Shown here: piece after piece, positions 1 to 34,562 of the stretch | How the letters are laid out: each line of letters begins with the position of its first letter | How positions within the stretch are numbered: the first letter of the stretch is position 1 | Assembly (NCBI RefSeq): GCF_017940815.1 | Contig: NZ_JAGAXX010000011.1 | Span: 1-34,562, forward strand | Direction: 5' to 3' | Length of the DNA stretch: 34,562 nucleotides | Source of the DNA: Methanobrevibacter sp. | Lineage (GTDB): Archaea > Methanobacteriota > Methanobacteria > Methanobacteriales > Methanobacteriaceae | Translations under genes and position numbers: made by a program | The notes under the pieces: generated by a model | What the model was told of the DNA's origin: nothing | What the model saw: only the letters and a program-made list of their open reading frames with translations | Databases searched by the model: none

Positions 1-246
1 GAAGTAAATGAAGTTGGAAGATTTGTTGAATGCATCATTCCTCCGGGTTCCTCAATAGGGCCTCATATTCAGGAAAGCAATCATGATGTCAACTATATTG
101 TGAGTGGCGAAGGAATAGCATTTTGCGATGGTGTTGAAGAGGAATTGAAGCCCGGAGTATGTCACGTATGTCCGAAAGGCTCATCCCACAGCATGGCAAA
201 TACCGGTGATGTTGACTTGGTGTTTTTCACATTTGTCTCTAAATGA
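1..246 (+). CDS. Cupin-domain protein, C-terminal part (5' end outside window)
   Basis: The reading frame is open from base 1 and stops at TGA 244-246, giving the last 81 residues of a protein whose start lies outside the window. The visible part is a small beta-barrel of the cupin_2 type: PPGSSIGPHIQ followed by NHDVNYIVSGEG carries the His/Glu/His spacing of cupin motif 1, and PKGSSHSMANTG supplies the motif-2 histidine. These histidines normally hold a metal ion. Stand-alone cupins of this size include sugar isomerases, dioxygenases and sensor domains, so no substrate can be named. The end overlaps the convergent zinc-ribbon gene by 8 bases. Confidence 0.8.
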   Translation, partial: EVNEVGRFVECIIPPGSSIGPHIQESNHDVNYIVSGEGIAFCDGVEEELKPGVCHVCPKGSSHSMANTGDVDLVFFTFVSK

Positions 247-406
247 TGAAAAATTCGTCACAGTATTCACAGTAATAATTATAATTGCTTTCACAGCAAT
301 TTCCAATTATTATTTCACCGTTCATTGATTCAATGGCCAATTCGTCATCGGGTTCACCATGGAATACCTTTTTCAATTCTCTCTTACATTTTGGACAGGT
401 TTTCAT
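239..406 (-). CDS. Small zinc-ribbon protein (55 aa)
   Basis: A 55-residue frame on the minus strand starts at ATG (404-406) and ends at TAG (239-241). It begins MKTCPKCKREL and has CPKC at residues 4-7 and CEYC at 46-49, the two knuckles of a zinc ribbon, plus an extra Cys pair at 37-38. The middle is acidic (GEPDDELA). Such mini-ribbons often bind nucleic acid or act as adaptor subunits, but nothing here says which. No strong ribosome binding site is visible upstream. The gene is convergent with the cupin gene and divergent from the STAS-like gene at 459. The paired CxxC knuckles are the main reason to believe it is real. Confidence 0.6.
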   Translation of the reverse strand: MKTCPKCKRELKKVFHGEPDDELAIESMNGEIIIGNCCESNYNYYCEYCDEFFII

Positions 407-458
407 ATGATTTAATTATATTAACGATGAACTTTAAATATTGTTGTAGGTGTTAATT

Positions 459-716
459 ATGATGATTAATCTTGGAGCTGAATTTGGATCTCATTTGGAG
501 TCCAGTGATGACGCAGTCGAACTGGTTGATATTTTAAATAAAATTCCAAAAGATGACTTTATCATTGATTTCAAGGAAGTCATGTTTGTTACAATGAATT
601 TTGCACAGGCATACTATACCGCTAAGTATGAATCCGATAAAAAGATTTCAGAAATCAATCTGTCAGAGGAAGTTAGCGTTGTTATGGGTGCTGCTGACGA
701 GGCATGCAATCCATAA
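459..716 (+). CDS. STAS-like domain protein (DUF4325 type), copy 1
   Basis: An 85-residue single-domain protein. The AGGTG at 448-452 is the ribosome binding site, so ATG 459 (or 462) is preferred over the GTG at 450 that lies inside it. The core strand-turn IIDFKEVMFVTMNFAQAYY matches the STAS-like DUF4325 pattern (hydrophobic-DF-x-x-V followed by x-SFAxx). It is a clear paralogue of the gene at 1717: same length, both with FAQAYY and EINLS. Residue 47, just before the conserved Phe, is Asn here and Ser in the paralogue. In bacterial STAS anti-anti-sigma proteins a Ser in this loop is phosphorylated by a GHKL kinase, and a GHKL protein is encoded next door. The product is probably a cytoplasmic protein-protein switch; the partner is unknown. 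Confidence 0.75.
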   Translation: MMINLGAEFGSHLESSDDAVELVDILNKIPKDDFIIDFKEVMFVTMNFAQAYYTAKYESDKKISEINLSEEVSVVMGAADEACNP

Positions 717-941
717 ATCTTTTTTTTTCTTTTTTTAAATTATTTATTGTATGAGTTTAAAATATTGTTTTGACTCTTTAAAATTGTTTTTATCTGTAAC
801 TGCTTATTTTATATACTTTTTTGACTAAATTAATTTCATTAACTTAAATGTTGTTTAAATCCGGATTTTTTCACATTCTGGTTAATTATTGAATGTTTAG
901 GTGGTGTTTTCATAACACTTAAAAATCTGTTTGATAATTAT

Positions 942-1727
942 ATGGAATTTGAAGAAATTATAAATAGTAAAAATGGCGATGAAATTGATTTGAAAGACTT
1001 AAAATTTAATCCTACAGCAATTCTTCCGTTATTGTGCGAATGTAAAAACAAAAACTTTAAAGTTGACAATAATGTAAATGCTTTTGAATATTTGGAAAAT
1101 ATCTTAATGGAAGATATTTTGTTTTCCGGATTGCCAAAATCTAGAAACGAAAGTGATGAGGCTGATTTTCTCAGTAGATATGTCGAAAAATTGGATTCAG
1201 AATATGGAAGCTATTTTGTTTTAAGGCACATCATATCTGAGTTAGCAAATAATGTATATGATCATTCAAATATTGGTAATGTGGAAGTAGATAGCTTTAT
1301 TCTTTCAAAATTTCATCATAATCATAAGAAATTAGATGTCACTGTCATTGATGATGGTTTGTCTATTCCGGGACTATTTGAAAAATCTAATGTTGATTTT
1401 GAAAATGATTATCAAGCTATTGAAAAGGCTATCGGTACATTTTCAACAGTTTCAACTACCGCATATGAACGAGGAAATGGATTACGGACTATTGTTCGTT
1501 TAGTTGCTGAAGGAAATGATGGCGAAATTTTAATTGTTTCTAGGAATGGTTGTGTGCATATAACTGGTGAAAAATATTGGTATTATTTATTGGGGGAGGA
1601 ACATAAATTTAATGGGACATTGGTTTCAATTAGATTAAATAAATATGAAGTTCAAAATATTTATGAGTTGCTTGAACCTCAAAAAGTAAACAATTATAAA
1701 ATTAATGGTGTTATTCATGATTATTAA
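942..1727 (+). CDS. GHKL (HATPase_c) ATP-binding protein, possible switch kinase
   Basis: A 261-residue protein whose C-terminal two thirds carries the Bergerat ATP-binding fold: N box E100-LANNVYDH, G1 box VIDDG at 135-139, G2 box ERGNGLRT at 176-183 and G3 FNGT at 223-226. There is no histidine-phosphotransfer helix, receiver or membrane segment, so it is not a normal two-component kinase. The layout is closer to SpoIIAB/RsbW or to stand-alone HATPase_c_5 proteins. The N-terminal ~80 residues are unrecognised. It lies between two STAS-like genes and overlaps the second by 11 bases (ATG 1717 before stop 1725-1727), so the two are co-translated. Archaea lack sigma factors, so any partner-switch role must act on another target. 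Confidence 0.8.
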   Translation: MEFEEIINSKNGDEIDLKDLKFNPTAILPLLCECKNKNFKVDNNVNAFEYLENILMEDILFSGLPKSRNESDEADFLSRYVEKLDSEYGSYFVLRHIISELANNVYDHSNIGNVEVDSFILSKFHHNHKKLDVTVIDDGLSIPGLFEKSNVDFENDYQAIEKAIGTFSTVSTTAYERGNGLRTIVRLVAEGNDGEILIVSRNGCVHITGEKYWYYLLGEEHKFNGTLVSIRLNKYEVQNIYELLEPQKVNNYKINGVIHDY

Positions 1728-1974
1728 ACTCAAAGATGAAATAAATTCTGCTTTGGATTTTAATCAATCTGCTACAGAGTTATTTGACAAAATTAACAAC
1801 TTATCTGATGAAGAGTTCATATTGGATTTTGAAGATGTTGTGTTTATTAGTATGAGTTTTGCACAGGCATATTATGCTTCCAAAAAAAGGTCTCCTAAAA
1901 AGGTCACTGAAATAAATCTTTCAGATGATGTAAATCCTATGATGGAAATGATTGAAAAGCAGCTGATGTTTTAA
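1717..1974 (+). CDS. STAS-like domain protein (DUF4325 type), copy 2
   Basis: An 85-residue paralogue of the protein at 459. A GGTG at 1707-1710 points to ATG 1717 rather than the earlier in-frame ATG 1705. The core reads FILDFEDVVFISMSFAQAYY, with Ser47 before the conserved Phe, the position where copy 1 has Asn. Downstream EINLSDDV matches the EINLSEEV of copy 1. The start lies within the end of the GHKL ATPase gene, which suggests translational coupling and a stoichiometric complex. The likely role is the phosphorylatable or ligand-responsive partner of the ATPase, inferred from bacterial SpoIIAA/SpoIIAB pairs rather than from any archaeal precedent known to me. Confidence 0.75.
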   Translation: MIIKLKDEINSALDFNQSATELFDKINNLSDEEFILDFEDVVFISMSFAQAYYASKKRSPKKVTEINLSDDVNPMMEMIEKQLMF

Positions 1975-2022
1975 GCATTCTATTTTTTTTAAATTATTGT
2001 TCAGAATTTTGGAAAAAGTTAA

Positions 2023-2030
2023 TTTATATC
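2023..2030 (+). promoter_or_regulatory. TATA box for the LtrA-type gene, near-leaderless start
   Basis: TTTATATC is centred about 23 bases before ATG 2049. An archaeal start site falls roughly 25 bases after the TATA centre, so the mRNA would begin at or just before the ATG. No GGTG-type ribosome binding site is present between them. Confidence 0.5.
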
Positions 2031-2048
2031 AATAATAAACTTTAATTC

Positions 2049-3167
2049 ATGGAAGTAAAGGTAAAACCAGTTGAATTGATAGAATTATTTTATGACTTGA
2101 TTTTTGTATATGCAATATCAAAGCTTACAGCTTTGGTTTCTGAGCCTGTCGGGGGAATTATCCCTCCATACAACTTTTTCACATACATAATCACTTCATT
2201 TGTTATTCTTCAGGCTTGGCTTTACTTTACAAATTACGTGAACCGTTATGGGGAGTGGGAGTGGCATGACTATCTGCTGGTCTGCGTTAACATGATTGCG
2301 GTAATCTATATGGCAAACACAATTTCTCCAAACTGGACCTCCATGTCATTCACGTTCAATCTTGCAATGCTCATAATGCTTCTAACGGTTGTTGTGCTTT
2401 ATGCGATTCAGGCAAGAAGGGAAAACTCCCTGCAGGGTGCAGCGGGGAACTCAATAACAATTCTTTCAATTGTCTGCACAATATATCTGGTTGCTATATT
2501 GGCAATAATATTCAATTTGAATCCATTCTATGTTTTGCTGCTTGATGTTGCTGCAGTTTTGGGAGGTGCATTCCTTCCATTCTTCATCAGGGGGCACTTC
2601 GACAAGAGCATCATCAGCTTTCCGCATCTGGCCGAAAGGTTTGAGCTTCTCACAATCATCACTTTCGGTGAGGCCATTGTGGGCCTGACACACTTCTTTG
2701 ATGTCAACAATTTCACTTTGATTCCGATTCTGGTTTTCTTCATAGTTCTGACAATGTTCGGTTCATATGTAATCCAAATACATAATCTGATGGAGCACAT
2801 GCGTGTTGAAAGGTCTTTGAGGCTTATGTTCAGCCATTACTTTATTGTAATAAGCATCAACCTTGTAACTGTTGCTTTGGAGCTTATTCATAGTGAAGAG
2901 GTCAATCCGACATTTGCAACCGTGTTGATGATTGTTTCATTGGTGATTTTCTACATTTCAATAATGGCAAATAAGGAATATTATAAGCAAAACATTAAAT
3001 TAACTAAAAAAGATATATTACTAATGGTAATGGTCACAGTTATAGGAATGGCCATTATTCTGATATTTATTTCAAACTTATATGCTTTCCTAATCGGAAG
3101 CTTGATTATAACAGTCGGCAATCTCAAGGTATTGCTGATGAAGCAAAAAAGGTGTTTAAGTGAGTGA
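2049..3167 (+). CDS. Low temperature requirement protein A (LtrA) family membrane protein
   Basis: A 372-residue very hydrophobic protein with about ten predicted membrane segments. The N-terminal VELIELFYDLIFVYAIS is the signature of the LtrA family, named from a Listeria low-temperature growth gene. A later ITFGEAIVGL segment is also typical. Biochemical function is not established for the family. The ATG at 2049 follows a TATA box without a ribosome binding site, so leaderless translation is likely. The stop overlaps the start of the SAP-domain gene (GTG 3160), so the two form one transcript. Confidence 0.85.
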   Translation: MEVKVKPVELIELFYDLIFVYAISKLTALVSEPVGGIIPPYNFFTYIITSFVILQAWLYFTNYVNRYGEWEWHDYLLVCVNMIAVIYMANTISPNWTSMSFTFNLAMLIMLLTVVVLYAIQARRENSLQGAAGNSITILSIVCTIYLVAILAIIFNLNPFYVLLLDVAAVLGGAFLPFFIRGHFDKSIISFPHLAERFELLTIITFGEAIVGLTHFFDVNNFTLIPILVFFIVLTMFGSYVIQIHNLMEHMRVERSLRLMFSHYFIVISINLVTVALELIHSEEVNPTFATVLMIVSLVIFYISIMANKEYYKQNIKLTKKDILLMVMVTVIGMAIILIFISNLYAFLIGSLIITVGNLKVLLMKQKRCLSE

Positions 3168-4095
3168 ACAAAAATTAGAAATATTTAATGTTTTGAACTT
3201 TTTAAATAGCGGTTATGAACTTGAAGATATCCTCAATGAAGGTAATTTCGGAACATTCTCATCTGCTGAGGAATGCATTGACTATTTGGTCAAGGAAGGA
3301 TATCTTGAAGGTGATGTTAGTGAAGTGGCAGCTGAAGGCGGCAATGGCGCAATGACTGCTGAAGAAATATCTAAAAAATACACAGTTGCCGAACTAAAAG
3401 ATATCTTAAGAGAAAACGGCTTGAAAGTCTCAGGTAAAAAGCAGGAACTTGTTGAAAGAGTATTGCCTGTATTGAATGGAAATGATGATGCTGAACCTGC
3501 AGACGACGTTAAAAAATCATATGATGTTGATTTAACTGATAAGGCACATGAATTCTTGGATGAAAATGCTTGGATTGATCTGTACATGTTTGCATTGATT
3601 CAATTCAGTTTCGAAGACTATGAAACCTATGTTGCAGGATCTTCTGCAGGAATCATTGAAACAGGTTTGAACTTCTGTGATGAAATCATCTCAAGAGCTT
3701 TAATCAACAATCAATTCCTAGTGTTCAGATTGGCATTATCCGCTAAAGCGCATGTTTATGCATATGATGGGGATTATGAATCATTCTTAGATTATGATTT
3801 GCAACATTTCATTTTAGGCTTGAATCCTATTTCACTTGATGCACAAAGCTACGCAAGCTATGAAATCATCAATGAAGCAAACATTATCAATTTAAGAAAT
3901 GTGCTTGAAAAATTAGAGTTTGGCAGCTTGAAGAAAAGATTTGACAAGATTTGGAACAAGTCACATATCAAGCATGTCACCATTCCTAAAAAGACTTCTT
4001 TCAAGTTACTTAAAAGATGCATTGATGGTGCAGATATTGAAGAGCTTAACTTTGAGTTAAGAGAAAAATACTTCAATAAAAAATTCGGATTCTAA
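3160..4095 (+). CDS. SAP-domain protein, possible nucleic-acid-binding protein
   Basis: A 311-residue protein starting at GTG 3160, with GGTG at 3151-3154 five bases upstream, overlapping the LtrA stop. Residues about 74-106 form a SAP motif (YTVAELKDILRENGLKVSGK then ELVERV), a helix-extension-helix fold usually binding DNA or RNA. Residues 1-50 look helical and may be a small winged-helix or UBA-like unit. The region 110-311 is a helical domain I do not recognise. It precedes a membrane-protein gene by only two bases. The cellular role is open: a chromatin or RNA adaptor is possible, but SAP motifs also occur in phage-like and unrelated proteins. Confidence 0.75.
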   Translation: MSEQKLEIFNVLNFLNSGYELEDILNEGNFGTFSSAEECIDYLVKEGYLEGDVSEVAAEGGNGAMTAEEISKKYTVAELKDILRENGLKVSGKKQELVERVLPVLNGNDDAEPADDVKKSYDVDLTDKAHEFLDENAWIDLYMFALIQFSFEDYETYVAGSSAGIIETGLNFCDEIISRALINNQFLVFRLALSAKAHVYAYDGDYESFLDYDLQHFILGLNPISLDAQSYASYEIINEANIINLRNVLEKLEFGSLKKRFDKIWNKSHIKHVTIPKKTSFKLLKRCIDGADIEELNFELREKYFNKKFGF

Positions 4096-4097
4096 TC

Positions 4098-4685
4098 ATG
4101 AAGTCTAAAGTTGCCGGAATTGTATTTATTGTAGGCAGTTTGTACTACATTCTTGCTGAAGCCATTTCTGCAACTTTTTTCAATTCTTCTTTTTTTAATA
4201 CTTACATTTTCCACACAATCTCAGAACTTGGAATTCCAAATGGAAACTCTCCATTGTTTTGGCTTATGAATTCCGCTTTTATTGTAATCGGATTGACATT
4301 ACTTTTTGGTAATTTCTACAGGTTCATTGATTTTATCATTAAGAACAAAAGAATATGCTATATTTTGACCTTCATAACTTCCATTGGAGTTATAATTGTT
4401 GCATTGATTCACGGCGGCAACCCGTTGACATCAGGTTATCATACGTTGGGTGCGGTCATGGCCATTTTGGGTGGAAACATACTGCTTGTCCTCATTTCAA
4501 GGTCCATGGGTGAATTTGATTCATATCAGAAGGTCACTCTTTCCTTGGGAGTTCTTGGAATTATTGTCTTTTGGATCATGTTTTTCAGCATGGATAACAT
4601 TTACATGCCTGTGCTTGAGAGGCTTTCAGTTTACACATTGATAGCATGGAGTTTTTTGACCGGTGTTTATCTTCTCAGAAATTAA
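4098..4685 (+). CDS. DUF998-family membrane protein
   Basis: A 195-residue protein with six predicted membrane helices, starting two bases after the SAP gene stop, so probably read from the same mRNA. The features AGIVFIVGSLYYILAEAIS, the NTYIFHTISELGIP loop and HGGNPLTSGYHTLGA match the DUF998 pattern (a conserved S-x-L-G loop and an H-x-x-G element near helix 4). Function is unknown; members are often described as hypothetical integral membrane proteins. Followed by 170 bases of AT-rich sequence with no recognisable gene. Confidence 0.75.
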   Translation: MKSKVAGIVFIVGSLYYILAEAISATFFNSSFFNTYIFHTISELGIPNGNSPLFWLMNSAFIVIGLTLLFGNFYRFIDFIIKNKRICYILTFITSIGVIIVALIHGGNPLTSGYHTLGAVMAILGGNILLVLISRSMGEFDSYQKVTLSLGVLGIIVFWIMFFSMDNIYMPVLERLSVYTLIAWSFLTGVYLLRN

Positions 4686-4814
4686 AAGTTTACTTAATAA
4701 TTTTATAGTTAATTTAGTTAATTATTAATTTAATCAATTATTTTTTTAAAATTATTTGCTTTGTTACAATAAAGTTACTTTCCACTTGTCAATATGTAGA
4801 TTAAAGTATAAAGA

Positions 4815-4852
4815 TTTAAATAGTTCTTCATTTAATTATTGTTTAAGGTGAT
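4815..4852 (+). promoter_or_regulatory. TATA box and ribosome binding site for gene 4856
   Basis: TTTAAATA at 4815-4822 is followed by AAGGTGAT at 4845-4852 just before ATG 4856. The spacing gives a leader of about ten bases, barely enough to hold the ribosome binding site. Confidence 0.45.
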
Positions 4853-4855
4853 ATT

Positions 4856-5104
4856 ATGGCAAACCTAGATAAAGTTATAGAAGAAGAAATTTTAGCAATT
4901 GTCGAAAAGTATCAAAAAGAAAATACAAAACTCTTGAACTACCTCATAACCGACGATGAGATTACCTTTTTCTCACCTGTTGCAAACGGTAGTCAAATAA
5001 CTGCAGAAGACTTGCAAAAAGTTGCAGACATCTTAAAAGGTTCATTTGAAGGAATGGAAATTGTAAATCAAGAGTACAGATTCAAATTCAAATGTGGATT
5101 ATAG
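4856..5104 (+). CDS. Small conserved-looking protein of unknown function (82 aa)
   Basis: An 82-residue acidic protein with a strong ribosome binding site (AAGGTGAT) and its own TATA box and terminator, so it is a well-delimited single-gene unit. The N-terminal half is a predicted amphipathic helix (EEEILAIVEKYQKENTKLL), then short strands (DDEITFFSP) and a second helix with ITAEDLQKVADILKG. No metal site, signal or nucleic-acid motif is visible. I do not recognise the family. Compact monocistronic units with good signals like this are often well expressed. Confidence 0.7.
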   Translation: MANLDKVIEEEILAIVEKYQKENTKLLNYLITDDEITFFSPVANGSQITAEDLQKVADILKGSFEGMEIVNQEYRFKFKCGL

Positions 5105-5131
5105 GAGTCTCAACTCCTATTCTATTTTTTT
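5101..5131 (+). terminator. Intrinsic-type terminator hairpin after gene 4856
   Basis: ATAGGAGT (5101-5108), loop CTCA, ACTCCTAT (5113-5120) form a perfect 8-bp stem followed by TCTATTTTTTT. The stop codon of gene 4856 lies inside the 5' arm. The convergent GNAT gene ends right behind it. Confidence 0.75.
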
Positions 5132-5646
5132 AAAACAAGCTCATATAAATGAAATTTTTCTAATCCTGCTGCATAGTGGTTGATTTCAACTGTATCAATA
5201 TAATCAAATCCAAATTTCTTAAAGACATTTTGAGCTCCGATATTTCCATTGATAACATCTATCCTGATTGTTTTTTGATTATTTTCAAGTGCAATACTTT
5301 TAATGTCTTCAAAAATCTTTTTTCCGTAGCCTTTACCTATGCATTGTGGATTGATTGCAAAAGTATGCACGACCATTATTTCATCAGGTTCCGCATTCAA
5401 AAGCCATTTGACGTGGCTGTAATCGTTATCGAAGGTATTGTTCAGGATTGCTGAAGAGATGATGATGTTATTTTCGCAGCATATGTACAGTTCCTCTTTT
5501 TCGATGCATTTTTTTATGAATTCTAGGTTGGGATAAAGGTCATTCCATTTGGGCCGGAAGTCGCTGTCACGGATTGACTCAATCACTTCCCGATAGAATT
5601 TCAATATTTCAAAAGCTTCTTCTGCATCGGCATTTCTTAAATACAT
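5122..5646 (-). CDS. GNAT-family N-acetyltransferase
   Basis: A 174-residue protein, starting at ATG 5644-5646, two bases after the stop of the Fe-S protein gene. The open frame continues 49 codons further upstream, but that part overlaps the upstream gene in another frame and does not look like protein. The acetyl-CoA loop is visible as AINPQCIGKGYGKKIFEDI (QxxGxG followed by helix), followed by IRIDVINGN and AQNVFKKFGF, both typical of the GNAT C-terminal half. The acceptor substrate cannot be read from sequence. Translational coupling to the Fe-S protein suggests co-regulation. Confidence 0.85.
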   Translation of the reverse strand: MYLRNADAEEAFEILKFYREVIESIRDSDFRPKWNDLYPNLEFIKKCIEKEELYICCENNIIISSAILNNTFDNDYSHVKWLLNAEPDEIMVVHTFAINPQCIGKGYGKKIFEDIKSIALENNQKTIRIDVINGNIGAQNVFKKFGFDYIDTVEINHYAAGLEKFHLYELVLKK

Positions 5647-5648
5647 TT

Positions 5649-6326
5649 TCAAACTCTTTTTAGGTATTCTTGTGTCAGCTTGCACTCGCTCATGCATTTT
5701 GTGCAGCCAAGTCCTGCTTTGTATTGGCCAATAATGTATTCGCTGCAGGCTTCGATATCGATGATGTCTGAACGATTCAATCGGTCGTTCCATTTTTGAG
5801 GATTTATTGCATCAACAGGGCATGCTTCCTGGCAATTTGTGCAGTCTTCACATTCCGAATCGGTGATTGGAACTCCAAATTCAAGTGGCATGTCGGTTAG
5901 GATGGCTCCCAATGCCACTGCTGAGCCGTATTCCGGTGTAACAAATAATGCAGATCTTCCAATCCAACCGAGACCTGATTTAGTTGCTATGGTTTTGTAA
6001 GGTAAAATGCTTAACAGTTTCTCCATGTCACATTCGTTGCGCTTCATTGTCAGAGCAAATGCATCATATCCAAGACCTTTGATGTATCTTTCGCCCTTAT
6101 GGGATATTCTTGTTAACTCTCCAATCTGGCGATGAAATGACTTCCAATATTTCTCATATTCCTCTTCCTTGACTAGTTGGATGGTTTCCTTTGGAATTCT
6201 TAAAACAAGACTGATTCCATTTGGCAAATCTACAAAATCACTTGCAAGACCATTGACATCGGCAAAACCGACCTTGCTTGCACCTAAACTTATCAAGTAA
6301 TCTTTAAGTTCACTCATCTCTGACAT
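5649..6326 (-). CDS. QueG-like 4Fe-4S protein (short epoxyqueuosine reductase homologue)
   Basis: A 225-residue protein related to the epoxyqueuosine reductase family. The cobalamin-domain signature TKSGLGWIGRS lies at 115-125. The first cluster motif is C159-x2-C162-x2-C165-x3-C169 (CEDCTNCQEACP), and a second set is C208, C211, C215 with C194 as a possible fourth ligand. QueG itself is longer and works in bacterial queuosine synthesis, which archaea do not carry out in that form. This short methanogen version therefore probably does a different corrinoid-linked reduction. The start may be ATG 6326 or the in-frame ATG three codons later; no clear ribosome binding site separates them. First gene of a two-gene unit with the acetyltransferase. 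Confidence 0.8.
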   Translation of the reverse strand: MSEMSELKDYLISLGASKVGFADVNGLASDFVDLPNGISLVLRIPKETIQLVKEEEYEKYWKSFHRQIGELTRISHKGERYIKGLGYDAFALTMKRNECDMEKLLSILPYKTIATKSGLGWIGRSALFVTPEYGSAVALGAILTDMPLEFGVPITDSECEDCTNCQEACPVDAINPQKWNDRLNRSDIIDIEACSEYIIGQYKAGLGCTKCMSECKLTQEYLKRV

Positions 6327-6426
6327 AATAATTGTTATGATTTAAGGGCATATAAATTGTTTTGTAATCAAAATTTGACTCTAAAGCTTATAAACAATTA
6401 AGTTAAATATTAAATGTAGTGATAAA

Positions 6427-7293
6427 ATGAAAGATATTGATGTTTTAATCGAAGCTTTACCATATATCAAAAAGTTTCATGATAAAAAAATTTTAATTAA
6501 GTATGGTGGACATGCAATGGTTGATGATGAAGCAAAGTCCTCCACAGCTCGTGATACAGTATTACTCAAATATGTCGGAATGAAACCATTAATCGTACAT
6601 GGTGGAGGTCCTGAAATCTCAAGATCAATGGATAAGCTCGGAAAAGAATCAAAATTCATCAAAGGTTTAAGAGTAACTGATGAGGAAACCATGGAAATCA
6701 TTGAAATGGTTCTTGTAGGTAAGATATCCACTGAAATCGTATCAGAACTCATCAAACATGATGGTGATGCAATAAGCTTGTCAGGTAAGGATTCAAGTTT
6801 GATATTTGCACATAGGAAAGGTGCAAGTAAAATCGATGAGGAAGTTGTTGACTTAGGTCTTGTGGGTGAAGTTGACTGTGTAAACACTGACCTGCTTGAA
6901 ATGTTTTTAGAAAACGAGTACATTCCTGTAATATCTCCTGTTGGTATTGATGTTGATGGAAACAGTCTGAACTTGAATGCTGACACTGCAGCTGGTGAGG
7001 TTGCAAGTGCTGTTGGCGCTGAAAAATTAATTATTTTAACCGATGTTCCAGGTGTCTTAAGAGACCCTAGCGATCCGTCTTCATTGATTCAGAAAATTAG
7101 AATTTCAGAAGTTCCTGGATTGATTGAGGAAGGTGTCATCACTGGTGGAATGATTCCAAAAATAGAAACCTGTGTTAAGGCTATTGAAAATGGTGTTAAG
7201 TCATGCCACATTATCGATGGGCGTAAGAAACACTCATTGCTTTTAGAAATCTTCACCACCAATGGCATTGGAACCATGATTTTTGACGATTAG
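6427..7293 (+). CDS. argB: Acetylglutamate kinase
   Basis: A 288-residue protein matching ArgB over its full length: [11 protein letters not shown] at the N-terminus, the VHGGGPEIS acetylglutamate loop, [20 protein letters not shown] and the TGGMIPKI nucleotide site. It phosphorylates N-acetyl-L-glutamate, the second committed step of arginine synthesis in the cytoplasm. GTGAT six bases ahead of ATG 6427 is the ribosome binding site, and CTTATAAA at about 6387-6394 is a plausible TATA box. It stands alone here, not in an arg operon, which is common in Methanobacteriales. A hairpin overlaps its stop codon. Confidence 0.95.
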
Positions 7294-7322
7294 AATCATT
7301 TTTTGATTCTATACTTTTTTTA
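7291..7322 (+). terminator. Terminator hairpin of argB
   Basis: TAGAATCA (7291-7298), loop TTTTT, TGATTCTA (7304-7311), then TACTTTTTTT. The 5' arm contains the argB stop codon. The same 8-base arms recur at 7411-7428. Confidence 0.65.
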
Positions 7323-7410
7323 TTTTACTATTTTTTTATTAATTTTATAATTGCAGTAAAATTTATAAGTTTAAATCATTTTTAAAGATAATTTGTTGAA
7401 TTAATGTGGT

Positions 7411-7428
7411 TAGAATCATTTGATTCTA
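7411..7428. repeat. Second copy of the TAGAATCA/TGATTCTA inverted repeat
   Basis: TAGAATCA-TT-TGATTCTA, exactly 120 bases after the first copy, with only two bases between the arms. A T-run follows at about 7449. It could be a second terminator, a protein site or the body of a very short RNA; a TATA-like TTTATAAG lies about 45 bases upstream. Confidence 0.5.
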
Positions 7429-7454
7429 GCTTCATTCTTTAAAAACTCTTTTTT

Positions 7455-8921
7455 TTAAACCTTAAACATTTTTCTTAATTCTCTTCTGAGCAGTTTCCAT
7501 CCGTTTACTCTTGGAAGCTCTTCCAGTGCAAATATTTTTCTAGGAACTTTATATCTGGATAGGTTTTCACGTGCGTAATTGATCAATCCCTCATCGTCAG
7601 CCTCATTTTCCCAAACGACTGCAGCCACTGGAATCTCTCCTCTGTGACAGTCGTTGATGCTGAATATTGCAATTTCCTTAACTGCAGGGTATTTGATTAA
7701 AACTTCTTCCACTTCTGTTGGATAGATTTTCCATCCGCTCATTACAATCATGTCTTTCTTACGGTCGGTGATGAATAAACGGTTGTCCTCATCAAGGTAT
7801 CCTATATCTCCTGTCAGGAACCATCCGTCATCAAGAAATGCTGATTTGGTTTTTTCCTCGTTTCCCCAATAGCCTTTTGCAACTGCAGGTCCCCTAAGTG
7901 CAATTTCACCTTGCTCATAGTTAGGCAAGATTTTTGAGGAGTCGTCCTCATCAACGATTTTAACTTCTGAAAAGCAAACCGGATGGCCTACACTTTCAAA
8001 ACGGTCAGCTTCACGATAGTCTTCAGGCCTGATGACTGTTCCTGTTCCTATAACTATTGTTTCTGATAATCCGTAAGCGTTAATGATAGGTATCCTGTAG
8101 GTTTGGTGGAAATCCTTCCAAATCTTTTTGTGCAGTGGTCCTCCGCCTGAAATGATTTCACGAACTGCCTTCAACTGCTTTTGGGCATTGATGGTTGTTA
8201 GTGAGTGTATCACCGGTGGCATTCCTGTCAAGATGGTAACCTTCTCGTTTTCACATAGGTCAAGGTACTCATCAAGATTGAACTGCTCAATCAAAATGTA
8301 ATATGCGGCAGCTCTCAATGCTGCAATCGCCCATGACAATCCCACGTGTGCCATTGGATAGATTCCCAAGAATACATCATCCTGCTTTAATGTCAACACG
8401 TCACATTCGTTGTGGATTGCTGTGAAGTAGTTTCCATGGGTGAGCATTGCTCCTTTTGGTTGTCCTGTTGTTCCGGAGGTGTACTGCAATTGGCATAGGT
8501 CGTCCCAATCGGTATTTTCCGCAGGCAGCACTTCACAGTTCTTATAACTGGATATGTTTTCTGGAATGTAGGTGTCAATGTCAATGTCCGGTGCATCATT
8601 GTCTGTAATCATAAGCTTTGCCTTGGAGTCACCTATTATGTATTCCAGTTCTGATTTTGTCATGACTCTGTTGGTCGGGATGGCTATCGCACCGATTCTC
8701 CAAATCGCAAACAGTGACAATAGATATTCCTCAGAGTTTTTTAAATATATTAGAACACGGTCTCCCTTACAGATTCCCAAACTCTTCAGGTTCCTTCCAA
8801 TTTCAGAAACGATTGACAGCAGTTCGCTGGAGTTGTATTTGTCTCCAGTGCTTGGATTGTATAATACATTCTTATCCAATCTTTTTGAGTTTGCGTCTAG
8901 AAAAGTAGTGATGTTCAACAT
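7455..8921 (-). CDS. AMP-forming acyl-CoA synthetase / ligase family protein
   Basis: A 488-residue member of the ANL adenylating superfamily. The phosphate-binding loop YTSGTTGQPKG is at 147-157; later NAYGLSET, TGDIGYLDEDNRLF and DRKKDMIVMSGWKIYP are all in place. Near the C-terminus NGWKLLRREL keeps the catalytic Lys at the right distance from RREL, with Trp where most members have Gly. It activates a carboxylic acid as acyl-AMP and transfers it to CoA (or another thiol). The chain length and identity of the acid are not readable. Its ATG (8919-8921) abuts the stop of the dehydrogenase gene, so the two are translationally coupled and may act in one pathway. Confidence 0.85.
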   Translation of the reverse strand: MLNITTFLDANSKRLDKNVLYNPSTGDKYNSSELLSIVSEIGRNLKSLGICKGDRVLIYLKNSEEYLLSLFAIWRIGAIAIPTNRVMTKSELEYIIGDSKAKLMITDNDAPDIDIDTYIPENISSYKNCEVLPAENTDWDDLCQLQYTSGTTGQPKGAMLTHGNYFTAIHNECDVLTLKQDDVFLGIYPMAHVGLSWAIAALRAAAYYILIEQFNLDEYLDLCENEKVTILTGMPPVIHSLTTINAQKQLKAVREIISGGGPLHKKIWKDFHQTYRIPIINAYGLSETIVIGTGTVIRPEDYREADRFESVGHPVCFSEVKIVDEDDSSKILPNYEQGEIALRGPAVAKGYWGNEEKTKSAFLDDGWFLTGDIGYLDEDNRLFITDRKKDMIVMSGWKIYPTEVEEVLIKYPAVKEIAIFSINDCHRGEIPVAAVVWENEADDEGLINYARENLSRYKVPRKIFALEELPRVNGWKLLRRELRKMFKV

Positions 8922-9911
8922 TTAAATTAACTCCTTAACGATAGCTTTTGTCACATCCATTGTGCAGGCGTCTCCTCCAAGGTCGGGAGTTCTTATCTTG
9001 CATTCGGCTATTACCTTTTCAACCGCATTTCTGATGTCATTTGAAACGTCCCATTCTCCGAGATAGTCAAGCATCATTGCTGCGGACAGTATCATTGAAC
9101 AAGGGTTTGCAATGTTCTTTCCTGCAATGTCTGGCGCTGAACCGTGGACAGGTTCAAACAATCCGTTATGGTCTCCAATGTTTCCTGATGGTGCAAGTCC
9201 AAGGCCTCCGACAAGCCCTGCGCTTTCATCTGACAATATGTCTCCGAAGAGGTTGGTGGATACAATCACGTCAAAGTTTTGAGGCTGTGTTACAAGATAC
9301 ATTGCCATTGCGTCGACATAAAAGTCTTCGGTTTGTATTTGAGGGTAGTTTTTTGCAACATTGTAGAAGCTTTCCTTGAAAACGCCGTCGGTCTTTTTCA
9401 ATACGTTGCTCTTGTGGACACAGGTGACCTTGTTCTGTTCCCTTTTGATGCATAAGTTAAATGCCACTTTTGAAATCCTATCAGATGCCTCACGGGTTAT
9501 GTGCCTTTCAGCAATCATCTTCTCATCATCGCCGTACTCGACCTGGGAATATAATCCTTCGGTGTTTTCACGGACAATCACGAAGTTGATGTCATCGCGC
9601 AGGCAGTTCACACCCTTGTATGATCTTATTGGCCTGATGTTTGCATAAACGTGCAGTGCCTTTCTCAAGTTTATTATGGGGCTTGGCTGGCCAGGTGTTG
9701 ATGTTGATGCTCCAAACAATACTGCATCACTTTTGCTGGCTATCTTTATTGTCTCTTCGGGTAATGTGGTTCCGTTCTTGTTAAAACAGTCAAAACCGGC
9801 TTCCCCATATTTGAAACTAAATTCCAAGTTCAGCTTGTCGAGCAGGTATTCGCATGATTCCATTACTTCGTTTCCTATTCCGTCTCCACCAATTATTGCA
9901 AGATTATACAT
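8922..9911 (-). CDS. Isopropylmalate/homoisocitrate dehydrogenase (LeuB/AksF family)
   Basis: A 329-residue NAD-dependent beta-decarboxylating dehydrogenase. Visible signatures are GGDGIGNEV, LRKALHVYANIRP (substrate Arg), VRENTEGLYSQVEYG, the catalytic Lys in VHKSNVLK, VDAMAMYL, NLFGDILSDESAGLVGGLGLAPSGN and FEPVHGSAPDIAGK. Methanogens carry two such enzymes: LeuB for leucine and AksF for the 2-oxosuberate chain of coenzyme B. The FGASTS-x-SPIINLRK loop and the DESAGL stretch look closer to AksF, but the call between the two is tentative. AAGGGAAG ahead of the start is a plausible ribosome binding site, and a CATATATAC TATA box lies about 50 bases upstream of the start on this strand. Confidence 0.85.
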   Translation of the reverse strand: MYNLAIIGGDGIGNEVMESCEYLLDKLNLEFSFKYGEAGFDCFNKNGTTLPEETIKIASKSDAVLFGASTSTPGQPSPIINLRKALHVYANIRPIRSYKGVNCLRDDINFVIVRENTEGLYSQVEYGDDEKMIAERHITREASDRISKVAFNLCIKREQNKVTCVHKSNVLKKTDGVFKESFYNVAKNYPQIQTEDFYVDAMAMYLVTQPQNFDVIVSTNLFGDILSDESAGLVGGLGLAPSGNIGDHNGLFEPVHGSAPDIAGKNIANPCSMILSAAMMLDYLGEWDVSNDIRNAVEKVIAECKIRTPDLGGDACTMDVTKAIVKELI

Positions 9912-10012
9912 TTAACTTCCCTTGTAAATTTTTAATATATTAATAATTTGAATGTTTAGTATATATGCAATTTTGCTTTTGAAAAAAATTTGTTCGTATG
10001 TTATCGAAATAC

Positions 10013-10020
10013 TTTTATAT
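10013..10020 (+). promoter_or_regulatory. TATA box for the HEAT-repeat gene
   Basis: TTTATATA about 75 bases before ATG 10095. The predicted leader of about 50 bases contains ATAAGG (10053-10058) and CCTTAT (10069-10074) as a small stem and then the GAGGGAT ribosome binding site. Confidence 0.5.
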
Positions 10021-10094
10021 ATCCAAAGTTATAATATTATATAACTACATAGATAAGGGTATAAAATTCCTTATTGAATTTGCGAGGGATAAAA

Positions 10095-10559
10095 ATGGAA
10101 AGAAGCATTGATGAATTAATCGAATTATTGAATGATAAAGACGACTTTGTTGTAGAGGATGCAGTTGGAGAATTGGAATTAAGAGCAGATGAAGCATTAG
10201 ATCCATTAATTGATGCATTATCTCACAGAAAAAAACAAATCAGATTAAATGCTGCAACTCTTTTAGGAGCAATCAATGACCCTAAAGCTATTCCGGCATT
10301 AGTTGAAACATTACATGACAACAACAAATTGGTAAGAAGGGAAGCATCCACTTCACTTTCCCGTATGGGTGAACCTGCTGTTGATCCGTTAATTGAAACT
10401 TTAGAAGATGAAGACTGGAGAGTAAGAGGGGCAGCTGCATGGGCGCTTGGAAACATCGGTGATGAAAAAGCTATTCCTGCACTTGAAAAATTGCTTGATG
10501 ATGAAAGCGGTTTTGTAAAACAAGGTGCACAAAGCGCTATAAACTCCATTAATAAATAA
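10095..10559 (+). CDS. HEAT-repeat protein (PBS-lyase type)
   Basis: A 154-residue all-helical protein built from about five HEAT-like repeats of some 31 residues, each with the pattern DPLIDAL / IPALVETL followed by D-x-x-x-VRREA or VRGAAAWALG. GAGGGAT at 10084-10090 marks ATG 10095 as the start, not the TTG seven codons earlier. Proteins of this type are scaffolds for protein contacts; related repeats occur in phycobilisome lyases, but no lyase chemistry is expected in a methanogen. It is monocistronic, with its own TATA box and terminator. Confidence 0.85.
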   Translation: MERSIDELIELLNDKDDFVVEDAVGELELRADEALDPLIDALSHRKKQIRLNAATLLGAINDPKAIPALVETLHDNNKLVRREASTSLSRMGEPAVDPLIETLEDEDWRVRGAAAWALGNIGDEKAIPALEKLLDDESGFVKQGAQSAINSINK

Positions 10560-10583
10560 ATTTTTATTTATTAATCTTCTTTT
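10548..10583 (+). terminator. Terminator hairpin spanning the stop of the HEAT-repeat gene
   Basis: ATTAATAAAT (10548-10557) pairs with ATTTATTAAT (10566-10575) around an 8-base A/T loop; a T-rich run follows. The stop codon lies at the foot of the loop. Confidence 0.55.
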
Positions 10584-10671
10584 TTTTAATGAATTTCTTA
10601 TAACATTGTTATTATTTTTCTTTAGTAAATATTTGAATATGGTCTTAACATAATATATACTAGGTGAAACG

Positions 10672-11535
10672 ATGCAATATTTAACATTAAACAATGGCGT
10701 GAAAATGCCCATTTTAGGATTTGGAGTATACCAAATTCCTCCAGAAGAGACAAAACAGGCAGTTCTTGATGCAATCGATGTGGGATACAGATCAATCGAC
10801 ACTGCACAAAGCTATTTCAATGAAATGGAAGTTGGAGAAGCTATTGCAGAATGCGGAATTCCTCGCGAGGAAATGTTCATAACCACAAAAGTCTGGATTG
10901 AAAACTACGGTTATGAGAAATGCAGGGCTTCAGTTTTGGAATCACTTGAAAAATTGGGTCTTGATTATATTGATTTGGTGTTGCTGCACCAGCCATTCTC
11001 AGATTATTATGGTGCTTACAGAGCTTTGGAAGACCTTTACGAAGAAGGACTGATTAGGGCAATAGGTGTTTCTAACTTCTATCCTGACCGCTTGACTGAC
11101 ATCTGCTTATTTGAAAGAAAGGTGATTCCTGCAATCAACCAGGTAGAAACAAATCCATTGAATGCTCAATACGCTGCACAGGCAAACATGGAGAAGAATG
11201 GTGTTCAAATTGCAGCATGGGCTCCCTTTGGCGAAGGGAAGAATGGAATGTTTGCCAATGAAACATTAATTAAAATTGGTAAAAAATATGACAAGAGCGT
11301 CGCTCAGGTAATCTTGAGATGGCTGATTGAAAGGAGTGTCGTCGTTTTATGCAAATCATCACACAAGGAAAGGATGGCGGAAAACATTGACGTGTTTGAC
11401 TTTGCACTTGATGAGGAGGACGTGCTGGAGATAATGAACTTGGATAGTGCTTCAAGCCTTTTCTTTGACCATGCAGATCCTGAAATCGTTGAATGGTTTG
11501 ACGAGATGGTTGAAGTTGGCAAAAACAATAAATGA
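10672..11535 (+). CDS. Aldo/keto reductase
   Basis: A 287-residue (alpha/beta)8 NAD(P)H-dependent oxidoreductase. The catalytic tetrad is visible as D43 and Y48 (SIDTAQSYFNE), K73 (TTKVW) and H106 (LLHQP). The family signatures MPILGFGVYQIP, GVSNFYPDRL and CKSSHKERMAEN are all present. AGGTG five bases ahead of ATG 10672 gives the start. It belongs to the broad AKR group with 2,5-diketogluconate reductase-like members; the substrate is unknown, most likely an aldehyde or ketone. Unlike the AKR at 14938 it lacks the iron-sulfur tail. Monocistronic. Confidence 0.9.
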   Translation: MQYLTLNNGVKMPILGFGVYQIPPEETKQAVLDAIDVGYRSIDTAQSYFNEMEVGEAIAECGIPREEMFITTKVWIENYGYEKCRASVLESLEKLGLDYIDLVLLHQPFSDYYGAYRALEDLYEEGLIRAIGVSNFYPDRLTDICLFERKVIPAINQVETNPLNAQYAAQANMEKNGVQIAAWAPFGEGKNGMFANETLIKIGKKYDKSVAQVILRWLIERSVVVLCKSSHKERMAENIDVFDFALDEEDVLEIMNLDSASSLFFDHADPEIVEWFDEMVEVGKNNK

Positions 11536-11628
11536 TAGGTTTGAAACAAAAAGTAAACAGATTATGGATTGATATATTTTTTTAAAAATATATTAACTTC
11601 AATAGCATAATATTAAACAGGGATACTT

Positions 11629-12918
11629 ATGAAAAGAAAGGAAATTGCATTATTCATGATTGTGGGTACAGGAATCAATTCAGATTCCAATGAATCCGGA
11701 TATAAATTGCTTGCCCAAAAGCTATATTCAACAATTAACAAGATATATCCTAATTACGTTGTGTTTTTTGCATCAGACAAATCCAAACACACTATTAAGT
11801 ATATTGAGGAATTGTTTGAGCGTGACCATGACGAGTTCATTGAGGGTGAGGATTATCAAATTGCCAATATTGAAGCGATTGATGATTTCAATGCCTGCTT
11901 TGAAGTCTTTGAGTCAAAGATATGGGAAATGGACTACCAGAGTGGAGACAAGAAGTATGAAATAATTATGGACTACACATCAGGAACAAAGACAATGTCT
12001 GCCGCAATGGCCTGCTGTGGAATGTTTTATAGCAAGGATCTGATTTCTGTTGGAGGTGATAGGGCTACCGGTGAAGTGTCTGCCGGAACCGAAATCATAA
12101 ACTATCAGAACCTCTACAAGATTTACGACAAGTTTGCACTGATGAGAATCAGGAACTATTTCAATGCCCACAGGTTCATGTCATGTGTTGACATATTGGG
12201 TTACATTGTTGATTCCTCAATTCATAAGGATTCATTGATGCACCTGTGCAAGGCATATTACGCATGGGACAATATGGAATTTGAACATGCATTTAATCAC
12301 TTGAAGGAAGTTGACACTAATCTTTTTGAACTTTCACAGCTTCGAGGTGACCTTAAGAAAAACATAAAGGCATTGGGAACCATTGTTAATGCCAGATCAT
12401 TAAACCTGAAAAATTGCTATATTCTTGCAAGCATAATCAACAATTCAATAAGAAAGGCTGATGAATACAAGTATGACGATGCAATTGCAAGATTATACCG
12501 TTCATTTGAACTGATTGCTCAAATAAAATTGTCCAATTACAACATTAAAAGTTCAGACATCGATGTTTCAGTCCTTTTGGAAAACAATGTTTCAAAAGAT
12601 TTCATTGACACACTTGAAAAGACCCTCGAAGATGGTAAAATCAGAATAGGCCTTACAATGGACTTTTTGCTTCTAAACGAGTTGGGTGACGATTTGGGTA
12701 AATACTATGTTGAAAATGAAAACAAGATCAAGAACATGACTCAAAAGAGGAACAATTCAATTCTTGCCCACGGTTTGGATTCCCAATCTAGAGATGATTT
12801 TGATGATTTCCTGGAGGTTGTCCTTGATTTGGCCCGTAAATTGGATAAAGACATGAACAAGTTTTTAAAAGAGACAGAATTCGCTAAGTTTGATATCGTA
12901 TTGAAGATGAATCAGTAA
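11629..12918 (+). CDS. CARF-HEPN protein, TIGR02710 / Csm6-like family (orphan)
   Basis: A 429-residue protein. The N-terminal ~165 residues form a CARF-type Rossmann domain: IALFMIVGTG at the start and the ligand-loop motif DYTSGTKTMSAAMA at 115-128. The C-terminal region has the family pattern ARLYRSFELIAQIKL (287-301) and the HEPN ribonuclease motif R374-NNSILA-H381 (R-x6-H, within the usual R-x4-6-H). In type III CRISPR systems such proteins bind cyclic oligoadenylate and cut RNA. No cas10, csm/cmr genes or repeats lie in this window, so it is a solitary gene here. It ends 7 bases inside the convergent MarR gene. Base composition is like its neighbours. Nuclease activity is inferred. Confidence 0.85.
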   Translation: MKRKEIALFMIVGTGINSDSNESGYKLLAQKLYSTINKIYPNYVVFFASDKSKHTIKYIEELFERDHDEFIEGEDYQIANIEAIDDFNACFEVFESKIWEMDYQSGDKKYEIIMDYTSGTKTMSAAMACCGMFYSKDLISVGGDRATGEVSAGTEIINYQNLYKIYDKFALMRIRNYFNAHRFMSCVDILGYIVDSSIHKDSLMHLCKAYYAWDNMEFEHAFNHLKEVDTNLFELSQLRGDLKKNIKALGTIVNARSLNLKNCYILASIINNSIRKADEYKYDDAIARLYRSFELIAQIKLSNYNIKSSDIDVSVLLENNVSKDFIDTLEKTLEDGKIRIGLTMDFLLLNELGDDLGKYYVENENKIKNMTQKRNNSILAHGLDSQSRDDFDDFLEVVLDLARKLDKDMNKFLKETEFAKFDIVLKMNQ

Positions 12919-13379
12919 TTCAATTCATCATATCCCTTTGCTATATCCCTTAGCATTATCTTTAATTTTTCCTTTTCCTCATCACTGTATTTTTCAAATA
13001 TCTCATTTTCTAAATTTTCAATCATCGTTTTAAATTCTTTTGTTGTTTTTCTGCCTTTGTTGGTAATTTCAACAATGTTTTTGCTTTTGTTTTCAGGATT
13101 TGGATATATTTTGACCAATTCTTTTGCCTCAAGCCTTTTCAATGCTTTTGTGACACTTCCTCCACGAATGTTCAATAGCTGTGAAATGTAGGATTGTGGC
13201 AGTTTCTCTTCTGTGTTTATGACAACAAGGAAATTTGCCTGGTTTATTGTCAAGTCAAGCTCCTTCAATTTTCTGTTTAAGCTGACAAGGCAAATGTCGT
13301 TTAGTTTCATTATCAGGAATTCGAATGGTGCCTCTTTTAAATCCTCATTGGACAAGTCGGATATGTTTCTAAATTTCAT
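12912..13379 (-). CDS. MarR-family transcriptional regulator
   Basis: A 155-residue protein starting at ATG 13377-13379; an extra nine codons upstream are open but cross the promoter palindrome. A winged helix is visible: LTINQANFLVVI, QSYISQLLNIRGGSVTKALKRLEAKELV (helix-turn-helix) and KNIVEITNKGRKTTKEF (wing), followed by a long dimerisation helix. MarR dimers bind palindromic DNA and release it on ligand or oxidant. The gene is divergent from the membrane protein at 13437, and a perfect 12-base palindrome lies in the shared promoter, so self-repression and control of the neighbour are likely. Confidence 0.85.
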   Translation of the reverse strand: MKFRNISDLSNEDLKEAPFEFLIMKLNDICLVSLNRKLKELDLTINQANFLVVINTEEKLPQSYISQLLNIRGGSVTKALKRLEAKELVKIYPNPENKSKNIVEITNKGRKTTKEFKTMIENLENEIFEKYSDEEKEKLKIMLRDIAKGYDELNY

Positions 13380-13391
13380 TATGATATAATA

Positions 13392-13418
13392 TTTCCTAGG
13401 AAACATTTAAATATTTCC
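13392..13418. promoter_or_regulatory. Candidate MarR operator in divergent promoter
   Basis: TTTCCTAGGAAA (13392-13403) is a perfect 12-base palindrome. It sits next to ATTTAAATAT (about 13405-13414), a TATA element that can serve both directions, and a further TTTCC half-site lies at 13414-13418. The palindrome lies between the minus-strand TATA box and the MarR start codon, the usual place for an autorepression site. Confidence 0.55.
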
Positions 13419-13436
13419 AAAATTAAAGTAGGTGAT

Positions 13437-14087
13437 ATGAATGTTAATGTAAAAAATATTAATAGGTATGTTATATATTTAATATCACTATTTTTCATTT
13501 CATTGGGGGCATCATTATCCATCAAGGCAAATTTGGGAACCTCTCCTCTGATTTGCATTCCATACGTCTCTAGCCTGATTTCCAATTTGAGTGTCGGCAC
13601 AACATGCTTTTTCTTTAATCTTCTGCTGATTGCAATACAGATTTTGATTTTAAGGAAGGATTTTGAAAAAAGACAGTATCTTCAGATTATCATCGGAACA
13701 TTGGTTTCATTTTTTATGGATTTCACATTGATGCTGGTCAATTTCCTGAATCCTACAGATTACATATCTCAGATGATTTTGCTGTTGGTAAGTTGTGCAG
13801 TGATGGCTTTTGGAATATTGCTTGAGATAAAGACCGAAGTTGTCTATCTTCCGGGGGATGGTTTCATTGTTGCAATGTCAAAGGCTTTCAAAAAGGAATT
13901 CGGTAAAATCAAGCCTTATTGTGATGTTTCATTTGTAATAATTGCAGCTAGTTTATCTTTCATATTTTTAGGATATCTTGCAGGGGTTCGTGAAGGAACC
14001 GTAATCTCAGCTATCATCATCGGACCAATCGTCAGGATTTTCAAAAAATATCTTGGAGGTTATGTCGACTTAATCATTGAGAGATAA
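13437..14087 (+). CDS. YczE/YitT-like (DUF6198-type) membrane protein
   Basis: A 216-residue protein with five or six membrane helices. Its opening, YLISLFFISLGASLSIKANLG followed by TSP, is the hallmark of the YczE/YyaS family, and the LPGDGFIVAMSKAF and GVREGTVISAIIIGP segments fit the same group. Function is not established; some members sit beside transporters or regulators. The AGGTGAT at 13430-13436 abuts ATG 13437, a very short spacing, yet no later in-frame start is better. It is divergent from a MarR gene and probably its target. The end overlaps the convergent HxlR gene by 18 bases. Confidence 0.8.
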   Translation: MNVNVKNINRYVIYLISLFFISLGASLSIKANLGTSPLICIPYVSSLISNLSVGTTCFFFNLLLIAIQILILRKDFEKRQYLQIIIGTLVSFFMDFTLMLVNFLNPTDYISQMILLLVSCAVMAFGILLEIKTEVVYLPGDGFIVAMSKAFKKEFGKIKPYCDVSFVIIAASLSFIFLGYLAGVREGTVISAIIIGPIVRIFKKYLGGYVDLIIER

Positions 14088-14453
14088 GCTATCGGTGTAA
14101 TTTTCCAAAATCTCTTTTTTAACATTTTCATTTAGCTTGCTGCATTCCAGTTCATTCAATGAGTAAACGCTCAACTCATACAATATCTTATTTGTTTTCA
14201 AACCCTTATCGGATAATTTATAATAGGTTTTGTTCCTTGTTTTCTCATCAACGGTTTCCTTTGTAATCAATCCAACCTCTTCCATATATTTCAATGTTTG
14301 GGATAAAACGTGATTGCTCAATTCCGGATTTGACTCTTGAAAGTCTGTAAAATGCTTTTTTCCTCTAAACATGTCCATCAATATGTACAAAACCCATTTT
14401 CTGCTGAAAAAGTCTAATGAGTCACTAACTGGACAAATGTCTTCAATATTCAT
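14070..14453 (-). CDS. HxlR-family transcriptional regulator (with N-terminal Cys)
   Basis: A 127-residue winged-helix protein. The HxlR pattern is clear: DICPVSDSLDFFSRKWVLYIL, GKKHFTDFQE, LSNHVLSQTLKYMEEVGLI and YYKLSDKGL. C7 is the conserved N-terminal cysteine which in some members senses aldehydes, quinones or oxidants. It is divergent from the NTF2-like gene at 14544, and the shared promoter holds a 16-base perfect palindrome, a probable binding site. Its end overlaps the convergent membrane-protein gene by 18 bases. The inducer is unknown. Confidence 0.88.
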   Translation of the reverse strand: MNIEDICPVSDSLDFFSRKWVLYILMDMFRGKKHFTDFQESNPELSNHVLSQTLKYMEEVGLITKETVDEKTRNKTYYKLSDKGLKTNKILYELSVYSLNELECSKLNENVKKEILENYTDSLSLND

Positions 14454-14490
14454 ATGACTACTTTTGTAATCTTAAATATAAATCAATTAA

Positions 14491-14506
14491 GTAATTTTAA
14501 AATTAC
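14491..14506. promoter_or_regulatory. Candidate HxlR operator (16-base perfect palindrome)
   Basis: GTAATTTTAAAATTAC lies between the divergent HxlR (start 14453) and NTF2-like (start 14544) genes. A further TGTAATC half-site is at about 14465-14471. The centre could also be read as a TATA element for the plus-strand gene, so binding would block it. Confidence 0.5.
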
Positions 14507-14543
14507 AGATTCTTTTTAACTGACAATTCAAAAACAAATAATC

Positions 14544-14927
14544 ATGAGATCTGAAATTAGTGAATATGAAGCTGTCGAAAAGGCAGCTGAAAAATTCGTG
14601 AAAAGTGTGGCTGAAGGTAACAGCAAATATGCAAGGGAACTATTCGTCGATGAAGCGGTGCTCTTCGGTTATCTTGATGGTGACTTGGAACACGGCTCCA
14701 TTGAACAGTTCTATGATAATGTTGACAGCGTTGCTGCAGGCGATGAATTTAAGGGAAGAATAGATGTTCTACTTTTAGAGGAAACTTTGGCTGTCGTAAG
14801 GGTTCTTGAGGAAAGCTGGGGTGGAAGAATCGATTTCACCAACGTTTTGCTCATGTTGAAAATGGATGGCGAATGGAAGGCTGTTGCAAAAGCATACAAC
14901 CAAAATTCTGAAACAATACAAAAATAA
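14544..14927 (+). CDS. NTF2-like / SnoaL-type protein
   Basis: A 127-residue protein with the cone-shaped NTF2-like fold pattern: a long N-terminal helix (EYEAVEKAAEKFVKSVAEGN), FVDEAVLFGYLDG, the helix EQFYDNVDSV, then three strands ending in LMLKMDGEWKAVAKAYNQ, the typical closing strand of lumazine-binding-2/SnoaL proteins. Members are small enzymes or ligand binders; the active site is not diagnostic here. It is divergent from an HxlR regulator and faces the Fe-S aldo/keto reductase with a 10-base gap. No clear ribosome binding site precedes ATG 14544. Confidence 0.75.
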   Translation: MRSEISEYEAVEKAAEKFVKSVAEGNSKYARELFVDEAVLFGYLDGDLEHGSIEQFYDNVDSVAAGDEFKGRIDVLLLEETLAVVRVLEESWGGRIDFTNVLLMLKMDGEWKAVAKAYNQNSETIQK

Positions 14928-14937
14928 GTTGGAGGAA

Positions 14938-16053
14938 TCAAATCCCTTCAAATAATTTGGAAACATCTTTTAATAATTCTGGAATGTCCAGCTGCTGGGT
15001 GCATATGTCCAGACAGCTTCCACATTCTGTACATGCGGATGCAGGTGCTTTTGTTGCGGTGATTGTACCGTAATTTGCATGATTTGATACTAGGGAATAA
15101 ACTTTTTCACCATTGTACAGGTTAAAGAGGTCAGGTATTGGAATTCCCATTTCACACTCCTTGACACAATATCCGCAGTAGCTGCAGTCAATTGCCAAGG
15201 TCTTTTTAATTTCACGCGCCATTTTCATCAGGAATCTGTGCTCGTCACGTGTGATTGGTTTAAATTCATTAAATGTCTCGCAGTTTTCTTTCATTTGTTC
15301 CAAACTGCCCATTCCACTTAAGACGATGCTCACATTATTTTGTGAACCTGCGAATCTCAAAGCCCATTCTGCAATGCTTGCATCTGAATAATCCTGAAAT
15401 TGCTCTTTAACACTATCTGCAACATTAACCAAGGTTCCGCCTTTGATTGGCTCCATCACAATTATTTCAACTCCATACTTGGCACATACTTTATGACATT
15501 TTTTGGATTGGACTGTTTGACTGTTCCAGTCAAGATAGTTTAGTTGTATCTGCACCACATCAATGATGTCGCCGTATTTCTCAAGGACTTCTTCAAGCAG
15601 GTCTGCCTTGTCATGATAACTGAATCCAATTTTTTTGGCTTTTCCTTCTTCTTTTAATTTTTGAAGGTACTCAAAGCTATTGCAGCTTTCGGCAATGTTG
15701 ATGAATACATTGTTGATGTTGTGAATCAGCAATACGTCAAAGTATTCTATTCCCAAGCGTTCAAGCATAATATTTACAAGTTTGTCATTGTCCTTTTCGT
15801 TTGTAAGTAGCCATGTTGGTATCTTGTCACATATTCTAAATGATTCGCGAGGATATCTTTCAACCAAAGCCTTTTTAAGTGCCTTTTCTGATTTTTCGTC
15901 ATGGTATGCATATGATGTGTCGAAATAGTCAAATCCTTGTTCCATATAGTAGTCGACCATGTCGGTGAACTCTTCCATGTCGATGGTTTTCGGGTCAGTT
16001 GCATCTGTTTGAGGAAGTCTCATCGCTCCAAAACCTAATATTGTATCTTTCAT
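14938..16053 (-). CDS. Aldo/keto reductase fused to a two-cluster ferredoxin-like tail
   Basis: A 371-residue protein. Residues 1-265 are an aldo/keto reductase barrel with D45 and Y50 (YFDTSYAY), K77 (CDKIP) and H111 (LLIHN). The C-terminus holds two 4Fe-4S motifs: C290-x2-C293-x2-C296-x3-C300 (CSYCGYCVKEC) and C341-x2-C344-x2-C347-x3-C351 (CTECGSCLDIC). This architecture is common in anaerobes and lets electrons enter from ferredoxin or an iron-sulfur flavoprotein instead of, or as well as, NAD(P)H. An iron-sulfur flavoprotein is encoded divergently at 16136 with an 82-base shared promoter region. The substrate is unknown. Confidence 0.9.
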   Translation of the reverse strand: MKDTILGFGAMRLPQTDATDPKTIDMEEFTDMVDYYMEQGFDYFDTSYAYHDEKSEKALKKALVERYPRESFRICDKIPTWLLTNEKDNDKLVNIMLERLGIEYFDVLLIHNINNVFINIAESCNSFEYLQKLKEEGKAKKIGFSYHDKADLLEEVLEKYGDIIDVVQIQLNYLDWNSQTVQSKKCHKVCAKYGVEIIVMEPIKGGTLVNVADSVKEQFQDYSDASIAEWALRFAGSQNNVSIVLSGMGSLEQMKENCETFNEFKPITRDEHRFLMKMAREIKKTLAIDCSYCGYCVKECEMGIPIPDLFNLYNGEKVYSLVSNHANYGTITATKAPASACTECGSCLDICTQQLDIPELLKDVSKLFEGI

Positions 16054-16135
16054 TTTTAATACCTCTATTTGATATTATGTTAATCATAAAATATAAATGT
16101 TGCAACTGTAAACAATTAATTACCTAGGTGGTTAT

Positions 16136-16669
16136 ATGAAAATTTGTGTATTGAAAGGAAGTCCGAACAGGAAAGGATCATCAAACATGCTTGCAGAAAG
16201 CTTTGTGAAAGGCGCAAAAGAGGTAGGTCACGAAATAGTTGAAATCGATGCGGCACATTCAGATATTGCTCCATGCACAGGTTGCATTCACTGCGGATAT
16301 GAGGGTGAATGCATCTTAAGCGATGATATGGATGAGATAAGGGAGGAAATATTGAAGTCAGACATGTTGGTGTTTGTAACACCGTTGTACTACTACGGAA
16401 TGTCTGCACAACTCAAGATACTGATTGACAGGTTCTGCTCAAGAAACTCCTCAATTCAAATGAAAGGCCTAAAATCTGCACTTTTGACAGTTGCATATAA
16501 TGCCGATGATTGGACATTTGATGCGTTGGAGGCTCATTACGACACATTGGTCAGATATCTCAATCTTGAAGACTGCGGCAGGATTCTAGGTTATGGCTGT
16601 GGAACACCGTCAATGACCAAGTTTTCAAGATATCCCGACGAGGCATATGAGCTTGGAAAACGACTATAA
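16136..16669 (+). CDS. Iron-sulfur flavoprotein (Isf-like), copy 1
   Basis: A 177-residue flavodoxin-fold protein. The FMN phosphate loop is LKGSPNRKGSSNML (6-19). The compact cysteine motif C47-x2-C50-x2-C53-x5-C59 (CTGCIHCGYEGEC) is that of archaeal iron-sulfur flavoproteins, which hold FMN plus one 4Fe-4S cluster. VTPLYYYGMSAQLKILIDRF is the family's second signature. Such proteins pass electrons from ferredoxin and can reduce oxygen species or quinones. AGGTGG ahead of ATG 16136 is the ribosome binding site. It is divergent from the Fe-S aldo/keto reductase and upstream of an HxlR gene; its cysteines fall at the same residue numbers as in the paralogue at 17972. Confidence 0.88.
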   Translation: MKICVLKGSPNRKGSSNMLAESFVKGAKEVGHEIVEIDAAHSDIAPCTGCIHCGYEGECILSDDMDEIREEILKSDMLVFVTPLYYYGMSAQLKILIDRFCSRNSSIQMKGLKSALLTVAYNADDWTFDALEAHYDTLVRYLNLEDCGRILGYGCGTPSMTKFSRYPDEAYELGKRL

Positions 16670-16674
16670 TTATA

Positions 16675-16688
16675 TTACCTCCAGGTAA
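16675..16688. promoter_or_regulatory. Inverted repeat ahead of the second HxlR gene
   Basis: TTACCT-CC-AGGTAA, starting just after the flavoprotein stop and about 43 bases before ATG 16731. A related TTACCTAGGT lies at 16120-16129 ahead of the flavoprotein gene. It could be the HxlR site or a weak terminator; no T-run follows. Confidence 0.35.
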
Positions 16689-16730
16689 GTAGTAATTATT
16701 TATTAGAGTATCTTAAAATTTAGATAATGT

Positions 16731-17084
16731 ATGAATGATGAAATAACTTCAACAATGGAAGAGTTGAATTTTCTTTTCAGAAAGAAATGGACAATCTGTG
16801 TGTTGACTGACCTGCATTTGGGAAGCAAGCACTTTCAGGACTTCAATAACAACCTGCCTGAAATTTCAACAAAGGTTCTGCACCAAACACTGAATGAACT
16901 TGAAGAGGCAGGATTAATCGATAAGAAAGTAATTCAGGACAAGCCAAAAACAACAGAGTACGCTCTGACTGAAAAGGGAAGGCTATCCAAGAATTTCATC
17001 AAGGAATATTACGGATATATCGCAAGCATTTCTTCAAATTCATCAGATGAAGAGGAAATTCTTAAAAGAATAATGGAATTATAG
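16731..17084 (+). CDS. HxlR-family transcriptional regulator (no N-terminal Cys)
   Basis: A 117-residue winged-helix protein with the HxlR pattern ELNFLFRKKWTICVLTDL, GSKHFQDFNNNLPEISTKVLHQTLNELEEAGLI and TEYALTEKGRL. The usual N-terminal cysteine is absent; the only Cys sits inside the first helix (TICVL). It therefore may sense a ligand instead of a thiol modifier. The ATG has no clear ribosome binding site. Nine bases separate its stop from the radical SAM gene, which is followed by a flavoprotein gene, so regulator, radical SAM protein and flavoprotein form one unit (16731-18505). Confidence 0.85.
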   Translation: MNDEITSTMEELNFLFRKKWTICVLTDLHLGSKHFQDFNNNLPEISTKVLHQTLNELEEAGLIDKKVIQDKPKTTEYALTEKGRLSKNFIKEYYGYIASISSNSSDEEEILKRIMEL

Positions 17085-17093
17085 GTGTTTTAA

Positions 17094-17972
17094 ATGCATT
17101 ATACTGGAACAGTTTACAGAAACCCATATGAACCTCCTTCACCGTTGCTTGAAATAACACAGGGATGCAGTCACAACAGATGCAAATTCTGCAATATGTA
17201 TGCTGGAGTGAAATTCCAACCATCTCCGATGGAATGGATTGAGGAGGATATCAAGGAAATTGCTGCATTTTATCCTGAAACAAGCAGGTTGCAGTTATTG
17301 AGTGCCGACCCATTTGTTTTAGGTTTTGACAGATTGAATGAAATCTGCGACTTGATTCACAAGTATCTTCCGAACATTGAAATCATGACAATGGCAGCTC
17401 GTGTTGATAATATTAAAGACAAAAGCGTTGAAGAGCTTAAAATCCTTAGGGATAAAGGTATTGTTGAATTGAATATAGGTGCTGAAAGTGCGGATGATGA
17501 GACTCTTAAAAGCGTCAATAAGGGATATTCCGGTCAGGACATACTTGAGCAATGCGAAAAGCTTGACAAGGCAGGAATGGAATACTGGCTTACATTTTTA
17601 AATGGAGTTGGTGGTGTGGACCATACTGAAAATCATGCATTGAATTCCGCTAAGATATTCAGTGAAGCCAATCCTACAGTTGTTGGAACTGGTGGATTAG
17701 TGTTGTTTGAAGGAACTGGACTTCTGGCTTTATATAAAAGAGGAAAATTCCATCCATTGTCAGAAAAAGGATTAATGGAAGAGTTAAAGCTATTCCTTGA
17801 AAATCTGGACCATGACGGCAGGTTCATAACACACCATACGTTTTCAATGGACTTAAACAATGGAAGTTTCAATGAGAATAAGGAAAGGATTCTTAAGGAC
17901 TTGCAATATGGAATAGACAACTTTGACATGAGTCGATTGACTCAGATTAGAAATAGCAAGAGGACGTTATAA
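17094..17972 (+). CDS. Radical SAM protein
   Basis: A 292-residue radical SAM enzyme. The cluster motif is C25-x4-C30-x2-C33 (CSHNRCKFCNMY), an Elp3/HemN-like spacing rather than the commonest C-x3-C-x2-C. Later features are LLSADPFVLGFDRL, MAARVDNI, ELNIGAESADDETLKSVNKG and YWLTFLNGVGG, all fitting the TIM-barrel of this subfamily. No second (auxiliary) cysteine cluster is seen. It should cleave SAM to a 5'-deoxyadenosyl radical; the substrate is unknown. Its stop overlaps the next start by one base (TAATG), so it is tightly coupled to the flavoprotein, a possible electron donor for its cluster. Confidence 0.88.
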   Translation: MHYTGTVYRNPYEPPSPLLEITQGCSHNRCKFCNMYAGVKFQPSPMEWIEEDIKEIAAFYPETSRLQLLSADPFVLGFDRLNEICDLIHKYLPNIEIMTMAARVDNIKDKSVEELKILRDKGIVELNIGAESADDETLKSVNKGYSGQDILEQCEKLDKAGMEYWLTFLNGVGGVDHTENHALNSAKIFSEANPTVVGTGGLVLFEGTGLLALYKRGKFHPLSEKGLMEELKLFLENLDHDGRFITHHTFSMDLNNGSFNENKERILKDLQYGIDNFDMSRLTQIRNSKRTL

Positions 17973-18505
17973 TGGATATAGTAGCATTGATGGGATCACC
18001 AAGAAAACATGCAAACACCGACATGTTGATGGACGAGATGATTAGGGGAGCTGAAGAGAATGGACATAATGTCATCAAGCATTACATTAGTGATTTGGAT
18101 GTTCATCCATGCAAGGGATGTGGAGTGTGCACAACAGGCAGGGACTGTGTTTTTAAGGATGACGGACTTGAGGTCACTCACCAGATTGCAAAGGCTGAAG
18201 GCTTGATTGTTGGAACACCGATTTATTTCGGTCAGATGACTGGCGAGCTAAAAGTCCTTCTTGACAGGCTTTTCGGAATAACAAACAATCCGTTCATTCC
18301 AATGTCCGGCAAGGTAGCTTTGATTTTCACTCATTTGGGGCCTGAAGGATATTATGACTCATACATCGAGCTTGCCAAAATACAGCCGTTTCAAATGAAC
18401 ATGCACTATGAGATTGTTGACGTTCTGGTTGCTGGAAGCCTGGGTGATGTTAGAAACCAGCCAAATAAATTCATAGAAGCATTTGAAATCGGTAAAAAAT
18501 TTTAA
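17972..18505 (+). CDS. Iron-sulfur flavoprotein (Isf-like), copy 2
   Basis: A 177-residue flavodoxin-fold protein with FMN loop MGSPRKHANTDML and the compact motif C47-x2-C50-x2-C53-x5-C59 (CKGCGVCTTGRDC), at exactly the residue numbers of the copy at 16136. GTPIYFGQMTGELKVLLDRLF is the second family signature. Sequence identity between the copies is otherwise modest, so they are old paralogues. It shares one base with the radical SAM gene stop. The likely role is electron transfer (ferredoxin to FMN to a partner), perhaps the radical SAM protein. A strong hairpin follows. Confidence 0.88.
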   Translation: MDIVALMGSPRKHANTDMLMDEMIRGAEENGHNVIKHYISDLDVHPCKGCGVCTTGRDCVFKDDGLEVTHQIAKAEGLIVGTPIYFGQMTGELKVLLDRLFGITNNPFIPMSGKVALIFTHLGPEGYYDSYIELAKIQPFQMNMHYEIVDVLVAGSLGDVRNQPNKFIEAFEIGKKF

Positions 18506-18516
18506 TTAAAAATAAG

Positions 18517-18539
18517 TTAAAAGCAGTTATTGCTTTTAA
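18517..18539. terminator. Bidirectional terminator hairpin
   Basis: TTAAAAGCA (18517-18525), loop GTTAT, TGCTTTTAA (18531-18539): a 9-bp stem between the convergent flavoprotein gene and the gene at 18557, with T-rich sequence after it. Confidence 0.65.
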
Positions 18540-18556
18540 AAACATTCTTTCTATTT

Positions 18557-19198
18557 TTATTTTAATACAATAACATCATCAATCATTTCAATCATGATTT
18601 GGTTGATTGGATTTTTTAAGGATAACGGATGTTCCTTTTGATAATCTAGGGCAAATGGCATGATTCTGAAACTGGACATGCATTGGTCAGTGGACCTTAG
18701 TGCAAAATATGCCTTGTAATCTCCATCGATTATGTTTATCATCAATCCAAAATCGTCAGTCTTTTTAGGAGCTGCAATGCCCTCTTCGGCATAAACCCTG
18801 AACTTTTTAACGGCGTCTGCAGTGATAAGTGCATATTCCACCATGTACTCATATTCATCCTCATCCAGGTCGTAGTCATCATATTCTATGATTTCGTTGC
18901 ATTCCTCATCCGGAACAAACAGGTTTGAGGCACAGTAACCCAATGAGATGTATATTCCGTCATGGTCCAATGCCTTTGATATGATGTCAAAATATAGGTT
19001 GTCAAGAGGCTGGGACTTGTACATGTTTCCCAAAATCTCAGGAACCGTGTGTGCAAGGCCGCTTTCATCAATGACTGTGCAATAGAAATGTTCCTCTCCA
19101 AGATATCCTGCGGTTGCCGCTTTTTCTATGGTCTTTTTAATGTCAATGTTGTTGGCATTTTCTATTCTTTTGGCTATTTCAAGGGTTTTTTCAGTCAT
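18557..19198 (-). CDS. Unknown protein with acidic middle segment (213 aa)
   Basis: A 213-residue soluble protein I do not recognise. GGTGGG on the minus strand just ahead of the ATG (19196-19198) is a good ribosome binding site. Visible parts: helical N-terminus (TLEIAKRIENANNIDIKKTI), a strand-rich section with FYCTVIDESGLAHTVPEI, a very acidic stretch around residues 103-120 (EYDDYDLDEDEYEY), and a C-terminal section with YFALRSTDQCMSSFRIMPFA. No membrane segment or catalytic motif is evident. It is the last of three minus-strand genes separated by 9-11 bases (DUF2115, LOG family, this gene), so it shares a transcript with them. Confidence 0.75.
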   Translation of the reverse strand: MTEKTLEIAKRIENANNIDIKKTIEKAATAGYLGEEHFYCTVIDESGLAHTVPEILGNMYKSQPLDNLYFDIISKALDHDGIYISLGYCASNLFVPDEECNEIIEYDDYDLDEDEYEYMVEYALITADAVKKFRVYAEEGIAAPKKTDDFGLMINIIDGDYKAYFALRSTDQCMSSFRIMPFALDYQKEHPLSLKNPINQIMIEMIDDVIVLK

Positions 19199-19209
19199 TT
19201 TCCCACCGT

Positions 19210-19734
19210 TTATAATATTTCAAAAATCTCGTCTATTGTGTCTGCCACCTTAAAGAGTTCCTCTTGCTTGTAGAGGAATCCCTTGTCTCCCATCTCATCA
19301 ATCATTTTAATCATTGTGTCATAGAAGTGGTTTATGTTGAAGATTATGATTTCCTTGTCGTGCTGCTTTAGTTTGCGAAGAGTTATTATTTCAAAAAACT
19401 CGTCAAGGGTTCCGATTCCTCCAGGTGAGATGATAAATGCATCTGAATTTTCAAGGAACTTGTTTTTCCGCTCATCCATTGAATCTACATAGATGAACTT
19501 GCTGCATTCCTCACATAGAGGTTCAAAGTTTCCAATCCATTCCGGAGCTATTCCAATTGATTTTCCTCCGTTGTCATGAACTCCTTTTGCACATGCTCCC
19601 ATCATTCCGGTGTCTCCTCCACCAAAAACAAGGGCATGGTCGTTTTCAGCAATCTTGCAGCCTAACTCATATGCTGCATCGGTATAAATTGAATCTATTT
19701 TTCTGCTTCCAGATCCATATAAACAAATATTCAT
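19210..19734 (-). CDS. LOG-family / lysine-decarboxylase-like nucleotide phosphoribohydrolase
   Basis: A 174-residue Rossmann-type protein with the LOG signatures: FGGGDTGMMGACAKG (37-51), DERK at 87-90 and PGGIGTLDEFFE (104-115). LOG proteins hydrolyse nucleoside 5'-monophosphates at the glycosidic bond, releasing ribose 5-phosphate; in plants and some bacteria the substrate is a cytokinin nucleotide, in other microbes often AMP or a modified nucleotide. The old 'lysine decarboxylase' label for this family is not supported. GAGTGATT precedes the start. Middle gene of a three-gene minus-strand unit. Confidence 0.88.
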   Translation of the reverse strand: MNICLYGSGSRKIDSIYTDAAYELGCKIAENDHALVFGGGDTGMMGACAKGVHDNGGKSIGIAPEWIGNFEPLCEECSKFIYVDSMDERKNKFLENSDAFIISPGGIGTLDEFFEIITLRKLKQHDKEIIIFNINHFYDTMIKMIDEMGDKGFLYKQEELFKVADTIDEIFEIL

Positions 19735-19743
19735 GTAATCACT

Positions 19744-20316
19744 CTAAATGTCGGGGGTTTGCTCCGCAAGGCATAAATGGCAAATCGCATTAACGTTGTC
19801 TTTCTGGTTATCTTTTACTGGGCAGAAGAAATCTCCATTTCTTTCCTCAACAAATAAACTTCCTGGGAATTCACTTCCCACAGGATGAATAGGTTCCTCC
19901 AGGATGAAGGTTGTATATAATGCAGTAATGACATAAATCAAGGGGAATTTATCATCTTCTGCATTGTCTAACCTTTCCTTCTCAAAGGTTCTCTCAAGCA
20001 TTGGAAATGATGTGTCGAAGGAGGTTTTGTCAATTGCAGTGTTGACATAATCGTCTTTTTCCTTGACTTCCTTCATGCGCATTATAAAGTATTTTATGTA
20101 AACTTTCAGGTATTTTTCACGGTAATTTTTCTGAACAAACTCTCCGTCCTTTCTCATGCGTGCTGTAGCCATCATTAAATCCTGCACTGAAATGATACGA
20201 GCATATTTTTTAAGGATATCCATCAGCTCGTCTTTCATTATTTTATCGTTTAAAGATAATTCTTTAAGTTCATTTAATATGTCTTCAACTTCCATGATGT
20301 TATTATAAAATTCCAT
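19744..20316 (-). CDS. DUF2115 / UPF0305 family protein
   Basis: A 190-residue protein of a family largely confined to methanogens. The C-terminal FFCPVKDNQKDNVNAICHLCLAEQTP with its three cysteines is the best-conserved part and may bind a metal. Upstream the protein is mostly helical (DLMMATARMRKDGEFVQ, KVYIKYFIMRMKEVKEK) with FPLIYVITALYTTFILEEPIHPVGSEFPG in the middle. The start may be ATG 20316 or the in-frame ATG at 20295; neither has a clear ribosome binding site. Function is unknown. First gene of the three-gene minus-strand unit with the LOG gene. Confidence 0.8.
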   Translation of the reverse strand: MEFYNNIMEVEDILNELKELSLNDKIMKDELMDILKKYARIISVQDLMMATARMRKDGEFVQKNYREKYLKVYIKYFIMRMKEVKEKDDYVNTAIDKTSFDTSFPMLERTFEKERLDNAEDDKFPLIYVITALYTTFILEEPIHPVGSEFPGSLFVEERNGDFFCPVKDNQKDNVNAICHLCLAEQTPDI

Positions 20317-20382
20317 GAATAAATACTTTTAACAATAACTATTTAAGAATAATAATTTAAACAATGTATTAGGTAGATTGAT

Positions 20383-21027
20383 ATGACAGATGAATTTATG
20401 GAAATTTCAAAAGAAGATATTGAAAATGTTGAAAATGCATTAAAGGTTAATTCCGATTATAAATTAAACAATACCAAATTCGATGTTAAATCATTTGAAA
20501 AAGGCCAAGACATTGTTTTGACTCAGTATGTGGCCAATGTTGAAAATGAGCTGGTCTTCAGCACAAAGGAAGAGAACGGCAAGTATTATATTTCAGAAAC
20601 CTTTGGAATATTCATCGACAACATAATCAACGGTAGCGTTTCACGTGATGTCTTCCAGTCTGTCAGCGATTATTTCCACAATGTTATTGATAATCCCAAT
20701 GAGAACTTTGAGGATGAAAAGGAAGAGCTTATCAATTTCTTGCTCTTGACTGAAGAGTATGATGAGGAAGATTTGAAAGAGGAATTGGACCCTTATAAAA
20801 TCAGGGAAGATTATAAAAAAGATTACAACATGATTTATTCCGACGAATCATTGAATAGGGTTCAGAAAAGCCTTGCCCTAAAGGAACTGGTGCACATGTC
20901 AATTTGCCAAGTTGTCAATGATCTTGACCTGTTTTTCACAAGACCTTATGACTTGACCCCTGAGGAAAATGCCGAAAAGAACCGTCAGGAAGCTAAGGCA
21001 TTGGAAAACGAATTGCAGTTAGGATAA
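20383..21027 (+). CDS. Acidic unknown protein (214 aa)
   Basis: A 214-residue soluble, acidic protein with no family I can name. AGGTAG ahead of ATG 20383 is an acceptable ribosome binding site. The first 100 residues mix short strands and helices (YVANVENELVFSTKEENGKYYIS); the second half is strongly helical and charged (EEDLKEELDPYKIREDYKKDYN) with a conserved-looking LVHMSICQVVNDLDLFFTRPYD segment. No signal, membrane or metal site. It is divergent from the DUF2115 unit and 58 bases ahead of another unknown gene in the same direction. Confidence 0.7.
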   Translation: MTDEFMEISKEDIENVENALKVNSDYKLNNTKFDVKSFEKGQDIVLTQYVANVENELVFSTKEENGKYYISETFGIFIDNIINGSVSRDVFQSVSDYFHNVIDNPNENFEDEKEELINFLLLTEEYDEEDLKEELDPYKIREDYKKDYNMIYSDESLNRVQKSLALKELVHMSICQVVNDLDLFFTRPYDLTPEENAEKNRQEAKALENELQLG

Positions 21028-21085
21028 ACATTAAGTAATATTAAATGAATAAATATTATTATAAAAATTAAATTTCACTGATTAT

Positions 21086-21553
21086 ATGATAAACATTACT
21101 AGAAACGAAGAAGTTGTTTTAAATCAAATAAAGATTTATGCCGTTGAATATCCTGATGGCGTTCCGATTAACATCTTAAGGAAGGAATTAGGATTTCATG
21201 AGTATGATTTAGTTCAAATTTTAGAAGAGCTTCAGGATAAGGATTTACTTATTTTTAAGGACAATAAGGCCAGTTTATCTGACAGTGAAAAAGAGATCAA
21301 CACTGTTAATTCCAAAAAGGATGTTGAGGAACTTGAATTGGACAGGAAGGAAAAGGCATCCTATGAATTAATCAAGGAATTGGTCGATGACAAGAATCTC
21401 ATTTCTAAATATACATTAGAAGGTCATTTGTTGTATGGGGATTTGGAAATCAGCAATTTCAGGATGTACCATATCATATTGTCTCTTCAAAACAAGGGGC
21501 TTTTAAAATCCATTAATAAGGATGACGAGGAATATTATCTTCTTGTTGAATAA
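21086..21553 (+). CDS. Probable winged-helix-type protein, unknown (155 aa)
   Basis: A 155-residue protein whose two halves each look like a small winged helix: residues 1-65 (NEEVVLNQIKIYAVEYPDGVPINILRKELG, DLVQILEELQDKDLLIFKDN) and 92-155 (YELIKELVDDKNLISKYTLEG, MYHIILSLQNKGLLKS). The 'helix, turn, helix, short hydrophobic strand pair' layout suggests an internal duplication of a DNA-binding or protein-binding fold. No ligand domain is present. This is fold guessing, not family recognition. No strong ribosome binding site precedes ATG 21086. Confidence 0.65.
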   Translation: MINITRNEEVVLNQIKIYAVEYPDGVPINILRKELGFHEYDLVQILEELQDKDLLIFKDNKASLSDSEKEINTVNSKKDVEELELDRKEKASYELIKELVDDKNLISKYTLEGHLLYGDLEISNFRMYHIILSLQNKGLLKSINKDDEEYYLLVE

Positions 21554-21606
21554 TATTTTTTACAAAATTTTTATTAATGCAGTAATATTTTTTTTTAAGT
21601 TAATCA

Positions 21607-21640
21607 TAATATTTATATAACTAAATAACCATAAATATTA
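21607..21640. promoter_or_regulatory. Candidate NikR autoregulatory site over the nikR promoter
   Basis: TAATATTTAT (21607-21616) and ATAAATATTA (21631-21640) are perfect 10-base inverted arms with a 14-base spacer. The left arm overlaps the TTTATATA TATA box (21612-21619) of nikR. NikR sites are widely spaced dyads, so the geometry (arm centres 24 bases apart) is suitable. The region is very AT-rich, so chance is a real alternative. Confidence 0.4.
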
Positions 21641-21670
21641 GTATATTATTAAACTTTTGATGTGTTTATC

Positions 21671-22120
21671 ATGATGAGAATAAGTATGTCTTTGCCAAAA
21701 AAATTATTATCTGATTTTGATGAAGTCTTAAAGGAAAGAGGGTATCAGTCTCGTTCAAAAGGAATTCGTGATGCTCTTCAAGATTACATTGTAAGGTACC
21801 AATGGATGAATTCAATGGAAGGACAAAGAATTGGTATTGTAACAATTATCTATGACCACCATTACACAGGAGTAATGGAAAACCTAGCAGAAATTCAACA
21901 CAGTTTCAGAAATGAAATCAATACAAGCATGCACATCCACATGACTGATAAATACTGTATGGAAATTGTTGTCGTAAATGGGGATATCGCAGAAATCCGT
22001 GATTTGACTGAAAGAATAATGAGACTCAAAGGTGTTGAACACGTTAAATTAACAAGTACTGCAAACGGAGAAGAATTTAGTGAACCTGGTCACTCACATG
22101 ACCATCCACACTCTCATTAA
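21671..22120 (+). CDS. nikR: Nickel-responsive ribbon-helix-helix regulator NikR
   Basis: A 149-residue protein. The N-terminal ribbon-helix-helix is RISMSLPKKLLSDFDEVLKERG-type sequence followed by SRSKGIRDALQDYI. The C-terminal ACT-like domain keeps all four square-planar nickel ligands with E. coli spacing: H77, H88, H90 and C96 (IQH ... MHIHMTDKYC). The extra C-terminal tail GHSHDHPHSH is histidine-rich and may buffer metal. Nickel is central to methanogens (hydrogenases, methyl-CoM reductase F430), and a hydrogenase maturation protease lies 0.8 kb downstream. ATG 21671 aligns with the E. coli start; ATG 21674 and the upstream GTG 21662 are alternatives. Confidence 0.93.
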   Translation: MMRISMSLPKKLLSDFDEVLKERGYQSRSKGIRDALQDYIVRYQWMNSMEGQRIGIVTIIYDHHYTGVMENLAEIQHSFRNEINTSMHIHMTDKYCMEIVVVNGDIAEIRDLTERIMRLKGVEHVKLTSTANGEEFSEPGHSHDHPHSH

Positions 22121-22146
22121 ATTCTTTTATTTATCTTTTTTTTACT

Positions 22147-22917
22147 ATGAAATTCAGAACCACTCCATATCATTCACATTTACTAAATGACACGGATAGA
22201 TTATCTGTCTTTTATGAAGCCATTAATGAATGTGATTTAGACAATAAAGAATTGGCATATGATTTGGGATGTGGAAGTGGAGTTCTTTCCTATTTTTTAA
22301 CAGATCATTTCGATGAGATAATATCTCTTGAAATAGACAAAAAGACATTCAATTGCGCAAAGGAAAATCTGGCAGATTTTGATAATGTCGAGGTAGTCAA
22401 CAGTGACGTTTTGGATTATGAATTCACAAAAAAGGCAGATTTGATAGTCTGTGAAATGCTTGACACCGCACTTATTGACGAGGAGGAAGTTCCGGTTTTG
22501 AACTATGCAAAAAGATTCCTCAAGGAAGATGGAAAAATCATACCTCAGGGAATAATCAATACGGTTGAGCTTGCACATCTTGAAAGGCATTACCTGCACT
22601 GGGATGAGGGCGTTAACTATGAAACCCTTTCAAAGACCGTAGTGTATGATGAAATCAATTTTTTGGATGACATTGAACCTGACTTCAAGATTAATCTTAA
22701 ATTGAAAGCGGAGAATGATGCGCTTTTGAATGGATTGAAAATCACCACATACACAAAACTCAGCGATGAAATAATTGCCGGACCTATGCCTATGTTAAAC
22801 CCGCCATTATTAATCCCATTGGAAGAGAGACACATAAAGCAAAATGACTTTATAAATGTAGAACTAAAATATATTATGGGAAATGGGATTGAAAGTATTC
22901 AAACAAAATATTTATAG
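22147..22917 (+). CDS. SAM-dependent methyltransferase (PRMT/PrmA-like)
   Basis: A 256-residue class I methyltransferase. Motif I is AYDLGCGSGVLSYFL; motif II is ISLEIDKKTFNCAKENL; SDVLDYEF and DLIVCEMLDTALIDEE follow. The 'CEMLDT' acidic element resembles the E-x-x-x-x motif of protein-arginine and PrmA-type methyltransferases more than the NPPY of base methylases, so a protein or small-molecule acceptor is likelier than nucleic acid. The C-terminal half is a beta-rich domain. There is no ribosome binding site ahead of ATG 22147, and the AGGTG of the next gene overlaps its stop, placing it in one unit with the hydrogenase protease. Confidence 0.82.
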   Translation: MKFRTTPYHSHLLNDTDRLSVFYEAINECDLDNKELAYDLGCGSGVLSYFLTDHFDEIISLEIDKKTFNCAKENLADFDNVEVVNSDVLDYEFTKKADLIVCEMLDTALIDEEEVPVLNYAKRFLKEDGKIIPQGIINTVELAHLERHYLHWDEGVNYETLSKTVVYDEINFLDDIEPDFKINLKLKAENDALLNGLKITTYTKLSDEIIAGPMPMLNPPLLIPLEERHIKQNDFINVELKYIMGNGIESIQTKYL

Positions 22918-22926
22918 GTGAAAAAT

Positions 22927-23409
22927 ATGTCCTTTGAATCTCAATTGAGCAATTTTTTAAAAGATTGTGAGAAATTAATTGTATTAGGTGTAGGTAATGA
23001 GCTTAAAAGTGATGATGGTGTAGGGCCATTCATTATTAATAAGTTAAAAGCAGAAAATATCGAAAATAAAAACTTATTATTCATTGATGCTCAGACAGTG
23101 CCTGAAAACTTCACAGGTAAGATAAGAAAAGAAAAACCTACTCATCTGATAATTGTTGATGCATGTCTAATGGATTCCGATCCAGGGGATATGCAGATTG
23201 TAAACAAGTATGAATTTGCTGACATTGGAATTTCAACCCATTCAATGTCTTTGTCTTTCTTTGTCAGATATCTGGAAAAAGACACAGACTTTAGAATAAT
23301 TTTTGTTGGAATCGAACCAAAAACAATGGATTTTGGAAATGCACCGACACCTAAGGTCCAAGAGGCCGCTGATAAATTTATAGAAACTTTAAAGGGAATA
23401 ATATTATGA
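22927..23409 (+). CDS. HycI-type hydrogenase maturation protease
   Basis: A 160-residue member of the HybD/HycI endopeptidase family: VLGVGNELKSDDGVGPFI at the N-terminus with the metal-binding Glu/Asp, FIDAQTVPENF, LIIVDACLMD and STHSMSLSFF. It removes the C-terminal tail of a [NiFe]-hydrogenase large subunit after nickel insertion. AGGTG at 22916-22920 serves as the ribosome binding site, so ATG 22927 is chosen over the GTG inside it. The target hydrogenase is not in the window. Its stop overlaps the ATP-grasp start by ATGA, which ties hydrogenase maturation to the downstream cell-wall cluster in one transcript. Confidence 0.88.
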   Translation: MSFESQLSNFLKDCEKLIVLGVGNELKSDDGVGPFIINKLKAENIENKNLLFIDAQTVPENFTGKIRKEKPTHLIIVDACLMDSDPGDMQIVNKYEFADIGISTHSMSLSFFVRYLEKDTDFRIIFVGIEPKTMDFGNAPTPKVQEAADKFIETLKGIIL

Positions 23410-24500
23410 AATTATTATTTATAGGTTCAAGATTATATGATGACATTGATTGGTATGTTAGAAGCAAAGGCATAGAAAGCGTTCTGACAGAATCCAATGA
23501 GAACGCTATCAATTTGGATTTGCCTGATCAGGTATTTATCGTTCCTCGAGGAATGGATGGTCCAAAACAGGTTGCATTGATGCAAAAGGTTGATGCGATT
23601 GTGCCCCTGATAGGTATTGATCCGCCATTGATAGATGTTGCCCGTATGAAGGAGGAAGTTGAAGAGGAATACGGAATACCTGTTATCGCTGCAGGGGTTC
23701 GTGCTGTTGAGTTAACTTCCAATAAAATCAAAACCAAGGCGTTTTATGATGAGATTGGTGTTGTCACTCCAAACTATCAAATACTGAACAGCCCTGAGGA
23801 ATTAACCTTGGATTTCCCTGTTGTTTTAAAGCAAGGCGAGGGACAAGGTGGAAAGGACATTAAGGTGGCTAAGTCAATTGAAGATGTTGAAGAGTACTTC
23901 ACCGAGTTTGACCAAGCGTTATGTGAAGAGTTCGTTGAAGGATCTGAAATCTCAATTGAAGTGTTAGGATTCAATGGCGAATATGTTGCATTGCCTCCAA
24001 TCTATAAGGGTGAGACAACAATTGAAGGAACTCATCCGTTGAACAAGGTCAAGACAGGTCCTTGTATGGTCAGTGGACTGGACAATAACCTGGTGCAGCA
24101 CACTGCTTATAAGGTGGCTAAAAATCTTGCATCCGATGGAATTTTTGAAATGGACTTCATGTATTCTGCCAAAAAAGACCAATTGTATGCAATTGAGGTC
24201 AATACCCGTCCGAACGGAACAAGATACTTGACAACTGCAACATGCGGAGTTAATTCATTATGTGAACTGGTTGACATGGCTATTGGCGAGTTCAGTTTAT
24301 CCAATATTTCAGATAAATTAAAATATTTTTACTCAACTGAAATACCTATTGGAAATTATGAGGGTCCTGCTCCAAACGAGCCTGTAAAATCATTTGAGGA
24401 TAATGATTTTGTTGTTCATGGTCCTGCAGGTTACCAAAGGGTCACAGCAAGAGCTGAATCAAAAGAAGAGCTTGAAAAATTAGTTGATAAATTAACTTAA
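23406..24500 (+). CDS. ATP-grasp (carB-like) ligase of the pseudomurein cluster
   Basis: A 364-residue ATP-grasp protein. An N-terminal pre-ATP-grasp domain is followed by the ATP-binding region (FPVVLKQGEGQGGKDIKV, CEEFVEGSEISIEV) and the metal-binding AIEVNTRPNGTR. It resembles single carbamoyl-phosphate-synthase-type units but lacks a second ATP-grasp domain and an ammonia-channel partner. ATP-grasp genes of this kind sit beside Mur ligase and MraY-like genes in pseudomurein-walled archaea. A role in forming an amide bond in the wall peptide or its nucleotide-linked precursor is therefore likely, by context. The ATG overlaps the protease stop. Confidence 0.82.
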   Translation: MKLLFIGSRLYDDIDWYVRSKGIESVLTESNENAINLDLPDQVFIVPRGMDGPKQVALMQKVDAIVPLIGIDPPLIDVARMKEEVEEEYGIPVIAAGVRAVELTSNKIKTKAFYDEIGVVTPNYQILNSPEELTLDFPVVLKQGEGQGGKDIKVAKSIEDVEEYFTEFDQALCEEFVEGSEISIEVLGFNGEYVALPPIYKGETTIEGTHPLNKVKTGPCMVSGLDNNLVQHTAYKVAKNLASDGIFEMDFMYSAKKDQLYAIEVNTRPNGTRYLTTATCGVNSLCELVDMAIGEFSLSNISDKLKYFYSTEIPIGNYEGPAPNEPVKSFEDNDFVVHGPAGYQRVTARAESKEELEKLVDKLT

Positions 24501-24577
24501 ATCTGTGTTATAAGTTATCATTATATACTATTATCAATAGATATTTTATTAGTTTAAAAGATTTATTGTGTGGTAGA

Positions 24578-25648
24578 ATGTATAATACAGATATGTTAAT
24601 TCTTTTTTTAATAACATTATGTGCATCCATATTCTTTACATGGTATGTTAAAAGGATATTGTTGCAGGCAAGGATTGCAGACAATCCTATAGTTAGTGAA
24701 CATAGACATAAAAGCGGTACTCCTACAATGGGAGGTATTGCATTTTTATTTACAATTTCTTTGATTATAGCATTATACTATCAAAACACTCCAATATTGA
24801 TAGTTTCATTCATAATGCTTGCTGGAGGAATCGTGGGTTTAGTCGACGATTTAATCGGTCTTAAAGTTAAAGAAGTTCAAAAAATTGTTGTAAACACTTC
24901 CAATGAGGTAATAACTCTTGGAAGATTGGATGTTGAACCTGGTGAAGAAGTTCGTGTAGCCACTCCAAAGGCAAAGGCTGAAGTTGATGACTTGCTTAAG
25001 GCAGGTAAAGTTGAAGTAATCGGAGAAGTTCCAATCAAGACCGAACCTGAAGAACTTGAAAAAATCATCTGTCAAATAGTATTGGGATTATTCTTGGGAT
25101 TAACCGGTGTAGTTACAACATTGGGCGGATTCACATTAGGAATATTGGCTATTCCTATTGTTATCATTGCAATTTTAGGTTGTATCAATTCAGTCAATCT
25201 TATAGATGGTATGGACGGTCTTGCGGCAGGTATCGTTGGAATTGCATCAATTGCATGTTGTGTTTACGGATACTTATTTGGTCCAGCTACAATTATGCCC
25301 CCATTCCTAATCCTATCAGGTTTATGTTTAGGATTCCTGGTGTTCAACAAGTACCCTGCATCCATTTTCATGGGTGACACAGGTTCATTTGTATTGGGTA
25401 CAGGTTATGCAGCTGCAGTTTTAGTATGTGATATTCCATACTTTGGTGTGCTTGCATTGGGAGTTCCAATTTTATCAGTTGTTGTAAGCTTATTGCATAG
25501 GGCAAATATCATTAAATTACCGGTAGAACCACTACATCACACATTAAATCATTACGGAATGTCAGAAATAAAAATCGTATTAACATATTGGGGGACTACT
25601 TTATTGTTATGTGTAGTTGGAATACTTGCTAAAATGTATGTATTCTAA
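24578..25648 (+). CDS. MraY-like glycosyltransferase family 4 with a soluble insert
   Basis: A 356-residue polyprenyl-phosphate phospho-sugar transferase. The family motifs are present: KSGTPTMGG (45-53), VDD (89-91), NSVNLIDGMDGLA (204-216) with the catalytic Asp set, FMGDTGSF (264-271) and PLHH (318-321). It should attach the sugar-phosphate precursor to a lipid carrier on the inner membrane face, the MraY-equivalent step of pseudomurein. Unlike bacterial MraY, residues about 100-163, between the VDD loop and the next helix, form a strand-rich soluble stretch (VITLGRLDVEPGEEVRV, KVEVIGEVPIKTEPEEL). ATG 24578 is preferred to the TTG four codons upstream. Confidence 0.88.
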   Translation: MYNTDMLILFLITLCASIFFTWYVKRILLQARIADNPIVSEHRHKSGTPTMGGIAFLFTISLIIALYYQNTPILIVSFIMLAGGIVGLVDDLIGLKVKEVQKIVVNTSNEVITLGRLDVEPGEEVRVATPKAKAEVDDLLKAGKVEVIGEVPIKTEPEELEKIICQIVLGLFLGLTGVVTTLGGFTLGILAIPIVIIAILGCINSVNLIDGMDGLAAGIVGIASIACCVYGYLFGPATIMPPFLILSGLCLGFLVFNKYPASIFMGDTGSFVLGTGYAAAVLVCDIPYFGVLALGVPILSVVVSLLHRANIIKLPVEPLHHTLNHYGMSEIKIVLTYWGTTLLLCVVGILAKMYVF

Positions 25649-25675
25649 TTTACTTTTTCTTTTTTTGGTGATACT

Positions 25676-27559
25676 ATGAATATAAAAGATTTGGCTAATG
25701 CTATCAATGGAAAACTTGTGGGTAATGATGATTTCTTTTCTATTGATGGATTTACAGGAAAAATTACATTTTTAAATGATGCTCACACAGGAGATATTGT
25801 TATAAGGGAGTCTATAGATCCTGCAGGTGTTGAAATTGCATTTGATAAGAATATTGCATGCCTTATCACACCGGATGCTAAAGAGGGCACTGTTGAGACT
25901 GCTGAACGTTTAAACTTTCCACTAATTATCATAGAGGATATCGAAACCGCAAAGGAATTCGTATCCAAACTTTCAGAGAAACAAAATTCAAAAGAGAAAA
26001 CTGGTTTGGTTCATAAGGTTGGAGACAAACTCATTCCTGGGGATGTTTCAATTGGTGGAATTGCAGACAAGATTACATTTTTAAATAGGGATGATGCCGA
26101 CGCTGAAAACACATATGTGGAAGAACTTGAAGACATTAATGATTTGGCAAAGGCTGTCGAAGGTAAACTTGTGGGAAATGATGAATTCTTCTCAATTGAT
26201 GGGTTTACAGGTAAGTTCACATTTTTAAATGACGCTCATACTGGTGATATCGTTATAAGGCATTGGATTAATGCAACCGGTGTTGAAATTGCATTTGATA
26301 AGAATATTGCATGCCTTATCACACAAACCCCTAAGGATGGAGCTATTGAACTTGCAGAAAGGCTCAACTTCCCGTTAATCATTACAGATAAGATTGAACT
26401 TGCAAACGCATATGCGCTTTCACACACTATCAAGAAATATTCTCCGGATTCAACTAATGTCGTAATTACCGGAACAAACGGAAAGTCAACAACTTCACAT
26501 TTAATTTATCATATATTGAATAATGCAGGTTATCATGTTTTGACAAATACAGACAGCGAATCAGAATTCAATACATTAATAGACCCGATGGTTTCCAAAT
26601 TGATCTCAGATGAAGTCGTTGCAAATGGAAAACTCGACTATTTGGTCATTGAGGTGTCTGAGGTTCAAGGCTGGTTGGACAAGCTGATGAAAAATCATGC
26701 CGCATTGATGAGTGAAGCTATCAAGCCAGAAGTTGGAGTCATAACAAATATAGCAATGGACCATATCGGACTTGTCAATTCAATTGAAGATGTGTTTGAT
26801 GAAATTAAAGCTGTTCCTAAAGCTATTGGTGGTGGAGTGACAGTTTTAAATCATGATGATGAGTTGGTCTTAAAGTTGGATGCTGAAAATCCATTCTACA
26901 CTTCAATGTCTCCATTAGCTGAGGAAAATTCCGTGTATTTCGATGGAGAGAATATAATATATGAAGGGAATTCAATTTTAACTGTTGATGAATTGCCATT
27001 CAAGGGCAGTCACTTCATACAGAATATTTTGTCTGCAGTGGGCGCTTGTATCTCATTAGGAATCGACATCAATGACATTGTTGATGGGGTCAAATCATAT
27101 AAGGCATTGAACAGACGTTTTGCTAAATTAAGTGATGATCCATTGATATATGATGACTTTGCCCATAATCCGGATGGAATCAAGGCAACCATCAGCGAAA
27201 CCTTAAAGTTACTCCCTCAAAACCAAAAATTGCACCTTGCATGTGCGATTAGGGGTTCAAGAGGAGTGGAAATTAATCAGTTAAATGTTGATGCTTTGGT
27301 AGAGTCAATGACAGATGACATAGTGTTGTATCTGTCTTCAAGCAATGATGTTGTGAATGATTTGAACTTTGTTGAAGATGATGAAAGGGAAGTATTTTTC
27401 AAAACCTTGGATGAAAACAATGTTGAGTATGTTCATTTTGATAATTTAAAGGACTGTTTAACTGAGGTTTGCAATAACGCTGAAGCTGATGATGTTATCT
27501 TATTGATTGGAGCTCAAGGGATGGACCCTGCTGAGTCACTTTTAAAAGAGATAAAATAA
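25676..27559 (+). CDS. Mur ligase family protein (pseudomurein peptide ligase) with duplicated N-terminal domain
   Basis: A 627-residue ligase. The central ATPase domain has GTNGKSTTSH (265-274), the middle motif EVSEVQGWLD and NIAMDH; the C-terminal domain has ALNRRFAKL (477-485) and DDFAHNPDG (493-501), matching the Mur 'AHNP' motif. It should ligate an amino acid to the nucleotide-linked peptide of pseudomurein. The N-terminal, substrate-binding domain occurs twice: residues 3-97 and 154-248 are closely similar (FSIDGFTGK, TFLNDAHTGDIVIR, GVEIAFDKNIACLIT in both), with a degenerate partial copy at about 116-145. One such domain is normal for the family, so the protein is about 150 residues longer than expected. 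GGTGAT precedes ATG 25676. Confidence 0.88.
   Translation: MNIKDLANAINGKLVGNDDFFSIDGFTGKITFLNDAHTGDIVIRESIDPAGVEIAFDKNIACLITPDAKEGTVETAERLNFPLIIIEDIETAKEFVSKLSEKQNSKEKTGLVHKVGDKLIPGDVSIGGIADKITFLNRDDADAENTYVEELEDINDLAKAVEGKLVGNDEFFSIDGFTGKFTFLNDAHTGDIVIRHWINATGVEIAFDKNIACLITQTPKDGAIELAERLNFPLIITDKIELANAYALSHTIKKYSPDSTNVVITGTNGKSTTSHLIYHILNNAGYHVLTNTDSESEFNTLIDPMVSKLISDEVVANGKLDYLVIEVSEVQGWLDKLMKNHAALMSEAIKPEVGVITNIAMDHIGLVNSIEDVFDEIKAVPKAIGGGVTVLNHDDELVLKLDAENPFYTSMSPLAEENSVYFDGENIIYEGNSILTVDELPFKGSHFIQNILSAVGACISLGIDINDIVDGVKSYKALNRRFAKLSDDPLIYDDFAHNPDGIKATISETLKLLPQNQKLHLACAIRGSRGVEINQLNVDALVESMTDDIVLYLSSSNDVVNDLNFVEDDEREVFFKTLDENNVEYVHFDNLKDCLTEVCNNAEADDVILLIGAQGMDPAESLLKEIK
25682..25966 (+). 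repeat. Internal repeat copy A in the Mur ligase gene
   Basis: Codes for residues 3-97, the first N-terminal domain. Offset to copy B is exactly 453 bases (151 codons). Bases 25826-25871 are identical to 26279-26324. Confidence 0.85.
26021..26110 (+). repeat. Degenerate partial repeat between copies A and B
   Basis: Codes for residues 116-145. GDKLIPGDVSIGGIADKITFLN lines up with the NGKLVGNDDFFSIDGFTGKITFLN stretch of copy A after a one-residue gap, keeping KL, S-I-x-G and KITFLN. It looks like the remnant of a further domain copy. Confidence 0.55.
26135..26419 (+). repeat. Internal repeat copy B in the Mur ligase gene
   Basis: Codes for residues 154-248, directly ahead of the ATPase domain, so it is the copy in the normal family position. 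Confidence 0.85.
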
Positions 27560-27641
27560 ATTTAAATATTATTGTAATTTAATATAATAAATGTATAAAT
27601 TTATTCTTTCGAATAAATATTGATACTAAGAGGAAATAAAC

Positions 27642-28088
27642 ATGTTTATAAAGACTAGGAGAGACACACTAATAATTTTATTATTGGCATTTATTTTAAT
27701 TGTCTGTGGTCGTTTAATCACATATGTTGCATTTGCATCCTCTGATGATATTAATGACGGTATTCCAATATCTGGGGTAATCATTAAAGGTAATGATGTT
27801 GTTCCGGTGGATACCATCAGATATAATGTAATGCAAGCAGGTTTTAGGGATGGTAGTGTAATATATGGGGATATTCTAAAAACCTCCAAAAGAGAGGTTT
27901 CGTTGCAGGACGCGATACAGACGGCGCAGGAATTTGCAACACGGTCAACTGTGCCAGGTACATCTGTTCAACCAATCACAGCTGCAGATGTTCAAGTAGA
28001 TAAAAATACGGGTGTTGTTACAGTTACTGTTATAGAGGACTTTTCATCTGTTGAAATAAAGAATAAAACAAGCGAGGCGAGTGGATGA
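27642..28088 (+). CDS. Membrane-anchored extracytoplasmic protein, POTRA-like, in the cell-wall cluster
   Basis: A 148-residue protein. One membrane helix at about 9-31 (TLIILLLAFILIVCG and on) follows a short basic N-terminus, so the rest should be outside. Residues 42-66 (ISGVIIKGNDVVPVDTIRYN ... GFRDG) have the strand - 'GN' - helix - G layout of a POTRA domain, and the closing GVVTVTVIED resembles the last POTRA strand. Bacterial FtsQ/DivIB has the same shape (one helix, outer POTRA) and sits beside mur genes. The likeness is my inference. GAGGA precedes ATG 27642; the stop overlaps the next start by ATGA. Confidence 0.6.
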   Translation: MFIKTRRDTLIILLLAFILIVCGRLITYVAFASSDDINDGIPISGVIIKGNDVVPVDTIRYNVMQAGFRDGSVIYGDILKTSKREVSLQDAIQTAQEFATRSTVPGTSVQPITAADVQVDKNTGVVTVTVIEDFSSVEIKNKTSEASG

Positions 28089-29350
28089 AGTTGAATAAAT
28101 TCCATGTTTCAATTGTTTTTTTAATCATATTCTTAATGACTATGAGTAGTGTTGCGGCTACCTGTAACATTATAGTTATTACCGATCCTAGTGGTAATGA
28201 CCCTAATGGTGCTGCTGCAGGGAGTATGTCTTTTGCAGAAAACATGTTCCAATCCACATTTTTAATGTCTAAGAACAATCATTTTGCGGTACTCTCCGGG
28301 GGTACAGGTAGTTCAGACACTAGGTTGGATTCCATTGTTGATGCAGTTGCAAATCTTGAAAACAATGCATCTGCTGCTTCTGCGGCATCCATAGCATCCC
28401 AATATAAGGGTGCTCGTCTTGTAGTCGGTGGTCCAAATATTGGTGCAGCTATTGGAGGATCATTTAACGCTTACGTTATCACTGTAGATGATGCAAGTAA
28501 TGATATTAAAGTTACTCCTTACAGTAGTGGGGTTGCTACTTTACAGCCTGGTCAAAAAGGAGCTATTATTCACTTGAGGAACACTGCAGGAAACCCATTA
28601 TATGGTACAGCTGACAATGTTAGAAAAGAAACCGCAATGAATATTGGAAAAATGATTAGGGATGGATATTCCGCTACAACTATTCTTTCAGAAGCGATGG
28701 GTGAAGTTGCTCACGATTCTGGTGAAAAATACGGTGGGGGTGGAGTGAACCTTATTTCAGGAATTTCCACTGACGACATGTTCATACCTAAAGACATGAA
28801 CCAAACAGGTTATCCGATGGACGAGGAGTATTCGAAGGTCTGTGATGAATGTGGTTGGGCTACAGGTTATCCTGCCGCTGAAGCTTATGACAGATGTCCG
28901 GTTTGCGGTTCAGAGTTAAGGATTGTATACGCTTATGAGGCATTAGGATCTGCCTTGACAGTCAGTTCAAATGCAGTTAGTGTATCCGTTTACGGTACAG
29001 ACAAACCTGGAGTTGCATCAACAACTCAAGAAATTGTTGAAGCATCTGTTGCAAAATATGGTTATGATGCATCAGCTATTGCAGGTTCAATTAACCGTGC
29101 TATTAACAATGGTCTATTGATGGGTGTTGACCACGTTGAACCTAAGGACCTTAACGTAAAACAAGGTTCCAAAGCTGTTGGTGTTTATTATAATGCACTT
29201 CCAGGTGACAGATCTGCTCCTGCATGGGATTTACCTATTGACGGAAACATCCTGAACATTTTAGGTAGTATCCAAACGGCTGTAGGTATAATTTTAATCC
29301 TATTGGTTGTATTCAGAAGTAGGTTATTGAAATCTTTCCAAAATAGGTGA
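28085..29350 (+). CDS. Secreted, membrane-anchored zinc-ribbon protein of the cell-wall cluster
   Basis: A 421-residue protein with an N-terminal signal helix (about 8-25, ending SSVAATC), a long extracytoplasmic region and a C-terminal membrane helix (about 394-411) followed by a basic tail. Residues 253-274 carry C253-x2-C256 and C271-x2-C274 (CDECGWATG, CPVCGSEL), a zinc ribbon, unusual outside the cell. A stretch at about 95-106 is Ala/Ser-rich, and GARLVVGGPNIGAAIGG suggests a Rossmann-like or repeat fold. I do not recognise the family. Co-translated with the POTRA-like protein and last in the pseudomurein unit, it may act in wall assembly. A hairpin overlaps its stop. Confidence 0.7.
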   Translation: MKLNKFHVSIVFLIIFLMTMSSVAATCNIIVITDPSGNDPNGAAAGSMSFAENMFQSTFLMSKNNHFAVLSGGTGSSDTRLDSIVDAVANLENNASAASAASIASQYKGARLVVGGPNIGAAIGGSFNAYVITVDDASNDIKVTPYSSGVATLQPGQKGAIIHLRNTAGNPLYGTADNVRKETAMNIGKMIRDGYSATTILSEAMGEVAHDSGEKYGGGGVNLISGISTDDMFIPKDMNQTGYPMDEEYSKVCDECGWATGYPAAEAYDRCPVCGSELRIVYAYEALGSALTVSSNAVSVSVYGTDKPGVASTTQEIVEASVAKYGYDASAIAGSINRAINNGLLMGVDHVEPKDLNVKQGSKAVGVYYNALPGDRSAPAWDLPIDGNILNILGSIQTAVGIILILLVVFRSRLLKSFQNR

Positions 29351-29372
29351 TTCACCTATTCTTTATTTTTTT
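29342..29372 (+). terminator. Terminator of the pseudomurein unit
   Basis: AATAGGTG (29342-29349), loop ATT, CACCTATT (29353-29360), then CTTTATTTTTTT. The stop codon of the zinc-ribbon gene lies in the 5' arm and loop. Confidence 0.75.
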
Positions 29373-29381
29373 GTGATAATT

Positions 29382-29813
29382 ATGGCATTAATTTTAATTA
29401 GAGGGGAAAACAATTCAAAATTGCTCAATGCAATTGCAGATATGGAACGTCATGGCAGTTTGAACTTGACATCCAAACCTAAGGTTGTCGACGCTTCCTT
29501 TGCGGATAAGTTGGTTGAAGGAATTTTGAACTCAAAACTCAGAACAAAATCTAATGTTGCCACTGCTTTTTTTGTTAAAGAGGATACCACATTAAGCATT
29601 ATGCAAGTTAAAAAAATCCATCCTCCTGCTCATGTAGTTGTCGTCAGTGATGAATACGGTGCATATTCAAAATTAGAATATGTGTTAAACAAGGCAGAGG
29701 ACTTCAAGGGATATCAATCTAACAAGGCTATTAATGATGGTATGATTGATTATAAAATTGATAAAAAAGAGAGGCATATAAAAAATGATAAATTAAATAG
29801 CTATATGAAATAG
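29382..29813 (+). CDS. DUF356 family methanogen protein
   Basis: A 143-residue protein. GTGAT at 29373-29377 is the ribosome binding site, so ATG 29382 is used rather than the GTG within it. ALILIRGENNSKLLNAIADMER at the start, KPKVVDASFADKLVEGIL and VKKIHPPAHVVVVSDEYG match what I recall of DUF356, a family restricted to methanogens and of unknown function. The last 35 residues are lysine-rich and probably disordered. It stands alone between the wall cluster and the convergent aMBF1 gene; the two stop codons touch. Confidence 0.75.
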   Translation: MALILIRGENNSKLLNAIADMERHGSLNLTSKPKVVDASFADKLVEGILNSKLRTKSNVATAFFVKEDTTLSIMQVKKIHPPAHVVVVSDEYGAYSKLEYVLNKAEDFKGYQSNKAINDGMIDYKIDKKERHIKNDKLNSYMK

Positions 29814-29819
29814 CTATTT
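29795..29819. terminator. Shared hairpin between DUF356 and aMBF1 genes
   Basis: AAATAGCTAT (29795-29804), loop ATGAA, ATAGCTATTT (29810-29819): a 10-bp perfect stem that contains the end of one gene and the stop codons of both. T-rich sequence follows on either strand, so it can end both transcripts. Confidence 0.65.
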
Positions 29820-30308
29820 TCTTTTAATTTTCATTACATTGCCTAATGTGCGTTCCCCAGAGGAACTGTTCACGAATTGATTTAAGTCGATATTGTCTAC
29901 TTTTTCAAGTAATTTAATGTTCAACGCTTTTTCTAATTTTTTTGTGACCTTATTGTCAGGGGTCATTTTTCCGGTTTCAATTCTTGAGATGACTGAAACC
30001 CTTTCATTGATTCTTTTACCTAATTCTTCACGAGACCAATCTTTTGATTCTCTAGCTTTTCTTACTTCGAAGCTAAAATCTTCAATTAATTCCTCTGAAG
30101 GTTCAACATTTCTTGAATAAGGTTTGTTTCTAGTTGTGGTTGGTCTTTTTGTTTTGTTATTCTGTTTAACAAATCTAGGTTTAGGTTGAGCCTTTTGCAC
30201 TGTTCCCAATTTTGAACACTCTTTACATACAACCATCACTGATCCTTCGATTTTAGCTCTTATTGGATTGTTTTCAGGTACGGGTTTACCGCATATTTCA
30301 CATTCCAT
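29814..30308 (-). CDS. Archaeal multiprotein-bridging factor 1 (aMBF1)
   Basis: A 164-residue protein with an N-terminal zinc ribbon (MECEICGKP, VVCKECSKLG), a basic flexible linker, and a Cro/C1-type helix-turn-helix (EVRKARESKDWSREELGKRI, VSVISRIETGKMTPDNKVTKKLEKAL). This two-part structure is that of archaeal MBF1, which binds ribosomes and influences translation and possibly transcription. It is divergent from pan: the shared 160-base promoter region holds a TATA-like AT run at about 30328-30350 for this gene. Confidence 0.9.
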   Translation of the reverse strand: MECEICGKPVPENNPIRAKIEGSVMVVCKECSKLGTVQKAQPKPRFVKQNNKTKRPTTTRNKPYSRNVEPSEELIEDFSFEVRKARESKDWSREELGKRINERVSVISRIETGKMTPDNKVTKKLEKALNIKLLEKVDNIDLNQFVNSSSGERTLGNVMKIKRK

Positions 30309-30392
30309 AATAACCAGTCTCCTTATTTTTTAATTAAATATATATTTATAATACGTTATATAATATTGTTAGTATTAGATGAAATGAATACC

Positions 30393-30463
30393 TTTAAATA
30401 CTTTAAAGTTACTAATTGTTATTAAAGTAACATGTTGTAGAAAATTTAACTAACTGGAGATGA
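30393..30463 (+). promoter_or_regulatory. pan promoter and ribosome binding site
   Basis: TTTAAATA (30393-30400) is the probable TATA box. GTTACT (30408-30413) and AGTAAC (30426-30431) form an inverted repeat around the expected start site. GGAGATGATT at 30456-30465 nearly matches the full anti-Shine-Dalgarno and sets ATG 30469 as the start. Confidence 0.5.
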
Positions 30464-30468
30464 TTCAC

Positions 30469-31725
30469 ATGGATGATTTTAATGATTTGGAAAACTCCTC
30501 AAAAGATGAATTAATCGAAAAGGTAGAATCTATGCAAGAAGAAATAGATTCATTAAGAGAAGAGAAATCCAAAGCTAAAAGTAACTTAATGTGGAAAGTT
30601 AGGAAATTAGAAAAAGATAAAGTCTTAATTGAAAATGAAAAGATCAGATTAGAAAGGGAAGCTAAATCCTTACGTTCAGAAGTGGATAGATTTAGGTCTC
30701 CACCTTTGGTGCTTGCTACCATTACTGAAGTATTAGATGATCACAGGATGACTGTAAAAAGCAGTACAGGACCTAGTTTTCTTGTTAATTACTCAAAATT
30801 CTTAGATGAAAAATTATTAGTTCCAGGTTCAAGAGTTGCACTAAATCAACAAACTTTTGGTATTGTTGAAGTATTGCCATCAGAAAAAGATGCAAATGTT
30901 TCAGGTATGGAAATTGAAACAAAACCAGATATTACTTATGATAAAATTGGTGGTTTAGAAGAGCAAATCATAGAAGTTAAAGAAACTGTAGAACTTCCGT
31001 TAACCGAACCAGAATTATTTGAAAAAGTAGGTATTGAACCTCCTAAAGGTATATTGTTATATGGACCTCCTGGAACCGGTAAAACATTACTTGCAAAAGC
31101 TGTAGCTAATGAAACCAACGCTACTTTTATTAAAATTGTAGCTTCCGAGTTTGTTAAGAAATATATAGGTGAAGGTGCAAGACTCGTGCGTGAAGTGTTC
31201 GAGCTTGCTAAAGAGAAAGCACCTGCAATCATATTCATAGATGAATTGGATGCTGTTGCAGCTAAAAGACTTAAAAGTTCCACCAGTGGGGACAGGGAAG
31301 TTCAAAGGACTTTAATGCAATTACTTGCAGAACTTGATGGATTCGAATCAAGAGGAGATATCGGAATTATTGGGGCTACCAACAGGCCTGATATTTTGGA
31401 TCCTGCACTTTTACGTCCAGGACGTTTTGACAGATTCATTGAAGTTCCTCTTCCGAATATTGATGGAAGACGTGAAATCCTTAAAATTCACACTAAAAAC
31501 ATGTCATTGGATGAAGAGGCAGATGTTGACTTGCTTGCCGAGTTAACTGATGAATTATCCGGTGCAGATTTAAAAGCAGTATGTACTGAAGCTGGTATGT
31601 TTGCAATTCGTGATAAACGTGACAAGATTATGGTGTCCGACTTTATGGATGCTATCGAAAAGGTCATGAGTAAATCCAAAGAAGACGAATTGTTCAAATC
31701 AGAAGCAGGCGTAATGTTTGGATAA
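30469..31725 (+). CDS. pan: Proteasome-activating nucleotidase PAN
   Basis: A 418-residue AAA+ ATPase that unfolds proteins and feeds them to the 20S proteasome. Order: coiled coil (about 10-75), the kink proline pair SPP (77-79), OB domain (80-135), then the AAA module with Walker A GPPGTGKT (199-206), Walker B IIFIDELD (254-261), sensor GATNRPD and arginine fingers in LLRPGRFDR. The C-terminus is VMFG, an HbYX-type docking tail with Phe in place of Tyr. Length fits the family. ATG 30469 is chosen over the ATG at 30460 that overlaps the ribosome binding site. A box C/D sRNA follows 12 bases after the stop. Confidence 0.95.
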
Positions 31726-31737
31726 ATATTATTGAAG

Positions 31738-31803
31738 AATAAGCCAATGATGAACCCTATGAGCTCTGATACGTGATGAATGATGGGCGAGCTGAGGCTT
31801 ATT
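31738..31803 (+). ncRNA. Box C/D guide sRNA downstream of pan
   Basis: A complete archaeal C/D sRNA of about 66 bases. A perfect 8-bp terminal stem (AATAAGCC 31738-31745 with GGCTTATT 31796-31803) encloses box C ATGATGA (31747-31753), a 12-base guide (31754-31765), box D' CTGA (31766-31769), a three-base spacer, box C' GTGATGA (31773-31779), a second 12-base guide (31780-31791) and box D CTGA (31792-31795). Both guides are exactly 12 bases, as the archaeal complex (L7Ae, Nop5, fibrillarin) requires. T-rich sequence follows at 31802-31819. It probably rides on the pan transcript, since no separate TATA box is seen in the 12-base gap. Targets are discussed in the findings. Confidence 0.88.
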
Positions 31804-31857
31804 TTTACTATCTTTTTTTGTAAAACTTTATTTAAAAGTAATTCTAATAGTATAATT

Positions 31858-32835
31858 ATGTTGTTTAATAAAAATGATGAAAATGTTAGAGATAGGGGCA
31901 TTTATAAAACTAAACCCAATATGCTTTTAGGTTGCAAAAAGGCAATTTATGGAGTTATTTTATTATTGATTATTCTATTCATTTCACCTATGGTAATCAA
32001 ATTCATTGGTGAAATGCAGGTTTATCTGATTTCATATGTTAGGCTTTCTTTAACAAGATACGTTGCTATTGCAGTATTTGTCATCATTCTTATTGATGTA
32101 ATTTATATAATTTGGCAACTGGTTGGATGGTATTCCCTTGAATACACTTTCACCGATTCCAAAATTATTATTAAATCTGGAGTATTGTCCACTAAGAAAA
32201 ATTACATGCCCTACGCTACAATACAAGATATTAATACTTCTCAAGGTATTCTTGCTAAGATTTTTAATGTAGGGACAATTAGCGTATTCAGTGCTTATGA
32301 CAATAATCAAATGGAAATCCAAAACGTTTCCAACCCTTCAGAAGTTGAAGAGATTATTTTTTCAAGAATGGTTGGTCAAAGGAACTTCCAGGCTCCTCCG
32401 CAAAGGTTCCCTCCTCAACAGCATAATGATTATGAAAGTGATTTACGTGCGAGGGAGGATTTCTTGGGAAGAAACGATTATTATGATGAGTATGAACCGA
32501 TCACTCCAATAACTCATGAGAGCAATTCATATCCTAGAAGGGAGTATGAATATTATCCTGAAGATTTTGATACCATTACTCCTCAACATCATACCTATGA
32601 ATATGAGCCGTTTGAGAGAGGATATAATAATTCTCCAAACAGCGATTCTCAAGATAGCTATTATAATCAAATAAGGGATGAGTATTCTTACAGTAATGAT
32701 AATCACTATCAGAATAATGGTCCCGAACCTTATTATAATGATGGTGTCGATGAATTTGCACAAAGTGAAGAAAAGGATATAGATGATTCTTCACAAGATG
32801 TGATAAGAAGACATTTTGATAAATTCAAAAAATGA
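31858..32835 (+). CDS. PH-domain (bPH2/YdbS-type) membrane protein with Tyr-rich tail
   Basis: A 325-residue protein. Two membrane helices (about 28-50 and 66-89) are followed by a bacterial-type PH domain at about 93-170 (YTFTDSKIIIKSGVLSTKKNYMPYATIQDINTSQGIL, then FNVGTISVFSA), the YdbS/bPH2 pattern. Residues 175-325 form a low-complexity tail rich in Tyr, Asp, Glu, Asn and Pro, with about 18 tyrosines, surely disordered. The open frame continues 26 codons upstream, but through the sRNA; TTTATTTAAA at 31827-31836 places transcription start near ATG 31858, so leaderless translation is likely. The function is unknown; a cytosolic docking tail is one idea. Confidence 0.8.
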   Translation: MLFNKNDENVRDRGIYKTKPNMLLGCKKAIYGVILLLIILFISPMVIKFIGEMQVYLISYVRLSLTRYVAIAVFVIILIDVIYIIWQLVGWYSLEYTFTDSKIIIKSGVLSTKKNYMPYATIQDINTSQGILAKIFNVGTISVFSAYDNNQMEIQNVSNPSEVEEIIFSRMVGQRNFQAPPQRFPPQQHNDYESDLRAREDFLGRNDYYDEYEPITPITHESNSYPRREYEYYPEDFDTITPQHHTYEYEPFERGYNNSPNSDSQDSYYNQIRDEYSYSNDNHYQNNGPEPYYNDGVDEFAQSEEKDIDDSSQDVIRRHFDKFKK

Positions 32836-32880
32836 AACTTTTTTTATTAATCCTGATTATATCATTTAAGGTGAATTTTA

Positions 32881-33918
32881 ATGGAATTATTATGTATACA
32901 ATCACAAGAACATCCGGAGCTGCCGTTGGCTGAACTAAAAGCAGTCATGGAATGTGAAAATATTGACGCTGAAATAGAAAAGGTCTGTGAAGGGCTGGTT
33001 ATACTGAAAGACATTTCACCGGACAATCTGGATAGTTATTATGAAACATTGACAAGACGATTGGGATACACTCATGAGGTGCATGAGATGATTGTACGGT
33101 CTGATGTTGATAATTTGGATAGTGATGTTTCAGGCATTGACTGGTCAGAATATATTGATGAAAGCTTTGCCGTTCGTGTGAAAAGGTTCCATTCACAAAT
33201 TGACACTGTTGGAACCGAAAGGAATGTGGGTACATTAATTCTTGATAACTGTGATGATATCAAGGTAAATTTGACAAAACCGAAATCCCTGGTGAGGGTT
33301 GTTGCATTTGAAAATAATTTTTATGTTGCTATTGAAAGAATTAAATTGAATAAAAAACATTTTGAAGATAGTAAACCTCACAAAAGACCGTTTTTCTATC
33401 CTGGTTCTATGAATCCAAAGCTGGCAAGATGTATGGTAAACCTATCCCGGATTAGGGAAGGTCAATTATTGCTTGATCCGTTTTGCGGAACTGGAGGTAT
33501 TTTGATTGAAGCAGGTTTAATCGGATGTAAGGTTGTAGGGTCTGATGTCTATTGGAAAATGAAAAATGGAACTGCCATTAATTTGGATTATTATGGAATT
33601 ACTGATTACAGGACATTCAATGTTGACGTTCGTGAACTTAAAATGTATGAAAAGGTAGCGAGTGTTGTAACTGATCCTCCTTATGGAATCTCAACCTCAA
33701 CCGGTGATGTTGACGGTGAGGAAATTTTCAATGAATTCTTCCGTTCAATATATGATAATATGAAGGATGACGCATACCTTTGTATGGCTTCTCCTCACTA
33801 TGTTGACCTTAATCCGATGGTAGAAGATGTTGGATTTGAGATTGTTGAACAATACAGGATTAAAATGCATAAAAGTTTAACAAGAATTATCTCTGTTATA
33901 CGTAAAAAGTTGAAATAA
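32881..33918 (+). CDS. tRNA (guanine(10)-N2)-methyltransferase (TrmG10 / TIGR01177 family)
   Basis: A 345-residue protein. The N-terminal half contains a THUMP domain (about 45-155, with DWSEYIDESFAVRVKRF) for tRNA acceptor-end binding. The catalytic half has LLLDPFCGTGGILIEAG (197-211) and the N2-amine motif TDPPYG (264-269), followed by SPHYVDLNPM. This arrangement is that of archaeal Trm-G10, which makes m2G/m2,2G at position 10 of tRNA. AAGGTG at about 32869-32874 precedes ATG 32881. Last protein gene before the rRNA operon. Confidence 0.9.
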   Translation: MELLCIQSQEHPELPLAELKAVMECENIDAEIEKVCEGLVILKDISPDNLDSYYETLTRRLGYTHEVHEMIVRSDVDNLDSDVSGIDWSEYIDESFAVRVKRFHSQIDTVGTERNVGTLILDNCDDIKVNLTKPKSLVRVVAFENNFYVAIERIKLNKKHFEDSKPHKRPFFYPGSMNPKLARCMVNLSRIREGQLLLDPFCGTGGILIEAGLIGCKVVGSDVYWKMKNGTAINLDYYGITDYRTFNVDVRELKMYEKVASVVTDPPYGISTSTGDVDGEEIFNEFFRSIYDNMKDDAYLCMASPHYVDLNPMVEDVGFEIVEQYRIKMHKSLTRIISVIRKKLK

Positions 33919-34190
33919 GGGATACATTTATATACTACTTATTTCTTTTTGAATATTTTCATGTTAAAAAACCTTTATCTCTTTTTTATTTATTATTTTT
34001 GCCAATATTTTTTTCTTAAATCCATTTTTTCGAATTTTAATAAATTATTATGTTATTTCTTTTTAAAATTTATTTTTTTTAATAAATCAACTTAAAAAGT
34101 TTTATTATTTTTAATTTAGCTAAATTGATTTTTTATTTCATAATTTAAAATTTTTTGCAATATTTTTTAATTGAATTTGTTAATAAAATT
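33919..34190 (+). other. AT-only stretch upstream of the rRNA operon
   Basis: About 270 bases, almost purely A and T, with many T-runs. A strong TATA-like ATTTATATACT lies at 33926-33936. A T-rich 44-codon frame from ATG 33961 is present but its composition simply mirrors the DNA. The stretch most likely acts as the flexible upstream region of the rRNA promoter and as terminator for the TrmG10 gene. Confidence 0.5.
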
Positions 34191-34436
34191 TGTCTGCCTA
34201 TAAGATGTGCTATGTGTTTTATGGCGATGACCTAAGTAACATTGTATGGAACAATATTTACTATGATGGTTGCTTTCCGCATGTAGCTATACATTTGTGA
34301 GTACTTGAATTTTCTCAAGTATGATGTTGGTTTTGTAGTATGTGGTGAATTAGTTACAAACTAGTTTAGTGTAATACTCGTCTATATTTAGCGTACTTCA
34401 TAATACTTTATACTTATTATGTCTGTTATGTGTTCA
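34180..34436 (+). promoter_or_regulatory. Probable rRNA promoter and 16S leader
   Basis: Base composition changes sharply near 34192, from AT-only to mixed, which probably marks the transcribed leader. TTAATAAAAT at 34180-34189 is a candidate TATA element. The leader of about 230 bases contains a hairpin TACTTGA (34302-34308) / TCAAGTA (34315-34321) with a 6-base loop. The 16S processing stem would need the other strand beyond the window. No tRNA is seen in it. Confidence 0.5.

Positions 34437-34562
<126 letters not shown>

Follow-up and report, generated by a model that had tools for sequence, protein, structure and literature searches.

A pMurE-type pseudomurein ligase with a duplicated N-terminal domain in Methanobrevibacter

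A gene in the analysed window, a stretch of 34,562 bp from a Methanobrevibacter species (contig NZ_JAGAXX010000011.1, assembly GCF_017940815.1), was predicted to encode pMurE, the lysine-adding ligase of pseudomurein, with two N-terminal domains (N1 and N2). The protein is a new variant of an already known enzyme. The explanation favoured, with moderate confidence, is that an ordinary pMurE had its 5' end duplicated once; N2 with the central and C-terminal domains would be the ligase and N1 would be an accessory domain. Computation gave a duplication of single origin and, for N1, a predicted fold, purifying selection and a loss of conserved residues. N1 is inferred to act through protein contacts. 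The features of the gene and its neighbours are listed in Table 1.

Table 1. Predicted features of the pMurE gene and adjoining genes in the window.
Feature	Position (bp)	Strand	Evidence
pMurE gene, 627 aa: two N-domains, central and C-terminal domains	25676..27559	+	NF053648 equivalog, 808.8 bits
N1, first N-domain copy, aa 1-100	25676..25975	+	Self-alignment, AF2 fold; presumed ligand-edge residues replaced
Linker, aa 101-151, remnant of truncated, decayed third N-domain copy	25976..26128	+	Repeat match; aa 106-147 predicted disordered
N2, second N-domain copy, aa 152-251, joined to central domain	26129..26428	+	Aligns with single-copy pMurE and solved structures
Central ATP-binding domain PF08245, P-loop GTNGKST at aa 266-272	26465..27046	+	79.4 bits; whole-genome search agrees on position
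C-terminal amino-acid-binding domain PF02875	27113..27514	+	45.2 bits
GGTGAT, Shine-Dalgarno-like, immediately upstream of pMurE ATG	25667..25672	+	Upstream sequences
Pseudomurein ATP-grasp protein (Ddl_archaea)	23406..24500	+	NF053643, 566 bits
Archaeal MraY-type transferase	24566..25648	+	NF053644, 559 bits
Mfer763 family protein of pseudomurein cluster	27642..28088	+	NF053641, 229 bits
Mfer764 family protein of pseudomurein cluster	28085..29350	+	NF053642, 691 bits

The product matched the NCBIfam pMurE profile over its full length at a score above the curated cut-off of 600 bits. The best stretch, aa 157-626, covered profile positions 1-464, and because it spans the whole profile N2 is the copy in the canonical position. 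One central (aa 264-457) and one C-terminal (aa 480-613) Mur ligase domain were predicted above cut-off by Pfam, and the P-loop was invariant in the family alignment. An earlier sequence-only reading had proposed a pMurE-type ligase with single, intact ATPase and C-terminal domains, and both points were confirmed. A fold search gave 6VR8 as the top match (E 7.7e-49), followed by 7UFP and 7TZI. The gene sits in the pseudomurein cluster, adjoined by Ddl_archaea, MraY_archaea, Mfer763 and Mfer764. The Shine-Dalgarno-like motif also precedes the genes of single-copy relatives, which argues that N1 is at the native start. No in-frame ATG was present between aa 1 and aa 305, and with ATG the only start considered, a separate short ligase made from an internal start was rejected. 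The MraY-like neighbour begins at TTG as listed; its profile match starts at residue 14, and translation may therefore begin further inside the ORF.

Protein self-alignment gave an ungapped pairing of aa 2-95 with aa 153-246 at a BLOSUM62 score of 349. N1 and N2 are 68% identical across the 100-residue domain. At the DNA level positions 25682-25958 and 26135-26411 showed an identity of 76% over 277 nt, and the tandem duplication reported by the sequence-only reading was thus real. That reading had overlooked a truncated, degenerate third N-domain copy within the 51-residue linker. A 41-nt member of the repeat family was found there (26046-26086), with a DNA local score of 47 compared to a maximum of 29 in 500 shuffles; the protein-level z was 6.9. 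A long linker (at least 40 residues) was present in seven two-domain species, and the linker was 8-12 residues in the other 11. The long linkers resembled the N-domain in six of the seven (z 3.6-8.4 against N1), although in two of these six the score against N1 was not above the highest of 500 shuffles. N-domain resemblance was no longer detectable by shuffle comparison in the seventh (L037).

Full-length pMurE was present above the cut-off in 63 of the 67 genomes of the genus, with two N-domains in 18 and one in 45. The two-domain form was found in none of the 67 genomes with a match from 16 other genera of the family. Searching 139 family genomes with the N-domain only returned the same 18 carriers, with no further case among the 16 other genera. 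Two genomes gave two matches for other reasons, namely a broken gene (G024) and matches on two separate contigs (G100). The 18 carriers were assembled separately and several two-domain genomes were about 99% complete. The named two-copy relatives belong to Methanobrevibacter and include M. thaueri isolate SIG17. Judged from these sequences a single N-domain is usual for pMurE but not defining, and the two-domain form departs from the usual, as the earlier reading had assumed. The possibility that all homologues have two N-domains was rejected on the same counts. Compensation for a missing ligase was also rejected, as regards pMurD2 rather than pMurC or pMurD1; pMurD2 was present in almost every genome of the genus, whether its pMurE had one N-domain or two.

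All 18 N1 domains were monophyletic (support 100/96), and 17 of the 18 N2 domains formed another clade (98/83). The stem was longer for N1 (0.20) than for N2 (0.03). As all N1 copies fall in one clade the duplication occurred once, and several independent duplications were rejected. In a tree of the pMurE core and neighbouring genes 16 carriers and one non-carrier, L052, formed a single clade of 17 species. The other two carriers, L044 and L115, were placed among single-copy species. Their neighbour genes grouped with single-copy species (starred branches), as did their pMurE core, less firmly for L115, while their N1 and N2 grouped with the two-copy set. The duplication had been suggested as a lineage marker within the genus. 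This holds in so far as N1 arose once and most carriers share one clade, but two carriers lie outside the clade and one member is without N1.

That member is M. thaueri isolate SIG19, which has a single-domain gene within the two-domain clade. It showed the reverse pattern: its N-domain fell outside the near-relative group while core and neighbours grouped with the two-domain clade. These conflicting placements of N-domain and core point to recombination of the gene's 5' end. L044 and L115 apparently acquired the duplicated 5' end by recombination within the gene, and L052 seems to have lost N1 in the same way. Ancient presence followed by many losses is a less simple alternative. The single-domain pMurE of M. 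olleyae-type lineages (L078-L089, L094 and L095) has an N-terminal extension of about 19-20 aa that partly repeats the first N-domain helix (for example FLNELADSVSS / FSINQLADSIGG; z 3 to 6). Small 5'-end tandem duplications may therefore have occurred elsewhere too.

Residues are numbered by their N2 positions in the 627-aa protein. N2 retains H196, Q217, K239 and N244. Among functional copies from all sampled genera position 196 was His in 92 of 93 and position 239 was Lys or Arg in 89 of 94. N1 of the window protein has E45, D88 and K93 where functional copies have His, Lys and Asn. The replacements were found in all 18 N1 domains, with Glu or Asp at the equivalent of His196, Asp or Asn at that of Lys239 and Lys, Arg or Ser at that of Asn244. 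The Q217 position was mixed (P14 L2 H1 C1). In the N1 helix leading into the central domain the conserved Asn, Ala and Leu were lost, and the neighbours of Asn244 were largely gone. The fold residues L184, D191, R195, G202, A206, T216 and P233 were retained in N1 of all 18.

The AlphaFold model places H196, Q217 and K239 where three consecutive strands (192-198, 213-219 and 234-237) end on their C-terminal side, or just past that point. A sheet of this kind usually holds its ligand along this edge. H196 and K239 would be expected to contact the UDP part of the substrate, the presumed pocket being assigned from conservation and topology. N2, which keeps the family residues and runs directly into the central domain, is predicted to be the working copy. 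N1 is predicted to be without the central-domain interface. The precursor pocket had been proposed for checking in both copies; its presumed ligand-edge residues were kept in N2 and replaced in N1.

The mean pLDDT of the AF2 model was 84.3, with aa 106-147 below 50. Both N-domains were predicted to fold, as the earlier reading had proposed to check. The helices and strands of N1 follow the same order as in N2, with a pLDDT of about 75-94 except in one loop. N1 modelled alone superposed on the 6VR8 N-domain at 1.4 Å over 96 columns (TM 0.82 by query length). One-ratio codon models gave an omega of 0.067 for N1, 0.051 for N2 and 0.054 for the core, and N1 is under purifying selection of about the strength acting on the core. 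For the seven long-linker proteins N1 had an omega of 0.062 and a mean identity of 80%, compared to an omega of 0.19 and an identity of 38% for their linker (third copy), the linker alignment being short and gappy. The low omega of N1 alongside a decayed third copy in the same proteins argues that N1 is maintained and not merely young. Folding constraint alone could also lower the omega of N1.

As N1 has kept its shape and lost the probable substrate-holding residues, an accessory part is its most likely role. In the favoured explanation a single in-frame duplication of the 5' end of pMurE would have taken place in an ancestor belonging to the genus. The UDP-linked peptide would be held by N2, ATP by the central domain and lysine by the C-terminal domain. 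In N1 both the edge presumed to hold the nucleotide and the surface that docks to the central domain would be gone. N1 may pack against the ligase itself or against a partner, be it a different pMur ligase, MraY or a second copy of pMurE, and this packing would stabilise, localise or regulate the ligase. A regulatory or interaction role for N1 is compatible with the data. By analogy with other pMurE the two-domain enzyme should add lysine to UDP-linked Glu-Ala. Against this explanation, most members of the genus manage without N1, which indicates that it is inessential to the pathway. It is more tentatively suggested that a ligand-dead Mur-type substrate domain may now be a dedicated regulatory or docking domain, and that the module may move between species by intragenic recombination.

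It is somewhat unlikely that N1 is a tolerated leftover of neutral duplication, its fold kept only to spare the enzyme the harm of a misfolded appendage, a case of constructive neutral evolution. The effect of folding on omega would fit this, as would the absence of N1 from L052, the single-domain majority in the genus and the decayed third copy, which indicates that tandem duplication does occur at this gene. However, recombination between the copies should delete N1 easily, yet 16 of the 17 species in the clade retain it, with an omega near that of the core. The third copy decayed in proteins in which N1 did not. The replacements were consistent over 18 species (an acidic residue at 196, an acidic one or Asn at 239), and the module seems to have spread to two other lineages.

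That consistent change at the ligand edge of a retained fold could instead mean a changed ligand, in which case N1 would be an allosteric sensor or clamp that binds another nucleotide or a cationic or peptide ligand. Among the weak structural matches of N1 were DRTGG domains of a pyrophosphatase regulatory region (3l31 and 3l2b, E about 0.02), but these were not significant. No new conserved pocket was identified in N1 and its Q217 position is not uniform, and a changed ligand is considered quite unlikely. The sequence-only reading had suggested that a second substrate-side domain could widen specificity, bind a different precursor or act as a regulatory clamp. A second equivalent precursor site that widens specificity appears unlikely from the residues of N1. 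For both N-domains to bind the UDP-precursor, alternating at one catalytic core or widening specificity, is very improbable. The two are similar in sequence and share a fold, but near-universal residues of functional copies are replaced in every N1, and its helix toward the central domain has lost the conserved Asn, Ala and Leu. A false duplication has a negligible probability and was rejected; the source is a draft genome of 88 contigs, but the copies differ at 24% of bases, and 18 separate assemblies show the same order with the same copy-specific residues.

In support of the favoured accessory-domain explanation, N2 aligned over its full length with the solved pMurE that have one N-domain. 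pMurE and bacterial MurE/MurF have a common catalytic scheme. They share the three-domain layout, and pMurE structures resemble MurE in the fold search and in PMC12996149, although identity was about 16-18% in the fold search and the bacterial substrate is sugar-linked. The closest solved structures are pMurE with a single N-domain, namely 6VR8/7JT8, 7UFP (Methanothermus fervidus) and 7TZI (Methanothermobacter). The window protein has the family, cluster neighbours, conserved motifs and N2, central and C-terminal domains of known pMurE. It differs in having two N-domains, a third-copy remnant and 627 aa, whereas a single N-domain and a length of mostly 470-550 aa are seen in the solved and most other members. 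According to PMC12996149, M. fervidus pMurE adds lysine in vitro to UMP-Glu-Ala, a UMP analogue of the UDP precursor. pMurE corresponds to Mur-delta in Lupo et al. (PMC11915815). A Mur-alpha/Mur-beta fusion ligase is described there in some Methanobrevibacter and Methanothermobacter. Both it and the two-domain pMurE are pseudomurein ligases of the same archaeal order that have been rearranged at the domain level, but there two whole ligases are fused while here only the substrate-side domain is doubled. No description of a doubled pMurE N-domain was found in the accessible text of open-licence literature naming pMurE.

Over a quarter of the species of the genus with pMurE (18/63) carry a second domain of the substrate-holding type in a cell-wall ligase. 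Little is understood about how pseudomurein is assembled, and in efforts against the methane-producing archaea of the gut pMurE is a candidate target. Assays and inhibitor work on single-domain pMurE may not transfer to two-domain species. The 18 enzymes with two N-domains and the 45 with one, together with the apparent transfers and the one apparent loss, form a natural set within one genus in which the role of the added domain is directly testable.

Three genomes of other genera (G082, G083 and G107) had pMurE frames of 585-621 aa with one N-domain. Their profile match was split near the C-terminal end, which suggests an insert in the C-terminal domain. One in-frame stop was present within the pMurE match of two genomes, TAG in G148 and TAA in G104.
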